A DNA stretch of 64,000 nucleotides from Salisaeta longa DSM 21114 (lineage in GTDB: Bacteria; Bacteroidota; Rhodothermia; Rhodothermales; Salinibacteraceae): positions 2,767,001 to 2,831,000 of the forward strand of contig NZ_ATTH01000001.1 of the NCBI RefSeq assembly GCF_000419585.1. The letters are read 5' to 3'. The translations under genes were made by a program, and so were the position numbers. Each line of letters begins with the position of its first letter. The stretch's first letter is position 1. The notes beneath the pieces were generated by a model. It ran no database searches, was not told the origin of the DNA, and saw nothing but the letters and a program-made list of their open reading frames with translations. Of this stretch, positions 1 to 64,000 are shown piece by piece.

Positions 1-867
1 CCGGGGCTGCGTGGCCACTTGGCCCGGGCGTATCCGCCCGCACAGCCGCCGCTTCTGCTGATGGGCTTTCCGCGGAGCGGCACCACCTGGGTGGCCGATG
101 TGATCGGGCGCGCGCCGGAGCTCCTCTACCTGCAAGAACCCGTCACGCAGTCGCGTCCGGCGGGGCGCTATGCCGTCGAAGACAAGGGCCGTGGCGAGGC
201 CCCGGCGTACTACGCCCGCTGGGCCGACCGGGCGTTTGCGGGCGTGCCGGCATTTTCCACAAACATCGTGCGGCGCCCGCGGCAGTGGCGGATCGGCGCG
301 CGTGCCCACCGGCGGGTATTTGTGAAGGAGGTGCATCCGCTGGCCCTGCGGTGGTACGCGGGTCGCTATCAGCCGCAGGTCATCTATCTGGTGCGGCACC
401 CCGCGGCCGTCGCGTACAGCTTCCGCCGTCTGGGGTGGACGCGCCAGCCGCGCGATGCGTACGTGCATCCGTCGCGGCAGGCGCAGTATCCGCCCCCGCC
501 GCGCGACACCTTTTGGGCGCGGATGGGCTACGTGCAAGGGGTTGCGCTGCGGGCCGCGATGGAGGTTGTGCACGACCGGCCGGAGGCCACGGTGCTGCGG
601 TACGAGGCGGTGTGCGCCACGCCGGAGGCGCAGTTTCGGGCGGTGTATGACGCTGCAGGGCTTTCGTGGACGCCTGCAGCGCGCGCGGGCCTCGCGGAGC
701 GCATCACCACCGAGCAGCCGGGCGGCACCCCCTTTGGCACCGCCCGCGATCTTTCCGCACACAACACCGAGCGCTGGCGCGACGAAGTGCCGCAGGCCGC
801 GCAAGAGGCCCTCCGGACGGCGTTCCTGGCCGTCGACCCGCCGTTGTACACCGCTGAGGCCTGGTAG
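1..867 (+). CDS. Sulfotransferase-family protein, 5' end possibly cut by window edge
   Basis: The frame is open from the first base, so the true start may lie upstream; the first in-window candidate is a TTG at 19, which would give 282 residues. Counting from that TTG, residues 11-24 hold LLLMGFPRSGTTW, the loop that binds the 5'-phosphosulfate of PAPS in sulfotransferases. Residues 121-135 hold VIYLVRHPAAVAYSF, which resembles the 3'-phosphate-binding segment. Such enzymes move a sulfuryl group from PAPS to a hydroxyl or amine of a small molecule or glycan; the acceptor cannot be read from the sequence. No signal peptide is visible. It is followed by a gap of about 290 bases before the complex I genes, so it is probably not in their operon. 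The family call is fairly safe and the substrate is unknown. Confidence 0.72.
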   Translation, partial: PGLRGHLARAYPPAQPPLLLMGFPRSGTTWVADVIGRAPELLYLQEPVTQSRPAGRYAVEDKGRGEAPAYYARWADRAFAGVPAFSTNIVRRPRQWRIGARAHRRVFVKEVHPLALRWYAGRYQPQVIYLVRHPAAVAYSFRRLGWTRQPRDAYVHPSRQAQYPPPPRDTFWARMGYVQGVALRAAMEVVHDRPEATVLRYEAVCATPEAQFRAVYDAAGLSWTPAARAGLAERITTEQPGGTPFGTARDLSAHNTERWRDEVPQAAQEALRTAFLAVDPPLYTAEAW

Positions 868-1160
868 CACCGCCCCCTACATGTCGCTTCGGTCGCCGCA
901 CGCGTCCGGTATTAACGGGCATTTCGGATTCTGGCGCGCCCTCCGGTTGCATCCATAGCCTGCGGTGCGTACGCTATCCGTACCCCTGTTGCAAACTATG
1001 CAGCACACTGCAGCGGTTGTGCGTGCAGTAGATCGCAACGCCGCTGTAGCCTGTACCGAGTGCCCGGTGCCGAGCGCATCGCTCACGATGCTCCCATGCC
1101 GCACACGCCGGGCCCTGCACTGTTTTACTCGTTGCCCCCACAAGGCGGACCGCCTGCGCT
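868..1160. other. Intergenic gap before nuoA
   Basis: About 290 bases separate the sulfotransferase-like gene from nuoA. I see no tRNA, convincing ORF or hairpin followed by a T run. It presumably holds the nuo promoter, but I cannot point to a clear Bacteroidota-type -33/-7 pair. Confidence 0.4.
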
Positions 1161-1532
1161 ATGTTTTCCGACTTTATCCCGCTGTACATCCAGATGCTCA
1201 TCGCGCTGGGCCTCTCGATGACGCTTCTGAAGGCGGCCGAGCTGATCGGTCCGCGGCGCCTCAATCGTGTAAAGCGCACGCCGTACGAAAGCGGCATGGA
1301 TCCCATTGGGTCGGCCCGCGAGCGCTACTCCGTCAAGTTCTATCTGGTCGCCATGATCTTCATCGTCTTCGACGTGGAGGTCGTGTTTATGTACCCGTGG
1401 GCCGTCAGCTTCCACGACTTCATCGACGCCGGCGCGGCCGTTGGCGTCATGACCGTCGTGATTCTCTTTACCGTCATTCTGGCCATCGGGCTGCTCTACG
1501 ACATCAAGAAGGGCGGCCTTGAGTTTGAGTGA
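1161..1532 (+). CDS. nuoA: NADH-quinone oxidoreductase subunit A
   Basis: This 123-residue protein has the size and the three hydrophobic helices of NuoA/ND3, a membrane-arm subunit of respiratory complex I. Residues 40-60 contain the conserved loop around YESGMDPIGSARERYSVKFY, and residues 65-85 contain the acidic helix IFIVFDVEVVFMYPWA with its conserved Asp and Glu. The loop between the first two helices shapes the quinone site and links the peripheral and membrane arms. It is the first gene of a nuoA-B-C-D-E-x-F run on the plus strand, with nuoB 152 bases downstream. Start and length both fit the family. Confidence is high. Confidence 0.95.
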   Translation: MFSDFIPLYIQMLIALGLSMTLLKAAELIGPRRLNRVKRTPYESGMDPIGSARERYSVKFYLVAMIFIVFDVEVVFMYPWAVSFHDFIDAGAAVGVMTVVILFTVILAIGLLYDIKKGGLEFE

Positions 1533-1684
1533 CGGCACACGTTTCATGTTTTTCTGAAAATTGAGACCGTGGGCGTCGCCGGTGCCGAAACAGGGGGCGA
1601 ACGTGGGTCATTGAACACGTGACGGATTGGCCTCGGCCGATCGCTGCCGCATACGCATGCTTCACTCCATAGCGCATCCCAACC

Positions 1685-2290
1685 ATGGCTGGATCGAACC
1701 CCTCCGGCGGACAAGGTTTTCTTACCACGCGGCTCGACGCCGTCCTCAACTGGGCGCGCTCCAACTCGCTGATGCCCATGCCCATGGGGCTGGCGTGCTG
1801 CGCCATTGAGATGATGGCGTTTGCTGGGCCCAAAACCGACGCGGCCCGCTTTGGGAGCGAAGCCATGCGCTTCTCGCCCCGCCAGGCCGACCTCATGATC
1901 GTGGCGGGCTGGTGCTCGTACAAGATGAGCCACGCCATCCGCCGCGTGTGGGACCAGATGCCCGACCCCAAGTGGTGCATTGCGATGGGCGCATGTGCCT
2001 CCACCGGCGGCATGCACCGTTGCTACGGCGTCGTGCAGGGCATCGACAACTTCCTGCCGGTAGACGTCTACATCCCCGGATGCCCGCCCCGCCCCGAGGC
2101 CGTTGCGCATGCCTTGATGGACATTCAGGAGAAGATTCGGAACGAGTACTCGGTGACGCAGGACTACACCCACGGGCCCAAGGATCACCGCGCGCCCATC
2201 CTCCCGGAAAACGCGCAGGGCTTTCCCGGCCAACTGGAGAAGCCCAAGGCCGCCAACTTCACGCTTGAGCGTCCGGGCCACGACGCGTAA
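1685..2290 (+). CDS. nuoB: NADH-quinone oxidoreductase subunit B
   Basis: NuoB is the peripheral-arm subunit that carries the terminal iron-sulfur cluster N2, which hands electrons to quinone. The 201-residue product shows the cluster cysteines in order: the adjacent pair in [10 protein letters not shown] near residue 38, the Cys in [12 protein letters not shown] after residue 100, and the Cys in [11 protein letters not shown] near residue 135. The C-terminal tail of about 45 residues is acidic and not conserved in general. The ATG at 1685 lies directly before the typical NuoB core. A 152-base gap separates it from nuoA, and nuoC follows 26 bases downstream. Confidence is high. Confidence 0.96.
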
Positions 2291-2316
2291 CGTTCACTCA
2301 CGTCTACAGAGAGCTT

Positions 2317-3042
2317 ATGCCAGCCGACGACAAGCGCGCCACGCCGCCGCCTAGCGCCGACGCGGGGCCCGAAAACCTCAAGTTCTACTACACGCCCACC
2401 GACGAGGCGCGCCCCGATCAGGACGAGGGCAACCCGCATGCGCAGGGCACCACCCACGTGCCCGAGGTGATTGACGCGCTGCGCGACACGTTTGGCGACG
2501 CCGTGGTCTTGCGCGCGGAAACCTATGCCAACGAAGACACCGTCTTCATTGCGAAGGACGAGATTGCCAACGTATGCCGCTACCTGAAGGCCGAGCAAGG
2601 CTTCTTGTATTTTGTGGATTGCGGCGGCATTGACCGCTTCACCGAGGACGAGCGCTTCGAGATGTTCTACAACCTCGTCAACATCGACGATGTGAAGCGC
2701 CTGCGCCTGAAGGTGCGCATTGACGAAGACGACCTGCACGTGCCCAGCGTGACGCCGGTGTACCGCGCGGCCAACTGGAACGAGCGCGAGGCCTACGACA
2801 TGTTCGGGCTCATCTTTGACGGCCACCCCGACCTGCGGCGCATGTACATGCCCGAGGATTTTGAGTACTACCCGCTGCGCAAGGAATTTCCGCAGCTTGG
2901 CATTCCCGGCTCGCTGCCGCTGCCCCCGCAAACGCCCGAGGGCCCGCTCACCATGGACCCCTTTGCCGCGGCCCACGGCTCGAAGCCCGTCAAGAGCTAC
3001 GAAGAGCCGACGTCCGATTTCACCGACGAAGACGTCGACTAG
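2317..3042 (+). CDS. nuoC: NADH-quinone oxidoreductase subunit C (30 kDa)
   Basis: This 241-residue protein is the 30-kDa peripheral-arm subunit of complex I. The family signature lies at about residues 145-190, where NWNEREAYDMFGLIFDGHPD runs on into RRMYMPEDFEYYPLRKEFP. The first 30 residues are a Pro- and Asp-rich leader unlike the conserved core, and the C-terminus has a further acidic tail. NuoC is separate from NuoD here, rather than fused as in E. coli. It sits 26 bases after nuoB and 45 bases before nuoD, so all are likely co-transcribed. Confidence 0.95.
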   Translation: MPADDKRATPPPSADAGPENLKFYYTPTDEARPDQDEGNPHAQGTTHVPEVIDALRDTFGDAVVLRAETYANEDTVFIAKDEIANVCRYLKAEQGFLYFVDCGGIDRFTEDERFEMFYNLVNIDDVKRLRLKVRIDEDDLHVPSVTPVYRAANWNEREAYDMFGLIFDGHPDLRRMYMPEDFEYYPLRKEFPQLGIPGSLPLPPQTPEGPLTMDPFAAAHGSKPVKSYEEPTSDFTDEDVD

Positions 3043-3087
3043 CGGCGTCTGGCGTGTTGCTTTCATTGCCCAAGGACCTTTCTGCTC

Positions 3088-4437
3088 ATGGCAAACCTCC
3101 CCGACTTTCCGGGCCTCGACTTTGGCGACAAGTTTCGCTTCTGGCCCAAGCATAACGAAAAGATCTACGAGCGGCTCGAATCGAAGCATGCCTGGATTGA
3201 AGAAAAGCGCGCCGCGGCGGGCGACGGCGCGATGGGCGATGGTGCCCCGGCCGCCGATGAGGACCCGCTCGAAAATGAGATGATCCTCAACATGGGCCCG
3301 CAGCATCCGGCCACCCACGGCGTACTGCGCTGCGTGGTAAAGCTGGACGGCGAGACCATCGAAAAGGCCGTGCTCGACATCGGCTACCTGCACCGCGGCA
3401 TCGAAAAGCTCGCGGAGCACAAGACGTACCAGGAGTTCATGCCGTACACCGACCGCATGGACTACCTCTCGCCTTATTCCAATAACGTGGCGTGGTGCCT
3501 GGCCGTTGAGAAGCTTGCCAACATTGAAGTACCCGAGCGGGCGCAGTGGATTCGCATGATCATGTGCGAGCTGGCGCGCATCTCTTCGCACTGCCTGTGG
3601 CTGGGGGTGGGCCTGATGGACGCGGGCGCCGTGTCGGGCTTCTTGTGGACGTTTCAGCAGCGCGAGGACATCTATTCAATCTTCGATGAGGTCGCCGGCG
3701 CCCGCTTCACCGTGAGCCACAGCCGCATCGGGGGCGTGGCCTCCGACATTAGCGGCGAGGCCATTCGGCGCATCAAGGCGTTCAACGAGAGCTTCATCGA
3801 CGAGCTCGACAAATGGGAGAAATTCCTCAACCGCAACCGCATCTGGATCGAGCGCAACAAGGGGGTGGGACGCGTCACCAAAGAAGAAGCCATGGAGCTC
3901 GGCCTCACCGGGCCCAACCTGCGCGGTTCGGGCGTGGCGTACGACATCCGCCGCTTTGAGCCGTACCTGAAATACGACGAGGTCGACTTCACCATTCCCA
4001 TTCGGGAAGAAGGCGACTGCCTGGCGCGCTACTTCCTGCGCCTCGAAGAAATGCGCGAGTCGGTGCGCATCATCAAGCAATGCCTCGACCGCATGCCCGA
4101 AGGCCCCATTCGCACCGATGACGCCAAGCAGGCCTATCCCTCGAAAGAGGAAGTGTATTACTCGATGGAAGGCATGATTCACGACTTCATGTACACCGAC
4201 GTGGGCACCGTCGCCCCGAAGGGCGCGCACAGCTACCACGCCATCGAAAGTCCGAAAGGCGAACTCGGCTTCTACCTGACGTCCGACGGTACCGGCAACC
4301 CGTACCGCATGCGCATCAACGCGCCATCGTTTACCAACCTGCAGGGCATGGAGTACATCATGGAAGGCTCACTCGTGGCCGACACCGTCGTCATCATCGG
4401 CTCAATGGATCCCGTGATGGGCGAAGCCGACAAGTAG
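3088..4437 (+). CDS. nuoD: NADH-quinone oxidoreductase subunit D (49 kDa)
   Basis: NuoD is the 49-kDa subunit that, with NuoB, forms the quinone-binding cavity of complex I. The 449-residue product has a non-conserved acidic N-terminal stretch of about 65 residues. The core then begins at about residue 68 with LNMGPQHPATHGVLR, which carries the quinone-site His. It continues with GYLHRGIEKLAEHKTYQEF and ends near the C-terminus with the typical segment FTNLQGMEYIMEGSLVADTV. The family relates to hydrogenase large subunits but lacks the nickel cysteines, as expected. It is followed by nuoE after 39 bases. Confidence is high. Confidence 0.96.
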   Translation: MANLPDFPGLDFGDKFRFWPKHNEKIYERLESKHAWIEEKRAAAGDGAMGDGAPAADEDPLENEMILNMGPQHPATHGVLRCVVKLDGETIEKAVLDIGYLHRGIEKLAEHKTYQEFMPYTDRMDYLSPYSNNVAWCLAVEKLANIEVPERAQWIRMIMCELARISSHCLWLGVGLMDAGAVSGFLWTFQQREDIYSIFDEVAGARFTVSHSRIGGVASDISGEAIRRIKAFNESFIDELDKWEKFLNRNRIWIERNKGVGRVTKEEAMELGLTGPNLRGSGVAYDIRRFEPYLKYDEVDFTIPIREEGDCLARYFLRLEEMRESVRIIKQCLDRMPEGPIRTDDAKQAYPSKEEVYYSMEGMIHDFMYTDVGTVAPKGAHSYHAIESPKGELGFYLTSDGTGNPYRMRINAPSFTNLQGMEYIMEGSLVADTVVIIGSMDPVMGEADK

Positions 4438-4476
4438 CCCTGCCCCTTCTCCGTTTGCAAACCATCCCGAGCGCTT

Positions 4477-5154
4477 ATGTCGCATTTTGATATTCAGCGG
4501 CCCATTGTGGAGCTGCCCGACCAGCAGCCCGAGCCGCAGATTCCGGACGACGAGCTGTTCTTTACCGACGAGGAAAAGGAGCAGATCGCGGCCTACAAAG
4601 ACCAGTACCCCACCGCCGACGCTGCGATTATGCGCGTGCTGTGGATGGGCCAGGAAAAGTTTGGCTTTCTGCCGCCCGAGGTCATTCAGCTGTGCGCCGA
4701 TGCGCTCGACATGCCGTTTGCCAAAGCCTACGGCGTGGCCACCTTCTACACGCAGTACTACAAAGAAAAGCAAGGCACCTACGTGCTCGACGTGTGCACG
4801 TGCTTTGCGTGCCAGCAAACCGGCGGCTACGACCTCTTGCACTACCTGGAGGAAAAGCTGGACATCCACGCCGGCCAAACGACCGACGACGGCACCTTCA
4901 CGTTGCAAGAGGTGGAGTGCCTGGGATGCTGCGGCTCGGCCCCGATGATGCAAATCACCAACGGGCCGTACGTGCACAACCTGACCGAGGAAAAGGTGGA
5001 TCGCCTGATTGAGGACCTGCAAGAGGGCATCGTGCCGTCGTTTACATCGATGACGCTGCCCCAGGACGAAGACGAGATGGGCGGCAACCGCCGTACCGAC
5101 GTGGAGCACACCGACACGTACCAAACGCAGCCGCTCCCCGAACACGTAGAGTAG
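4477..5154 (+). CDS. nuoE: NADH-quinone oxidoreductase subunit E (24 kDa)
   Basis: NuoE binds a [2Fe-2S] cluster in the NADH-input module with NuoF. The four ligands are visible as Cys-x4-Cys in VCTCFACQQTGG near residue 110 and Cys-x3-Cys in VECLGCCGSAPMM near residue 150, each in its usual context. The product has 225 residues. The first 35 and last 50 are acidic extensions not needed for the fold, the latter ending in a Thr/Asp-rich tail. An extra Cys sits inside the first pair. The stop lies 6 bases before the next ORF, which indicates translational coupling to the unknown membrane protein rather than directly to nuoF. Confidence 0.94.
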   Translation: MSHFDIQRPIVELPDQQPEPQIPDDELFFTDEEKEQIAAYKDQYPTADAAIMRVLWMGQEKFGFLPPEVIQLCADALDMPFAKAYGVATFYTQYYKEKQGTYVLDVCTCFACQQTGGYDLLHYLEEKLDIHAGQTTDDGTFTLQEVECLGCCGSAPMMQITNGPYVHNLTEEKVDRLIEDLQEGIVPSFTSMTLPQDEDEMGGNRRTDVEHTDTYQTQPLPEHVE

Positions 5155-5160
5155 TTTGGC

Positions 5161-5565
5161 ATGGCCGATGACTCGCAGCGCGCGCTGCGCACATTGCTGG
5201 TTGAGCGCATCGACGGCGTTTCGGCTGAGGTGGAGCGCACCTTGCAAGACGGCGCCCACCCGGGGTACATCCAGGCCCAACTGCGCGAGGCAACGGACGA
5301 GCGCCGCTGGATGTGGGCCGTTACCGGCACCATCCTGCTGATGGCGCTGGTGGTGCCCACAGCCATCTTGCGCGAATGGATGTTTACCGCGGGCGCTGTG
5401 CCGCGCTACGCCTTCTTGCTGGCCATGGTGGGCGCGTGCGCCTTTGCCGCGAGCCTCGGCGGGTGGGCCTACCACACGTACATGACGTGGCAGCGCAAAG
5501 TCGACGCGTTGCGCGCGTTACACCTGCTGGCCACGGCGCGCCACGCATCGACTGCTACGGCCTGA
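5161..5565 (+). CDS. Unrecognised two-helix membrane protein inside the complex I operon
   Basis: I do not recognise this 134-residue protein. Residues 1-55 are soluble, charged and predicted helical. Two hydrophobic segments follow: about 56-72 (WAVTGTILLMALVVPTAIL) and about 82-105 (YAFLLAMVGACAFAASLGGW). A basic, Ala-rich tail of about 30 residues closes the protein. The start lies 6 bases after the nuoE stop and nuoF begins 31 bases after its stop, so it is almost certainly co-transcribed with complex I. It resembles no standard Nuo subunit: NuoE and NuoF are soluble partners and are normally adjacent. It could be an accessory or assembly factor, or a passenger. Coding potential looks good; function is unknown. 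Confidence 0.8.
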   Translation: MADDSQRALRTLLVERIDGVSAEVERTLQDGAHPGYIQAQLREATDERRWMWAVTGTILLMALVVPTAILREWMFTAGAVPRYAFLLAMVGACAFAASLGGWAYHTYMTWQRKVDALRALHLLATARHASTATA

Positions 5566-5596
5566 TTCTGTTTTCTGAACCTAACGCGTTTCTGTT

Positions 5597-6910
5597 ATGG
5601 AAGCCACGAATGGTGCCCAATCCAAAGCCGGCGACTGGCGCAACTACCAGCGCATCTTGCTGCCGCCCGTAAAAGACCTGCATCGCCTCGACGTGTACGA
5701 GGACGAAGGCGGCTACGAGGTGCTGCGCGATGTGCTCACCGACGCCGACACAACGCCCGGCGACGTGACCGAAACGGTGAAAGAAGCCAACCTGCGAGGC
5801 CGCGGCGGCGCAGGCTTCTCTGCTGGCATGAAGTGGAGCTTTATGCCCGAGCCGGACGATCGCCCGCGCTACCTAGCGTGCAATGCCGACGAGAGCGAGC
5901 CGGGCACGTTTAAAGACCGGCAAATCATGGAGTACAACCCGCACCTGCTCTACGAGGGCATCCTCATTGCGGGCTACGCTATGTCCATTGACGTGTGCTA
6001 CATCTATGTGCGCGGCGAGTACGCCGACTGGATTCAGCACATGGAGCGTGAGCTCGAAAAAGCCTACGCGGCCGGCTACGTGGGGCAAAACATCATGGAC
6101 ACGGGCTTCGACATGGAGATCGTGATCCACAAGGGCGCCGGGGCCTACATCTGCGGAGAAGAAACAAGCCTCCTCAACTCGCTGGAGGGCAAGCGCGGGT
6201 ATCCGCGGTACAAGCCGCCGTTTCCGGCCCAAAAAGGCGCATGGGACAGCCCCACGACCATCAACAACGTGGAGACGCTGGCGCACGTGCCGCACATCAT
6301 GAAAAACGGCGCCGAGTGGTTCGGAAACATCGGTGCTGAAGGCCACCCCGGCCCGACGATCTACGGCATTGCCGGACACGTCAATCGTCCGGGGGCCTAC
6401 GAGTACCCCACGGGCATGCTCATCACCGACCTGATTTACGAGGTGGCCGGGGGCATGCAGCAAGACAAGGGCGTAAAGGCCGTCATTCCGGGCGGAAGCT
6501 CGGTGCCGCCGCTGCGTGGTGACAGCATCGAGGGCGTTACCATGGATGCCGAAAGCCTGCGCGAGGCCGGCTCAATGATGGGGACGGCCGGCATGCTCAT
6601 CTTGAACGAAGACACCGACATGGTGAGTTGGCTGCGCCGCGTGACGCACTTCTACCAGCACGAAAGCTGCGGGCAGTGCACGCCGTGCCGCGAAGGCACC
6701 GGCTGGCTGGAGCAGCTGGTAACCCGTATTGACGAGGGCGAGGGACGGCTCCGCGACCTGGACTTGCTGCTCGATCTGTGCGACCAGATGGAGGGCCGCA
6801 CGATTTGCGCGTTTGCCGATGCGGCCGCCTGGCCCGTGCGCAACACGATCCAGCGCTTCCGGGAAGACTTTGAGGCGAAATGCAAGCCCTCGCACGTGAC
6901 GGCGGCGTAG
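5597..6910 (+). CDS. nuoF: NADH-quinone oxidoreductase subunit F (51 kDa)
   Basis: NuoF oxidises NADH and holds FMN and the [4Fe-4S] cluster N3. In the 437-residue product, residues 70-85 carry the Gly-rich nucleotide loop GRGGAGFSAGMKWSFMP. About residue 185 is the flavin/NADH motif GAGAYICGEETSLLNSLEG. The cluster ligands are in ESCGQCTPCREGTGW near residue 355 and the Cys of TICAFADAAAW near residue 400. Length and start fit the family. It is the last nuo gene here: rpe follows after 104 bases and no nuoG to nuoN appears in the window, so the rest of complex I must lie elsewhere. Confidence 0.96.
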   Translation: MEATNGAQSKAGDWRNYQRILLPPVKDLHRLDVYEDEGGYEVLRDVLTDADTTPGDVTETVKEANLRGRGGAGFSAGMKWSFMPEPDDRPRYLACNADESEPGTFKDRQIMEYNPHLLYEGILIAGYAMSIDVCYIYVRGEYADWIQHMERELEKAYAAGYVGQNIMDTGFDMEIVIHKGAGAYICGEETSLLNSLEGKRGYPRYKPPFPAQKGAWDSPTTINNVETLAHVPHIMKNGAEWFGNIGAEGHPGPTIYGIAGHVNRPGAYEYPTGMLITDLIYEVAGGMQQDKGVKAVIPGGSSVPPLRGDSIEGVTMDAESLREAGSMMGTAGMLILNEDTDMVSWLRRVTHFYQHESCGQCTPCREGTGWLEQLVTRIDEGEGRLRDLDLLLDLCDQMEGRTICAFADAAAWPVRNTIQRFREDFEAKCKPSHVTAA

Positions 6911-7014
6911 GTGCTCGCCGACGCGAGCGATCCATAAGCGCCGGGATTGTTTTGGCGCATGTGTTGCTGCCTCGTAGGTTCACGTATTACTCCTTTGGCT
7001 GACTGTAAACGCCC

Positions 7015-7683
<669 letters not shown>

Positions 7684-7734
7684 TTCTTGTCCCTGCTCTA
7701 TGGCAGGTACCTGCTCAACTGAATCGAACGTTGT

Positions 7735-8652
7735 ATGGATGACGCTACACTGCGCGACCTCACAGGGCACGTGTGCGTGGTTACCGGCGCCAACTCGGGC
7801 ATCGGAAAAGAAACGGCGCGGGCGCTAGCCCGTCAGGGGGCCGAGGTGGCGATGGTTTGCCGCTCGCCCGAACGCGGCGCGGCGGCCCGCGATGAACTGG
7901 CCGCCGCGGTGGATACGGGCCACTTCTCGCTCTTCGTGGCCGACCTTGCGGTGCAAGAGGACGTGCGTGCGGTGGCCGCCGAGCTGAGCGCGCACTACGA
8001 CCGGATCGACGTGCTGGTGAACAACGCCGGCGTGCTGCGCACCTCCCGCGAGACGACGCCCGACGGCATCGAGTACACGCTGGCCGTTAACTACCTGGCG
8101 CCGTTTCTGCTCACGCACCTGTTGCTGGACGACCTGGAAGCCACCGCGCAGGCCCACGGCGAGGCCCGCGTGGTAAATGTGGGCTCCGATGCGCAGCGGG
8201 CCGCTACGCTCGACCTGGACGACCTGCAGAACGAAGACGACTACAGCGGCATGCAGGCCTACGCGCAATCGAAGCTGGCGCTCACGATGTTCACGCACGA
8301 GCTGGCCCACCGGATGTACGAGACGGGCGTGGCCGTCAACTGCGTGCATCCGGGCGTGGTAAACACCAACATCTGGCGCGACCAAGGGTGGCTGCCGTGG
8401 TTGGCGCGGCGCTTCCGCTGGCTCTTTCGCTCGCCCGCGGGTGGCGCGAAGGGCGTGGTGTACCTCGCGGCCGCCGAGGAGGCAAAGGGCGTGACGGGAC
8501 AATACTTCCGCGAGACGGAAGAAGTGAAGCCGCCGCCGGCAGCCTTCGACGAGAAAAAGGCCGCTCGGCTGTGGGGGGCGAGCCTCGCGCTCACCGATTT
8601 GGAGAGCACCGTGCCGGTGTATCAGAAAGAAGCCGTGCGGCGCGCTACGTGA
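7735..8652 (+). CDS. Short-chain dehydrogenase/reductase, retinol-dehydrogenase-like
   Basis: This 305-residue protein is an SDR oxidoreductase. The N-terminal cofactor loop is VVTGANSGIGKETARALA near residue 16. The structural motif VLVNNAGVLR lies near residue 90 and the Tyr-x3-Lys active site in YAQSKLALTMF near residue 175, with the Ser in VNVGSDAQ before it. Arg at the end of the second strand region (MVCRSPERG) suggests NADPH use. The arrangement resembles the retinol dehydrogenase/WW-domain oxidoreductase subgroup rather than fatty acid enzymes. The natural substrate is unknown. The 3' end overlaps the convergent kynureninase-like gene by 8 bases. Confidence 0.85.
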   Translation: MDDATLRDLTGHVCVVTGANSGIGKETARALARQGAEVAMVCRSPERGAAARDELAAAVDTGHFSLFVADLAVQEDVRAVAAELSAHYDRIDVLVNNAGVLRTSRETTPDGIEYTLAVNYLAPFLLTHLLLDDLEATAQAHGEARVVNVGSDAQRAATLDLDDLQNEDDYSGMQAYAQSKLALTMFTHELAHRMYETGVAVNCVHPGVVNTNIWRDQGWLPWLARRFRWLFRSPAGGAKGVVYLAAAEEAKGVTGQYFRETEEVKPPPAAFDEKKAARLWGASLALTDLESTVPVYQKEAVRRAT

Positions 8653-9895
8653 CGGGCCCGCCCTCCGGGAGTGTGGCCGATCGGTAGGCACCGCTTTGCA
8701 GGGCCGCGTCGATGGCATCGAACGCGCGGTCTACGTCGGCGGCCGTATTCCACAGGAACGGCGCCATCCGCAGGTAGCGGTTCTGGCGGCTGTCGGTGTA
8801 GATGTGCTTCGTCTTGAGGTGCTCGCAGAGCCGCGCGGCCTCCTCCACCGCCAGGATCACCATGGCGCTGCGCTGTGCCGCGGGCCGCGGGGAGCGCACC
8901 GTAAGGCCGGCCGCATCGGCCCGCCGCAGGGCCCGGTCGGTAAGGGCGAGCGAATGGGCGCGCACCGCCTCCAGCCCAACATCGAGCAAAATGCGCACGC
9001 CCTCGACGGCGTGATACATGGAGGCCACCGCGGTGGTGCCGCCCAAAAACCGACGGCGCACCTCCGGATGGGGCGTGGGGGCATCGTTGAACGCAAACGG
9101 CTCGGCATCGCCAAACCAGCCCTGCAGCCGGGGCGAGAGGTCGAGTCCGGGGCGCAGGTACACAAAAGCGTTGCCCGAGGAGCCGCACGCCTCCTTCAGC
9201 AATCCGCCCATGTACACGTCGCAGCCCAGGGCGTCTACGTCAATGGGCATCGTGCTGGCGGCATGGTAGCCATCCACCACCAGGAGCGCATCGTGCGCGT
9301 GGGCAGCGTCCGCGAGGCGCCGCAGGGCGCGTGTGGGCGCGCGGGCGCCAGTGGTGAAGCCCACGTGGCTAACGATGACGAGCGCCGTATCGTCGGAAAG
9401 GGTTGCGCACAGGCGGTCGACCGGGAGCGCGCCGTCGGCCGCCACCGGAAGGGCCGTGGGCGCAAGGCCGTCCAGGGCGCTCCACTGTTGCACGCTGTGG
9501 CCGACCGACGGAAATGCTGCTTCGGTGCAGAGGACAGACGAGCCGCGGGCGGCCACCTCGGGCGCCGAGAGCAGGCACTGCATCGTCCAATGCACGTGCG
9601 GCTGATGGATGCACGTGCCGTCGGGCGCGCCCAGGAGCGGAGCGATGAAGGCGTCGCCGAGGTACGTCGGCAGTGTCCACCAGCCCACGGATTCATCGCT
9701 CGCGGGCCGCCAGTGGTTCGGGACGCGGTTCCAGGCATCGACGCCGCGGGTGCGCCAGTCCTCGGTGAAGCGCTGCATCATGGCGGGCACCGTGCGGGGC
9801 ATCAGCCCGTGCGTGAAGGCGCGCAGCTCCACCGCGTCGGGCGGCTCGGGAGCTGCAAAGCGGTCGCGGATGGTAGCGGGCAGCGGGGCGGGCAC
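8645..9895 (-). CDS. Kynureninase-like, class V aminotransferase-fold PLP enzyme
   Basis: This 416-residue protein has the fold-type I layout of class V PLP enzymes. VDGYHAAST near residue 210 supplies the Asp that pairs with the pyridine nitrogen. The stretch DVYMGGLLKEACGSSGNAF, near residue 230, supplies the probable Schiff-base Lys. The region GWFGDAEPFAF and the later RRFLGGTTAVASMYHAVEG recall kynureninase (GWxGxxxPF and the substrate loop). No other kynurenine pathway gene is nearby, so the reaction is uncertain; cleavage of a modified amino acid or a desulfurase/aminotransferase role are alternatives. It starts 44 bases after the arginine deiminase-like gene on the same strand, suggesting one transcript. 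Confidence 0.72.
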   Translation of the reverse strand: MPAPLPATIRDRFAAPEPPDAVELRAFTHGLMPRTVPAMMQRFTEDWRTRGVDAWNRVPNHWRPASDESVGWWTLPTYLGDAFIAPLLGAPDGTCIHQPHVHWTMQCLLSAPEVAARGSSVLCTEAAFPSVGHSVQQWSALDGLAPTALPVAADGALPVDRLCATLSDDTALVIVSHVGFTTGARAPTRALRRLADAAHAHDALLVVDGYHAASTMPIDVDALGCDVYMGGLLKEACGSSGNAFVYLRPGLDLSPRLQGWFGDAEPFAFNDAPTPHPEVRRRFLGGTTAVASMYHAVEGVRILLDVGLEAVRAHSLALTDRALRRADAAGLTVRSPRPAAQRSAMVILAVEEAARLCEHLKTKHIYTDSRQNRYLRMAPFLWNTAADVDRAFDAIDAALQSGAYRSATLPEGGPVT

Positions 9896-9939
9896 AACAG
9901 GGCAGGCAAAAGGCTTGGGGAGACGAACGAACGCACCGG

Positions 9940-11217
9940 CTACGTGCGCGCCAGCGGAAGCGTCATGCAGCGCGGGCCGCCGCGACCGCGCGAAAGCTCG
10001 GTGCCGGCCAATTGGATGGCCACCTTCTCGTCGCCCACATCAAACGATCCGCCTTCGTGGTACGAGAGAAAGCTCTCGGCGCTCACCACGCGGTAGCCGT
10101 GGTCGCGCAGCCGCGCAAACGTGCGGCCGTTCCGCTCATAGCCCATGATGACGCCCGGCGCGATGCAAAACACGTTGGCGCCGTCGGTCCACTGCTCGCG
10201 CTCCTGGTGCAAGCGCTGATCGCCGCCGCAGGGAATGAATGTGAGGTCGTGATCCAGGAGTTCTTCCAGGGCCTCCTTGAGGTTGCGCCGCATGTCCGTC
10301 ACAAAGCGTCCGGGCCCGTCGTGCGCGGTGAAGTGCACGGCATAGCCAAACCCGAAGCGCTCCAGCAGCGGCGGAAACACCACGCACTCGTTGGGCGCCG
10401 CAAACGTAAACACGGTATCGAGGTGCATGGTGGCGCGCCGCTTCGGGAGGTCGACGGCCAGCACGTGCTCCACCGGCGTGCGCTCAAACAGCTCGTGGGC
10501 AATGGCCATGATGGCGCCCAGCGACGTGCGCTCGGAGTGACCAATGAGCACCACCTTTTCGTTGGCCACGAGCAAGTCGCCGCCCTCGAAGGTCGTGCCG
10601 GGCGGGAGCTTTATGAGGTTGCTGGCGGCGTCGGCAAAGCGCGGGTGGTGGCGCAGGACTGTCTCGATGATGATGCTCTCGCGGGTGCGGGCCGAGGTGG
10701 CCGCGTGGCTCATGATGATCTGATCGTGCACCACAGCCGCAAGGTCGCGCGTGAACAGCAAATTGGGCAAGGGCGGCAGCGCCACCGGCAGGGCCGACTC
10801 GCCGGTGAGGGCAAAGCGGTGGAGGGCTTCCGGGGAGAGGTCCTTCAGCTCCCCCTCCACCGCGCGGATGTTGGACGTGGCCGGCAGCTCGCGGCACAGC
10901 GCCTCCACAAACGACCCGCGGGCATCGGCCGACGTCTCGAAGGCCTCCCGTAGCAGGGTGCCCACCTGCAACACGGCGTCGGCACGGCCCACGATCGTTT
11001 CAAAGACCGAGCACATGAGCAGGTGCTCGCGGCGCGCGTTCTCCACAAACAAGATGTCGTCAAACAGTAGCTCCAGCCGGTTATCGGGCGATACCAGCTC
11101 CATCTCGTGGCCCGGCGTGTGGACGATCACCTGTTGCAGCAGGTTCGACTCGCTGGCCACCCCAAAGGGGGGCGCGGTGGTGGCGGGAGCAGCAGGGGCA
11201 TCGGTAGGCACAGGCAT
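9940..11217 (-). CDS. Arginine deiminase-family protein
   Basis: Arginine deiminase hydrolyses arginine to citrulline and ammonia. The 425-residue product (start at the ATG after a short Ser/Pro leader) shows the family's active-site series. These are LLFTRDLAAVV near residue 150 (Asp), FEGGDLLVANEKVVLIGHS near residue 215, MHLDTVFTF near residue 265 (His and Asp), and the C-terminal nucleophile in GRGGPRCMTLP. Length fits arginine deiminase (about 410). In the classical enzyme the C-terminal loop reads GGGHCMTCP; here it is GGPRCMTLP, so activity or substrate could differ. There is no carbamate kinase or ornithine carbamoyltransferase beside it, so it does not form a classical arc operon. 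It lies between thiE (93 bases upstream) and the kynureninase-like gene. Confidence 0.83.
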   Translation of the reverse strand: MPVPTDAPAAPATTAPPFGVASESNLLQQVIVHTPGHEMELVSPDNRLELLFDDILFVENARREHLLMCSVFETIVGRADAVLQVGTLLREAFETSADARGSFVEALCRELPATSNIRAVEGELKDLSPEALHRFALTGESALPVALPPLPNLLFTRDLAAVVHDQIIMSHAATSARTRESIIIETVLRHHPRFADAASNLIKLPPGTTFEGGDLLVANEKVVLIGHSERTSLGAIMAIAHELFERTPVEHVLAVDLPKRRATMHLDTVFTFAAPNECVVFPPLLERFGFGYAVHFTAHDGPGRFVTDMRRNLKEALEELLDHDLTFIPCGGDQRLHQEREQWTDGANVFCIAPGVIMGYERNGRTFARLRDHGYRVVSAESFLSYHEGGSFDVGDEKVAIQLAGTELSRGRGGPRCMTLPLART

Positions 11218-11310
11218 AACGGCGGGTGAGGGAAAAGCGCTTTCAGTGCGGAAAGACCCCAACGGCGAGCGGCGGTCCGGCGTTTCTGCGGATGGTGTGG
11301 AAAAGCACCG

Positions 11311-11961
11311 CTACGCCTCCTGCAGCAAGGCCCCATCGATGGCCGCGCGGAAGCGCGCGGTGGCGCGTTCCGGGTCGGCCGCCGTGCAGATGGCCGAGAG
11401 CACCGCCACGCCGTAGGCCCCGGCCTCTAACACCGGCCGGACGCGTCCGTGCGTGATGCCGCCGATGGCAATGACGGGCAGCGGCAGGGCCTCGCACACG
11501 TCGGCAAGGCCTTGCGGCCCTTGCACAGACTTAATGTAGGCTTTGGAGGTGGTGGGGTAGATGGGCCCGTAGCCGATGTAGTCGGCCCCGGCTTCGTAGG
11601 CGGCCTCGGCCTGGGCGCGGGTGTTGGCCGACGCTCCGATGAGCACCTCGGGCCCCAGAACATCGCGGGCAGCGGCGATGGGAAAGTCTTCCTGGCCCAG
11701 GTGCACGCCTGCCGCCCCCACGGCCTGCGCGATGGGCAGGTGGTCATCCACAATCAGGGGCACCGACGTGTCGCGGCACACCGCCTGCACCTTGCGCGCC
11801 TCCACCAGGAGGTTGTGCAGCCCGCCCGTCTTCTGCCGAAACTGGATGGTATCCGCGCCGCCGCGAATGACGAGCCGGGCCAGCGCGGCATGGCTGTAGC
11901 GCTGCTGGAGGTGGAAATCGGTGAGAACGTGCAGGCGTCCAATAGACGGTGAAGCTTCCAT
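11311..11961 (-). CDS. thiE: Thiamine-phosphate synthase
   Basis: ThiE joins hydroxymethylpyrimidine diphosphate and thiazole phosphate to make thiamine phosphate. The 216-residue TIM barrel shows LHVLTDFHLQQRYSH at the N-terminus and DTIQFRQKTGGLHNLL near residue 37 (pyrophosphate-binding Gln/Arg/Lys). It then shows VPLIVDDHLPIAQAVGAAG near residue 70 (Mg-binding Asp), HLGQEDFP near residue 92, and YIGYGPIYPTTSKA near residue 130. The final loop is IAIGGITHGRVRPVLEAGA. The start was placed at the ATG at 11961, because the upstream frame is a Pro/Arg-rich shadow. I see no THI-box leader upstream and no other thi gene in the window. It may be transcribed together with the two genes that follow. 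Confidence 0.95.
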   Translation of the reverse strand: MEASPSIGRLHVLTDFHLQQRYSHAALARLVIRGGADTIQFRQKTGGLHNLLVEARKVQAVCRDTSVPLIVDDHLPIAQAVGAAGVHLGQEDFPIAAARDVLGPEVLIGASANTRAQAEAAYEAGADYIGYGPIYPTTSKAYIKSVQGPQGLADVCEALPLPVIAIGGITHGRVRPVLEAGAYGVAVLSAICTAADPERATARFRAAIDGALLQEA

Positions 11962-12364
11962 GGCAAGGGGCGTCGGCGAACGAAGGCAGTGCGCGAGATC
12001 CACACGACCCGCCCCCGCAGCGGTTCCAGCCGAGGTGCGAGCGGGCCGAGGCGTCGAAGGTCTGCGGAAGGGAGGGGGCGTACGCGCTCCGCTTTTGCCC
12101 TGGGGGATTGCTATGCGCCGCGTCGTTGGTTCCTTGCGTACCGTTACCGCATGCGGTCTTTGCACAGCATGAGACGTGCGGCGACGTTAATCTTCGCGCA
12201 TGCAACGGCGGTGCCGGCCGTCCACGCAGCAGGTGTTCTTTCGTTAACTTGATATTGCATTTCCTGTGATGTACCGTTGAAGCATAATTCACTTCCGGAA
12301 ACCATGCGCGGCCTTCAGGGCGGCGCTTGCCTGCGGTGCTTTTGCATATTGAAGCCTGCTTCCT
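11962..12364. promoter_or_regulatory. Divergent intergenic region with candidate Bacteroidota-type promoter
   Basis: About 400 bases separate thiE (minus) from the first propeller lipoprotein (plus). Within it, TTG at 12249-12251 and TACCGTTG at 12272-12279, spaced 20 bases, loosely match the Bacteroidota pattern TTTG-N19-TAnnTTTG and point toward the plus-strand gene. The half nearer 12365 is visibly AT-richer than the rest. No RNA gene or terminator is evident. The promoter call is tentative. Confidence 0.3.
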
Positions 12365-13519
12365 ATGTCCCGTGTTGTTGTTCTCTTGTTGACCGCCATG
12401 GCCGGAATGACCCTCCTGGCAGCAGCCTGCTCAGTCCCTACCGAGCCGCCGCCCCCGGAACGAGAAGAGCCGATCTTCGCGCAGGGAGAGTATGGCGGAC
12501 AGCCCCTGCCTGGAACCGAGAACCTCTATAATCTAATGCCCAGCCCGAGCGGCGACCGCATTGCCCTGATCCGAGAGCGCACCCCCGGCAAGCCGTTTGA
12601 CCCGCGCAATCAGCTATGGATCGTCGATCGGGATGGATCTAATCCTCAGCTCATTAGCGTCAATACTATTACAGTAAATTGGCATCCCAGTGGGGATCAG
12701 GTAGCTGTCACGGTGTTTCGCAATTTTACTGTTCACACCATCGACCTGGAGACGCTTGAAACCACACAGTGGACCGGAGAAGAAAACCAGCGCATCTCCT
12801 TCGAGGTTGCTTCCAGCAGCGGCTGGTTCCCTGACGGTCATCGTATTCTCGTCCACGTAAACCAAAGGGCCTACCAGCAGCCCTTCCCCCGCGGGCTTTA
12901 CGTGATTGACACCCGCGACAGTACGACCACCGGGCCGCTCGTCGAACTGATGCAAGCCACGACCTTCGGCAACCAGAAGAAATACGTAGTTGGAAAGAAG
13001 TATCTGCGAGACCGAGGGCCGATCAGCGGCAACTTTGCTCGTTACACCTTTGCCGATAGCACTTGGCACTGGATCACCGACTTTCCGAAAGACTCCCTCG
13101 ACCTAGTCGACACGCCGGTGCCAAGCCCCACGGCCGACCTTGCGGTGCAACCGCGCTACGTCGGCTACGCCGAGCAGCTTTTTCTCTTCCGGACCGATCC
13201 GGACGGGACGGATGAGGATGCCCGCCAGATCACTACGCTCGGCGGCGATAACCCCCGGTGGGGCCCCGACGGTTCGTATTTCATCTTTCGCCGGGACGTA
13301 AATCGGGGGCAGGGCGCGCGCTACGTGCCGTACCGCTTCGACCTCGAGACGATGCAGGCCCGGCCGCTCTGGCCGGCGCTGCCGGACTCGGTCCCGAAGT
13401 TTCCCGACCTCTCGACGCAAACCTTGAACCAGATGGCTCCCCGGAGGGGATCGCCTTCTCCAAGGGCGCCTTCTCCAAGTCGGAAAATAGCTCGCGAAGG
13501 TTATGTTTTCGAGAGCTAA
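12365..13519 (+). CDS. TolB/PD40-type beta-propeller lipoprotein
   Basis: This 384-residue protein begins with a lipoprotein signal: a hydrophobic run from residue 4 ending in the lipobox LAAAC with Cys22. The body has repeated propeller signatures such as MPSPSGDRIALI, VNWHPSGDQVAV, GWFPDGHRILV and RWGPDGSYFIF, spaced about 45-80 residues apart. Each is followed by a strand of the type LWIVDRDGSNPQLIS, as in TolB and WD40-like PD40 proteins. It is probably anchored in the outer or inner membrane and faces the periplasm or the surface. The last 30 residues are a Pro/Ser/Arg-rich stretch where the pattern stops abruptly. That could be a natural tail or an old frameshift. Base composition is lower in GC than in flanking housekeeping genes. 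Confidence 0.8.
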   Translation: MSRVVVLLLTAMAGMTLLAAACSVPTEPPPPEREEPIFAQGEYGGQPLPGTENLYNLMPSPSGDRIALIRERTPGKPFDPRNQLWIVDRDGSNPQLISVNTITVNWHPSGDQVAVTVFRNFTVHTIDLETLETTQWTGEENQRISFEVASSSGWFPDGHRILVHVNQRAYQQPFPRGLYVIDTRDSTTTGPLVELMQATTFGNQKKYVVGKKYLRDRGPISGNFARYTFADSTWHWITDFPKDSLDLVDTPVPSPTADLAVQPRYVGYAEQLFLFRTDPDGTDEDARQITTLGGDNPRWGPDGSYFIFRRDVNRGQGARYVPYRFDLETMQARPLWPALPDSVPKFPDLSTQTLNQMAPRRGSPSPRAPSPSRKIAREGYVFES

Positions 13520-13595
13520 TGGGTCTTTAGTGCGCGCTCGCCTCAGGACGCGCTCACCTCAACCATGGGCTTGTTGCCTCCTCGCATTTTGCTTT

Positions 13596-13625
13596 CCAAG
13601 CTGCTATGATCCAAGCTGCTATGAC
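13596..13625 (+). repeat. 15-bp tandem duplication at a start codon
   Basis: CCAAGCTGCTATGAT at 13596-13610 is followed at once by CCAAGCTGCTATGAC at 13611-13625. Each unit contains an ATG in the same frame, giving the following gene two possible starts five codons apart. Confidence 0.85.
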
Positions 13626-14541
13626 AGGTTTACCTCGTTTGTATTTCCTGCGCGGCGTAGCCGTGCGCACGGCTGCTCTACTCCTTGTGGCGTTCGCGCT
13701 CCTGAGCGGTTGCGACAGCGGGCCCGGTTATACCCACGACCCGAACCCGGGCCCCTTCCGGGTAGACTACTCCCCGGCATGGAGTCCGGAGGGGAATCGC
13801 ATTGCTTACCATCACGACGCCGGGTGGACCGAGGACACGACCGACGTGAGCGGGCTCTACGTCCTTAATCTCGAGACCGGCTCGACGCGGCTCGTGGTAG
13901 AGGGCTCGGCCCGAAGTCCCGACTGGCGGCCCGACGGAGCGCGCATCGCCTTCACGACCGGCAACATCTACACCATCCGACCCGATGGGTCGGGCCTGCG
14001 GCAGGTCACGGATTTTGGGGCTTCTTTCTTTCCACGCTGGTCGCCGGATGGCCAAACCCTCTCCTTCAGTCGCTCGGGCTCGACAGAAGAGTCCGGCATC
14101 TGGTTCGTCCACCTCTCCGATTCGACATTCACAAAATTCGGTTTTGGAGCTGCACCCGCAGATTGGGCTCCTAACGGCAAAAGAATCGTGTATGATAAGA
14201 CTCAGATTTTCATTGCTGACACGAGCCGTGCCGATGTAATGCAACTGACTGACAACGGCGCTGTCGATAATCGCCATCCGGCCTGGAGCCCGGACGGGGA
14301 GTGGATCGCCTGGTCCCCGCTCGACGAAAACGGTTTCGAGCTTTGGGTTATGCGGGCCGACGGAACCGGCAAACGGAAGCTTGCCAAGGGGGGAAGCTTC
14401 CCAGCCTGGGGACCTGACTCGGAGCGCATCGTCTTTTCCAAACCGGCCCACAATAGCGACCTCACTGCTCTCTGGGTCATCCGCCGCGACGGCTCGGAGC
14501 TGCGGCAGATCACGAATCCTTCGCGCAATCCCCTGAACTAA
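13606..14541 (+). CDS. Second TolB/PD40-type beta-propeller lipoprotein
   Basis: This 311-residue product has a basic N-terminus, a hydrophobic segment and the lipobox LLSGC with Cys36; starting at the ATG at 13621 instead would make it Cys31. Six propeller signatures follow: YSPAWSPEGNRIAYH, SPDWRPDGARIAFT, FPRWSPDGQTLSFS, PADWAPNGKRIVYD, HPAWSPDGEWIAWS and FPAWGPDSERIVFS. They alternate with strands such as LYVLNLETGSTRLV and LWVIRRDGSELRQIT. This is a complete six-blade PD40 propeller, like the TolB C-terminal domain. It is related in design to the gene 86 bases upstream and likely shares its transcript. Such propellers usually bind protein or peptide partners; the protease downstream is a candidate by context only. 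Confidence 0.82.
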   Translation: MIQAAMTGLPRLYFLRGVAVRTAALLLVAFALLSGCDSGPGYTHDPNPGPFRVDYSPAWSPEGNRIAYHHDAGWTEDTTDVSGLYVLNLETGSTRLVVEGSARSPDWRPDGARIAFTTGNIYTIRPDGSGLRQVTDFGASFFPRWSPDGQTLSFSRSGSTEESGIWFVHLSDSTFTKFGFGAAPADWAPNGKRIVYDKTQIFIADTSRADVMQLTDNGAVDNRHPAWSPDGEWIAWSPLDENGFELWVMRADGTGKRKLAKGGSFPAWGPDSERIVFSKPAHNSDLTALWVIRRDGSELRQITNPSRNPLN

Positions 14542-14734
14542 CGGTCCGCGACAGGCCGGAGGACAACTTGCGTTCCCCATAAAAAACCCTCGACGGGCCC
14601 GGTGCCCGTTGCCAACCGACCTGGATCCGCCAAGATCAAGCAGCATCGGGGGACCGGTACGCCCGACCCGTGAGGGAAAGGCGGCCGGCATCCCTCGTTC
14701 ATTCGTTCTTTTCCAAACCCGAACGAGGTTTGCC

Positions 14735-15658
14735 ATGCGAACGATACTGACGACCCTCCTGCTCGCGGGGCTTCTCCTTGCAGGGTGCGACCTGCTTCAA
14801 GGCGCGTCCGGCCCGCCCGGCGAGCCGATCCCCTATGAGTGGGTCAAGCGGGGCCACGGTGTTGATGTCTACGAAGCCCAAGCGCGCGTCTTCCGGGACA
14901 GCACCACTTGGGCCCAGTTCTGGAACGAACACGTTATGGTACGCGACCAGAACTTCGAGCTTTATCCTCCCCCGTCAATCGACTTCAACCGTCGAATCAT
15001 CATCGGGATATACTGGGGCTACTTTTACGGGGGCTGCAGGGTCACCCATCGAATTAGGGCCATCGAGGGCATCTACGATGCCGGAGACCGGGTCGTGGTG
15101 GACATTGGGCCGGTTCCCGACCTGGGCCCATGCCGGACCATCATACTGCCGACGCAGGTGGTGAGCATTCCGCGACCGGATAAGCCCGTGGAGTTTACCG
15201 GGAAGGTGCCCGAGCAGCGGTACGAGCCCCCGCCGGAATCGCAACGAACTCCGCAGCAATGTTTCAGCAATCAATCTCCGAAAACAGAAAACCCGGCCGC
15301 TGCAAAAACGCAGGCTCACGTGCCGGCTCCGGGCAGGGAGCCGCCGGGCGAGGACGGGCAGGTCGGCCGGGCTGTATCCGCAGGATCACACTCACTCCAA
15401 GCACAGAACCATGACCATGCGCACGTTTTTCTGGACAATCCTCGTTCTGGGACTCTGTTTCAGCACGCCTCTTCACGCACAACAAGGACCGCCGGACCCG
15501 CCCGTCGAGCGACAGGTCATCGTGATGTTCGAGACGGACGCCGCTGCACTCCCCCACGGAGCAACGCGGGCCGAAATTGGCCAAGCTCGGCTGCCGGGCC
15601 CGGTGAAGGGCGTGCTGCAGCGGGCGGGTGCCCGCAGGATAGCAAGGGGATTTCCTGA
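14735..15658 (+). CDS. PrcB-like lipoprotein next to a subtilisin-family protease
   Basis: The ATG at 14735 begins a lipoprotein signal with the lipobox LLAGC (Cys18). Residues about 52-156 resemble the C-terminal domain of PrcB-type protease-complex subunits: STTWAQFWNEHVM, then SIDFNRRIIIGIYWGYFYGG, a basic strand with a paired Cys, and a final VVSIPRPDKPVEFTG. In Treponema denticola, PrcB is a lipoprotein that stabilises the subtilisin-like protease PrtP. Here a subtilisin-family gene follows directly, which supports the same partnership. The frame runs on after residue 156 as a Pro/Arg-rich, low-complexity tail and overlaps the protease gene by 248 bases. The natural end is therefore probably near 15.2-15.3 kb, lost to a frameshift or stop change. 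Confidence 0.7.
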   Translation: MRTILTTLLLAGLLLAGCDLLQGASGPPGEPIPYEWVKRGHGVDVYEAQARVFRDSTTWAQFWNEHVMVRDQNFELYPPPSIDFNRRIIIGIYWGYFYGGCRVTHRIRAIEGIYDAGDRVVVDIGPVPDLGPCRTIILPTQVVSIPRPDKPVEFTGKVPEQRYEPPPESQRTPQQCFSNQSPKTENPAAAKTQAHVPAPGREPPGEDGQVGRAVSAGSHSLQAQNHDHAHVFLDNPRSGTLFQHASSRTTRTAGPARRATGHRDVRDGRRCTPPRSNAGRNWPSSAAGPGEGRAAAGGCPQDSKGIS

Positions 15659-18077
15659 TTTTCAGCGGTCCGATACCCTGCGCGTCCTGGGCGACGGGCG
15701 CACCTATCGGGTGCCCGACTACACGAACCTCTTTGTCGTCACGCTGCCCCCGAATGCCAATCGCGATTCAGTGGTTGCCCGGCTAAATCGATTGCCCGGA
15801 GTCCAGTACGCCGAGAAGAACCAGCGTCCCGCCCCACGATTTTCTCCTGGTAATCGGTCGCACACGGTTTCTTCCCAACCCCAGAGCGCAACCGACGAAG
15901 TGATTCCTCCGAACCAGGAAGATTTCGACAAGCAGTGGGGGCTTCGCAACACCAGCGGCCCCGACATTGAGGCCACGAAGGCGTGGACCTACACGAAAGG
16001 AAGCAACAACGTCACGATTGGCATCGTTGACGGAGGCATCAAGGCCGGCCACGTAGAGCTGTCGGGCAAGGTCAGCGGATACACCGGGACCACAGATCAC
16101 AGCACCGCTGTCGCTGGAATTGCTGCCGCGAAGGGCGATAATCCTGCAGGCAGGATCGCCGGCGTGGACTGGTATGCCAAAATTCACTCCGAACCACTCG
16201 GTGGACTCGTGAACACCGCCCAGTCGATCGAGGACGCCGTGACGGCCGGGGCTTCCGTGATTAACAACAGCTGGGGATTTGCTGATCAGTCGACGACCCT
16301 AACGCAGGCACTTCGTAGCGCGTATGAGGCCGACGTTCTTCTGGTTCACGCCAATCCATATAAGGACGGTATACCTGGCCAAACGTCCAGCTATCCCAAC
16401 AACGTGGGACCCTGGATCGTCAACGTGGGAGCCATGAATCAAAGCGGGTCGCCGTGGGACAACACCGGGTCTCGCTCCTTTACAGACGTAGCGGCTCCAG
16501 GGGTGGATATTTACACGAGTGCAGCTTCCGTCGACTACTACTCTTTCGACGGCACGTCACTGGCTGCTCCCTTCGTAACAGGCACGGCCAGCCTGCTGCT
16601 GTCCGCCGAGCCGAGCCTTCACACCCATGACATTGAGTACCTTTTGAAGCGAACGGCGCAGAGCTATGGGAGCGGCCACGACCCAGAGGTGGGCTACGGT
16701 ATGATCGACGCCCATGCGGCCGTTCGGCGCGTCAGCGACCCCTACGAGGTGAGCCACGGCCCGGCCTCGTTCACGAAGCTCTACAACGACGATAGCGTGA
16801 GTTTCCCTAACGGGTTTACCTCCAGCGGGGGCGTACACTATGGCGCGGGCATATACATCTGTGACATCTACAAGCTAAGCGCGTCGGCGTCCTCGCCTGA
16901 CTTCTACTACGAAGAAGAACCCTGGTTTTGGCTGCCCGTCACCGAGCCTGGGTTCTCGGCGGCCAACCCCAACGACGGAGACCGGTACCTGTCGAAGTCC
17001 GTCTCGAAAAGCTCGGCGGAGGCAACGACCTTTTTCTACTACATTGAGACAAGCGTCAATGGGCAGGAGATCGGGTGGATCCCCTTCGATCCCACGGTGC
17101 ATAAGCGGGGCGGACGCTTTCAGTACACCGTGATCGGTAGCCCCGGAACGCCTCCCCTGGATGTCTCCCTCTCGGGGCCCACGTCGCTTGCCAGTGGCGA
17201 GCAGGGCACCTGGACCGCTTCGGTCACCGGCGGCAGCGGATCCATCAGCTATGCCTGGAAGGCCAGTAACCCCCAAAGCTTTAGCTGGTACGACCTGCCG
17301 TGCACCACGAGTTCATGCAGCCACGCGTTTTTCAACGACACCAATACGGTCATACCCAATGGCGGCATTCGCGTGACGGTCACCCGGGGAGGCGAGACGG
17401 ATACGCAGACGCGCAACATTTCTGTGCTTCCGAGCGGGCCGAACTGCCCCGATGGCGGCCTTGTTTGCTACCCAACAACGGGCTTTCTCGCTGCGGGAGC
17501 GCGCCTGCAAGGGCTCGCAGTGCAAGCTCCGGCCCCGGGCACGGCGACGCTTCGCTGGGCCGCTACCGGCTCCCTGCCCGCGGCGCGCTTTGTCATCGAG
17601 CACCGCGCCGATACCACCGGCGCGTGGCAACGTCTGGGCGTCGTACCTTCGGCCGACTCGGCGGCCGTCGACACGACCCATGGCCCCTCCTACGCCTTCA
17701 CCGCGCGTGGGCTGCCGGCCGGTCCGCGCCAGTTGCGCCTGCGCTACCGCCCGGCCGGGAAGGCCCCGGCGGCCTGGACCTCGGCGCCGCAGGCCGTGCG
17801 CGTGCCGCTGGGCACGGCCTACCGGCTTCGGGCCTACCCGAACCCGATGCACAGGCAAGCCACCGTCGAGCTGACGGTGCGCAAGGCCCAACGGGTGCAG
17901 GTGCACGTCTACGACGTGCTCGGGCGGCGCGTACAAACGCTCTACCGCGGCCGGCTGGCGGCGTCGACGCCGCTGCGCCTGACGCTGAAGGGCGCGCACC
18001 TGGCCAGCGGGCTGTACTTTGTGCGGGCGGTGGGCGCGCACGTCCGGGCCACCCGGCGCTTGAGCGTGGTGCGGTAG
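15411..18077 (+). CDS. Secreted S8 subtilisin-family protease with type IX secretion tail
   Basis: This 888-residue protein has a signal peptide ending near LHAQQG (residue 25) and an inhibitor-like propeptide (about 30-140). The S8 domain has Asp207 in GIVDGGIKAGH, His230 in TTDHSTAVAGI, the oxyanion Asn in VINNSWGF (285/286) and Ser383 in FDGTSLAAPFV, so the triad is complete. The His motif is atypical: subtilisins usually have GHGTHVAG. A middle region of about 250 residues includes an Ig-like stretch near 585-690. Residues about 803-888 (AYPNPMHRQATVEL, VHVYDVLGRRVQTLYRG, ASGLYFVRAVG) form the Por-type C-terminal domain that sends proteins through the type IX system to the cell surface. 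The preceding PrcB-like lipoprotein is a likely partner. Confidence 0.9.
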   Translation: MTMRTFFWTILVLGLCFSTPLHAQQGPPDPPVERQVIVMFETDAAALPHGATRAEIGQARLPGPVKGVLQRAGARRIARGFPDFQRSDTLRVLGDGRTYRVPDYTNLFVVTLPPNANRDSVVARLNRLPGVQYAEKNQRPAPRFSPGNRSHTVSSQPQSATDEVIPPNQEDFDKQWGLRNTSGPDIEATKAWTYTKGSNNVTIGIVDGGIKAGHVELSGKVSGYTGTTDHSTAVAGIAAAKGDNPAGRIAGVDWYAKIHSEPLGGLVNTAQSIEDAVTAGASVINNSWGFADQSTTLTQALRSAYEADVLLVHANPYKDGIPGQTSSYPNNVGPWIVNVGAMNQSGSPWDNTGSRSFTDVAAPGVDIYTSAASVDYYSFDGTSLAAPFVTGTASLLLSAEPSLHTHDIEYLLKRTAQSYGSGHDPEVGYGMIDAHAAVRRVSDPYEVSHGPASFTKLYNDDSVSFPNGFTSSGGVHYGAGIYICDIYKLSASASSPDFYYEEEPWFWLPVTEPGFSAANPNDGDRYLSKSVSKSSAEATTFFYYIETSVNGQEIGWIPFDPTVHKRGGRFQYTVIGSPGTPPLDVSLSGPTSLASGEQGTWTASVTGGSGSISYAWKASNPQSFSWYDLPCTTSSCSHAFFNDTNTVIPNGGIRVTVTRGGETDTQTRNISVLPSGPNCPDGGLVCYPTTGFLAAGARLQGLAVQAPAPGTATLRWAATGSLPAARFVIEHRADTTGAWQRLGVVPSADSAAVDTTHGPSYAFTARGLPAGPRQLRLRYRPAGKAPAAWTSAPQAVRVPLGTAYRLRAYPNPMHRQATVELTVRKAQRVQVHVYDVLGRRVQTLYRGRLAASTPLRLTLKGAHLASGLYFVRAVGAHVRATRRLSVVR

Positions 18078-18285
18078 CTATGCGTATCCGCTCTTGAATG
18101 TGCATCCTCAAAGAACAACGGCTGGGCCCGTTGGAGCATACGCTGTGTGCGTCCGGCGGGCCCCCTGGTTGGACCCACGCGGCGCGCTATGTTCGTGCAG
18201 GCTTTGCGCGGACCGGCAGAACGCCGCCCGCGACCTTCCGTACGCCAACTGTTAGGTACCGCGCCCAAGCCATCTGCCCGCTCCT

Positions 18286-20643
18286 ATGCGCCACATCGAA
18301 CTTGCCACGCCCGATCCGCAGAGCACCGTACAGGCCGATCCGGACGCCCAAGAGCGCATCCTGCAAGGGCTGAACACGGAGCAGCGCGCGGCGGTGACGG
18401 CCACCGAGGGGCCCGTCATGATCATCGCGGGCCCCGGCTCGGGCAAAACGCGCACGCTCACGCACCGCATCGCCTACCTGCTGGCCACCGGCAAGGCGCA
18501 GCCCTGGGAGATCATCGCGCTGACCTTCACCAACAAGGCGGCCCGCGAGATGAAGGAGCGCGTGCACCAGCTCGTGGGCGACCGCACCCGCGGCATGTGG
18601 GTGGGCACGTTCCATTCCTCGTTTGCACGCCTCCTGCGCCGCGAGGGCGACAAGATAGGGTACTCCAAAGATTTCTCGATTTACGACACCAGCGACGCGG
18701 AGCGCATCATCAAGCAAGAGATGACGCGCCTCAACATTGGCACCGACGACGTGCGCCCGCGGTCGGTGCAGCGCCTCATCTCCAGCGCCAAAAACGAGAT
18801 GATTGCGCCGTCCGATTATGCCCAAACGGCCCGTGGACAGGCGCAAGACGTGGCGGCGCAAATCTACCCGCTCTACGAAAAAGCCCTGCGGCGCGCCAAC
18901 GCCATGGATTTCGACGACCTGCTGCTCAAGCCGGTCGAGCTCTTTAACAAGCACCCAGAGGTGCTTAACAAGTATCAGGAGAAGTGGGCGTACGTCCACA
19001 TCGACGAGTACCAGGACACCAACCACACGCAGTACACGCTGGCGAAGCAACTGGCCGGCGGGCACCAAAACATCTGCGTGGTGGGCGACGATGCCCAGAG
19101 CATTTACGCCTTCCGCGGGGCCGACATCACCAACATCCTGTCGTTTGAGCGGGACTACCCCAACGCCACCACCGTGCGGCTGGAGCGCAACTACCGCTCC
19201 ACCAAAAACATCCTGGCCCTGGCCGATTCCATCATCGACCAGAACGACAACCAGCTCGACAAGTCGCTGTGGACCGACAACGTGACGGGCGAGCCGGTGA
19301 CGCTCATTGAGGCGCTGGGCGAAAAGGATGAAGCCCAAAAGATTGAGCGGAAGATCCGCGACCTCTACGCCCGCGAGAACCTGGGGTACGGCGATTTTGC
19401 GGTGCTGTACCGCACCAACGCCCAAAGCCGCGCTATTGAGGAGGCCATGCGCCGCGCCAACGTGCCGTACCGCATCATTGGCGGCACCTCGTTCTACGAC
19501 CGCAAGGAAATTAAGGACGTGCTGGCATACCTCAAGCTGCTGGTCAACCCGAACGACACGGCCAGCGTGGAGCGCATCATCAACTACCCGCGCCGCGGGA
19601 TTGGCCGCACCACGCAAGAGCGCATCCGCCGCTACGCACAGGAACACGAGCTGACGCTGTGGCAGGCCATCGAGGAGGTGGAAAACATCGACGCGCTGGG
19701 CACGCGGGCCGTGAACGCGGTCGACAAGTTTCGCTTTCTGATTGGCAAGTACATTGGCAAGCGCGGGCAAGGGCCGGCCGACGAGCTGGCGCGCGACCTC
19801 ATCAAGGAGGCCGGCGTGATGGCGGATTTCCGAAAGGAGCACACCCGCGAAAACCTGCGGCGGTGGGAGAACGTGCAGGAGCTCATCAGTGCCGTCTCGG
19901 AGCATGTGGCCACCGGCGACGACGCGTCGCTGAGCACGTTTTTGCAAGAGGTGGCGCTGCTCACCGATCAGGACGAGGACGAGACGACCGACCGGGTGAC
20001 GCTCATGACGCTGCATGCGTCGAAGGGGCTCGAATTTCCGGTCGTGTTTGTGGCCGGACTGGAGGAAGGCCTCTTTCCGCTGGAACGCGCGGCGCAGGAG
20101 AAAAAAGAGCTGGAGGAGGAGCGGCGCCTCTTTTACGTGGGCGCGACGCGGGCCGAGGAGCGCCTTTTCTTGAGCTGGGCGCGTAGCCGCTATCGCTACG
20201 GCAAGCAAAAGAGCAATTCGCGCAGTCGCTTCCTGGAGGAAATTGACACCGACGTGGTGCGCACGGAGGGCGGCGGTACGCTGCGGCAAAAGAAGAACCG
20301 CTTTCAGGCATCGGGCGGCGGGTCCACGAAATCGAGCGGCCGCTACGACGGCGTCGATCCGCACTATTACCGGAAGAACCTGCGCGGGGGCGGATCGAAC
20401 GAGACGAAGCGCCGCACCAAGCGCGTGCAGCGCACCACGGGGGGCGGGCGCCGGGTGGTGTACGACGAGGACTACAGCGAGATCGTACCCGGGGCCCGCG
20501 TAGAACACAAGAAGTTTGGCGAGGGCAAGGTGCAGTCGGTTGACGGGCGCGGCGAGAAGGCCACCGCGGTGGTCTACTTCGGCTCGGACGTGGGCAATAA
20601 GAAGCTGAAGCTGAAGTTTGCGAAACTGCGTCGCATCGGCTAA
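18286..20643 (+). CDS. pcrA: UvrD/PcrA-family 3'-5' DNA helicase
   Basis: This 785-residue superfamily 1A helicase unwinds DNA in repair and clears recombination or replication blocks. It shows LNTEQRAAVTATEGPVMIIA (Q motif), motif I AGPGSGKTRTLTHR near residue 50, motif Ia LTFTNKAAREMKERV, motif II VHIDEYQDTNHTQY near residue 240 and motif III VVGDDAQSIYAFRGAD. It continues with motif IV VRLERNYRSTKNIL, motif V TLMTLHASKGLEFPVVF near residue 575, and motif VI YVGATRAEERLFLSWA. A basic linker and a C-terminal Tudor-like segment (PGARVEHKKFGEGKVQSVD) are as in PcrA. PcrA and UvrD are hard to tell apart by sequence alone, so the symbol is a best guess. It stands alone between unrelated genes. 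Confidence 0.92.
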   Translation: MRHIELATPDPQSTVQADPDAQERILQGLNTEQRAAVTATEGPVMIIAGPGSGKTRTLTHRIAYLLATGKAQPWEIIALTFTNKAAREMKERVHQLVGDRTRGMWVGTFHSSFARLLRREGDKIGYSKDFSIYDTSDAERIIKQEMTRLNIGTDDVRPRSVQRLISSAKNEMIAPSDYAQTARGQAQDVAAQIYPLYEKALRRANAMDFDDLLLKPVELFNKHPEVLNKYQEKWAYVHIDEYQDTNHTQYTLAKQLAGGHQNICVVGDDAQSIYAFRGADITNILSFERDYPNATTVRLERNYRSTKNILALADSIIDQNDNQLDKSLWTDNVTGEPVTLIEALGEKDEAQKIERKIRDLYARENLGYGDFAVLYRTNAQSRAIEEAMRRANVPYRIIGGTSFYDRKEIKDVLAYLKLLVNPNDTASVERIINYPRRGIGRTTQERIRRYAQEHELTLWQAIEEVENIDALGTRAVNAVDKFRFLIGKYIGKRGQGPADELARDLIKEAGVMADFRKEHTRENLRRWENVQELISAVSEHVATGDDASLSTFLQEVALLTDQDEDETTDRVTLMTLHASKGLEFPVVFVAGLEEGLFPLERAAQEKKELEEERRLFYVGATRAEERLFLSWARSRYRYGKQKSNSRSRFLEEIDTDVVRTEGGGTLRQKKNRFQASGGGSTKSSGRYDGVDPHYYRKNLRGGGSNETKRRTKRVQRTTGGGRRVVYDEDYSEIVPGARVEHKKFGEGKVQSVDGRGEKATAVVYFGSDVGNKKLKLKFAKLRRIG

Positions 20644-20689
20644 GCGCGGGAGGTGCGATCTCCATGTGCGGGCCGGAACCCTCTATTGC

Positions 20690-20912
20690 GGAGATTGCCG
20701 CGTCACTCACCTCCGTTCGTTCCTCGCAATGACACCAAGACTTAGATGAAGGTTTGAGCGTTGATGGTTCAAATGGTCGTTCGGTTCGATTTGTGCTACT
20801 GCACGCCCAACGCACAAAAAAGCAAAAATCCATGTGTCATCGCGAGGACTGCGGGGCCTTGGTCATGCCACTGGTGCGGATGCGAAGGACGTGGGGGCCG
20901 AAGGTCATATCT
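20690..20912 (+). repeat. Dispersed non-coding repeat, copy 1 (inverted relative to copy 2)
   Basis: This copy lies in the 480-base gap between pcrA and the large outer-membrane gene. Its reverse complement aligns along nearly its full length with 29293-29489. Shared blocks are the 15-mer CGTTGGGCGTGCAGT, the 11-mer CATTTGAACCA and the end block AGATATGACCTTCGGCC. The core is bounded by TCGCAATGACA (20724-20734) and TGTCATCGCGA (20835-20845), which form imperfect inverted ends. A GGAGATTGC-type block lies outside. Further TCACCCTGGAAAGG-like and GGTGCGATCTCCATGT (20652 and 20936) repeats extend the unit toward 21.05 kb. No transposase is nearby. It resembles a MITE-like or REP-like sequence. 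Confidence 0.8.
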
Positions 20913-21123
20913 ATGATGGGGCCAGAGGTCATGCCATAGGTGCGATCTCCATGTATGGGCAGAGGCGCCCCATTGCGGAGATTCCACCTTTCCAGGGTGA
21001 CCCAGCGCAGTGTGACCTAGCGGCTCCCTTTCAAGATGACTGCGCGGCCCGGGCGCTTTCCATTGGGGCGTCCGTGCCGTATGGTGCATACGCTGTTGCT
21101 CCCTCGGTTTTTGCCTCGCGGGC

Positions 21124-24100
21124 ATGCGCTGTTGCGCCGTGTACATCTGGTTGCTGCTGATGGGCCTCCTGGGAGGGCACGCGGCCGCCGCGCAAGACAC
21201 CACGCGCGTGTTTGGCGACCTGGCCGCCCACCGCGACACCATCGACGCCTTTCGGCCGCAGCCGTTCGCGTTGCGCCCGTGGATTCTGCCCGGCTCGGCG
21301 CGCATCTACCTCAACGGCGCCCGCCTCGACACCAGCGCGTACCGCCTCCACACGCAGCGCGGACGCCTCTGGGTGGTGCGGCCCCGTCGCCTGGGCCTGG
21401 CCGACACGCTCGTCGCGGTATACCGCACGTATCCTTTTCCGCTTGCGCAGCGCTACCGCCGCGGCCCGCGCGATACCACCGCAACGGCCCGCCGGGGCGC
21501 GCCCAACGCGACGCGCGCCGACGCCCCCGCCGATCCCTTCGCGGGGCTCGCCATCCAAAGCAGCGGGTCGATCACGCGGGGCGTGGTGGCCGGCACCAAC
21601 CGCGACGCCAACCTCGCCTCGGGCCTGCGCATGCAGCTGCAGGGCAACGTGACCAAAGACGTGTCGGTGCGCGCGGTGCTTACCGACGCCAACACGCCGC
21701 TGCAGCCGGCCGGCACCACGCAGCGGCTGCGCGACTTCGACCGCGTCTTTATGGAGGTGAACGCGCCGCCCGGCACCATGCAGCTGGGCGACATCGACGC
21801 CCGCTTTTCCACCAGCCGCTTCGCGCAGTTCGCGCGGCGCCTGCAAGGCGCGAAGGTCGAAAGCCAGGCGGTGGGCCCCGCCGTGGGCCTCGCGGAAGGA
21901 TCGGCCACGGTGGTCGGGGCCGTATCGCGCGGGCAGTTCCGCACCCAAACCGTCGACCTCCGCGACGGCGTGCAGGGCCCCTACCGCCTGCGCGGCGCCA
22001 ACGGCGAGCGCTTCATCATCGTCGTGGCCGGCTCCGAGACGGTGTACCTCGACGGCGAGCGCCTCACGCGCGGCCGCACCAACGACTACACCATCGACTA
22101 CGCCGCCGCCGAGCTCACCTTTACGGCCAACCGCCTCATCACCGACGACCGCCGCCTCACCGTTACCTTTCAGTACCGCACCAGCGCGTTCGATCGCACG
22201 CTCGTGGGCGCCCAAACGCAGGCCGCGTTCTGGACCACCGCCCAGGGCGCACCGCGCGTGCGCCTCGGGGCCACCGTCCTCCGCGAGGCCGACGGCCAGA
22301 ACTTTGGCGCGGCGTTCGACCTCTCCGCTGCCGACTCCACCCGCCTGCGCCAGGCCGGCGACGCGCAAGCCTTCCGCCAAACCGCCGAGCAGGTGCCCTT
22401 CGATCCCGAAGCGCCCTACATCCAGTACGCGCGTCGCGTGACGGCCGCCGGCGACACCATCTTCTCCGTCCTCGAAACCGCGCCGCCCCCCGGCGCGCCG
22501 GTGTACCGGGTCGACTTCACGTTCGTCGGTGCCGGCAACGGCGCCTACGTGCCGGGCACGCGTGCCGCCAATGGGCTGGCCTACACGTACGAGGGACCGG
22601 GCGAGGGCCGCTACGCCCCGGTTGCCCCCATCCCGGCGCCGCAGGAGCAGCGCATCGTCGACCTGCATGGCACGCTGACGCCTGTGCGCGGCGTTACGCT
22701 GGTGGGCGAGTGGGCGCAATCGTACAACGACCTGAACCGCTTCTCGGCGCGCGATGCCGCCAACGACCGCGCGCAGGCCTACCGGGCCGGCCTCCGCCTC
22801 GATTCTCTCAACGTCGGCTGGGGGCGCCTGGGGGCCACGTTCTCGCGCGAGCGCCGCGGGGCCTCATTCGTAACGTTTGAGCCCACGCGGGCCATCGAGT
22901 TTAACCGCCGCTGGAACCTCGACCGTAGCGGCACCGCACTTCCCGACGCCCTCCGCGCCGCCGGCGACGAAGTGCTCACCGAAGCACAGGTCCGTTGGCA
23001 GCCCGCCGCCGTAGTATCGGTGGAAAGCGGGTGGGGGCAGTTTCAGATTGGCGATGCCTTTACGGCCCGGCGCCAGACGGGCGCCCTCCGCGCGGGCCAC
23101 TCAGGCCCCACCCTTGGCTACCGTGTGAGCCGGGTTGCGAGCACCAACCGCGCCACCGACCGGTCGGGCACGTGGCTGAAGCAGCACGGCACCCTGCGCT
23201 ATCCGTTGGGGGATGCGCAGCTTACGCCGCGCCTGGCCATTTCGCACGAGCGCCGCATGCAGCGTACCCTCAGCGGACGCCTCACCGATGGGTCGTTCGT
23301 GTTTGTGGAGGTGCAGCCGGGCGTGGGCCTTACGGCCGGGGCGTGGCGCGTAACCGGCAGCGTCGCCTACCGCCAAACCGACGAGGCCGCTGCCGACACG
23401 CTGCGCGCGGCCTCCACATCGTGGACGGTGCAGTCGGGCGTGGCCTTCGATCCGGCCGGCGCGCTGCGGACCCGCGCGCAGGTGGGCTACCGGTCGCGGC
23501 GCATCCGCGACTACTTTCGGATCAATCGCGGGCGGGCGGGCACCGAGAGCTTGCTGCTGCAGCTGGAGGCCACCGCCGCCCCGCTCGACCGGGGCCTGGA
23601 GTGGTCGTTCTTTTACGAAGGCCGCACCGAGCGTACCCCTACGCAGCAGGAGGTGTACCTGCGCACGGGGCCCGACCTCGGCCAGTACGTGTGGACCGAT
23701 CTCAACGGCGACGGCCTGCAGCAAACCGACGAGTTCATCCCCGAGACGACACCCAACGAAGGCGAATACGTCCAGAGCTTCATCCCGTCAGACGAGCTGA
23801 CGCCGGTAGTGAGCGTCGATGCGCGCACCACGCTCCGCTGGGAGCCGCGCCGCTGGTGGGACACGGCAACGGCTTGGTGGAAGCAGGGGCTGAGTCACCT
23901 TTCCACGCGCACCGTTGTTGAAGTGGCGGAGGAAAATGCGCAAGCAGATATCGCCTCCATCTACTTGCTCAACCTGTCGCGCTTTCGCACGCCGGGGGCC
24001 ACGCTCAGCGGGCGCTTGCGCCTGCAACAGACCGCCGCGCTGTTTCGAGATGAAGTGGCCTACGGGGTAGAGGGCACGTTTAGTCAGGTGCGCACGTTGC

Positions 24101-24651
24101 GCGACCGGGCGGCCAACACGCAGCGCAGCTTCCTGAACAGCTGGAGCGTGGAGGGCTACTGGCGGTTTGCCGACGCGTGGACGGCGCGCCTGCGCGGGGT
24201 GTGGGCGCTCGACCGGCAGCGCAGCAGCGCGTTCGACTCGCGCAGCTTCGCCATCCAGACGCGCCAGGCCGAGCCGACGCTCACGTACCGCCCGCACCCT
24301 AGCGTGGCGCTCACCGCACAGGGCATCCTCGCGCAGAAAACCGATCGCTTGGGCAACCGATCGGCGCAGTTGGTGCGCGTGCCGCTTGTGGTGGAGTGGG
24401 CCCGGGCGGGGGCGTTTCGGTGGACGGCGCGCGCCGAAGTGTCGAACGTGCGCCTTACGGGCGCGGCCCGCGGGCTGGCGCAGTTTGAGCTTACCGACGG
24501 CCGCGGCCCCGGCACCTCGTACCTGTGGCGCGTGCAGGGGCAACTTAGCCTCTCCCAAACGTTAAGCGCCACCATCGCCTACGACGGCCGCGCCCCGTCC
24601 AACGCTCCCACCATTCACACCGCACGGGTGCAACTTACGGCAAGCTTCTGA
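21124..24651 (+). CDS. Large outer-membrane beta-barrel-type protein, function unknown
   Basis: This 1175-residue protein starts with a signal peptide ending near HAAAAQD (residue 23). From about residue 180 on it shows amphipathic, alternating beta strands rich in Thr, Arg, Tyr and Phe, up to the C-terminal IHTARVQLTASF, as in outer-membrane barrels. Two recurring sub-motifs of large Bacteroidota-line surface proteins can be seen. One is TNDYTIDYAAAELTFTANR followed by a TVTFQYRTSAFDRTLVG stretch, near residue 320. The other is an EF-hand-like acidic loop WTDLNGDGLQQTDEFIPET near residue 860. I cannot assign a function; transport, surface structure or motility-related roles are all open. The GC-rich start is preceded by the repeat-containing gap. 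It is not obviously in an operon. Confidence 0.8.
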   Translation: MRCCAVYIWLLLMGLLGGHAAAAQDTTRVFGDLAAHRDTIDAFRPQPFALRPWILPGSARIYLNGARLDTSAYRLHTQRGRLWVVRPRRLGLADTLVAVYRTYPFPLAQRYRRGPRDTTATARRGAPNATRADAPADPFAGLAIQSSGSITRGVVAGTNRDANLASGLRMQLQGNVTKDVSVRAVLTDANTPLQPAGTTQRLRDFDRVFMEVNAPPGTMQLGDIDARFSTSRFAQFARRLQGAKVESQAVGPAVGLAEGSATVVGAVSRGQFRTQTVDLRDGVQGPYRLRGANGERFIIVVAGSETVYLDGERLTRGRTNDYTIDYAAAELTFTANRLITDDRRLTVTFQYRTSAFDRTLVGAQTQAAFWTTAQGAPRVRLGATVLREADGQNFGAAFDLSAADSTRLRQAGDAQAFRQTAEQVPFDPEAPYIQYARRVTAAGDTIFSVLETAPPPGAPVYRVDFTFVGAGNGAYVPGTRAANGLAYTYEGPGEGRYAPVAPIPAPQEQRIVDLHGTLTPVRGVTLVGEWAQSYNDLNRFSARDAANDRAQAYRAGLRLDSLNVGWGRLGATFSRERRGASFVTFEPTRAIEFNRRWNLDRSGTALPDALRAAGDEVLTEAQVRWQPAAVVSVESGWGQFQIGDAFTARRQTGALRAGHSGPTLGYRVSRVASTNRATDRSGTWLKQHGTLRYPLGDAQLTPRLAISHERRMQRTLSGRLTDGSFVFVEVQPGVGLTAGAWRVTGSVAYRQTDEAAADTLRAASTSWTVQSGVAFDPAGALRTRAQVGYRSRRIRDYFRINRGRAGTESLLLQLEATAAPLDRGLEWSFFYEGRTERTPTQQEVYLRTGPDLGQYVWTDLNGDGLQQTDEFIPETTPNEGEYVQSFIPSDELTPVVSVDARTTLRWEPRRWWDTATAWWKQGLSHLSTRTVVEVAEENAQADIASIYLLNLSRFRTPGATLSGRLRLQQTAALFRDEVAYGVEGTFSQVRTLRDRAANTQRSFLNSWSVEGYWRFADAWTARLRGVWALDRQRSSAFDSRSFAIQTRQAEPTLTYRPHPSVALTAQGILAQKTDRLGNRSAQLVRVPLVVEWARAGAFRWTARAEVSNVRLTGAARGLAQFELTDGRGPGTSYLWRVQGQLSLSQTLSATIAYDGRAPSNAPTIHTARVQLTASF

Positions 24652-24809
24652 CGCGCTAGGCCGCCAGCGGGCATGCTCGCCTGTGGGTAGCCCAACAGCG
24701 CGCAGAAAAAGATCGGGAGGAACCCGCGAGCGCCGTCTGCAAGTGGGCGCGCTGCTTTGTTCATTGGTCAGCCCATAGAGGAGAAACCGGTTCGCTGCAT
24801 CTACTTCTA

Positions 24810-27059
24810 TTGCTCGAAGCGCTGACAGTACCCGTGGCCAAACACCTTGAACGCGATCTCGGACTGTATGCCACCATCACCGTAAGCATTGGGGCCATGG
24901 TGGGCAGCGGCCTCTTTGTGCTGCCCGGCCTGGCCGCAGCCAAAACGGGGCCATCAATCATCGTTGCGTACGTGCTGGCCGGACTCATCGTGTTGCCGGC
25001 GGCGCTGTCGAAAGCCGAGATGGCCACCGCCATGCCCGATGCCGGCGGCACCTACCTCTACATCGATCGGGCGATGGGACCCCGGATGGGCACCATCGCT
25101 GGGCTTGGCGCGTGGTTCTCGCTCGTGTTCAAAAGCGCGTTCGCCCTGGTCGGGCTGGGGGCGTACCTCGTGTTGGTCGTTCCGGTGGGCGGGCTCGGGT
25201 TGAAGGCCATGAGCCTGCTCCTGGGGGCAGCCCTTGTCGGGATCAATCTCGTTGGCGCGAAGCAATCCGGGCAGCTGCAAGCCGTCATCGTCACCGTGGT
25301 GGTGGGGGCCTTGCTGGTGTTTGGGGCCGACGGCGTCACGTACGTCAATTCGGCGCGCTACCATCCCTTCTTTACGGACGGCGCCAGCGGGTTGCTTGCC
25401 GCCACAGGGTTCGTGTTTGTGTCGTACGCCGGTGTTACCAAGGTGGCGAGCATCGCCGAAGAGGTGGCCAATCCAGACGTCAACTTGCCGCTTGGCATCC
25501 TCCTTTCGGTTGGGATTATGATTCCGCTCTACGCCCTTATCACCTTTGTGGTGGTGGGCGCCACCACGCCGGCCGCGCTGCATGGGAGCCTCACGCCGAT
25601 GGCCGAGGCGGCATCGCGCATATTCGGATCGGTTGGCGTGCCCATCATCTCCATTTTGGCCGTCCTCGCGCTAACAAGCATGGCCAACGCCGGCCTCTTG
25701 TCGTCATCGCGCTTTCCGCTGGCCATGAGCCGCGACCGCCTGGCGCCGGATGTGCTGGCCACCATCAGCGATCGCTTCCGCACGCCCACCTACGCGCTGT
25801 GGATTACCGGCGCGCTGCTGTTGGGGCTCATCGCCTTTGTGCCGGTGCTGGAGCTGGCCAAGCTGGCCAGCGCATTCAAGATCCTCATCTTTACGTTCAT
25901 CAACGGCGCGCTGATCGCCTTTCGCGAGAGCGGGCTGGAGAGCTACGATCCGGCGTTTCGTGCGCCCGGCTACCCGTGGGTTCAGCTCGCGGGCATCGGT
26001 GGCGGGGGGCTGCTGCTCACGCAGATGGGCTGGCTTGCGCTGGGCGGAGCCGTGGGCATCATTGGCATGGGCTTGTTGTGGTACCGCCTGTACGGACGCG
26101 AGCGGACCGCGCGCGAAGGCGCAGCGCTCGATGCCATCCAGCGTGCCATTCAGCAGCGCGCGCTGGTGCGAATCGACGAGACGTTTGCGATCCGCGAAAC
26201 GAACGTCATGATTACGCTCGACCCGTCGGCTTCGCCGGAGACCGAGCGGTTCTTGCTTGCTATTGGCGGCAGCGTTGCGCAGAAGTGGGACGGAGCCGTT
26301 GCGGCGGTGCGCATGGAGGAGGTGCCCAGTCAGACGAGCCTCTCGACGGCCGCCGATGCAATTGCGTCGTTCGACGCGGCGTTCGAGGAGCGCGTGCAGC
26401 ACTGGGGCGCGACGCACGAGGTGCCGGTGACGGCGCACGAAATTGTGTGCCACGATGCCGAGCGGGCCATGCGCACCTTCGTGGACACGCAAAGCATTGG
26501 ATTGCAAGTGGGCGGCGCGGTGCCCGGGCGGTGGCGTTTTAAGCTGCTGGGCCACGATGTGGACGAGTACATGCGCGATGTGCCCTGTGAACACGCATTT
26601 CTGGACGATGCCCACGCGGCCCCCGATGCCGTCGACACGGTGGCCGTGTTCACCCAGCGCGGTCCGTACGGGCCGCTCAAGGTGGTGGTGGCTGATGCCG
26701 TAGCCGCCCACTACGGCGCCACCTTGCGGTTCGTGACATCAGTGCCCGGTGCGGCCTCTGACGACCACCGCGGGCGCGTCAAAGCATTTCATGATGACCT
26801 GGCAGAGCGCTGCAGCGCCCCCACAACCTCGGTGGTGCACACGGCCGAACCGGTACACGACACGCTGCACCGAGAGGCAGCACAAGCCGATATCGTCGTG
26901 CTCGGCACCGTGCCCCGCACGCGCTTGCAAACCTTCTTGATGGACGATCTGAGCTACGACCTCGCCACGGCACTCGACGTCCCCGTCTTGCTCGTGCGGC
27001 CTCCAATTCCACGCGGGCCGGTGGTGCTCCCGAAAATTGTGGAGCGCCTCGCCTTTTGA
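24810..27059 (+). CDS. APC-family amino acid permease fused to universal stress protein domains
   Basis: Residues about 15-430 form a permease of the amino acid-polyamine-organocation superfamily, with about 12 hydrophobic segments. The first helix has the unwound motif ISIGAMVGSGLFVLPG-like (VSIGAMVGSGLFVLPG), and the adjacent helix reads AALSKAEMATAMPDAGGTYL, both characteristic. Residues about 450-749 are soluble and contain two universal-stress-protein-like halves. The second ends with DIVVLGTVPRTRLQTFLMDD and VPVLLVRPP, close to the USP nucleotide-binding pattern. Fusions of this type are thought to let nucleotide or stress signals tune uptake. The start is a TTG at 24810, chosen because it is the first codon before the helix region; a nearby Shine-Dalgarno is not obvious. 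Substrate unknown. Confidence 0.85.
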   Translation: MLEALTVPVAKHLERDLGLYATITVSIGAMVGSGLFVLPGLAAAKTGPSIIVAYVLAGLIVLPAALSKAEMATAMPDAGGTYLYIDRAMGPRMGTIAGLGAWFSLVFKSAFALVGLGAYLVLVVPVGGLGLKAMSLLLGAALVGINLVGAKQSGQLQAVIVTVVVGALLVFGADGVTYVNSARYHPFFTDGASGLLAATGFVFVSYAGVTKVASIAEEVANPDVNLPLGILLSVGIMIPLYALITFVVVGATTPAALHGSLTPMAEAASRIFGSVGVPIISILAVLALTSMANAGLLSSSRFPLAMSRDRLAPDVLATISDRFRTPTYALWITGALLLGLIAFVPVLELAKLASAFKILIFTFINGALIAFRESGLESYDPAFRAPGYPWVQLAGIGGGGLLLTQMGWLALGGAVGIIGMGLLWYRLYGRERTAREGAALDAIQRAIQQRALVRIDETFAIRETNVMITLDPSASPETERFLLAIGGSVAQKWDGAVAAVRMEEVPSQTSLSTAADAIASFDAAFEERVQHWGATHEVPVTAHEIVCHDAERAMRTFVDTQSIGLQVGGAVPGRWRFKLLGHDVDEYMRDVPCEHAFLDDAHAAPDAVDTVAVFTQRGPYGPLKVVVADAVAAHYGATLRFVTSVPGAASDDHRGRVKAFHDDLAERCSAPTTSVVHTAEPVHDTLHREAAQADIVVLGTVPRTRLQTFLMDDLSYDLATALDVPVLLVRPPIPRGPVVLPKIVERLAF

Positions 27060-27103
27060 TCACCTGTTTTGATTTTGCGTCAGAAGGGGACGCGGGCGAC
27101 GCG

Positions 27104-27352
27104 TTACCGGTCGTCCGTGTCGTCCCAGTCGTCCTCCTCTTCGTCTTCGTCGTCCCAGTCCTCATCATCCCAGTCGTCCTCGTCGTCCCAATCCTCGTCC
27201 TCCTCCCAATCGTCCAGGTCGTCGAGGTCGGCTTCCTCGTCCCAGTCGTCGTCTTCCAAATCGAGGTCCTCCAAGTCATTGTCTTCGTCGTCCCAGGCGG
27301 CCTCATCGTCCCAAACATCGTCGTTTGCGGCGTGTATCGAAAAGTTATCCAT
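27104..27352 (-). CDS. Hyperacidic Trp-Asp repeat protein, 82 residues
   Basis: From the ATG at 27352 the frame encodes 82 residues, of which 53 are Asp or Glu. After a short ordinary N-terminus (MDNFSIHAAND) it becomes a low-complexity array of units like DWDDED and DLEDLDLEDDD, with a Trp roughly every 5-10 residues. Trp residues spaced in a polyacidic chain are seen in some intrinsically disordered, charge-shielding or histone-like-binding proteins. I know of no family match. A polyacidic protein fits a salt-in halophile. The opposite strand read in one frame is poly-Ser/Gln, so coding should be confirmed. It converges with the permease gene and diverges from hisD. Confidence 0.6.
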   Translation of the reverse strand: MDNFSIHAANDDVWDDEAAWDDEDNDLEDLDLEDDDWDEEADLDDLDDWEEDEDWDDEDDWDDEDWDDEDEEEDDWDDTDDR

Positions 27353-27518
27353 AGCAGTCAAGAAATAAGAGGCGCGATGCGCGCATTCTGTGAGAGGTTG
27401 TGCGAATGCGCAAGAAAATGACAGCGCCGGTACAATGCAACGGGCACATTGGAAAATGTCGACACTACCATTTGGCGGAATGTGCCTTCCGTGAACCTGT
27501 TCATCAGCCCTCTGCACC

Positions 27519-28823
27519 ATGCCCTTGCTCCCCATTGTATCGTACGACGAGCGCCACGCCATGCTCGATGCGGTGCTCAGCCGAAGCGCGTCCTTCAGCG
27601 ACACGGTAGACGCTGCCGTGGCCGAGATCCTGGCAGCGGTGCGTGCCGAGGGCGACGCAGCGGTTCGTCGGTTCACCGCGCGCTTCGACGACGTGACGAT
27701 CGAGGCGCCGCGCGTGCCGCCGGCTGCGCTAGCCGACGCGTCGGCGGCCCTCGATGATGCGCTGCGCTCGGTCATTGCCGATGCGGCCGCCAACATCCGC
27801 CGCTTTCACGAGAAGCAGGTGCGGCAGTCGTGGTTTACAGAAGACGGGGATGGGGTGGTGCTGGGCCAGCGCGTGATGCCCATGGACCGCGTGGGCCTGT
27901 ATGTGCCCGGCGGCACGGCCTTTTATCCGTCCAGCTTGCTCATGAACGCGATCCCGGCGCAGGTTGCGGGGGTCGAGGAAATTCATCTCGTATCGCCGCC
28001 CCAAGCCAACGGCCGCCCCCACCCGCTGGTGTTGGCCACGGCGCATTTCCTGGGGCTGGAGCACGTGTACGCCATCGGGGGGGCGCAGGCAGTGGGCGCA
28101 CTCGCGTTTGGCACAGACACGGTGCCGGCAGTCGATAAAATTGTGGGCCCCGGCAATGTGTACGTGGCGGCGGCCAAAAAGCAGGTGTACGGGCGCGTGG
28201 CCATCGACTCGGTGGCTGGGCCCAGCGAAATCGGGATTCTGGCCGATGCCACGGCCGATCCGTCCTTCGTGGCGGCCGACCTCATTTCGCAGGCCGAGCA
28301 CGATCCGCGCGCCTCGGCGGTGCTCGTTACGCCGCATCGCCCGCTGGCGGAAGCGGTGCAGCAGGACGTGGAGACGCGGGTGGCCGCGCTGCCCCGCCGC
28401 GACATTCTTCAGCAGTCGCTGCCCAACTTTAGCGCGTGCGTCGTGACGGACACCATGGCGGAGGCCACGGCGCTCATCAACGAGCTGGCGGTCGAGCACC
28501 TGGAGATCCTGACCGACGACCCCTGGGCCACCATGACCGACATTCGCCATGCCGGCGCCATCTTCTTGGGGCCGTATTCCTCCGAGCCGGTGGGCGATTA
28601 CTTTGCTGGCCCGAATCACGTGTTGCCCACCGGAGGCACCGCGCGCTACGCTTCGGCGCTGGGCGTCGACGACTTCGTGCGCACGCAGTCCGTGATTCAG
28701 TACACCGCGCAGCGCCTGGAGCAGACGGGCGATGCCATCGTCGCTTTTGCCGAGGCCGAGGAGTTGCAAGGACACGCCGAAGCCGTCCGGGCGCGCCTCA
28801 AGAAGCTTCGCGGCAACGCGTGA
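27519..28823 (+). CDS. hisD: Histidinol dehydrogenase
   Basis: HisD performs the last two steps of histidine synthesis, oxidising histidinol to histidine with NAD and zinc. The 434-residue product shows [20 protein letters not shown] near residue 128 (first 20 residues of the block), [19 protein letters not shown] near residue 188, and [19 protein letters not shown] near 207. It continues with [18 protein letters not shown] near 230, and [16 protein letters not shown] near 256 with the zinc/catalytic His. The C-terminal [20 protein letters not shown] holds the catalytic His pair. Length is normal. No other his gene adjoins it; hisC is 19 kb away, so histidine genes are scattered here. The ATG at 27519 follows a 166-base gap from the divergent hyperacidic ORF. 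Confidence 0.97.
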
Positions 28824-28831
28824 GAAGGCGG

Positions 28832-29197
28832 CTACACGGTCAGGGTCGACGGATCGAAGGCGGTGAACAGCGAGCCGGTAAGTACGGCGATGAGGAGCAC
28901 CGCTACGATGAACAGAAGGGCAAGCGCAAATAGCACCACTTGCGTAAGAAAGAACAGGCGCAGTTTGTCGAGCATGCGCACGAGATCCGCGGGCGACGGG
29001 CTGTGGGCAGCGTTGCCCGCCTGGTACAGCAGCACGCCCAGCCAGATATACAGCGCGCCGATGAGCACCACGAGGTACATCACCCCGATGATGATGTTGA
29101 TGACGCCCAGAATCTTTAGCCAGCGGCTGGTGTCTTCCGCCTTGGAGGCGATTGCTTCGAGGAGATCGTGGGCCGATGCGGAGGAGAAGGCGTCCAT
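28832..29197 (-). CDS. Small membrane protein with two to three hydrophobic segments
   Basis: I do not recognise this 121-residue protein with confidence; it is of the size and style of DUF5362-like membrane proteins. It has a soluble N-terminus (LLEAIASKAEDTSRWLKI), a long hydrophobic stretch at about 25-58 that can form two helices (GVINIIIGVMYLVVLIGAL), and a short amphipathic helix (ADLVRMLDKLRLFFLTQ). A last helix near 90-112 is rich in Val, Leu and Ala. The ATG at 29197 is preferred to the upstream one at 29242, since it begins just before the conserved-looking soluble part. It ends 8 bases after the convergent hisD stop. Confidence 0.65.
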   Translation of the reverse strand: MDAFSSASAHDLLEAIASKAEDTSRWLKILGVINIIIGVMYLVVLIGALYIWLGVLLYQAGNAAHSPSPADLVRMLDKLRLFFLTQVVLFALALLFIVAVLLIAVLTGSLFTAFDPSTLTV

Positions 29198-29292
29198 AGG
29201 GCAAAGGGGAATGGAGCGGGCCGTGGGAGCTACAAGATGCACCGTGCGCCGGTCATTGTAAAGGCGCAGGACGGGAGCCGCGCGGCCATCCT

Positions 29293-29489
29293 AGATATGA
29301 CCTTCGGCCTCCGCGTCACTCCCCTCCGTTCGTTCCTCGCAATGACAAGAGAAGGTGTTGTTTTTCCGGAACGTTGGGCGTGCAGTTGCGCAAGCCGCCC
29401 CGAACGGCCATTTGAACCATTGACGCTCCGTTCCTTCAATTCCCCATTTTGTCATTGCGAGCGACCAGCGGGAGCGTAGCAATCTCCAC
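29293..29489 (-). repeat. Dispersed non-coding repeat, copy 2
   Basis: This copy fills much of the 450-base gap between the small membrane protein and rlmB. Its core is bounded by TCGCAATGACA (29337-29347) and TGTCATTGCGA (29450-29460), a perfect 11-bp inverted repeat, with outer blocks CTCCGTTCGTTCC and GGAGCGTAGCAATCTCC. It aligns with the reverse complement of 20690-20912 almost end to end but lacks about 26 bases present there. Further downstream, TCATCCTGGAAGGG (29529 on) and TCATCCCGGAGGGG (29578 on) repeat the theme also seen beside copy 1. No ORF of note is inside it. Confidence 0.8.
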
Positions 29490-29648
29490 AGTCGGGCAAG
29501 AACGTACCGTACAATGCAAATGACGGCTCATCCTGGAAGGGAGGTCGAAGGTGATACCTGTGGCCGGGCCTTTAGGTCATCCCGGAGGGGCAATCGCCGG
29601 TGACCGGCGCCCGCTTCGGGTGGGCCGACCGTACGGGCCGGCACGCCG

Positions 29649-30407
29649 CTACGATCGCCCGCGGGCCGCGGCAAAGAGAAACAAGGACGCCGCCACACTC
29701 ACGTTCAGCGACTCCGCCGGACCGCGCATCGGGATGGCCGCCAGCGTGTCACACGCCGCTGCAACGTCCGAGGCAAGCCCGTCGCCCTCGCTGCCCACAA
29801 CAATGACCACCGGCCGCTCCCAGTCGACCGCCCACAGCGACGTGTCGCTCGTGCCCTCGGCGCCCACCACCCAGTAGCCCCGCTCCTTGCACTGCGTCAG
29901 GAACGCGGCCAGGTCGTCGGTGCGGGCAATGGACAGGCGGGGCGCGGTGCCCGCGCTGGCTTTGATGGCGGTTGCATTGAGCGGCGCCATGCCCCGGCTG
30001 GGCACCACCACGCCGTTCGCGCCAGACGCTACGGCGCTGCGCAAGATGGCCCCGAAGTTGCGCGGATCGGTAACCCGGTCGATGGCCAGGAGCACGGGCT
30101 TGCGCGTCTGCACATCGTCCCAGGTGGGTGCCACGGCCGTCAGCAGGTCGTGCGGGGTGTCGTAGCGCATCGGGGCGGTGATGGCGGCCACGCCCTGGTG
30201 CACCGCGCCCTGCGCCTCGTGCCGCAAGCGGGCCTCGGGGACGTACTGCAGCGGAATGCCACGCGCCTGCGCCGCCTCGCGGATGGCGCGGATGGTGCTG
30301 CCGTGCGCGTCGTGCTCCAGCATTACCTTCTCGATGCCGACATCCGCGCGCTCCAGCAGCTCGCGTACGGGGTTGCGTCCTACGACGGTAGAAGTATCAG
30401 CAGTCAT
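29649..30407 (-). CDS. rlmB: SpoU/TrmH-family 23S rRNA 2'-O-methyltransferase
   Basis: RlmB methylates the 2'-hydroxyl of a guanosine in 23S rRNA using SAM. The 252-residue protein has an N-terminal substrate-binding domain, with VVGRNPVRELLERADVGIEK at the start. A SPOUT catalytic domain follows from about residue 100, with the trefoil-knot motifs: VTDPRNFGAILRSAVASGAN (motif 1 with Arg), VVGSEGDGLASDVAAACD (motif 2) and PMRGPAESLNVSVAASLFLF (motif 3). Spacing to the Omp85-like gene upstream is 39 bases, and it is the last gene of the clpX-yihY-Omp85 run. Assignment to RlmB rather than another TrmH-type enzyme is by the N-terminal region and length. Confidence 0.9.
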   Translation of the reverse strand: MTADTSTVVGRNPVRELLERADVGIEKVMLEHDAHGSTIRAIREAAQARGIPLQYVPEARLRHEAQGAVHQGVAAITAPMRYDTPHDLLTAVAPTWDDVQTRKPVLLAIDRVTDPRNFGAILRSAVASGANGVVVPSRGMAPLNATAIKASAGTAPRLSIARTDDLAAFLTQCKERGYWVVGAEGTSDTSLWAVDWERPVVIVVGSEGDGLASDVAAACDTLAAIPMRGPAESLNVSVAASLFLFAAARGRS

Positions 30408-30446
30408 ACAGGGTTGGGTACAAAGAGAAAAAGGGGAAGGCAGCAG

Positions 30447-32678
30447 CTAAAACGTACGTCCAATGCCAAAGTGCACGCGAAAGCGACGCACCCACTGCGT
30501 GGGTGCTGCGGTGATCGGACGGCCCGCGCGCACCGCTTCCACCACGTCGCCGGGCCGGCGAAGGTCCAACGGCCCCGGATTAACTTTGGCAGCGAGGTCG
30601 AGGCGCAGAAATCCAAACGGGGTGCGGTAGCGCAGCCCCACGCCCGCGCCCACCCGCACCTGGCCCTGGCTTGAGCGCGTCGGGTACACGTTGGGCGCCA
30701 CCGACGGATCGGGGGCCAGCGCCCATCCATCGGTGCCAAGATACGCCGCGTCGACGAACACGGCCGTCTGCCAGTCGGAGCTTAGGCCTGGAAACGGGAG
30801 GCGCATCTCCAGGTTGGCGCCCAGCTTGATGGTGCCGCCGGTGGGTTCATAAATGACCGTCGAGTCGGTGGCGAGGCTGCGGTCGCGGGCAAACTTGCCG
30901 CCGGCCAGCTGCGCGGGCCAGCCGCGCACGTCGGTGCCGCCGCCCGCGTAAAACAGAAAGTCGTCGAGACGATTCTCGAACAGCACATTGCGCCGCAGCT
31001 GATCGAGCGAGGGGCGGGCCGGGAGCGTGAGGGCTCCACGCGTGCCTTGTAGCGGGCGAAAGAAGCCGCCAAACAGCCGCCCGGCAACGTTGATGTTAGG
31101 CGTGAGCGGATAGTATCCGGTGACGGCATTGCTCAGCCGCAGAAACTGGATATCGGAGCCGAGGAGCGTACCGGCCACCTCCAGGCCGGGCTCAATCAAA
31201 AAGCCGCGGCGCGGGTTGAGGTAGTCGTCGGTGCGGCCCAGCGTGGCGCTCAGCGACAGGATGCTCTTGTCGAAAAAGTCGTCACCCAGGCCCAGGCCGG
31301 CGTCGGTGCGCTGGCTGGTGAATTGCTTGGTGCGGTTGAAAGTGTGGCGCAGCGACACGGTGCGAAAGGGAAGCAGCGTGTAGGTCAGCTCGGTGTTGAG
31401 GCCAAACTGGCGCTCGTTAAGGCCCAGGAAGCGCGTGTTGTCGGTAAGCAGCTTGGGGTTGAGGCGCTGCAGGGCAAACAGCTCGACGCTACCGGCCAGT
31501 TGCGTGCGAGAGATAAACGGCTGCCGCAGCAGCGTGGATACGCGAAACAGCCGCTCGGTGGGCACTTGCGACTGGGCACCCGACAGAAAAGCGGGCAAGA
31601 AGCCGTCCGGGTTCTCGGGGAGGCCCGTCTCGGCCACCAGCCCAACATTAAACAAGCGGGCCGCGCCGAAGAAGTTGCGGTGGGTCCAGGTGCCCTCGCC
31701 GCGCACACCCGTCTGTGCGCCATAGCCAAGTTGTGCGGTAATAGAGCGCAGCTCGGCCTCGCGCACGCGGTAGCGCACCGTCACGGTGCTGTCTTCGGGC
31801 TGGGGCGGCAAATCGGCCAGGGCCACGCGAAACAAGTTCAGCGAAAAGAGCTCTTGCTGCCCGCGCTGCAGCTTGGCCTTCGCGTACGTGTCGCCCAGTG
31901 CAAATGGAACTTCCCGCCGCACCACCGCCGCGGTCACCGACTCATTTCCATCCACGATGAGTTCGCTAAATGTGCCGCGCGGTCCGGGGCGAACGGTAAA
32001 CCGGAGGTCGACGGCTGTAGCGGCCGAGTCAATGTGCGCGGTATTGCTTACACGCGCAAAGGCATACCCATGATTTTGCAGCCACGTGGCGGTTTGATCC
32101 GCAATTTGAAGCTCGTTGAACGTCGTGTAGCGGCGCCCCACCGACACGTTCAGGGTCTGGCGAAAGGACTGCCAGGCGTCGTGGAGGGACGGGGCGAGTG
32201 CACGCTGAACCGCCGTCGTGGCGTCCGGTCCGCGAAACGACACGCTGCGGATGGTAAGCGCTGGCCCCTCGCGGATGGTAAAGATGACGTGGAAGGTGTT
32301 GGTTTTGGGATTGTATTGCGAGGCCGGGTAGTCGACAAACGGGTTGAGGAAGCCGTTTTGCTGATAGAAGCGCCGCAGGCGCACCACGTCTTTTTGGAGG
32401 GTGACGGGGTCGAAGCGGTACACCGGCGGGTCCAGAAACCACAGGACTCCATCGAGCCGGTCGCGCAGCCGATCCCAAAACGACGGCGCCTGCGTTTCAA
32501 TCTGGGCCTTTAGGCGTTCGGCGGTAAACGTTTGGTCGCCGGGAAAAAGAAACGAGATGGCGCGAACCGTGGTCTCCTCATTGACCTCGCTCCATCGCGC
32601 GGATTGGCCGCAGGCGGCATGGGGGAGACCCCACCCCCCGAGCAGGGCCAGCAGCAAGACGGCAGCAGTACGAATCAT
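30447..32678 (-). CDS. Omp85-family outer-membrane assembly protein (BamA/TamA-like)
   Basis: This 743-residue protein has a signal peptide ending near HAACGQS. About residues 35-330 are periplasmic and look like POTRA repeats: RAISFLFPGDQTFTAERLKA, later VSFRGPDATTAVQRALAPSL, then IVDGNESVTAAVVRREVPFA. A 16-strand-type D15 barrel occupies the C-terminal half, with the signature YFYPLT-like YYPLTPNINVAGRLFGGFF and the final FLRLDLAAKVN and FRVHFGIGRTF. It inserts or exports outer-membrane proteins. It is shorter than a five-POTRA BamA, so a TamA-like or specialised paralogue is likely; the true BamA may lie elsewhere. Its start overlaps the yihY stop by 4 bases (ATGA), showing translational coupling. 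Confidence 0.85.
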   Translation of the reverse strand: MIRTAAVLLLALLGGWGLPHAACGQSARWSEVNEETTVRAISFLFPGDQTFTAERLKAQIETQAPSFWDRLRDRLDGVLWFLDPPVYRFDPVTLQKDVVRLRRFYQQNGFLNPFVDYPASQYNPKTNTFHVIFTIREGPALTIRSVSFRGPDATTAVQRALAPSLHDAWQSFRQTLNVSVGRRYTTFNELQIADQTATWLQNHGYAFARVSNTAHIDSAATAVDLRFTVRPGPRGTFSELIVDGNESVTAAVVRREVPFALGDTYAKAKLQRGQQELFSLNLFRVALADLPPQPEDSTVTVRYRVREAELRSITAQLGYGAQTGVRGEGTWTHRNFFGAARLFNVGLVAETGLPENPDGFLPAFLSGAQSQVPTERLFRVSTLLRQPFISRTQLAGSVELFALQRLNPKLLTDNTRFLGLNERQFGLNTELTYTLLPFRTVSLRHTFNRTKQFTSQRTDAGLGLGDDFFDKSILSLSATLGRTDDYLNPRRGFLIEPGLEVAGTLLGSDIQFLRLSNAVTGYYPLTPNINVAGRLFGGFFRPLQGTRGALTLPARPSLDQLRRNVLFENRLDDFLFYAGGGTDVRGWPAQLAGGKFARDRSLATDSTVIYEPTGGTIKLGANLEMRLPFPGLSSDWQTAVFVDAAYLGTDGWALAPDPSVAPNVYPTRSSQGQVRVGAGVGLRYRTPFGFLRLDLAAKVNPGPLDLRRPGDVVEAVRAGRPITAAPTQWVRRFRVHFGIGRTF

Positions 32679-33766
32679 GAATCGGCAGTGGACGACGGGC
32701 GAGACGAGATGTCGGGGGGGGACGCCGGGGGAACCGCGGGCGGCGGCGCGGGGCCATGGGATGCAGCCTCGGCCGCCGGCGCCTCATTCGCTGTTTGGGA
32801 TCGGCTTGTCACGTGCCGGTGTTCGCGCAGCGAGGCTACCACGGCCCCTAGCATGAGGACGATGCCCGAGAAGTACACCCAAAAGACGAAAGCGATAATA
32901 AGCCCAAACGTGTTGCCCAGCGCGCTGAGCCCGGCGCCGCTGGCCGCGTATTGGTCGAAGTGGCCCACGTAGGTGGCGTAATAGGCAAATGCTTGCTTGG
33001 CGCCCTCCCACAGCACGCCGGCGACGGCTGCGCCGATCAAGGCGCTTGTTTTGCTCGGCGGCGGCTTGGGCACGAAGTAGTACAACTGATAGAACATGGC
33101 GCCGGTGATGAGCAGCGGCACAAATACTTTCAGGGCATGAAAGAGCGCTTGCGTGCGGCGAATGACGGCATCGAGGCCCGGCACTGCGCCGCTGATTTCG
33201 TTGAGGAGCGGACCGACAAGGGTTGAGAGGCCGATGGTGAGCGTAAAGAGGATGCCCACCTGCACCACCATGCGCACATCGAAGAGGTAGCCGCCCAGTA
33301 CGGATCGGCTCTCGTGCCAATCTTGCTCGAAGGCGTTGCTTACGGCGATGCGCAGCGTGATAAAGAGCGAGACGGCCGAGAGAAAGAGGCCCGCGCCCCC
33401 CAGGCCGATGACGGTACCGCTGGCGCTTTGCAGCTGGTTGAGAAACTCGATGAGCTGGGTGCTCTGCGCCGGCGGCAGAAAGTCGCGGATGAAGCGGGCG
33501 ACGGTGGAAAAGGCATTATTGCTTTGCAGCACGCGGCCCGCGACACCGGTCGAGAGCACCACGATGGGCACCACCGTCACCAGCACCTTAAAGGCGATCG
33601 CCTGCGCCCATAGGAACAGGTTTTTTTGCGAGATCTCGTGGTAGAGGCCCCGCGCATAGTAGCCCAGCGTGGCCTGTGCGGCCTGCCACCGGCGCGAGTG
33701 CGCGAGGCGCTTGTACAACTGCTCATACAAGCGCGAGGGCTCCTCCTGTTCAGCATTGGTGCTCAC
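32675..33766 (-). CDS. YihY/BrkB-family inner-membrane protein
   Basis: This 363-residue protein has the YihY/virulence-factor BrkB fold: a cytoplasmic N-terminus and six hydrophobic helices. The typical opening is NLFLWAQAIAFKVLVTVVPI near residue 50, followed by GTVIGLGGAGLFLSAVSLF and the conserved end of the domain, YATYVGHFDQYAASGAGLSA. A Pro/Ala-rich tail of about 50 residues follows. The family was once called RNase BN, but that activity belongs to another protein; its role is unclear, and a transport or envelope function is proposed. It overlaps clpX at its start and the Omp85 gene at its end by 4 bases each, so the three are co-translated. Confidence 0.88.
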   Translation of the reverse strand: MSTNAEQEEPSRLYEQLYKRLAHSRRWQAAQATLGYYARGLYHEISQKNLFLWAQAIAFKVLVTVVPIVVLSTGVAGRVLQSNNAFSTVARFIRDFLPPAQSTQLIEFLNQLQSASGTVIGLGGAGLFLSAVSLFITLRIAVSNAFEQDWHESRSVLGGYLFDVRMVVQVGILFTLTIGLSTLVGPLLNEISGAVPGLDAVIRRTQALFHALKVFVPLLITGAMFYQLYYFVPKPPPSKTSALIGAAVAGVLWEGAKQAFAYYATYVGHFDQYAASGAGLSALGNTFGLIIAFVFWVYFSGIVLMLGAVVASLREHRHVTSRSQTANEAPAAEAASHGPAPPPAVPPASPPDISSRPSSTADS

Positions 33767-35040
33767 GCGCTTGCTTTTCGTGATTCAACAACGGGCGGGC
33801 GTCCGTCGCAAACGGTGGCCTCAGTAATCAGACAAGCGTCGGCTGCGGGCGAACGGTGGATATCGTACATAATGTCCAGCATCACGCGTTCCATAACCGA
33901 CCGCAGGCCGCGCGCGCCCGTGCCCAGCGAGCGCGCGCGCTCCACGATGGCCGTCAGGGCGGCGTCCTCAAAGTGGAGGTCGATGCCGTCGAGCGCAAAC
34001 AGCTTTTGGTACTGCTTCACCAGCGCGTTTTTGGGTTCCACCAGGATGCGGCGCATCTCGTCGACAGTCAGCGCGTTGAGCGCGGTGGTTACGGGCAGGC
34101 GGCCCACAATTTCGGGAATCAGGCCAAAGCGCAGCAAGTCATCGGGCTCTACGTGCTGAAAGATGCGCGGGTCGTCTTTGTCGATGCGCGGCGGATGATT
34201 GGCGCGCGCCGTGGCGCGAAAGCCCATGGCCCCCGAGGTGCGCCGACGCGCAATGATGTCGCCCAGCCCGTCAAAGGCCCCCCCGCAGATGAACAAGATG
34301 TTGGTCGTGTCGATGGGCACTAGGCTTTGCTCGGGGTGCTTGCGCCCGCCTTTGGGCGGCACGTTTGCCTCGGTGCCCTCCAGTAGCTTCAGCAGCGCCT
34401 GCTGCACGCCCTCGCCCGAGACGTCGCGCGTGATGGAGGCGTTTTCGCCTTTGCGTGCCACCTTGTCGATCTCGTCAATGTAAACGATGCCACGCTCGGC
34501 CTCCTCCACCTCAAAGTCGCAGGCCCGCAGCAGGTTCGAGAGAATGCTTTCCACATCTTCGCCCACGTAGCCCGCTTCGGTAAGCGCCGTAGCATCCGAG
34601 ATGGAAAACGGAACCTCCAGGATGCGGGCCAAGGTGCGTGCGAGGAGCGTCTTGCCCGTGCCGGTGGGACCGATGAGCAAGATATTGGATTTTTCGAGCT
34701 CCACGTCGCGAAACTCGGGCGCATAGGCCTCGGCCGATACGCGCTTGTAGTGGTTGTACACCGCCACCGCCATCGCCTTTTTGGCCTGGTGCTGCCCGAC
34801 CACGTATTGATCGAGGGCCTCCACAATCTTTGGCGGCGTTAGCGAACGCACCTTGGGGCTGTGCGTGTACGTAGCAGCGCGCGAGCCCCCGCGCTGATCG
34901 CCATCCACGATGTTCGCGGCTTCCTGAATGCAGCGGTCGCAAATGTACACATCGGGACCGGCCACCATCGAGGCGGCCTCCTGGGCGCTGGACCCGCAAA
35001 ACGAGCAGCGTATCACGTCATTTCCCGATTGTTTGCCCAT
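33763..35040 (-). CDS. clpX: ATP-dependent Clp protease ATP-binding subunit ClpX
   Basis: ClpX unfolds tagged proteins and feeds them to ClpP. The 425-residue product opens with a C4 zinc-binding domain ([14 protein letters not shown] and [14 protein letters not shown]). The AAA+ domain has Walker [16 protein letters not shown] near residue 117, Walker [12 protein letters not shown] near residue 182, and the pore loop in [11 protein letters not shown] near residue 150. The RKH-type loop (KGGRKHP) and the sensor/arginine finger region GFRATAR to PEIVGRLPV follow, then the small domain ending in [20 protein letters not shown]. The IGF-type ClpP-binding loop is present as AMGFRATAR, slightly changed from the usual IGF. 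clpP is not nearby. It is the first gene of a four-gene minus-strand operon. Confidence 0.96.
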
Positions 35041-35351
35041 GACTTGCCTCGCACCTTACGGGAGATTTGAGCTCTTAAAGTAAATCTACGCGGCACGCCC
35101 CGTTATGTGCCCATGGCCCAAACGTCAAGCGTCTTGCACGTACAAAACCGCAACGTATGCGTCGCTATCCGACGCAAGGCAGGCAATGGCTACGCAAATC
35201 GCGGAAAGCTTCAGGCGCTACCGCAGTCCGTTGCCGCTCGTCAGGGCATAGCCCCGCTCGCCGAAACGAACGTGCACGCCGCACGGAGGCTCATTATGTT
35301 GGGCACCGAGGCTGAACAATACGCCTTGTCGCATCACGTGTGTACCGGATC
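35041..35351. other. Divergent intergenic region clpX / DUF5686 gene
   Basis: About 310 bases between clpX (minus) and the DUF5686-like gene (plus), presumably with promoters for both. I see no RNA gene, terminator or strong repeat. An 82-codon frame at 35107-35355 does not look like a real protein. Confidence 0.4.
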
Positions 35352-37787
35352 ATGATTGCAGGCAGCGCAATGATTGCAAATCTACGGCTTGGCCTTGTCG
35401 GGTGGTGCTTGTGCGGGTTGATGATGGGCGTGCTGGGGCGTCCGACGCAGGCGCAGGTGCTCACCGGCCGCATCACCGATGCACGCACGGGCGCGCCGCT
35501 GACGGCGGCTACGGTGCAGGTGCAAGATACCTACACAGGTACCATCACCAACGCCGAGGGCCGCTTTGAACTGCGCGTCGATTCGCTTCCGGTAACGCTG
35601 GTCGTACAGCACATCGGCTACAAGACGCTGGCGCGCCGCGTGACCACGCCGGGTCCGCATGCGCTGACCCTGCAACCGACCCGCGTGGCCTTGCCCGAGC
35701 TGACGGTGACCGGGCCGAATTTCGCCGAAAACATTATGCGCAAGGTCATCCGGCAGAAGCGCTCGTGGTGGCCGCGCCTCGAAACGTACGCCGTGGAGGC
35801 GTACAACCGCTTTACCATTCGCAACGACACGGGCATCGTATCGATCATTGAAACCCAGACGCGGGCATTTTGGAAGCAGGGGGAAGGCTTCCGCGAGGTG
35901 ATGCGCGCGCGGCGGCAGACCGCCAACCTAGCCATTGACGGCGCCGTCCCCGCGGCCCTCTTCGTCGCCAACCTCTACGCCGATAACATCACGTTGGGTG
36001 GCCACCGGCTGGTGGGCGTCACGCATCCCGACGCGGTCGACCGGTATCGCTTTCGCATCGACAGCGTCCGCGTGCGCGACGGGCAACGCGTGTACGACCT
36101 GCGCGTCACGCCAGCCTCCGGCCTGATGAGCGGCTTTCGGGGCACCATCTCGGTGCTCGACTCTACCTACGCCATGATTGCGGCCGACCTGCGGCCCAGC
36201 GCGGCGTTTCGGTTTCCGCCGCCGCTGCAGGCCTTCGATGTGCGCATGCAGCAGCAGTTCGACGCATTCGGTGGGCCGTTTTGGCTGCCGGTCGATTTTC
36301 GGGCGTCGATGCGCATCAAGGTGGGGCTGAGCGCGCTCCTCGACGTGCCGCCGGTGCGTGTGCGCCAGGTGTCGCGCCTCTCGGAGTACCGCGTGAACGG
36401 GCCCGTCCCCGACTCGCTGTTCGCGCAGCCCCAGCGGGCCGTGGCCACGCGGGCGCCGCGGGCGGCCGCCATCGACTCGATGCGGGCCGATACGCTTCGC
36501 ATGGGGGCGGTGCCCCTCTCGCGGGCCGAGCAGCGCGCCTACACGCAGATCGACAGCAGCGACACGCTCGAAGATGCCTTCCAGCCGACGGGGCCGCTGG
36601 CGCGGATCCTTGAAATCCGTAACGAGGTGGCGCGGGTCAGCGCCGTCGACACCGCTGCGTCGGGGCCGGTGAATCTCGGGTTTGAACCGTCGCTCTGGTA
36701 CAACCGCGTGGAGGGCGGGCACCTGGGCGGGCGCGCGACGATGGAGGCGGGGCCGGTGCAGGTGGCCGCGGGCGGCGCGTACAACACCAGCCGTACCGGC
36801 CCCACACGATGGACCTACGAGGGCCGCGCGTCTCTCGACGTGGGCGCCACGACGCAGGTGGGCGGCACGTACCGCTACGGCATCGACCCGCGCTTTCCCT
36901 CGGACCCCTACGGCCGCTTCATCACAAGCATCAGCGCGCTGCTGGGCGAATCCGATTACTACGACTACCTCGGCAACGAGCGCTGGCGGGCGACGGTGAC
37001 GCAGCAGCTGTCGCCGTGGAATGCGGAGCTGCGCGCCCGCTACAACCACGAGCGCCACTTTCCGGTGGCGCGCACCACAAGCTACGACCTGCTGGGCGTC
37101 GACGAGCCGTTTCCGCCCAACCCGCCCGTGGCCCGCGGGGTGCTACAGTCGGTGGATCTGAGGGCGCGTTGGGCCTCCGAAGACAACGTGCCGCTGGGCT
37201 TTGGCGGGCAGAAACGGGTGAAGGTGCTCGTGGAGCACGCACCGGCCGCGTGGAATCCGGCACGCTTCTCGTTCACCCGCGTGCGCGGGTCGGTCACGTG
37301 GCGCTTCGAGACGTTCTTCCCGCGCCGCTTCCTCAGCAACACGCTCGACGTGCGCTTTAGCGGCGGTACCTTCCGCGGCACGCTCCCGCTGGCCCGTTTT
37401 GGCATCGTGGAGGGCGGCATCGACGGCTTTACGCCGTTTGGCACGCTGCGCACGCTCGACGGGCAGCCCTACCAGGGCGAGCAGCACGCGGCGTTTTTCT
37501 GGGAGCACAACTTTCGCACCGTGCCGTTCGAGCTGTTGGGCTGGCGGGCGCCGGCCGCGGCCAACTACAACGTCATTCTGTACGGCGCGCACGCCCGGTC
37601 GTGGGTGGGCACCGAGCGGCTGCAGAACCTGCGGGCCCGCGGCATCACGCTCCCGGTGCCCAACGGCTGGCATCACGAAATCGGCGTATCGCTCAGCGGA
37701 CTCTTCGATCTGCTGCGCATCGACGCGACCTGGCGCCTTGATCAACCGGCGTTCTCCCTTGGCGTTGGAGCGGCGCGCCTCCTTTGA
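35352..37787 (+). CDS. Outer-membrane protein with carboxypeptidase-like regulatory domain, DUF5686 type
   Basis: From the ATG at 35352 this is an 811-residue protein with a signal peptide ending at PTQAQV. Residues about 36-120 form a CarboxypepD_reg-like beta domain (LTGRITDARTGAPLTAATVQ, then TITNAEGRFELRV and VVQHIGYKTLARRV). This N-terminal domain is typical of Bacteroidota outer-membrane proteins. The rest follows the DUF5686 pattern: AENIMRKVIRQKRSW near residue 125, then a long beta-strand barrel to the C-terminal FSLGVGAARLL. Function in the family is unknown; relatives sit near TonB-type and envelope genes. A GTG start 4 codons upstream is possible. The 3' end is 22 bases from the convergent uvrB stop. 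Confidence 0.85.
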   Translation: MIAGSAMIANLRLGLVGWCLCGLMMGVLGRPTQAQVLTGRITDARTGAPLTAATVQVQDTYTGTITNAEGRFELRVDSLPVTLVVQHIGYKTLARRVTTPGPHALTLQPTRVALPELTVTGPNFAENIMRKVIRQKRSWWPRLETYAVEAYNRFTIRNDTGIVSIIETQTRAFWKQGEGFREVMRARRQTANLAIDGAVPAALFVANLYADNITLGGHRLVGVTHPDAVDRYRFRIDSVRVRDGQRVYDLRVTPASGLMSGFRGTISVLDSTYAMIAADLRPSAAFRFPPPLQAFDVRMQQQFDAFGGPFWLPVDFRASMRIKVGLSALLDVPPVRVRQVSRLSEYRVNGPVPDSLFAQPQRAVATRAPRAAAIDSMRADTLRMGAVPLSRAEQRAYTQIDSSDTLEDAFQPTGPLARILEIRNEVARVSAVDTAASGPVNLGFEPSLWYNRVEGGHLGGRATMEAGPVQVAAGGAYNTSRTGPTRWTYEGRASLDVGATTQVGGTYRYGIDPRFPSDPYGRFITSISALLGESDYYDYLGNERWRATVTQQLSPWNAELRARYNHERHFPVARTTSYDLLGVDEPFPPNPPVARGVLQSVDLRARWASEDNVPLGFGGQKRVKVLVEHAPAAWNPARFSFTRVRGSVTWRFETFFPRRFLSNTLDVRFSGGTFRGTLPLARFGIVEGGIDGFTPFGTLRTLDGQPYQGEQHAAFFWEHNFRTVPFELLGWRAPAAANYNVILYGAHARSWVGTERLQNLRARGITLPVPNGWHHEIGVSLSGLFDLLRIDATWRLDQPAFSLGVGAARLL

Positions 37788-37809
37788 GGCCGCCGGCGTG
37801 GCCCGCGCG

Positions 37810-40800
37810 TCACGCGCCCAGTTGGGCCTTCAATTCGTCGATGCTGTCGCGCAGCTCGGCCGCCCGCTCAAACTCCAGGTTGTCGGCCGCCGTACGCATC
37901 TCCTCGGTCATTTGGTCGATGAGGTCGCGCTTCTGGTCGTCGTCGAGGTACTTGATGACGGGGTCGGCCACGGCGGCGGTCATGCGCTCGTCGGGTTCGT
38001 AGCGGAAGCCCTGCGGCCCGCGCTCGTCCCGCGCCTTTTCGTCGGCGATGGCCGTGCCGCGGCGAATCTGGTCGCTGGACTTCTTGATGGGCGCCGGCGT
38101 GATGTCGTGCTCCTCGTTGTACGCCAGCTGAATCTCGCGGCGGCGCTCCGTCTCGTTAATCATCTGCTGCATGGCGTCGGTCACCTCGTCGGCATACAGG
38201 ATGACTTCGCCGTTGACGTTGCGGGCGGCGCGGCCGGCGGTTTGGATGAGCGAGCGCTCCGAGCGCAAAAAGCCGCGCTGGTCGGCATCCAGGATGGCCA
38301 CCAGCGACACCTCCGGCAGGTCGAGCCCCTCGCGGAGCAGGTTCACGCCCACCAGCACGTCGTACTCGCCCAGCCGCAGCCCGCGAATAATGTCGACGCG
38401 CTCCAGCGCATCAATATCGGAGTGCATCCATCGCACGCGCACGCCATAGTCGTCCAGGTAGTCGGCCAAGTCCTCGGTCATGCGCTTCGTGAGCGTGGTA
38501 ACCAGCACGCGCTCGCCGGCCTCTACGCGTTGCTGGATCTCCTCCAGCAGGTCGTCAATCTGGTTCCCCTTCGGACGCACGTCCACCTCCGGATCGGGAA
38601 TGCCCGTGGGGCGCACCACCTGCTCGACAAACACGCCGCCGCTTTGCTCCAGCTCGTAATCGGACGGCGTAGCGCTCATGTAAATCGTCTGGTCGGTGAT
38701 TTCTTCGAACTCCTCAAACGTGAGCGGGCGGTTGTCCAGCGCCGAGGGCAGCCGGAAGCCGTGCTCCACCAGCTTCAGCTTGCGGGCCCGGTCGCCGTTG
38801 TACATGGCGCGCACCTGCGGGATGGTCACGTGGCTCTCGTCCACCACCAGCAGGAAGTCGTCCGGAAAGTAGTCGAGCAGGCAGTACGGGCGCTCGCCGG
38901 GCTCGCGGTCGGTGAGGTGCCGGCTGTAGTTTTCGATGCCCGAGCAGTAGCCCACCTCCTGCATCATCTCCAGGTCGAACATGGTGCGCTGCTCCAGGCG
39001 CTGCGCCTCCATCATCTTTCCCTCATTGCGCAGAATGGCGAGGCGCCACTTCAGTTCTTCCTTGATGCTGTCGATGGCCGCCTGCAGGCGGTCCTCCGGC
39101 GTCACAAAAATCTGCGCCGGATACAGCGTAAGGAACGAATCGATCGCTTCGATCTCGGTGCCCTCCTGCGGATCGATCAGGCTGAGGCGGTCGATCTCGT
39201 CTCCCCAAAATTCGATGCGATAGGCGCGATCCTCGAAGTAAGCCGGAAAGATGTCCACCACGTCGCCGCGCACGCGAAAGGTGCCCGGCTGAAAGTCGAG
39301 GTCGTTGCGCTGGTAGAACAGGTCGATAAAGCGGCGGAGCAGCTCGTTGCGCTCCATTTCTTCGCCGCGGTGCAGCTGCACGATCTCTTTTTTGAACTCA
39401 TCCGGCGAGCCGAGGCCGTAGATGCACGATACGCTGGCCACCACAATCACGTCGCTGCGCCCGCTAATGAGCTCCGATGTGGCGCGCAGGCGCAGCCGCT
39501 CGATGCGATCGTTGATGGCTACGTCCTTTTCGATGTACGTGTCGGTGGGGACGACGTACGACTCGGGCTGGTAGTAGTCGTAGTACGAGATGAAGTACTC
39601 GACGGCGTTGTTGGGAAAGAACTGCTTCAGCTCGCCGTAGAGCTGCGCCGCCAGCGTCTTGTTGTGGCTCATCACGAGGGTGGGCTTGTTCACCTCCTCG
39701 ATGACATTGGCCACGGTGAACGTGTTGTGGACGAACAGGCCGCCGTGTCCTGCCAGAAACGTTTCGGGCCCCGGCACGCTCAGGTCGTACACGTACGGAT
39801 GGTCGTACGCGATAGGGTCAACCGATGCGATGGGGGTCCACCGTGCCGTGCAGAGGCGGCGTAGCGCCTGCCAATCGGCGTGCCACGCGTCGTCTACGGA
39901 CGCCGTTGCGGCCCATCCCCGAAGTGCGGTGAGTGCTTGGTGCAGAACGGATCGCGGCGGGCGGCGCGCGCCGGTTTCGTAGTACTGTATGGCGCTGCGC
40001 GACCGGTTGCAACGTGCGCCCAGCGCGCTTGCGGAGCGGCCAACCGCGCGGCGCAGGCGGCGAAGCATTGCGCCATCAATCGGGACCACATCAACGTTCG
40101 AGTTCTCGGTAGCGCTCAGGTGCGCGTTCAGACGGCCTTGCTTCGCGTCGATCGAAAAGCCGACATGCTTCGCGAATCGTTGGAGGTCGGTCTGCCCCGA
40201 GATCGTGACCGTGTAGTAGGTGTCTCCCGCATGGGCGCTGTTCGTGGCGCGCTTCGTTGTGGTTCGGATGCGCGCCCAAATGCCCATGCGCTGCAGGGCA
40301 TAGGCAAGATCGGAGGCGAGGCCCTCACTTGCTGTAGTGGCCGTCACGGCGTTCGCGCGGGCTACGGTTCCGTCGCCGTCGAAGTAGGCGCGCAGGAGTG
40401 TGCCCAGCCCGTCGGTAGAGAGCTGAGGCCAGAACGACGGCAGGCGCTTCGTGCGGGAGCGTCGCCCACAGGACCCCGCAAGCAGCTCGGTGAGCGCTTT
40501 CGATCCGATCTGATAATCGCTCGAAGGCCGTTCAAGAAACGGAAGCTGCAGATGGTGAAGCGCCGCCTCGATATCGGCTCGAACGCCCGGGTGGCGATTG
40601 GCCAGCACGACGTACCGGTCCGTGGCGTGGCCTTCTGCGACGTAGTATCCAAAGAGACGCAAGACATCGGGCGTCAGTGGTAAGGTGCCCGGTAGCCGGT
40701 GGGCTGCCTGTTTCCCACCAATTTCGGCGTTCGCAGGAGTCCACGTTCCGCCGAGGTTATCGGTGGCAGCCAGTACAGAGGCGAGCGTCGTGGCGGTTAA

Positions 40801-41541
40801 CCCTCCGTCGCCGTGTGTTCGTCCGCGAATCGATGCCAACTTGGCGTACGGCTGCTGGAGGCCCGCGTCTCGCAGCGGGCGAGCCAGCGCCCCCGCGCCG
40901 TGCTCCTGCAGATAGGCGCGCAGGAGCGGCGCGGCCTTCACATACAGGCTGCTGTCGCGAAGGGCATCGAGCACGTTGATGGAGGTGCGGCCGCGAGGTT
41001 CTGGAATGCGTTCCGGCAGCGGGATGTGATCGGACGGGCGCGCATCGGCCGTGTCAATAAGGCACAACTGCCCGTCACGGAGCACCCACAGGTTGTGATC
41101 GCCGGTGAGCGTGGCTTGCCGCCCGCATGCCGTGGTGAGGCGGTACATGGTGTCCGGCGCCTCGTGCCGAATTGCTGCGCGCACCGGGGCCTCGCGCACG
41201 TCGCCGGTCTCCGGATCAAAAGCTAACGTGGTGCACGCGTCCCCCGAAAAGATGACCTCCTCGGTTCCGTTGGGATGCTCCACCACGCGACGCCCGCGCT
41301 CTATCTGTGCGTCAACAATTTCGCCAATTGGCGCAACACGCGGTCCATCGTCGGCCGGTGGGGTAACGTACACCGGATCGTGGTAGCCTAGGCTCTTGCC
41401 GGTGCCCGTCGCCCCCAGCAGCGTCTGGTAGTCGTCGCCCCGTTCAAGGCCGGCCACCAGCTCGCGGATGGCGGTTGGCTGGTCGCCCATCGGGTCGAAG
41501 TCGGAGACCAAGTCAAACGCGCGGTCGGTAATGACGTCCAT
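37810..41541 (-). CDS. uvrB: Excinuclease ABC subunit B precursor interrupted by an intein
   Basis: UvrB is the helicase-like damage-verifying subunit of nucleotide excision repair. The 1243-codon frame contains a 557-residue intein; the extein parts join to a 686-residue UvrB of normal length. Residue 41 begins LLGATGTGK, the Walker A loop, broken after Lys49; Thr607 and [10 protein letters not shown] continue it. After the intein come [20 protein letters not shown], the beta-hairpin [20 protein letters not shown], the [12 protein letters not shown] segment, [18 protein letters not shown] (Walker B region) and the helicase motif [20 protein letters not shown]. The [10 protein letters not shown] motif follows and the C-terminal UVR domain is [17 protein letters not shown]. 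Unspliced protein would lack a usable P-loop, so activity depends on splicing. Confidence 0.96.
39724..41394 (-). other. Intein with LAGLIDADG-type endonuclease in uvrB
   Basis: The intein is 557 residues, Ser1 to Asn557, precursor residues 50-606. Block A is [10 protein letters not shown], with Ser as nucleophile. Block B has TxxH in [11 protein letters not shown] (His100). Block F is [15 protein letters not shown], and block G is GLFVHN with the His-Asn end, followed by Thr as the +1 residue. LAGLIDADG-type motifs are [11 protein letters not shown] (about 245-255, acidic Glu254) and [10 protein letters not shown] (about 333-342, acidic Asp339/341), so it is a full, probably active homing endonuclease intein. 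Residues about 441-491 ([20 protein letters not shown], then [14 protein letters not shown]) resemble an XRE-type helix-turn-helix and are unusual in inteins. Insertion between Lys and Thr of the P-loop puts it at one of the least variable sites of the host. Confidence 0.95.
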
Positions 41542-41619
41542 CGGAGCGGGAGATCAGGCAAAGGCATCGAGCGCACAAAGCCGTGATAAAACGGCGCGCG
41601 CCGCCCGAAAGTTGCGCCG

Positions 41620-44600
41620 TCAGGGCCTGCGCGCGGCCGTCGATGGTAAAGGAGGCGTCACGATCACCGCGCCGGTCGCGGTCTGTCCGCGGATTGCCGG
41701 CTGATACATCTCCTCGGCGGTGGCCGGCGGGTGGATGAACGTGCCGGGGGTGGTGGCGCGGGCGAGGTAGGTGTAGGTATGCGCGCCCTGCTGCAGGAAA
41801 TCGGCGAAGAGGAGGACGCGGGTGTCGCGCAGCTCGGTGTGGTTGAAGGAGCCCCACCAGCGACTGGCCCCAACATCGGCACGGCCGAGTGCTTGCTGGT
41901 CGGACGTCTCGAAGGCGGCGTTGACGGGCTCCAGCCCGGCCGGCAGGGCGTCATCGACGACCACGTAGTTGCGGTCGGCAGGGCTGTAGAGGCGCAGCGT
42001 CACGCGCACCAGTTGCCCGGCGGCCAGGCGCAGGGTGTCGCGGCCGGTGGACTGCGGGGCGCCCACGGCGTCGCCCCGGTCGTTGAGGCGCTGGATGGTG
42101 CGTTCGAGGCGCAACCCCTGGGCCCGCGCGGGCTGCGGGGCGTCGGTGTAGGTGATGAGCTGCGCCGCGTAGTACGCCGTGCCGGTGCCGTCTGCGGTGA
42201 CGGTAAGCGGGAGCGTGCGCCCGGTGGGCAGGTCGGCGGCGGGCACGGTGCGAGACGCCACGCGCAGCGTCCGCTGCCGGAAGGCCTCTTCCAAAATTGT
42301 GCGGCCCGCCAGTTGCACCGTCGCCGCAAAGTCGGGCGCTGCCGCTTCGTAGGCTTCAACATAGGCCCGCAAGGCATCCACCACGGCGGCGTTGTCCTGC
42401 GTGGAAGCCCAGTGGCCGTTCTGCCGCTGATTGATGAGGTAGCGCACCATGCGTTGCGCGAGGGAGCGGAAGGCGTCGGTGGGCCCCGCTTCGATGAGCG
42501 CCGTCAGCCCGTGGGCCGTCGCGCGCACCGAGCTTCCAAAGATCCAGCCGTAGGCTCCGGTGTCGGGCACGCGCAGGTAGGCCTCGGTGGCTTCCACCCG
42601 AAGTTGCGCCCGCAGCGCGCGCGTCAGGGCGTCGCGGTAGCGGTTCAGCGCTGCGGTGTTGGCGTGCACCACGGTGCGCAGCAGGTGACTCACGGCTTCA
42701 GGGCTGGACGGCGGGTCGCTGGCCAGGGCGGCCACCTCGCTTTCCAGCACCACCCCGTGGCGCGCCAGGGCGTAGAGCATGAAGGCCCGGGTGTCGGTCC
42801 ATACCGCGTCGCTGTAGGGCTCCGGACGATCGCTGCGGTTGCGCACCGTGGCGCGCAGCGCGGCGACGGCCTGCTGGGTGAGCGGCTGGGGCACGGCATA
42901 CCCGGCGGCCTGCGCCTCGGCAAGGGCGAGCACCACGTAGGCGCTCACGTACGGATGCGCCCGCGTCCCGCTGTCCCACAGGCTAAAGCCGTCGCCCACC
43001 CAGTAGTTGGGCAGCCGGTTGAACCAGTCGCGCACCTGCTGCTCGCGCGTGCCGCCAAGCACCTGCAGGTCGAAGGCGTCCAGCAGCGCGCGCCCCAGCA
43101 GCAGCGGACGGATGCGCGAGGTGCGCTGCTCGATGCAGCCGTACGGATAGTCGAACAGGTAGGGCAGCGCGCCGTCGAGGCCCACGAGGGCCGTGCTCGA
43201 CAGGCGCACCGAGAACGTCCCGAGCTCCGGGAGGCGGTTGGGCGGCAGGCGCAGGGTTTGTTGGGCGCGGTCTTGCGTGGCGGCAACGGTGGCGCTCACT
43301 TGCTTGGTGGAGGGGCGCAGGATGGGCAACGTGGTTGCGAAGGCATCGCGGGCGCCGCCGAGGGCCGCGCGAAATTGGAGCCGCGCCGTGTCGGCACGGG
43401 GCGCGTGCCACGTAAACCGGACCTCCTCGGTCGCGCCCGCCGGGAGGCGGATGGTCTGCTCGGATGCACTGCGCAGGGTCAGCCCCTCGGCCGCAGCGCG
43501 CACGGTAACGGCACCGGCCTGGCCCGTGCGGTTGCTCACCAGCACGCCGGCCGAAAACGTGTCGCCCCGCCGCGCAAAGCGGGGGAGCGCCGGCTGCTGC
43601 ACCAGCGGCTGCGTCACCGTCACATCGGTGTGGGCCGCGCCAAACTGCTGCTCGGACGTCAGCGCGGTAGCCATGAGGCGGAAGGTGGTGAGGCGCTCCG
43701 GCAGCGTAAACGACACGGTGGCATGGCCGGAGCCGTCGGTGGTAATCACCGGATCCCAGTGCGCCAGTGCGCGGAAGTCGGTGCGCAGGCCGTTGCCCAC
43801 CATGCCCCCGCCCCCACCCAGGGCTTCGGCCTTCTGTCCGAAGCTGCGCTGCTCCACCAGGTAGCCGCGCGTGTCGGTGGTGGTTACGCCCAGCGGGCGC
43901 GGGCCGTAAAACGTCTCAAACGGATCCGGCAGGCGGTAGCCAATCAGGTTGAGCACGCCCGCATCGGCGGCGCTAAAGGCAATTTCGCCGGGCACACCCT
44001 CGCCCGCTGCGGTGCGGAGCTGCAGGTCTACCGTGGCCGTTTCGCCGGGGCGGTACGTGTCTTGTGAGGGCGTAACGGTCACCTGAAGATGCTTTTGGGC
44101 GGCGTCGACGCGAAGCTCGGCATACCCGATCTTGAACGCGGGCGCGCCGGGGTCGTGGGTTGCTTCGGGCGGGGCCGTGCGGCCCTTCCACAAAATGACG
44201 CTGACGAAGACGTTGGGCAGGTGGCGCTCGGCCAGCGGAATCTCGATGCTGGGGGTGCTGCCGGTGAGGGTCGTCACACGGCTCGACAGAATGCCTTCGC
44301 GCTCGACGGTGATCAGCGCGGAGGCGGTCTCGTAGGGCGACTGTACCATCACCTCGGCCGTTTCGCCGGGCACGTAGCGATCTTGGTCGGTAATGAGCGG
44401 AATGCGGTCGTCGTTTGAGCGCTGCCAGGCCACGTAGCCCGCGCCCGAGGCGTACAGGTATGTCTCGCTCCGGATGGCATTGCCCCGCACGTCGCGCGCG
44501 GTGGCCCGAATGACGTACCGCCCGCCCTGTGCCACCGGCACGGTAAGCCGCGTGGCGCGGCCGCGCTCGGTGGTCACGGTGCGCTCGGTCACAACCGCTT

Positions 44601-47319
44601 CGGTGCGTTCGCTGCGCCAGCGCAGGCGGCCGTCGGCGCCCACCTCGCGCACGCTGTTCCACTCCTGCCGCACCAGCTGCACGGTCACCGTTTTGCCCCC
44701 CACCGACGCGCCGTTGGGGTCGACCGTTGCGGCGTCAATGGTGAGCGTCTTCGTCTCCGACAGATCCAGGAACGAGGTGCCCGGCTTCAGCCCGATGTAA
44801 AAGAGGCCGGGGTGCAGCGGAACGCGGGTGCGTGCCGAAATCGTCTGGCGCGTGGGGCTCGTCACTGTTCCGGAAAACGTCAGCGTAGCGGGCGCTCCGT
44901 GTTCGTTGCCTGGCAGCGGCGTGCGGACGCGGGCGGCGCTGTTGGCGTTGAGCAGGGTATCGCCTTCGGCGATGGTGGCGTACAGGTACCCGTCCATCGG
45001 CCCAAAGCGGTACCCGTCGAAGCCGTCCGGGTCGAACGCCCCCGACGTCATGCGGAGCGTGTAGTCGACGGGCTGTCCGGCCATGCCCGCCCCAAAGAGG
45101 TAGCGCGCCGAGATCGTCCCCTCGAAGAAGTCACCCGCCACGTACTGCGGAGCGACGGCGTGTGCCTCAACCGCGAACGACGCCCGGCGAAAGGCATCCA
45201 CCCGGAAGCTGCCGGTGGCAAAGCCGCCGCGGTCCCAGGAGTCCTCCGCGGCGAGGGTCGTGTCGGTGGCAAAGCCGAGGCGCATCACGTAGCGTCCTTG
45301 CGTTGCACTTGGGCTCGCGGTCCACTGCCCGTGCAGCGTCCCCGTGGGGCGCGGCTGAAACGAGCCGTCGTAGACCAGGGCCCCGCGGGGCCCGTGAATC
45401 ACGAGGCGCAACGAATCGCGGATCGGCGCCCAGTCGCCATCGGTCTTTTGCCGGGCAATGCCCTTAAAGTGCACGGTGCTGCCCGCGGGGTACAGGCCGC
45501 GATCGGTAAACAGCGTGGCCGTGCGGGTGCGCGGCTCCGGACTCCAATCGTAGTCTACGCCCAGGCGGTAGGGCTCCACGCCGTCGTCGTACGCGCTGCT
45601 GGTAAAAGCGACGTCGCCGTTGTGCGTCACGACGGCGTACACGGTGGGCGACGACCAGCGGCCCTCGGATGTCATCCCCAAGGCCGCCCAGCCGGGGGCT
45701 TGTGCGCGTCCCTGCGCGTCGGTGGTGCCGGTCCACAGCACGTCGTTTGCTTCGTTGCGGAGGGTGACGGTTGCCCCGGCAACGGGCGTGGCGTCCGCGA
45801 GGCGTGTGACGACCACCAGAATTTGGTGTGGGCTGAACTTGCCCGTGACGCCCAGGCGCGTGACCTGCGCCAGGGCACGGTGGGAGCGGTCATCGAGCAC
45901 CGCCGGCCCGCGCAGATGCATGCCAATCAGCCCGGTGCCGCCCGTGAGCAAAGAGTCGAACGGCAGCAGCGCCACGCCGGGGGTGTTGCGCGGTAGGTCC
46001 AAGTCTACCGTCCGGCGCGCCGGTACGGCCGACCGCTCGCACGTGGCATAGGGGCGCATGTACGGGCAGAGCGCCGGGACCAGGGTGCGGGCCGTGAGGC
46101 GCTCCATGCCCACACGCACCGAGGCGACGTTGGTCGCGCGTAGCGGGAGGGTGGTCATCCCATTAGCTTCGAGCACGAGCAGGCCGGTTTTGGCATTCAG
46201 CGCCGGTTCGTAGGCGCGGGTGCCAAACGTAGCGGAAGTCCGCGGCAGCGTTTGCCCCATCGTGTCGCGCAGGGTGGTGAGCGTGAGCGTGTAGCGCGTT
46301 TCGGGCTGAAACGTAAGCGGCAGGGTGTGCGAGGTGCTTACGTTGGCATCGCGCGCCTCGATGCCCGCGGGCCACGGCACGGCGGGCGTAAACGAGAGCG
46401 CCTTGCGCAGCGCCTCGAAGCGCACCGGCGTGCTAAATGAGAGCGTGAGGCTCCCATTGGGATCGAGCCGGGTGGGGCGATCGCGGTAGTACCTCGGTTG
46501 GTCGACTTCCGTCAGGCGGAGCGGGCCGTACGTTTCGAAGTTAAGGGTCGTGGCCTCGTCGGTCCCGAGTGGGCCTTCAGCGCTGGGCAGCCCCTGTTCT
46601 ACGCGCAGGACAAACGAAGCGCCGGAGGGCAGCGGCCGGGTGGGCGTAACCACGAGGGTACTGTCGCTGGCATTGCGCACGTCGATGGCATACGACCGGC
46701 GGCCGCGCGCCTGCGATCGGCGTTGATAAAGCCGGAGGAAGGGCGCCGCCGCTTTGGCCACCACGTGCTGATTGAAGTGCAGGCGTAGCGGCTGGGTGGG
46801 TGCCACAAAATCTGCTCCGCGAGCCGGTACAGAGGACACGAGGCGGGGGCGCGGCGTCTCGAACGACCACGTGAACGGCGCGTCTAGCGTCTGCCCGTCA
46901 ACGCTCGTTAGGGTAGGGCGCAGCGTCACCTCAAACGCGGTGGCGGGCGGCAGCGCGCGGTCGGGCGTAAAGACGAGCGTTTGGGTGCCTTCCCACCGCA
47001 GGGTGCCGGTGAGGGCCGGGCGGGTGGTAAGCACGTCCGGCGGCGGTGGCGGCGCATCGCCCAGCGGCACCATCGGGCGCGTAAAGGTTACGGTGAGGGG
47101 CTGTTGGGGCGGCAGCGTGCGGTGCCCGCCGATGGGCGTGGCGCTCAGGATGCGGAGCGGGCCGTCGAGCGTGGGTACGTAGTTGGGCGCTTCGTTCGCT
47201 TGCGCTAAGGCAACGGTGCGCACAGAGGTTTGCTCTGAGGAGGAGCCCGTGCACGACGTAAGCCCAGCGGCCACGATCAGCAGAGCGAACAGGCGAGCGG
47301 AAGCAATGAGGAGGCGCAT
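41620..47319 (-). CDS. Bacterial alpha-2-macroglobulin-family lipoprotein
   Basis: From the ATG at 47319 this is 1899 residues with a lipoprotein signal ending at GLTSC (Cys23). The order of domains fits bacterial alpha-2-macroglobulins: Ig-like macroglobulin domains in the N-terminal part (for example GTLRWEGTQTLVFTPDRALP), then MG domains with the A2M_N pattern LYPAGSTVHFKGIARQKTDG. A bait-region zone precedes the A2M domain (HWDPVITTDGSGHATVSFTL, near residue 1170). The thioester motif Cys-Ile-Glu-Gln is in YGCIEQRTS, with the Cys at residue 1395. It is followed by alpha-alpha toroid repeats and a C-terminal receptor-like beta domain. Such proteins trap attacking proteases in the periplasm. 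PBP1C, the usual partner, is not adjacent. Confidence 0.93.
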   Translation of the reverse strand: MRLLIASARLFALLIVAAGLTSCTGSSSEQTSVRTVALAQANEAPNYVPTLDGPLRILSATPIGGHRTLPPQQPLTVTFTRPMVPLGDAPPPPPDVLTTRPALTGTLRWEGTQTLVFTPDRALPPATAFEVTLRPTLTSVDGQTLDAPFTWSFETPRPRLVSSVPARGADFVAPTQPLRLHFNQHVVAKAAAPFLRLYQRRSQARGRRSYAIDVRNASDSTLVVTPTRPLPSGASFVLRVEQGLPSAEGPLGTDEATTLNFETYGPLRLTEVDQPRYYRDRPTRLDPNGSLTLSFSTPVRFEALRKALSFTPAVPWPAGIEARDANVSTSHTLPLTFQPETRYTLTLTTLRDTMGQTLPRTSATFGTRAYEPALNAKTGLLVLEANGMTTLPLRATNVASVRVGMERLTARTLVPALCPYMRPYATCERSAVPARRTVDLDLPRNTPGVALLPFDSLLTGGTGLIGMHLRGPAVLDDRSHRALAQVTRLGVTGKFSPHQILVVVTRLADATPVAGATVTLRNEANDVLWTGTTDAQGRAQAPGWAALGMTSEGRWSSPTVYAVVTHNGDVAFTSSAYDDGVEPYRLGVDYDWSPEPRTRTATLFTDRGLYPAGSTVHFKGIARQKTDGDWAPIRDSLRLVIHGPRGALVYDGSFQPRPTGTLHGQWTASPSATQGRYVMRLGFATDTTLAAEDSWDRGGFATGSFRVDAFRRASFAVEAHAVAPQYVAGDFFEGTISARYLFGAGMAGQPVDYTLRMTSGAFDPDGFDGYRFGPMDGYLYATIAEGDTLLNANSAARVRTPLPGNEHGAPATLTFSGTVTSPTRQTISARTRVPLHPGLFYIGLKPGTSFLDLSETKTLTIDAATVDPNGASVGGKTVTVQLVRQEWNSVREVGADGRLRWRSERTEAVVTERTVTTERGRATRLTVPVAQGGRYVIRATARDVRGNAIRSETYLYASGAGYVAWQRSNDDRIPLITDQDRYVPGETAEVMVQSPYETASALITVEREGILSSRVTTLTGSTPSIEIPLAERHLPNVFVSVILWKGRTAPPEATHDPGAPAFKIGYAELRVDAAQKHLQVTVTPSQDTYRPGETATVDLQLRTAAGEGVPGEIAFSAADAGVLNLIGYRLPDPFETFYGPRPLGVTTTDTRGYLVEQRSFGQKAEALGGGGGMVGNGLRTDFRALAHWDPVITTDGSGHATVSFTLPERLTTFRLMATALTSEQQFGAAHTDVTVTQPLVQQPALPRFARRGDTFSAGVLVSNRTGQAGAVTVRAAAEGLTLRSASEQTIRLPAGATEEVRFTWHAPRADTARLQFRAALGGARDAFATTLPILRPSTKQVSATVAATQDRAQQTLRLPPNRLPELGTFSVRLSSTALVGLDGALPYLFDYPYGCIEQRTSRIRPLLLGRALLDAFDLQVLGGTREQQVRDWFNRLPNYWVGDGFSLWDSGTRAHPYVSAYVVLALAEAQAAGYAVPQPLTQQAVAALRATVRNRSDRPEPYSDAVWTDTRAFMLYALARHGVVLESEVAALASDPPSSPEAVSHLLRTVVHANTAALNRYRDALTRALRAQLRVEATEAYLRVPDTGAYGWIFGSSVRATAHGLTALIEAGPTDAFRSLAQRMVRYLINQRQNGHWASTQDNAAVVDALRAYVEAYEAAAPDFAATVQLAGRTILEEAFRQRTLRVASRTVPAADLPTGRTLPLTVTADGTGTAYYAAQLITYTDAPQPARAQGLRLERTIQRLNDRGDAVGAPQSTGRDTLRLAAGQLVRVTLRLYSPADRNYVVVDDALPAGLEPVNAAFETSDQQALGRADVGASRWWGSFNHTELRDTRVLLFADFLQQGAHTYTYLARATTPGTFIHPPATAEEMYQPAIRGQTATGAVIVTPPLPSTAARRP

Positions 47320-47635
47320 GGGCGGTGAGCGCTGGGCAGTAGATCGTTGCCCGACAATGTAACGAGGACGCGACACTAAAGAAACCATGTGCATCTTATG
47401 CTTGCGTGACCGTACAAGCACGCAAATGCACCATCTTAGAAAGATTGCGCGTCGCGTGGCGGCATGGAGCGGGCGTTCAAAAAATCAATGACGGACCCGC
47501 GCTTGTCCCTGCTGTGTCTTATACTTGCCAACAACCATTCGGCTGGTCAGGCAGCATCCGCCCTGTGCGCGGGGGCGCCTTCCGGATGCGAAGTGGCTCG
47601 GTTCGTTTCTCTCATGGATAACCTTCGGCTGCGTT
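47320..47635. promoter_or_regulatory. Divergent region A2M / hisC with an inverted repeat
   Basis: 316 bases between the A2M gene (minus) and hisC (plus). TTGCGTG at 47402-47408 and CACGCAA at 47419-47425 form a 7-bp inverted repeat with a 10-base spacer; the arms read on as CTTGCGTG and CACGCAA, with TGCA-like flanks. It could be an operator or a stem. No RNA gene is seen. Start codons were chosen by the signal peptide on one side and the PLP-enzyme core on the other. Confidence 0.35.
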
Positions 47636-48748
47636 ATGGCTACATCGGCTCCTTCTTCTTCGGTAGATGACGTGCTGCGCCACGTGCGTTCGGCGGTGCG
47701 CAACGAAAAAGCGTACGTGGTGGGGGCGCCCTCGCGGGCCGAGGTGAAGCTCAACCAAAACGAAAGCCCGTACGACCTGCCGGCCGACGTGCGCGACGAG
47801 CTTCACGAGCACCTGGCCGCCCTGCAGGCGAACCGGTACCCGGCCGAGCAGCCGCATCAGCTGTGCGCGGCCCTCGCGGAGGCGCACGGCATAACGCCGG
47901 AGCACATTCTGGTGGGCAACGGATCGAACGAACTCACTTACACCTTTGGGCTGTGCTTTATCGACCCGGGCACGCCGGTGGTGCTGCCGCGCCCCATGTT
48001 TTCGCTCTACGAAAAGGTGGCGCACCTCTACGGCGCCGACCTCACGAGCGTGGGGCCGCGCGACGACCTCTCCTTTGACACCGACGCACTCGTAGACGCC
48101 GTGCAGCGCACAGGCGCGGCGTTTACCGTGCTTACGTCGCCCAACAATCCCACCGGGCTGGCCATGCCCTTGGCAGAAATTGAGCGTGTGGTAGACGCAG
48201 CCCCCGGCATTGTGGTCGTGGATGAGGCGTACGTCGAGTTCAACCCTGAGGGCAGCGCCCTTTCCTTGCTCGACGCGCATCCCAACGTGGTCATCATGCG
48301 CACCTTCTCGAAGGCGTACGGCCTGGCGGGGCTGCGCCTGGGCTACATCATGGCACATCCGCGCCTGGTGCGCGAGGTCACGAAGTCGCGCCTCCCGTTT
48401 ATGGTGGACCGCCTCGCGGAAGCCGCGGGCCTCGCGCTGTTGGAGCGCCCGGCGCTCATTGCCGAGCGCGTGGAGCAGATGAAAGACAGCTGCGCCCGCC
48501 TTACCGAGGCGCTCGCCGCACGAAGCGGCGTTACGGTGGTCCCTTCCCAGGCCAACTTCGTGCTGTTCGAGCCGCCGGGGGAGGCCACGCGCTTGCAAGA
48601 ACGCCTGGCCGACCGGGGCGTGCTGGTGCGTAACATGGGCGGTTACGCGTCGCTGGCGGGCTTTCTGCGCGTTGCGGCGGGCACGCCGGCGGAGAACAAG
48701 GCATTTCTGGAAGCGTTGGATGATGCGCTACATGAACGCGGCGCATAA
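47636..48748 (+). CDS. hisC: Histidinol-phosphate aminotransferase
   Basis: HisC transfers an amino group from glutamate to imidazole-acetol phosphate in histidine synthesis. The 370-residue class I/II PLP enzyme shows VKLNQNESPYDLP near residue 37, the HisC-type substrate stretch. It continues with ILVGNGSNELTYTFGLCFID near residue 95, TSPNNPTGLAMPLAEI near residue 165, and VVVDEAYVEFNPEG near residue 192, with the Asp that binds the pyridine nitrogen. The Schiff-base Lys is in MRTFSKAYGLAGLRLGY near residue 223. The Arg that binds the substrate carboxylate is in FLRVAAGTPAENKAFL at the C-terminus. The start was moved to ATG at 47636, since the upstream frame is not conserved-looking. DUF151 nuclease follows after 57 bases. 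Confidence 0.94.
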   Translation: MATSAPSSSVDDVLRHVRSAVRNEKAYVVGAPSRAEVKLNQNESPYDLPADVRDELHEHLAALQANRYPAEQPHQLCAALAEAHGITPEHILVGNGSNELTYTFGLCFIDPGTPVVLPRPMFSLYEKVAHLYGADLTSVGPRDDLSFDTDALVDAVQRTGAAFTVLTSPNNPTGLAMPLAEIERVVDAAPGIVVVDEAYVEFNPEGSALSLLDAHPNVVIMRTFSKAYGLAGLRLGYIMAHPRLVREVTKSRLPFMVDRLAEAAGLALLERPALIAERVEQMKDSCARLTEALAARSGVTVVPSQANFVLFEPPGEATRLQERLADRGVLVRNMGGYASLAGFLRVAAGTPAENKAFLEALDDALHERGA

Positions 48749-48805
48749 TGTACGCCCGCCGGGTCGCTTGCTTCGTATTTTGCTTATTTCCACAGTTCCC
48801 ACGCG

Positions 48806-49408
48806 ATGGATTTTATCCGCGTAGACATTATCGGCCTCTCGACTAGTCCTTCCAGCGGCGGCGCCTATGCGTTGGTGCTGGGCGAGGTGGATGGCAACCG
48901 CCGTCTGCCTATCATCATTGGGGCGTTTGAGGCACAGGCGATTGCCCTGGAGTTAGAAAAGATCCAGCCGCCGCGGCCCATGACGCACGATTTGCTGCGC
49001 GACACCTTCGAGTCGTTCGAGGTCGATGTCAGCGAAATCGTGATTGACGAGCTGCGCGAAGGGACGTTCTTTGCCAAGATCCGGTACGCGCACAACGGCG
49101 ACGAGGAGCAGCTAGACGCCCGTCCCAGCGATGCGGTGGCCCTCGCGGTGCGCGTCGGCGCGCCCATCTTTGTGGCGCCGATGGTGCTTGAGGAGGCCGG
49201 CATCGTGGCCGAAGACGAGGAGACGAGCATGTCGTCGCTTGCCGAGAAAGCCGAGTCGACGGCTTCAAGCGAGGAAGAAACCGGCGGAACGAAGCTGGAG
49301 CGGATGGAGCGGAAGCTCCAAAAGGCGATCGACGAGGAGGATTATGAGCGCGCGGCCGAGCTGCGCGACGAAATTGAACAACTGAAAAGCCAGCAAAACC
49401 AAAACTAG
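48806..49408 (+). CDS. DUF151 bifunctional nuclease-type protein with C-terminal UVR motif
   Basis: This 200-residue protein has the DUF151/bifunctional-nuclease domain at residues 1-135. Typical pieces are VDIIGLSTSPSSGGAYALVL, RRLPIIIGAFEAQAIALELE, RPMTHDLLRDTFESF and ARPSDAVALAVRVGAPIFV. Relatives cleave RNA and DNA weakly and are linked to stress responses. A linker rich in Ser, Glu and Thr (140-165) follows. The C-terminal coiled UVR motif ([20 protein letters not shown]) is the same type of UvrB/UvrC-interaction helix found at the end of UvrB. That gives a plausible but unproven link to excision repair or to Clp adaptor-like functions. It is probably co-transcribed with hisC. Confidence 0.9.
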   Translation: MDFIRVDIIGLSTSPSSGGAYALVLGEVDGNRRLPIIIGAFEAQAIALELEKIQPPRPMTHDLLRDTFESFEVDVSEIVIDELREGTFFAKIRYAHNGDEEQLDARPSDAVALAVRVGAPIFVAPMVLEEAGIVAEDEETSMSSLAEKAESTASSEEETGGTKLERMERKLQKAIDEEDYERAAELRDEIEQLKSQQNQN

Positions 49409-49479
49409 ACGTACGGCGGCCCGGCCGTATGGCTGCGGGGCCGCGCGCGTTCGCTTCGTGCCCATCTGTCTGCTCTTGT

Positions 49480-51126
49480 ATGCCTGCCGACACGCTGCCC
49501 GCTATTGATCGATGTGCCCTTGATGCCCTCGGGGCCTTTCCGGAATTGTTTGTGGACTACGCGACGCGCTTCGAGGCCGTCGCGTCTTTTTATGCCGACG
49601 ATTGGCGCGCCGAGGCGGCGTGGGCGCGCGCAGCCGAGCGGGCGGCGGGGCAACCGGCCGACCGGGCCGTGCTGGCCGACGTGCTCACCGAGCAAAACGA
49701 CGCCTGGGGCTGCTCCCCCGCGACGGCCGCGAACATCGAAGCGCTCCGCGCGCCCGATACGGTGGCAGTCGTCACCGGTCAGCAGGTGGGCCTGCTGGGC
49801 GGCCCGCTCTACACCATCACCAAAACGCTCACGGCGCTCCAACTCGCCGAACGCATGGCCGAGGCAACCGGCCGCACCGTGGTCCCGGTGTTTTGGGTCG
49901 AGGGCGAAGACCACGACATGGCCGAGATTGCCCAGGCGCATGTGCTGGAGCGCAACGACCTGCGCACGCTCACCTACGCGCCCGACGGATTGCCCGAGAA
50001 CCCGGGGGCGGTGGGGCGCCTGCCGCTCACCGACGATGCCCTGGCGCCGGTGCTCGATGCGCTCGATGCGGCCCTCCCGCCGTCCGACTTCAAGCCGGAC
50101 GTCATGGATCTCGTGCATGCGGCCTACGCCCCGGGCACGTCCATCGAAGATGCGTTTGCCAAGCTCATGCAGCAGCTCTTTGGCGGGGCCGGCCTGGTGC
50201 TGCTGAACCCCGACGACGCGCGCTTGAAGCGCCTCGTGGCGCCCCTTTTCCGGCGCGACCTAACCGACCCCGAGACGCCCGTGGCCCGCGTGCGGTCGGC
50301 CAGCGATGCGCTCACCGAGGCGGGCTACCACGCCCAGGTGCACGCGCGGCCCACGAACCTCTTTTGGCTCGACGACGCGCGCCGCCCCATCGACTACGTG
50401 GGCGACAACCGGTTCGTGCTGCGCGACACCGAGCGGTCGTTCACGTGCTCCGAGCTGCTGGATCACTTGGAAGCGGCCCCCGAGCGCTTTAGTCCCAACG
50501 TGGTGCTGCGCCCGCTCATGCAAGACCTGCTGCTGCCCACCACGGCCTACGTGGCCGGCCCGGGCGAGGTATCCTACTTTGCGCAGTACAAGGGCGTGTA
50601 CGACTGGGCCGAGCTCCACATGCCGCTCATCTATCCACGCGCCAGCGTGTCGCTCGTCGAGTCGAAGGTGCGCAAGGTGCTGGACAAGTTCGACCTTGCC
50701 GTGCCCGACCTGTCGGCCGACCCGGAGCAGCTGTTTCAGTCGGTGGTCCTGGAGCAGATGGACGTGGACGTCGACGCGGTGTTTGGCGACGCGACGCGGC
50801 AGTTGCATCAGGCCATCAATGCGCTGAAGCCCGCGGTAGAGGCGGTTGACCGTACCCTCGTGTCGTCGGCCGAAGCCACGCGCGCGGCACTAATGGACGA
50901 CCTGAACGACCTGAAGCAACGCGTGGTGCGGGCCGAGAAGCGCCAGCAGGAAGAGGTGCGCGCGCAGCTCGACAAGGCCTACCACAATTTGCGGCCGGCC
51001 GGCCAACTGCAAGAGCGCACGCTCTCCATCCTGTACTTTTTGAACAAGTACAGCCCGGCGCTGATTGACCAGCTACGTGCAGCGCTTGCGCTGGACACGT
51101 CGTCGCATCAAATTGTGGATTTATAG
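49480..51126 (+). CDS. bshC: Bacillithiol biosynthesis cysteine-adding enzyme BshC
   Basis: BshC adds cysteine to glucosaminyl-malate in the last step of bacillithiol synthesis. From the ATG at 49480 the product has 548 residues, the family size. Conserved pieces are VVTGQQVGLLGGPLYTITKT near residue 95, FWVEGEDHDMAEIAQAHVL near residue 140, VVLRPLMQDLLLPTTAYVAG near residue 340, and GEVSYFAQYKGVYDWAELHM. The C-terminal half is a long coiled coil ending in RTLSILYFLNKYSPALIDQL. Bacillithiol occurs in Firmicutes, Deinococcus and Bacteroidota-line species, which fits the host. bshA and bshB are not in the window. The HD hydrolase gene starts 11 bases after its stop, so the two are coupled. Confidence 0.94.
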   Translation: MPADTLPAIDRCALDALGAFPELFVDYATRFEAVASFYADDWRAEAAWARAAERAAGQPADRAVLADVLTEQNDAWGCSPATAANIEALRAPDTVAVVTGQQVGLLGGPLYTITKTLTALQLAERMAEATGRTVVPVFWVEGEDHDMAEIAQAHVLERNDLRTLTYAPDGLPENPGAVGRLPLTDDALAPVLDALDAALPPSDFKPDVMDLVHAAYAPGTSIEDAFAKLMQQLFGGAGLVLLNPDDARLKRLVAPLFRRDLTDPETPVARVRSASDALTEAGYHAQVHARPTNLFWLDDARRPIDYVGDNRFVLRDTERSFTCSELLDHLEAAPERFSPNVVLRPLMQDLLLPTTAYVAGPGEVSYFAQYKGVYDWAELHMPLIYPRASVSLVESKVRKVLDKFDLAVPDLSADPEQLFQSVVLEQMDVDVDAVFGDATRQLHQAINALKPAVEAVDRTLVSSAEATRAALMDDLNDLKQRVVRAEKRQQEEVRAQLDKAYHNLRPAGQLQERTLSILYFLNKYSPALIDQLRAALALDTSSHQIVDL

Positions 51127-51136
51127 CGACCGGTTT

Positions 51137-51811
51137 ATGGAGGACGACTTGCTCAATCCGCTGGTGGAGCGTGCCATCGAGTACGCGGCCCAGTGGCACG
51201 ATGCTACGTACCGAAAAGGCACCTGGCGCCCGCCCCTTTCTGCACCCGAGGCCCACGAGGCCCCGCGCACCCCGGCGTTTGCACACCTTACGGCCGTGGC
51301 CCACATCGTACAGCGGGCCGGATGGCCCGATCCGGCGGTGGCTGCTGCGTACCTGCACGATGCGGTAGAAGACCGCAACCGGCACGGCCAGCGGCTGGCG
51401 CGGCGGCAGCTCCGCGATGCCATGGGCACCGAGGTGACGACGCTGGTGGCCTGGGTGAGCGAGCAGAAGCTGGGCGCGCAGGGAGAGCCCCGCGCCTGGA
51501 AGCCGCGAAAGGACGATTACCTCCAGCAGATTGCGGATGCCCCCGATGCGGCGGTGGCCATCAGTCTGGCCGACAAGCTGCACAACCTGTGGACGATGAA
51601 CCAGAGCCTCGACCGCGGCATCGACATCTTTTCGGATGGGCCGCAGCGCGCGGGCCTCAGCGCGGGTCCCGGACAGCAGCAGTGGTTCTATCAGCAGATG
51701 CTGGCGCGCACCGCCGCCCGCTCCGATCCGCGGCTCGTCCGGCAACACGAACGGCTACAGGTGGAAGTGGATCGCTTCCAGGGGCTGCTTACGGCTCAAC
51801 ACGTCGAGTGA
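51137..51811 (+). CDS. HD-domain phosphohydrolase, RelA/SpoT-hydrolase-like
   Basis: This 224-residue protein has the metal-binding HD set seen in the hydrolase half of RelA/SpoT proteins: AFAHLTAVAHIVQRAG near residue 50 (His), AYLHDAVEDRNRHG near 75 (His-Asp), and ISLADKLHNLWTMNQ near 150 (Asp, then LHN). The spacing and the DAVED signature are close to small alarmone hydrolases (Mesh1 type) and MazG-like HD proteins. It may degrade (p)ppGpp or another nucleotide; this is inference. The ATG at 51137 lies 11 bases after bshC. Its 3' end overlaps the convergent Mth938-like gene by 16 bases. Confidence 0.8.
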   Translation: MEDDLLNPLVERAIEYAAQWHDATYRKGTWRPPLSAPEAHEAPRTPAFAHLTAVAHIVQRAGWPDPAVAAAYLHDAVEDRNRHGQRLARRQLRDAMGTEVTTLVAWVSEQKLGAQGEPRAWKPRKDDYLQQIADAPDAAVAISLADKLHNLWTMNQSLDRGIDIFSDGPQRAGLSAGPGQQQWFYQQMLARTAARSDPRLVRQHERLQVEVDRFQGLLTAQHVE

Positions 51812-52164
51812 AAGAGGCCGCCGGTTGGGCGTTCGGTGCGTAGCGCGTTGTATTTCGTGACGGCCGCGTCGGTGGGCAGCACGTGCACGGTCACCTCGCG
51901 GGCCGCGCACCAGTCGCGCGTTTCTTGCATCACCTGCAGGCGTTCGTGCATGCCCTGCGAGAGAACCACGACGGTTGCGCCGTGGGCCACGAGCTCCTCG
52001 ACGTCGGCCGGCTGAATCCCGGGCGTGTGGTGAGTGCCTGTCTCCGTCCAGTCCCACGCGCGGGCGCCGCCGGGGTAGCACTTCACGTCCTTGAACGGCG
52101 TCTCGTAGCCGTCCAGTTCGATGGTGCCCCAGGCGCAGTGCGTGATGCGGGGTGCGTGATCCAT
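51796..52164 (-). CDS. Mth938-like domain protein
   Basis: From the ATG at 52164 this is a 122-residue single-domain protein of the Mth938/NDUFAF3-like fold. Its motifs are WGTIELDGYETPFKDVKCYP, AWDWTETGTHHTPGIQPADV, TVVVLSQGMHERLQV, TDAAVTKYNALRTERP and the end GLFHSTC. The eukaryotic relative NDUFAF3 is a complex I assembly factor, and other relatives are fused to SecDF-linked genes; the bacterial role is not known. With a nuo operon in the same window the resemblance is worth noting but is not evidence of function. The gene follows rpiA on the minus strand after 97 bases that include a strong hairpin. Confidence 0.88.
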   Translation of the reverse strand: MDHAPRITHCAWGTIELDGYETPFKDVKCYPGGARAWDWTETGTHHTPGIQPADVEELVAHGATVVVLSQGMHERLQVMQETRDWCAAREVTVHVLPTDAAVTKYNALRTERPTGGLFHSTC

Positions 52165-52222
52165 AATGCGCAATGGGTTTGTGCAACAGACCATGCCAAC
52201 CCCCAACGCACGTGCCGGTTGG

Positions 52223-52260
52223 GCGGTTCAGGCCGTGGGCGCGTCGGCGGCCTGAACCGC
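52223..52260 (-). terminator. Perfect 12-bp inverted repeat just after the rpiA stop
   Basis: GCGGTTCAGGCC at 52223-52234 and GGCCTGAACCGC at 52249-52260 form a perfect 12-bp stem with a 14-base loop. It starts one base past the rpiA stop on the minus strand. No T run follows, so it may be an RNA-end stabiliser, a processing site or a Rho-linked stop between rpiA and the Mth938-like gene. Confidence 0.55.
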
Positions 52261-52261
52261 G

Positions 52262-52957
52262 CTACCACGTCTCGTGGCGCACGCTGCCGTCCGGCTGGCC
52301 GATCAGCACATCCGTTGCGAGGTCCAAGAACAAGCCATGATCCAGCACGCCGGGTTGGTCGTTGAGTGCGCGCCGGACGGCCGGTGCATCGTCGATGCCC
52401 GCGGGAAACGTAGCGTCCAGTACCCACAGGCCCTGATCGGTGACCACCGGGCCGTCTTTGCCGCGGCCCATGCGCAGCTCCACGGTGGCACCCAGGGCCT
52501 CCAGGCGGCGCTGCACAGGCGTTGCAGCCATGGGGAGCACCTCCACCGGCAGCGGCGCCTGCGTACCCAACTGCTGGACCGTTTTGGAGGGGTCGGCGAG
52601 CACGACAAAGCGATCGGCCTGCGTGGCCACCACCTTCTCGCGGGTATGCGCCGCGCCGCGGCCCTTGATGAGCGCCCCGCCGGGGGCCACTTCGTCCGCA
52701 CCGTCAAGCGCGAGGTCGAGCGTCGGGTGTGCGTCGAGCGTCGTCAGCGGAATGCCGACGGTGCGCGCCAGGCGCTCGGCAGCAAACGACGTGGGCACGC
52801 CCTGTACCGACAGGCCGTCGCGTTGGATGCGCGCGCCCAGCGCCTTGAGGGCAAAGGCGGTGGTTGAGCCGGTGCCCAGGCCCACCACCATTCCGGATTC
52901 GACCCACGCGGCGGCCTGCGTGCCGGCGGCCTGCTTGGCGGTTTCCTGATCGCTCAT
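52262..52957 (-). CDS. rpiA: Ribose-5-phosphate isomerase A
   Basis: RpiA converts ribose 5-phosphate and ribulose 5-phosphate into each other. The 231-residue product shows GMVVGLGTGSTTAFALKALG near residue 24 (substrate phosphate loop), LTTLDAHPTLDLALDGADEV near residue 68, and the catalytic Asp of GADEVAPGGALIKGRGAA. It then has VVLADPSKTVQQLGTQAPLPVE-type sequence near residue 120 (written here in part: VVLADPSKTVQQLG), and VTDQGLWVLDATFPAGIDD near residue 185. The ATG at 52957 is preferred: the upstream frame overlaps the terminator of ahcY. Length (about 220-235) is normal. Together with rpe this gives both interconversion steps of the non-oxidative pentose pathway. Confidence 0.96.
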   Translation of the reverse strand: MSDQETAKQAAGTQAAAWVESGMVVGLGTGSTTAFALKALGARIQRDGLSVQGVPTSFAAERLARTVGIPLTTLDAHPTLDLALDGADEVAPGGALIKGRGAAHTREKVVATQADRFVVLADPSKTVQQLGTQAPLPVEVLPMAATPVQRRLEALGATVELRMGRGKDGPVVTDQGLWVLDATFPAGIDDAPAVRRALNDQPGVLDHGLFLDLATDVLIGQPDGSVRHETW

Positions 52958-52986
52958 GGTGTCTGGTTTGTACAAGTCAGGGGGAG

Positions 52987-53025
52987 CAAAAAAACAAGCG
53001 CCCGTCCGCAAAGACAGGCGCTTGG
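52987..53025 (-). terminator. Intrinsic terminator for ahcY
   Basis: On the minus strand, downstream of the ahcY stop, CAAGCGCC pairs with GGCGCTTG (53017-53024 and 52995-53002, 8 bp) around a 14-base loop. A run of seven to eight T residues follows (A run at 52987-52994 on plus). This is a standard Rho-independent terminator separating ahcY from rpiA. Confidence 0.85.
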
Positions 53026-53054
53026 GTCCTTCTTGAAGCAACGTCACAGGGCGC

Positions 53055-54338
53055 TCACGTGCCCGCGGAATAATCCGTGGCGTACGCCTCCTGCTCGTCG
53101 GTGAGTTCGTCGATGTCGATGCCCATCGTGCCGAGCTTGATGCGCGCGATGCGCTGGTCGAGCTCCTCGGGCAGGTCGATGACGTGCGGGCCGAGCGGGT
53201 CGCCGCTTTCGTGCTTGCGCACCAGCGTGAGGTGGGCCATAAACTGGTTGGCGAAGCTCATGTCCATCACTTCGCTCGGGTGGCCTTCGGCCGCTGCAAG
53301 GTTCACGAGGCGCCCGTCAGCGAGCACGAAGATACGCTTGCCGTTTTCGAGCGTGTACTCGCGGTTGTTATCGCGCACCTGGCGGGTGTCGATGGAGAGC
53401 TCGGCCAGCTCCTTCAGGTTGAGCTCCACATCGTAGTGGCCGGTGTTGGCAACCACGGCGCCGTCCTTCATCTTCACGAAGTGACGCCCGCGGATGACAT
53501 CCTTCATGCCGGTGGCCGTGACAAAGATGTCGCCAATCTCGGCGGCTTCGTCCATCGTCATGACGCGGTGGCCGTCGAGGGTGGCCTTAAGTGCGGCCGT
53601 CGGCTTCACTTCCGTTACAATGACGTTGGCGCCCATGCCTTTCGCGCGCATCGCTACGCCGCTGCTGCAATGGCCATAGCCCGCAACCACGAAGTTTTTG
53701 CCGGCAAGCATTACGCTGGAGGCGCGCAGGATGCCGTCGATGGTGCTCTGGCCGGTGCCGTAGACGTTGTCGAAGTCCCACTTCGTCTCGGCATCGTTCA
53801 CGGCAAAGACAGGGTAGAGCAGCTTGCCGTCGTCGTCCATGGCGCGGAGGCGGTGCACGCCGGTGGTGGTTTCCTCGGAGCCGCCCACGATGGTGTCGGC
53901 CATCTCGGGGTACTCGGAGTGGACGCGGAAGATGAGGTCGGCGCCGTCATCAAGCGTCAGGTGGGGCGCCTTCGGCTGGATGGTTTGGTCGATGCTCCAG
54001 TAGAAGTCCTCGGTGCTCTGGCCGTACCAGGCATAGATCTCGGCCATGCCGTTTTCGGCGAGCGCGGCGGCCACTTCGTCGTTCGTCGACAGTGGGTTGC
54101 AGCCGCTCCAGGCCACTTCGGCGCCGCAGGCGGCCAGCGTTTCCACCAGCACGGCGGTTTCCTTGGTTACGTGCAAGCATCCGGCAATTTTGTAGCCGTC
54201 AAACGGCTTGCTCTCGGAGAACTTCTCGCGCAGCTGCATCAGCACGGGCATGCGGCTCTCGGCCCATTCGATGCGCTTGCGCCCTTTGTCCGCGAGGCTG
54301 ATGTCGCGGACTTTGTACGCCCCTTCCTTGTGATCCAT
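53055..54338 (-). CDS. ahcY: S-adenosylhomocysteine hydrolase
   Basis: AhcY splits S-adenosylhomocysteine to adenosine and homocysteine with bound NAD, closing the methyl cycle. The 427-residue product shows CLHVTKETAVLVETLAACGA near residue 55, WSGCNPLSTNDEVAAAL near 78, and AVNDAETKWDFDNVYGTGQS near 180. The Rossmann loop is VAGYGHCSSGVAMRAKGMGA near 215, and VTATGMKDVIRGRHFVKMKD follows, with VANTGHYDVELNL near residue 295. YGTGQSTIDG and the compact length mark the form common in archaea and thermophilic bacteria, without the insertion of the eukaryotic type. The NAD-binding strand ends VIVTEVKP, where most enzymes have a D in place of K. A clear terminator follows. A long upstream leader shows no riboswitch match I recognise. 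Confidence 0.95.
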   Translation of the reverse strand: MDHKEGAYKVRDISLADKGRKRIEWAESRMPVLMQLREKFSESKPFDGYKIAGCLHVTKETAVLVETLAACGAEVAWSGCNPLSTNDEVAAALAENGMAEIYAWYGQSTEDFYWSIDQTIQPKAPHLTLDDGADLIFRVHSEYPEMADTIVGGSEETTTGVHRLRAMDDDGKLLYPVFAVNDAETKWDFDNVYGTGQSTIDGILRASSVMLAGKNFVVAGYGHCSSGVAMRAKGMGANVIVTEVKPTAALKATLDGHRVMTMDEAAEIGDIFVTATGMKDVIRGRHFVKMKDGAVVANTGHYDVELNLKELAELSIDTRQVRDNNREYTLENGKRIFVLADGRLVNLAAAEGHPSEVMDMSFANQFMAHLTLVRKHESGDPLGPHVIDLPEELDQRIARIKLGTMGIDIDELTDEQEAYATDYSAGT

Positions 54339-54932
54339 TGTTGCGTGGCTATTGCGTCAAAAAGAGTTTGGTCTAACACCTCTACCAGGGGGGCAACCGG
54401 AATGCTCCACGATTCCGTTAAAATTCAACCCCTCCGTTACGATAAACGGTGTGCTACAATCAGACGTTCGGGCCGATGGCGCATTGAAAGCATGAGAGCC
54501 TGGTCTCGGCACGGTCCGTGAGGTTGTGGGAACGCGCCATGTAACGAGAACCCCCACAGGGGTACGTACCAGGTGCCAGGTAGCAATGCGTCTGCTGCAC
54601 CACTGATATGCGCGATGAAATATTCTTTCGTGGTTGATTATAGAAGGAAGCTAACGGTGATGGAGCGGACTAGAATATTCCGAAAAAGCTTTTGAATCGT
54701 CAAAAGCCCGCTGGGGAATGAGGCGCGCCTGGCTTTTAGATGAACCTGCAAGAATGTAAAAATGTGTTTTGACACAGATCTTCTGTGCAAACGCCTGTGT
54801 ACACCTTGCAGACACGACGACGGGGCCCACAAAAAAGCGCCCGCTCTGCCACACCAGGGACCAAGCTGTTGGGCAGAAGCAAGCGCTGGGCTCTGTGAAA
54901 CGAACGAATTCTTTCCACAGACACACAACACA
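54339..54932. promoter_or_regulatory. Divergent intergenic region with a stable leader hairpin
   Basis: 594 bases between ahcY (minus) and the PorT-like gene (plus). The plus-strand leader close to the gene contains a nested stem at 54822-54894: GGGCCCA pairs with TGGGCTC, AGCGC with GCGCT, and CTGCC with GGCAG, around an apical loop of about 20 bases. No T run follows, so a structured 5' leader is more likely than a terminator. The segment 54600-54780 is AT-rich and probably holds the promoter. I see no ORF of note, and no tRNA. Confidence 0.5.
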
Positions 54933-55562
54933 ATGTCTAAGATAACACGCACGATTGCAACCCTGCTTCTCCTCGCGTTTTTTGCGCTCCCGGCGCAGGC
55001 GCAGGAGTCGCCTCTAAAAATTGGCTTGCGCGGCGGATTTGCGCAGTCTACGGTGTATGGCGATGATGTGGCGCAGTCGGATTATCGTCCGGGCTTCTCG
55101 GGCGGCCTCTTTGCGACGTACGTCGTCAACGACGCGTTCTCCATTCAGCCCGAGGTGCTGTACACGGTGAAGGGCGGCAAAAACATCGAATTTGAGGGCA
55201 CCACCTCGGACCTCCGCTGGCGCCTTGACTACATCCAGGTGCCGGTGCTCCTCAAGCTGAGCGCCCCGCTGAATGGCGTCATTACGCCACGGTTGTATGT
55301 GGGCCCGCAGGTGAGCTTCCTGGTTGGCGCTGAGCAGAATGGCGTTGACGTCGACGACAGCCTGAAGTCGGTTGACTTCGGCGGCGTGGCCGGTGGCGAA
55401 ATTGGGCTCGACGTGTCGAGCTTCACGGGCGGCGTGCTCGATGAGATCGCCCTCGACGCCCGCTATGGGCTGGGGCTGGTTGCCCTCGACGACACCGCCG
55501 GCGAGCTGGACGTTAAAAACGGCACGTTCACGTCGTCGCTCAGCCTGCGGTTTGGCCTGTAG
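54933..55562 (+). CDS. PorT-family outer-membrane beta-barrel protein
   Basis: This 209-residue protein has a signal peptide ending at LPAQAQES. It then has eight to ten amphipathic strands of the small porin-like OmpA/PorT type: KIGLRGGFAQSTVYGDD, FSGGLFATYVVNDAFSIQPE (GLFATYVVNDAFSIQPEVLY), WRLDYIQVPVLLKLSAP, RLYVGPQVSFLVGAE and the last strand FTSSLSLRFGL. The IQPEVLYTVKGGK and YIQVPVLLK pieces are typical of the Bacteroidota beta-barrel family OMP_b-brl_2. Function in relatives ranges from structural to gliding or secretion roles (PorT itself is a type IX assembly factor), but size and motifs alone do not show this. The ATG was chosen by the signal peptide. A terminator follows. Confidence 0.85.
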   Translation: MSKITRTIATLLLLAFFALPAQAQESPLKIGLRGGFAQSTVYGDDVAQSDYRPGFSGGLFATYVVNDAFSIQPEVLYTVKGGKNIEFEGTTSDLRWRLDYIQVPVLLKLSAPLNGVITPRLYVGPQVSFLVGAEQNGVDVDDSLKSVDFGGVAGGEIGLDVSSFTGGVLDEIALDARYGLGLVALDDTAGELDVKNGTFTSSLSLRFGL

Positions 55563-55590
55563 GCGCAACGACGTTACAATGAACAGCCAC

Positions 55591-55629
55591 GCGGCACGGG
55601 GCGCACAACGCCCGGTGCCGCTTTTTTTT
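55591..55629 (+). terminator. Intrinsic terminator after the PorT-like gene
   Basis: GCGGCACGGGGCG (55591-55603) pairs with CGCCCGGTGCCGC (55609-55621), with one mismatch and a 5-base loop, followed by eight Ts at 55622-55629. This is a clear Rho-independent terminator 28 bases after the stop. Confidence 0.9.
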
Positions 55630-55821
55630 GGATGGTGGGCGCACGCCAATGATTTGCGGCCGTCCATTTCACAGCTGCAGTGTGCGTTCCCTTTGGGAAC
55701 AGGCCTGCAACGAACGGCGCGTCGCTTTCGCCTCGATGGCCCGAAGCATCCCGGCACGTTGCGCCGCGGGCCTCGCGTGTGTCTGCACCGGTGCACGCCC
55801 GTTCCCCAACAACGCTGCCCC

Positions 55822-56274
55822 ATGCGCTCTTTGGTCGGAGGACTCATGCTCTTGGGCCTGCTGTGCCCCGCGGCGGCCGCGCAACCGCGGGCCGATACGC
55901 TGTTTACGTGGCGCGGCTACAGCAACACCAGCATCACCCGCGTGCAGCTCTACCCGGCCCCGCCCGATGCCGAAACGCGCGTGCACACCGTCGTCCTCAA
56001 AGAACTGGCGCGCAACGAAGGCCCCACCATCGTGAGCGACCTCCGCTTCTTGGCCGACCGCGTGGGGCGGCAGTTCGGCATCGATCCGGCGCGCGCCTAC
56101 TGGATCCTGCATTGGGGCGCGTTCTCGTTCCCCGAGGCCGCGGCAACCGACAAGCACCTGCTCATTCGGGCCACCTTCCGGCGCACCGACAGCGGCCGGC
56201 TCAGTGCCCCGTACTGGCGCGTTATTACGGATGCGGAGGCGCGTGAACTCACCGATCGCCGTTTTCGGCCGTGA
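55822..56274 (+). CDS. Secreted protein of unknown function
   Basis: This 150-residue protein has a signal peptide ending at AAAAQPRAD (residue 21). The mature part has a plausible fold: LFTWRGYSNTSITRVQLYPA, THVVLKELARNEGPTIV-like (VHTVVLKELARNEGPTIVS), FLADRVGRQFGIDPARAYWI, and the C-terminal LSAPYWRVITDAEARELTDR. I do not know the family. Start chosen at ATG 55822, where the hydrophobic signal begins; the longer upstream frame overlaps the preceding gene and terminator. Downstream, two tiny genes and aat lie on the same strand with short gaps. Confidence 0.7.
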   Translation: MRSLVGGLMLLGLLCPAAAAQPRADTLFTWRGYSNTSITRVQLYPAPPDAETRVHTVVLKELARNEGPTIVSDLRFLADRVGRQFGIDPARAYWILHWGAFSFPEAAATDKHLLIRATFRRTDSGRLSAPYWRVITDAEARELTDRRFRP

Positions 56275-56346
56275 GTCGGGCCGCCGAACTTTCGGCACAA
56301 GGCGGCGTTGGCAACGGCCCGTTTCCTTGCAGACTGCTGTGTCGCC

Positions 56347-56529
56347 ATGCGTAAACTGACGAAAGCCCTCCTGCTCACCGCCGCGGCTACCGGCGCGGCG
56401 GCGCTTGTGCTGCGCCAAATCGACTGGGATCCGCCGCGCGCGTCGGGTGGCCCCGCGGCCCTCGACCCCGACGAGATGCCCGAAGAGGACGTGAACATGC
56501 TGCTGCGCGAGCTGGCGGCGCAACTCTAA
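56347..56529 (+). CDS. 60-residue membrane-anchored acidic peptide
   Basis: The frame starting at 56347 gives MRKLTKALLLTAAATGAAAL, a helix of about 20 hydrophobic residues, then a short acidic tail (ALDPDEMPEEDVNMLLREL). It has no recognised family. It fits between the secreted protein (72 bases before) and the zinc-ribbon gene (15 bases after), all on plus, so it may be a real small gene of the same transcript. It is too short to be sure. Confidence 0.45.
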   Translation: MRKLTKALLLTAAATGAAALVLRQIDWDPPRASGGPAALDPDEMPEEDVNMLLRELAAQL

Positions 56530-56544
56530 CCAAACCGCTTCGGC

Positions 56545-56733
56545 ATGCCTTCTGTCCCTGATGCGTGCCCCGCCTGCGGGCTCGAACTCCCCGACGACGT
56601 CGACGACACCTGTCCCTACTGCGGCTACGAATTTCCGGGGCGGCCGCTGGGCAACGCCTCGTGGATTGCATGGGTGCTGGCGATATTGCTGGCCTGGCCG
56701 GCCATCAAGGGGCTGCTCTACTTGTTCGGATAG
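56545..56733 (+). CDS. 62-residue zinc-ribbon membrane protein
   Basis: This short protein has two CxxC pairs, CPACGLELP and CPYCGYEFPG, 16 residues apart, forming a zinc ribbon. A single transmembrane helix follows (WIAWVLAILLAWPAIKGLLY). Similar zinc-ribbon membrane peptides occur across bacteria with unknown function, sometimes as small regulatory or sorting proteins. The stop is 9 bases before the aat start, so the two are translated from one message. Confidence 0.75.
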   Translation: MPSVPDACPACGLELPDDVDDTCPYCGYEFPGRPLGNASWIAWVLAILLAWPAIKGLLYLFG

Positions 56734-56742
56734 CTGGTTCGT

Positions 56743-57375
56743 ATGGTTGAAGATGTGACGCTTACCCCCAATCTCCTCCGGCAGGCCTACGCGCAGGGCA
56801 TCTTTCCGATGGGCGACGATGCGCACGGCGGCATCCACTGGTACGCCCCCGATCCGCGGGGCATTTTGCCGCTCGATGCGTTCCACGTGCCGCACAATCT
56901 CGCGCGCCGCGTGGCACGGCAGCCCTTCCGCGTAACGACCGACACGGCCTTCCCCGACGTCATCCGGGCCTGCGCCGATCGCTCGCGCACATGGATCACC
57001 GCCCCCATCATTGATGCGTACACGGCGCTGCACGAGCAGGGAGCGGCGCACAGCGTAGAGTGCTGGACCGACGACGACACGCTTGCCGGCGGGCTCTACG
57101 GCGTGGCGCTGGGCGGTGCGTTCTTTGGCGAGTCGATGTTCTTTCGGGTGAGCAACGCCTCGAAGGTCGCGCTCGTCCACCTGGTGCAGCAGCTACGCGC
57201 CGGGGGATTTGCGCTGCTCGATGTGCAGTACAGCAACGCGCACCTGGAGCAGTTTGGGGTGGTCGACATCCCGCGCACCGACTACATGCAACGCCTCGCG
57301 CATGCCCTGACGATCGATGCGACGTGGTGGCCCAAAGCGGCATCTGCCATTGCAGCAGACGTCCGCCACACGTAG
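56743..57375 (+). CDS. aat: Leucyl/phenylalanyl-tRNA-protein transferase
   Basis: Aat moves Leu or Phe from tRNA to proteins with N-terminal Arg or Lys, marking them for the N-end-rule Clp pathway. The 210-residue product shows the family motifs LTPNLLRQAYAQGIFPMGDD at the N-terminus, WYAPDPRGILPLDAFHVPHN near residue 35, TWITAPIIDAYTALHEQGAA near 83, and ECWTDDDTLAGGLYGVALGG near 105. FGESMFFRVSNASKVAL near 128 and the C-terminal DVQYSNAHLEQFGVVDIPRT complete the set. All expected blocks are present and the length is normal. It starts 9 bases after the zinc-ribbon gene. clpX is in this window but clpA/clpS are not. Confidence 0.95.
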   Translation: MVEDVTLTPNLLRQAYAQGIFPMGDDAHGGIHWYAPDPRGILPLDAFHVPHNLARRVARQPFRVTTDTAFPDVIRACADRSRTWITAPIIDAYTALHEQGAAHSVECWTDDDTLAGGLYGVALGGAFFGESMFFRVSNASKVALVHLVQQLRAGGFALLDVQYSNAHLEQFGVVDIPRTDYMQRLAHALTIDATWWPKAASAIAADVRHT

Positions 57376-57420
57376 CCCCTATGTCGTTTCAGCGTCACTA
57401 ACCGTCACAACACAAGGGCT

Positions 57421-58404
57421 ATGGACACCATTCGTTGGGGCATTCTGGGAACCGGCCGCATCGCTTCCGATGTGACGCACGACCTGAAGCGCTTGTCCGC
57501 GGCCGACGTGGTGGCCGTGGGATCGCGGAAGGCAGCAACCGCCGACGCGTTCGCCGATCGGTTCGATATTCCGCACCGGCACGCTTCCTACGCGGCCCTC
57601 GTGGAGGACCCGGCCGTTGACGTGGTGCACATCGCCACGCCGCACGTCTTTCACGCGACGCATGCTATGCGCGCCATCGAAGCCGGAAAGGCGGTGTTGT
57701 GCGAGAAGCCCCTGGCCCTGAATGCGTCGGAAGCCGATCGGCTGATTGCGAGCGCCCGGGCGCACAACGTCTTTCTGATGGAAGCCCTGTGGACACGCTT
57801 TTTGCCGGTGATGCACCGCGTGCGCACGCTGCTGAGCGATGGGGCGGTGGGCGCTGTGCAGGCCATGCAGGCGACCATTGGCGCGCCTACGCCGTTTGAC
57901 CCCCGCCACCGCCTGTACGATCCGGCCCTGGGCGGCGGGGCCCTGCTCGACCTGGGCATTTACCCGATTGCGCTCGCCTTCGATGTGCTGGGCCCGCCCG
58001 ACGCCCACACCTCCACGGCCGCGCTCGCGCCCACAGGCGTAGATGCGCAGTGCGGCGCCGTCTTTTCGTACAATAGCGGTGCGCAGGCCGTATGGCATGC
58101 CTCCCTCCGCGCCGATCTTGGGCGCACGTGCAGCATCGCGGGCCCCGATGGACGCCTCGAAGGCACGCGGGCCTGGTGGAAAGGCGCTCCGTTTACGTGG
58201 ACGCGTGCTGACGGCACCACCCAGCGCATCGCGGCGCCGTTTGAAGGCAACGGCTACCAGTTTGAGGCGCGCCACGTGATGAGATGTCTGCGCGAGGGCC
58301 GCACCGAAAGTCCCGTGCTGCCGCTGGACGAAAGCCGGGCCATGGCGGCCGTGATGGATGCGCTGCGTGCAGGCTGGGGCGTGGAGTACCCGCAAGAAGC
58401 GTAA
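57421..58404 (+). CDS. Gfo/Idh/MocA-family oxidoreductase
   Basis: This 327-residue NAD(P)-dependent oxidoreductase has the N-terminal Rossmann segment WGILGTGRIASDVTHDLKRL. Next come VDVVHIATPHVFHATHAMRA near residue 65 and GKAVLCEKPLALNASEAD near residue 90, with the conserved EKP. The C-terminal sheet domain includes FDPRHRLYDPALGGGALLDL and GIYPIALAFDVLG. The central HRLYDPALGGGALLDLG region is typical of the dihydrodiol dehydrogenase/glucose-fructose oxidoreductase-like subgroup. Substrate is unknown. It follows aat by 45 bases on the same strand. Confidence 0.88.
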   Translation: MDTIRWGILGTGRIASDVTHDLKRLSAADVVAVGSRKAATADAFADRFDIPHRHASYAALVEDPAVDVVHIATPHVFHATHAMRAIEAGKAVLCEKPLALNASEADRLIASARAHNVFLMEALWTRFLPVMHRVRTLLSDGAVGAVQAMQATIGAPTPFDPRHRLYDPALGGGALLDLGIYPIALAFDVLGPPDAHTSTAALAPTGVDAQCGAVFSYNSGAQAVWHASLRADLGRTCSIAGPDGRLEGTRAWWKGAPFTWTRADGTTQRIAAPFEGNGYQFEARHVMRCLREGRTESPVLPLDESRAMAAVMDALRAGWGVEYPQEA

Positions 58405-58936
58405 CCGGCGCGACGGCAGCAGTCCGCCGGTAGGCGCACGCCCGAAGGGAAGAACGGTGACGCGCGTCCCTGCCGCAAGGCTTTCGGGAAGCACGGCGAG
58501 GGGCATGGGCTGTGTGGGATGCGCGCTGTAGCCCAGGCCCACCCGCGTGTCGGTGCTGGGGCGGTGCTGGGCAGCAGGGGTTGGAGACGGCGCGGGCGTC
58601 GTGCGCCACAGGAGCACGCCAAGCGCGGGCAGCGCAAGCAGAAGGACGTAAGACAACCGGCGCTGGAAGCGATTCATGCAATCATTGCGGCTGTTGGCAG
58701 TCCAGTCAATGTCATACCCGGGCGTGTGGAATGCAAGCCGTACGCTCAGAAGCTGATCGGTACGCCGGGTGAGAGGCAAGCGTGCAGCGCCACAGTGGCT
58801 GGTTAGGCCGCTTCGTCGGTGGATATGTGTAACAATCGCTTGTCAATATACGCCAACGGCTTCTCTTCACTTCTTGTGGGAAACAAACCGACCGGCCAAG
58901 GGCTGTATCATCACAGCATCTGCATCATTCCAAACC
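58405..58936. other. Intergenic region with a possible unassigned minus-strand peptide start
   Basis: 532 bases between the oxidoreductase and the small acidic gene. On the minus strand an ATG at 58677 begins MNRFQRRLSYVLLLALPALG, a typical signal or membrane anchor, but the frame continues antisense through the whole oxidoreductase, so its natural end is uncertain. A real small gene with a frameshift near 58.4 kb is possible. Otherwise nothing is visible; the segment 58820-58930 is AT-richer and likely holds the promoter of the next gene. Confidence 0.3.
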
Positions 58937-59119
58937 ATGGATACCACTATGCCTGATACCGACGAGCCACAGGATCAATCTGCTGACGTAGACGAGGCGT
59001 CGCAAGCAACGGATGAGGAAGTTGCGGAGGCCACCCGCGAGACGTTTCCGGCGAGCGACCCGCCGCGCTACACGCCCCAGGCGGAGGACGAAGCGAGCGA
59101 AGCCACCAACAACGAATGA
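58937..59119 (+). CDS. Small acidic protein with TFPASDPP motif
   Basis: This 60-residue, Asp/Glu/Ser/Thr-rich protein ends with the block EATRETFPASDPPRYTPQ. Short bacterial proteins with an S/TFPASDPP core are widely seen as hypothetical proteins of unknown role. It lies just 12 bases upstream of the SDR gene and is probably co-transcribed with it. It is almost surely disordered. The ATG at 58937 is followed 4 codons later by another ATG; either could be used. Confidence 0.65.
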   Translation: MDTTMPDTDEPQDQSADVDEASQATDEEVAEATRETFPASDPPRYTPQAEDEASEATNNE

Positions 59120-59131
59120 GGACTATAGGCC

Positions 59132-59899
59132 ATGGGACGACTGGACGGAAAAGTTGCGGTGATTACAGGCGGCGCCGGGGGCATTGGACGCGCCACGGGG
59201 CAGCGCTTTGTGGATGAGGGCGCACGTGTTGTGCTGGCGGACCGCGACGAAGAAGCAGTGCAAGAAGCGGCAGCAACCCTCGGTGCCCCCGATCACGTCG
59301 CCACCGTAGCGGGCGACGTATCCACGGAAGAGGCCAACGCCCAATTCGTGCAGACGGCCCGTGACGCGTTTGGCGGGCTCGACATCTTCGTGGCCAATGC
59401 CGGGATTGAGGGTGTGCATGCGCCCCTCACCGACTATCCACTGGAGACGTTTGACCAGGTGCTTGCGGTGAACGTCCGCGGCGTGTTTTTGGGACTGCGC
59501 CACGCGTTTCCTGCGCTCACAGAGCGCGGGGGTGGGAGCATCATCATCACATCGTCGGTGGCGGGCGTGCAGGGCACCGGACAGGTGTCGGCGTACACCA
59601 CGAGCAAGCATGCCGTGGTGGGGCTCATGCGCGAGGCTGCCCGAGAGGGCGCGCCGCACAACATCCGCGTGAATACGGTGCATCCGGGACCGGTGGACAA
59701 CCGCATGATGCGGTCGTTGGAATCTGGGTTTGCGCCCGACGACCCGGCGGCCGCGAAAAAACAGTTTGAGGCAGCCATCCCGCTCAACCGCTACGCCGAC
59801 AACGACGATGTCGCCCGGGCGATGCTCTACTTGGCGAGCGACGAAAGCGCCTACATCACCGGCGCCCGCCACATGGTGGACGGCGGCATGACCGCCTGA
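59132..59899 (+). CDS. SDR-family NAD(P)-dependent oxidoreductase
   Basis: This 255-residue classical SDR has the loop VAVITGGAGGIGRATGQRFV at the N-terminus, VVLADRDEEAVQEAAATLG for NAD specificity (Asp at the end of the second strand), and IFVANAGIEGVHAPL near residue 90. The catalytic set is SerxxGVQGTGQVSAYTTSKH, with Ser before and Tyr-x3-Lys near residue 155 (in YTTSKHAVVGL), and RVNTVHPGPVDNRMM near 180. The end MVDGGMTA is typical of FabG-like and glucose/3-hydroxy-type dehydrogenases. Substrate is unknown. It follows the small acidic gene by 12 bases and converges with polA. Confidence 0.88.
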   Translation: MGRLDGKVAVITGGAGGIGRATGQRFVDEGARVVLADRDEEAVQEAAATLGAPDHVATVAGDVSTEEANAQFVQTARDAFGGLDIFVANAGIEGVHAPLTDYPLETFDQVLAVNVRGVFLGLRHAFPALTERGGGSIIITSSVAGVQGTGQVSAYTTSKHAVVGLMREAAREGAPHNIRVNTVHPGPVDNRMMRSLESGFAPDDPAAAKKQFEAAIPLNRYADNDDVARAMLYLASDESAYITGARHMVDGGMTA

Positions 59900-59920
59900 G
59901 CTGGGCAGGCCCTGGGAGCG

Positions 59921-62695
59921 TTAGTGGGCGTCGAGCCAGTTATCGGCTACGCCAATGTCGACCACAATGGGTACGTCCTGCAGCGGCAGGGCGTCCTTCA
60001 TCTCGGTGTTCACCAGCGCGCGCAGGGCGTCTTCCTCCGCGGGGGCCACTTCAAACACCAGCTCGTCGTGCACCTGCAGCAGCATGCGGCTGTGGAGGCC
60101 CTCATCGTCCAGCCGCTCCTGGATGCGGTTCATTGCAATCTTGATCATATCGGCCTGCGTGCCCTGAATGGGCATGTTAACGGCCACACGCTCCGCTGCG
60201 CCACGGCGGTTGCTGTTCTTGGCATTGATGTTGGGCACGTAGCGACGGCGGCCCAGCAGCGTCTCGGCATAGCCCTTCTCCTGCGCGTCCTCCACCAGCC
60301 GGTTGAGCAGCTGCGAGACGCCGGGGTACGACTTCCGGTACTGGTTGATGAGCGTCTGGGCCTCGTCGACCTCAATGCGGAGGCGTTGCGCAAGCCCCCA
60401 GGGCGACACCCCGTACGGAATGCCGTAGTTGACTTCCTTTGCTTTGCGCCGCTGGTCGGCAGTCACCTCGTCGGGGGCGATGTCGTACACGCGGGCCGCC
60501 GCGTCGGTGTGGATGTCGCCGCCGGTGCGAAAGGTCTCCTGCATCGCCTCGTCGCCGCTCATCGACGCCAGGATGCGCAACTCGATCTGGGCGTAGTCGG
60601 CCGCCATCAGCTGCCAGTCGTCTTGCGGCACAAACGCCTTGCGCACCTCGCGGCCCACGGCGGTGCGCACCGGAATGTTTTGAAGGTTGGGGTCGCTCGA
60701 CGAGAGCCGTCCGGTGGCCGTGCGCGTTTGGTTAAAGCTGGTGTGGAGGCGCCCGGTGTCGGGATGCACAAGCTCGCCCAGTGTGTCGAGGTAGGTGCTC
60801 TTGAGCTTGTATGTGGAGCGCCAGTCGAGCACGAGGCCTGGAATCTCGTGCTCGGTGGAGAGCTCCTGCAGCACGCTTTCTTTGGTGGAGGGGCGGCCGG
60901 TGGCGGTCTTGGAGATCACCGGCAGGTCGAGCTTCTCGAAGAGGATTTCGCCGAGTTGCTGCGTCGAGTTGATGTTGAACGTCTCGCCGGCGTGCTCAAA
61001 AATCTCGGCCTCAATGCGTTCCAGCTTCTCCTGCAGCTCGGCAGAGATGCGGTCGAGGATGTCGGTGTCGATGCGGATGCCGCGGGCCTCCATGCGGGCC
61101 AGTACGCGCACGAGCGGGAACTCGATGTCGTGCACAATCGCGGTCGCCTGCACGTCGTCGAGTTTGTCGTCGAGCGTGTCGGCCAAGCGCCACGTGATGT
61201 CGGCATCCTCGCAGGCATAGCGGGCCGCGTCGTCGACGGCCACGTCGCGCATGGAGCGCTGGCTGGCCCCCTCGCCGATGAGGTCGCTGATGGGCACCAT
61301 CTTGTAGTTTAGGAGGGCGCGGGCCACGTCGGTGAGGTTGTGGGCCTCCTCGGGCGCGAGCAGGTAGTGGGCAACCATCGTGTCGTACACCGGTCCGCCC
61401 AGCACCACGCCGTGGCGCTTCATCACGAGCCAGTCGTACTTGATGTTGTGGCCTATCTTGGTGGTGTCGCGCTCCAGCACGGGCCCCAAAACGGCGAGCA
61501 CGTCCTCGGTCGTGGTGCCGTCTGGGAGCGGCGTGGGGACGTAGCGCGCGTGCTGCGCGGCCCATGCGAACGACATCCCCACGAGGCTCGCGTAGTGCGG
61601 GTCGGTAGAGGTGGTTTCGGTATCGAACGCGTAGCGCGTCTTCTCGCGTAGCGTCTCAGCAAAGTCTTCCAGCTCCTCCTTGGTCTGCACAAACGCATAG
61701 TCGACCGCCCCGGCATCAATCGTTTGCACCTCTTCATACGGGCCAAAGTCGAACGACAGCGCCGGGTCGTCGGGCGTGTCGTCACTCATGGGCGCGTCCG
61801 TCTCCGCACCGTTAAGGTCCATGCGGTCGATCAGCGAGGTAAACTCGAAGCGCTGAAAGAGCTGGCGCAGTGCAGCCTCGTCGGGGTTGGCGCGGCGCAG
61901 CTCGTGCCAGTCGTACTGCACGTCCAGGTCGGTTTTGATGCGCACGAGGCGCCGGCTCATGCGGGCCTGCTCGGCGTACTCCTTCAGGTTTTCGCCGCGC
62001 TTGCCGCCAATCTCGTCGGCATGGGCGATGATGTTTTCCATCGAGTCATATTCCCGCAGAAATTTGGCGGACGTCTTTTCGCCGATGAGCGGCACCCCCG
62101 GCACATTGTCCGACGAATCGCCCCACAGTGCCAGCATGTCGATGAACTGGGCGGGGTCCAGCGCCATCTCCTCGCGGAACGACTCGGCCGTGATAACCTC
62201 AAAATCCTGATCGCCGCGGGCCGGCTTATACATCGAGATGCGATCGGACAGGAGCTGCTTGAAGTCCTTGTCGGGCGATACGATGACGACATCGGTGTCA
62301 TCGGCCTCGGCCGAGCGCGCGAGCGTGCCGATGACGTCGTCGGCCTCCACGCCGGGCACTTCCACCACGGGGATGTCCATGGCCCGCACGATATCTTTGA
62401 TGCGCGGCAGGTTTTCGAGGAGCTCCTCGGGCGGCGGATCGCGGTGCGCCTTGTACTCCTCGTAGATGTCTTCGCGGAAGGTCCCTTCCTCGCCGGCCGC
62501 GTCGAACACAACGGCGATGTGCTCGATCGAGTGGTCGTCGATGAGCTTCAGCAGCGAGTTGGTGAAGCCAAACGCCGCCGAGGTGTTTTCACCGTTCGAG
62601 GTGATGAGCGGGCGGCTGATGAAGATGTAATGCGCACGGTACGCCAGCGCCATGGCGTCGATGAGGTACAGCGTGCGGTCGGAGGAGGTAGCCAT
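59921..62695 (-). CDS. polA: DNA polymerase I with intact proofreading domain
   Basis: PolA fills gaps and removes RNA primers in replication and repair. From the ATG at 62695 the product has 924 residues. Residues 1-290 are the 5' nuclease (LYLIDAMALAYRAHYIF, VVFDAAGEEGTFREDIYEEY). About 330-520 is the 3'-5' exonuclease, with Asp-x-Glu in YAFDTETTSTDP, and YACEDADITWRL with the late Asp; these are active-site residues, so proofreading looks intact. The polymerase has LVHPDTGRLHTSFNQTRTAT, RKAFVPQDDWQLMAADYAQI (motif A) and RRKAKEVNYGIPYGVSPW (motif B, O helix). Motif C is LLQVHDELVFEVAPAEED. Tyr757 in the O helix occupies the position that is Phe762 in E. coli. Confidence 0.97.
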   Translation of the reverse strand: MATSSDRTLYLIDAMALAYRAHYIFISRPLITSNGENTSAAFGFTNSLLKLIDDHSIEHIAVVFDAAGEEGTFREDIYEEYKAHRDPPPEELLENLPRIKDIVRAMDIPVVEVPGVEADDVIGTLARSAEADDTDVVIVSPDKDFKQLLSDRISMYKPARGDQDFEVITAESFREEMALDPAQFIDMLALWGDSSDNVPGVPLIGEKTSAKFLREYDSMENIIAHADEIGGKRGENLKEYAEQARMSRRLVRIKTDLDVQYDWHELRRANPDEAALRQLFQRFEFTSLIDRMDLNGAETDAPMSDDTPDDPALSFDFGPYEEVQTIDAGAVDYAFVQTKEELEDFAETLREKTRYAFDTETTSTDPHYASLVGMSFAWAAQHARYVPTPLPDGTTTEDVLAVLGPVLERDTTKIGHNIKYDWLVMKRHGVVLGGPVYDTMVAHYLLAPEEAHNLTDVARALLNYKMVPISDLIGEGASQRSMRDVAVDDAARYACEDADITWRLADTLDDKLDDVQATAIVHDIEFPLVRVLARMEARGIRIDTDILDRISAELQEKLERIEAEIFEHAGETFNINSTQQLGEILFEKLDLPVISKTATGRPSTKESVLQELSTEHEIPGLVLDWRSTYKLKSTYLDTLGELVHPDTGRLHTSFNQTRTATGRLSSSDPNLQNIPVRTAVGREVRKAFVPQDDWQLMAADYAQIELRILASMSGDEAMQETFRTGGDIHTDAAARVYDIAPDEVTADQRRKAKEVNYGIPYGVSPWGLAQRLRIEVDEAQTLINQYRKSYPGVSQLLNRLVEDAQEKGYAETLLGRRRYVPNINAKNSNRRGAAERVAVNMPIQGTQADMIKIAMNRIQERLDDEGLHSRMLLQVHDELVFEVAPAEEDALRALVNTEMKDALPLQDVPIVVDIGVADNWLDAH

Positions 62696-62716
62696 GCAAA
62701 GCAGGAGGTTGCGGGC

Positions 62717-62748
62717 AAGCACAAAACGTGATAAGCACAAAACGTGAT
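62717..62748. repeat. 16-bp tandem repeat between polA and the HAD gene
   Basis: AAGCACAAAACGTGAT occurs twice in direct tandem (62717-62732 and 62733-62748) in the divergent promoter region of polA and the HAD phosphatase. Each unit contains ACGTGAT, so the pair could be an operator or a slipped duplication. Confidence 0.7.
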
Positions 62749-62839
62749 GGTGGTATGCCACGCGCAAGAGCGGGTTCGCCGAACCAGCGCGGCGCGCCGT
62801 CGTGTGGAAAGGGGGACACTGTACGGTTTATCTTGCGCT

Positions 62840-63532
62840 ATGCACCTACTGTTATTTGACATCGACGGCACGTTGGTGACGGCCGACCACCGCGTGGCCC
62901 GCGCGGCGGTGGAGGACGCGCTGCACACGTGGAGCGGCCGCCGGCTGGATACGACGGGCGTCGACTTTGCGGGCCGCACCGATCGGTTCATCATGCAGAC
63001 GGTGCTGCAGCGCAACGGCATTGCCCCCACCGAGGGCGCGCTCAACGAGGCCCTTGCGGTGTATGGGCGGGCGGCGTGCGAGGCGTTTGCGGCGCCGGAT
63101 GTGCGCGCGCTGCCGGGTGCTGTGGCCCTGGTTGAGGCGCTGGCTGCGCATCCGGAGGTGCAGCTGGGGCTGGTGACGGGCAACGTGGAGGCGGTGGCCT
63201 ATCAAAAGTTGGCATTCGTCGGCTGTGCCTCCTATTTTCCCTTTGGCGGGTTCGGCGATGAACATACCGACCGAAACGACCTTCCGCCGCTTGCACAGGA
63301 GCGGGCGGCGGTGCATGCGGGGCGTGCGTTTGCGCCGCACCGCACCATTATTGTGGGCGATACCATCCACGACATCGGATGTGCGCGGGCCGCGGGGGTG
63401 CGGGCGGTAAGCGTGTGCACCGGCGCACACAGCCGCGACCAGCTGGCGCAAGCCGGCCCCGATGTGCTCCTTGACGCTTTCGATGGTCCCTCCCATTTTA
63501 TAACCGATGTCCTACATGCCCTGCGCGCCTAA
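62840..63532 (+). CDS. HAD-superfamily phosphatase, phosphoglycolate phosphatase-like
   Basis: This 230-residue protein has all HAD motifs: motif I LLFDIDGTLVTADHRVAR at the N-terminus (nucleophile Asp and acid Asp), the cap domain, motif II LGLVTGNVEAVAYQK near residue 110 (Thr/Ser role), a Lys in motif III region, and motif IV TIIVGDTIHDIGCARAAGV near residue 170. The start at ATG 62840 puts the nucleophile Asp at residue 7, typical. It resembles the Gph/haloacid family; substrates may be phosphoglycolate, pyrophosphate or a sugar phosphate. It is divergent from polA and is followed by a PP2C gene after 138 bases. Confidence 0.9.
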   Translation: MHLLLFDIDGTLVTADHRVARAAVEDALHTWSGRRLDTTGVDFAGRTDRFIMQTVLQRNGIAPTEGALNEALAVYGRAACEAFAAPDVRALPGAVALVEALAAHPEVQLGLVTGNVEAVAYQKLAFVGCASYFPFGGFGDEHTDRNDLPPLAQERAAVHAGRAFAPHRTIIVGDTIHDIGCARAAGVRAVSVCTGAHSRDQLAQAGPDVLLDAFDGPSHFITDVLHALRA

Positions 63533-63670
63533 CAGCCGCTGTTGCTTTCTCGCATGCCTGTTGCGTATTGTATTCATTGCGGTTCTTTGGTGAGTACCGT
63601 TTCGTTTTGTATCGCGTAACGGGCCCACTTGGCCTCGCGTCTCTACCGCCTGACTGACGACTCTTTCGTT

Positions 63671-64000
63671 ATGATACCCCTTACTGCACACGGCACAACA
63701 TTTCCTGGGCGCCGTGACGTCAACCAAGACGATGTGCTGCACTGCTATCCCGGCCCGGGGGCGTTCTTCTTTGCGGTGGCCGACGGCATGGGCGGCGTGG
63801 CCGGCGGAAAGATTGCCAGCGAAACGGTGCTCGATACGTGCAATGAGTACCTCGCGGTGCGCATGCAAAAACAAGTGGCCCCGAGCGATCTGAAAGAGAT
63901 TATGGGGGAGATGTACAGCCGCTGTCAGGCGGCTATTCGGGCCGTAACCGACGAGCGCCCCGATCTGGAAGGCATGGGCACCACCCTCACGTGCATGCTG
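63671..64000 (+). CDS. PP2C-family serine/threonine phosphatase, 3' end cut by window
   Basis: The frame starts at 63671 and is open to the last base of the window, giving the first 110 residues. It has the PP2C N-terminal motifs: GRRDVNQDDVLHCYPGPGAF (the RxxNQD metal motif), FFFAVADGMGGVAGGKIASE (VADGMGG, metal-binding Asp) and the beginning of EGMGTTLTCML (GTT motif, with M for S in the usual GSTL region). These are the conserved features of PPM/PP2C phosphatases that remove phosphate from Ser/Thr kinase targets. A partner kinase may lie beyond the window. Start chosen because it gives the typical short leader before the first motif. Confidence 0.92.
   Translation, partial: MIPLTAHGTTFPGRRDVNQDDVLHCYPGPGAFFFAVADGMGGVAGGKIASETVLDTCNEYLAVRMQKQVAPSDLKEIMGEMYSRCQAAIRAVTDERPDLEGMGTTLTCML

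Follow-up and report, generated by a model that had tools for sequence, protein, structure and literature searches.

A small hyperacidic, tryptophan-containing ORF of Salisaeta longa, a candidate polycation-binding polyanion, and its look-alikes at polyamine genes

Proteins that mimic DNA are folded and carry acidic side chains positioned like the phosphates of the backbone. Polyamine synthesis is acted on by antizyme-type and leader-peptide control, and MgtL-type ribosome destabilisation and SpeFL are the leader systems that invite comparison. We analysed a hyperacidic ORF in a 64,000-nucleotide stretch of the Salisaeta longa genome (the window). A link to polyamine synthesis is common to antizyme-type or leader-peptide control and the look-alikes of this ORF only; unlike those systems, the window ORF has no predicted fold, no frameshift site and no cis arrangement.

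A nearer parallel in composition comes from human cells, where, according to PMC12461607, spermidine analogues favour D/E-rich, often disordered stretches and proteins with at least 10 Asp/Glu in 20 residues. The window ORF resembles these stretches in acidic density and disorder, but they are segments of larger human proteins, whereas the product of the ORF would be a small bacterial protein in its own right, would contain Trp, and is a putative binder. Acidic proteins in polyamine operons were not described among the open-access matches listed in our literature searches, few queries of which came near the topic.

The window ORF and its coding potential

The initial annotation had reported an 82-codon ORF with 53 Asp/Glu residues; its coordinates proved correct, and the strand is minus (Table 1). 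The translation of 27352..27104 contains 38 Asp, 15 Glu and 8 Trp, with a computed charge of about −52 at pH 7. Its single Arg stands at the C-terminal end (...DDTDDR), with no terminal Trp. The Trp residues had been called regularly spaced, which applies only loosely: the gaps are 6, 17, 12, 6, 6, 5 and 10 (P(min gap ≥ 5) = 0.019; P(sd ≤ observed) = 0.056).

Table 1. Coordinates of the window ORF, its flanking genes, and a second acidic-tailed protein at look-alike loci
Feature	Position	Strand	Details
Hyperacidic Trp-containing ORF, 82 aa	27104..27352	minus	ATG at 27352, TAA at 27104-27106
Acidic core, codons 21-82	27107..27292	minus	47 GAN, 6 TGG, 9 other codons
N-terminal 20 codons, lower acidity, with the first two Trp	27293..27352	minus	translation
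Intergenic gap holding the ORF, 459 bases	27060..27518	none	between permease and hisD
Amino acid permease, APC type, convergent to the ORF	24810..27059	plus	Pfam AA_permease_2 + AA_permease
Histidinol dehydrogenase hisD, divergent from the ORF	27519..28823	plus	Pfam PF00815
Second acidic-tailed protein	L143:10112-10663, L144:10121-10666, L145:9318-9884, L147:4590-5021, L148:5439-5855		polyamine loci
Second acidic-tailed protein, weaker match	L170:3326-3580		

The permease, for which the NCBIfam matches listed were all under their cut-offs, and hisD are the genomic context of the ORF; a functional link to it is not shown. Between hisD and rlmB, a small DUF5362 (PF17319) protein is encoded at 28832-29242 on the minus strand.

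The Asp/Glu density of the ORF is not due to chance. The best 82-codon stretch in each of 20 dinucleotide shuffles of the window held 12-14 Asp/Glu, and the remainder of the real window reached at most 23 per 82 codons, compared with 53 in the ORF. The openness of the acidic frame is no argument for coding, because other frames are also open at the same place (plus 27056-27421, plus 27069-27368 and minus 26779-27318). An in-frame ATG further upstream, at 27796, would extend the product to 230 aa, antisense across the start of hisD, and a start at 27352 is more natural. For Asp and Glu, codon usage (GAC 79%, GAG 67%) is similar to that of seven pooled neighbouring genes (68% and 74%). Across the acidic core, with Trp codons excluded, departures from GAC at codon positions 1, 2 and 3 numbered 8, 8 and 25 (binomial p = 2.6e-4). 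Selection for acidity would be expected to produce this third-position excess and free decay of a repeat would not, although part of it could stem from the repeat unit itself. TRF found only poor tandem arrays (64-86% matches), and a search of both strands of 26500-28000 gave no promoter-like site. Judged from its sequence, the ORF is probably a gene, and we infer its expression.

A run of nine acidic codons matched the whole S. longa genome once, at the ORF. Each of the 26 further family genomes had between 0 and 26 matches, a tally that includes overlapping ones, and the pattern read backwards gave a single match, in G010 (G, L and f numbers are our handles for genomes, loci and families). 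Thirty such loci were fetched from the family; most of those that passed a filter of 16 Asp/Glu in 30 residues proved to be the tail or linker of a longer frame, and one (L195) was a short repeat of Asp that lacks Trp.

Modelling of the 82-aa product from its single sequence with AlphaFold2 yielded no secondary structure and a pLDDT of 57.7, although single-sequence models are often poor. The initial annotation had also raised possible mimicry of nucleic acid; the model, with that caveat, shows no fold. Pfam and NCBIfam gave no match for the ORF above a curated cut-off, and indeed no match at all, and PDB sequences only two (E 2.7). As a protein query against 100 genomes, the ORF matched one, its own, and no ortholog was found; among the genomes listed there was none from another member of the genus. 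Protein homology search was rejected as a way of finding relatives: it missed look-alikes even in genomes that have them, and DNA patterns were used instead.

Look-alike ORFs beside polyamine genes

Pattern 1, two Trp with acidic codons between them, was run on 27 family genomes and 394 sampled genomes of the phylum. Within the family it matched only the window's own genome (1/27; 0/26 others), and in the phylum sample it matched 23 of 394. Stand-alone small acidic ORFs, a status decided by reading translations, were present in nine of these 23 genomes and lay at polyamine genes in seven of the nine, all but the window and G246. The motif lay inside other proteins in the remaining 14 genomes, ten of which had it within one protein family of f18, which we take to be Balneolaceae. 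This f18 family (L118-L127, ten genomes) is a conserved protein, ~260 aa long, that carries a W-(D/E)-W acidic insert in its interior; for one member there was a sub-threshold 23S_rRNA_IVP match (E 0.005, 17.5 bits vs a cut-off of 33.8).

Pattern 2 matched 23 of 114 genomes of the order, presumably Rhodothermales, and its reversed control gave one match (G089). Both patterns match the window ORF. A stand-alone ORF of this look was found in 13 of the 23 genomes, and in all of these but the window (12 of the 13) it immediately adjoined polyamine genes: speA, aguB, aguA and usually a homospermidine-synthase-like gene. In the remaining ten, the match belonged to another protein, came from a microsatellite (G056) or was fortuitous. 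Two f3 proteins were left out of the stand-alone count (G042 and G028, at L267 and L268); these are ~90-aa proteins in which two pairs of Cys, resembling a zinc ribbon, come after an acidic Trp-containing stretch. The 100 matches in G056 (loci L266 and L288) come from a dispersed (TGGGAGGAG)n microsatellite.

The neighbours common to the first seven polyamine loci were speA, an aguA-like gene and an aguB-like gene, joined in four of the seven by a deoxyhypusine-synthase-family gene. The speA product (arginine decarboxylase) scored above the cut-off of an NCBIfam equivalog. The agmatine-deiminase-like AguA and N-carbamoylputrescine-amidase-like AguB were above cut-off for Pfam PAD_porph and CN_hydrolase, respectively, and under the NCBIfam equivalog cut-offs. 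The deoxyhypusine-synthase-family product was above cut-off for PF01916, its best NCBIfam match being 'homospermidine biosynthesis protein', below cut-off. Because these NCBIfam scores fall under the cut-offs, we base the labels aguA, aguB and 'homospermidine-synthase-like' on family membership and gene context.

We also counted from the speA side. A speA match was found in 44 of the 114 genomes, and 42 were read, two fragments (G083 and G456) not being included; acidic ORFs of >400 aa or overlapping enzymes by >100 bases were excluded. In 20 of the 42, an acidic Trp-containing ORF immediately preceded the operon or, in f4, diverged from speA, and in G457 the upstream part, on another contig, also carried one, giving 21/42 in total. 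By family, the ORF was present in f5 (16/16), f4 (3/3), f12 (1/1) and f2 (1/2). It was absent at the speA loci read in f1 (1), f3 (7), f6 (1), f7 (2), f8 (1), f9 (1), f10 (1), f11 (1) and f13 (5, of which L179 and L192 lack an upstream stretch). L175, L179 and L192 start at or just before speA, the upstream part of the L175 genome being found on another contig, and L163 and L164 contain only the end of the ORF. At 17 same-strand loci, the ORF stop lay 6-107 bases before the match to the next enzyme. Outside the order, none of 32 homospermidine-synthase-like loci, chosen from 127 genomes with such a gene, had an ORF with 14 Asp/Glu in 30 residues within ~2.6-3.4 kb upstream. Given 21/42 speA loci inside the order and 0/32 outside it, the linkage is a trait of part of the order and not of polyamine genes generally. 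The ORF is also dispensable for making polyamines, since the other 21 of the 42 speA loci were read without it.

Searches of Pfam with ten look-alikes and related proteins, and of NCBIfam with six, gave no match above cut-off, and we know of no name for these ORFs. We considered a leader-plus-core modified peptide and rejected it, as no maturase recurs beside the ORFs and the seven loci of the order share polyamine enzymes among their neighbours. A second small acidic-tailed protein recurs at polyamine genes (Table 1), after the Trp-containing ORF in f4 and after aguA in the g13 group of f5; its f4 copy had no match in Pfam or NCBIfam.

Pairs of look-alikes were compared over stop-to-stop frames, which include stretches before the start codon, and low-complexity alignment is uncertain. 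In the closest pair (L143/L144), codon-position differences were 3/5/34, pS was 0.38 vs a pN of 0.06, all nine Trp were kept, and the lengths differed by whole codons with the frame open. The g13 trio kept 5/5 Trp in each pair (pN 0.12-0.16 vs pS 0.29-0.33), and pN was likewise below pS in L161/L162 (0.13 vs 0.46) and L163/L164 (0.18 vs 0.64). The pattern was less clear in L167/L166 (0.22 vs 0.36), L143/L145 (0.26 vs 0.30), L149/L174 (0.35 vs 0.48) and L167/L168 (0.34 vs 0.34), with Trp kept from 8/10 down to 3/5. These alignments show purifying selection, with Trp retained, for the close pairs and are less clear for the others; in this respect the look-alikes act like genes. Trp spacing was more regular than chance in the f4 ORFs and the f12 ORF (P ≤ 0.001) and at most weakly so in the five f5 ORFs tested.

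The polyamine-linked ORFs are small, stand-alone and hyperacidic, with Trp inside the acidic core, as is the window ORF, whose core is at least half Asp/Glu (53/82 overall) with several Trp inside it. They adjoin speA and its partners, whereas the window ORF lies between the permease and hisD; the f5 ORFs, moreover, have further conserved columns and a C-terminal Trp (12/15 in the pair comparison), which the window ORF lacks. Against shuffles of its own composition, the window ORF aligned with z of 3.5-3.8 to three of 11 look-alikes (L145, L146 and L150) and of 0.5-2.2 to the other eight. L150 is the G246 locus, itself away from polyamine genes. Its ORF (L150:9788-10117; z 3.5) is like the window ORF, with 109 aa and Trp gaps of 7, 7, 17, 7, 10 and 7, but is not beside hisD: it lies between an rlmB-like gene and a gene that we read as clpP-like, followed by clpX. 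In both the window (29649-30407, 33763-35040) and G246 (L150:7745-10878), rlmB-like and clpX genes occur within a few kb of the ORF, perhaps by coincidence.

The window genome had no match to PF17810 or PF01916 and none to speA at 1e-40. Its only PF02784 match (G000:C1:63809-64516, L194) lies inside a 923-aa frame that is probably a fused lysine-pathway enzyme. Polyamines can also be made by other routes, among them those via SpeD-derived pyruvoyl enzymes (PMC10407285). Because the genome is without speA and a homospermidine-synthase-like gene, the window ORF may be either a relative that has moved away or a case of convergence, and we do not claim its membership of the polyamine-linked class. 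A relic of a polyamine locus was considered and dropped (0/8 window neighbour genes match polyamine loci), as was synteny via hisD: no hyperacidic ORF (20 Asp/Glu in 40 residues) adjoined hisD in L003-L039, loci that for the most part extend no further than 1.5 kb upstream, in some cases less, and of which L032-L039 partly repeat the same genomes. Two unrelated matches occurred there, an acidic tail in L025 and a frame in L037.

A proposed polycation-binding polyanion and the competing readings

We favour, at a probability of about 0.42, the reading in which a genuine small gene encodes a disordered polyanion that would bind polycations, either polyamines or basic proteins. The acidity and charge, the codon-position bias, the absence of a predicted fold, the selection in the closest look-alike pair and the D/E-rich stretches of human cells speak for it. 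The dense Asp/Glu of such an intrinsically disordered chain would bind polycations, and the spaced Trp side chains could add anchor points (cation-pi or hydrophobic). The protein would be soluble and would bind, buffer or antagonise polyamines or basic proteins. The window copy would work like the polyamine-linked ones despite its place away from polyamine genes, in a genome without speA. That a polyanion could bind cations or basic proteins had already been proposed in the initial annotation. The linkage of look-alikes (12/13 in the order, 7/9 in the phylum sample) strengthens this proposal, which is plausible on present comparisons, with binding itself only predicted. Counting against it, the window copy is itself the exception to the linkage, similarity beyond composition is clear for 3 of 11 look-alikes only, no promoter-like site was seen, half of the speA loci read have no such ORF, and salt might screen polycation binding in a salt-in cell.

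A tentative alternative, which we take seriously, is a young lineage-specific acidic ORF of expanded acidic codon units, perhaps translated, that is convergent with and unrelated to the polyamine-linked proteins. No such ORF occurs in the 26 other family genomes or beside hisD in the relatives' loci read. The window shares no neighbours with polyamine loci, searches with speA, PF17810, PF01916 and PF02784 turned up no polyamine gene in its genome, similarity beyond composition is weak for 8/11 look-alikes, and poor tandem arrays are visible. The codon-position bias, however, speaks against this origin, as do a Trp spacing and composition resembling the f4, f12 and G246 forms, the three with the high z. 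It is unlikely that the stretch is not a gene at all, a slippage product of low complexity that goes untranslated: the several open frames, the lack of a promoter-like site and the lack of an ortholog would all fit, but the third-position excess, a codon choice like that of the neighbours and a density far above that of the shuffles do not. The earlier suggestion of a slippage repeat coding only by chance is disfavoured by the same codon-position test, and for the look-alikes only, the selection pattern in close pairs likewise speaks against it.

Mg2+- or polyamine-sensitive translation of the acidic stretch might instead control the next gene, making the ORF a cis-acting leader. The 17 loci with the ORF ending just ahead of the first enzyme on the polyamine-gene strand favour this, but in three f4 genomes the ORF is divergent from speA. 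The window ORF, being divergent from hisD and convergent on the permease, leads no gene, and we consider this reading improbable. Least credible of all is one more acidic-proteome product of a salt-in halophile, with no specific role. In favour, Salinibacter ruber and Salisaeta longa are both described as having high intracellular KCl (PMC3817357). However, the ORF is the genome's only nine-codon acidic run, its seven neighbouring genes have 5.5-12.4% Asp/Glu, several looking like membrane proteins, and the Trp pattern is absent from the 26 other family genomes; on these grounds the view of the ORF as striking halophile acidity is not supported. Greedy ORF calling picks wrong frames at this G+C, and for that reason we set aside a window-wide pI (median 8.35).

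Implications for polyamine biology in the order

That hyperacidic ORFs with Trp recur next to polyamine genes in part of the order is a more interesting result than the window copy. Hyperacidic ORFs are commonly dismissed as low complexity and evade standard homology searches; a DNA pattern combined with neighbour anchoring shows one sort recurring at polyamine genes under selection. It is a speculative extension, and on balance a doubtful one, that part of the order carries undescribed disordered, hyperacidic, Trp-spaced proteins wired to polyamine synthesis as polyamine sponges or sensors. These would be a counterpart, in role and not in fold, of antizyme-type control, and the window copy would have outlived the loss of its polyamine genes and would now manage other polycations. 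If polyamine binding proves true, such proteins would give bacteria a specialised means of buffering or sensing polyamines, which are abundant polycations.
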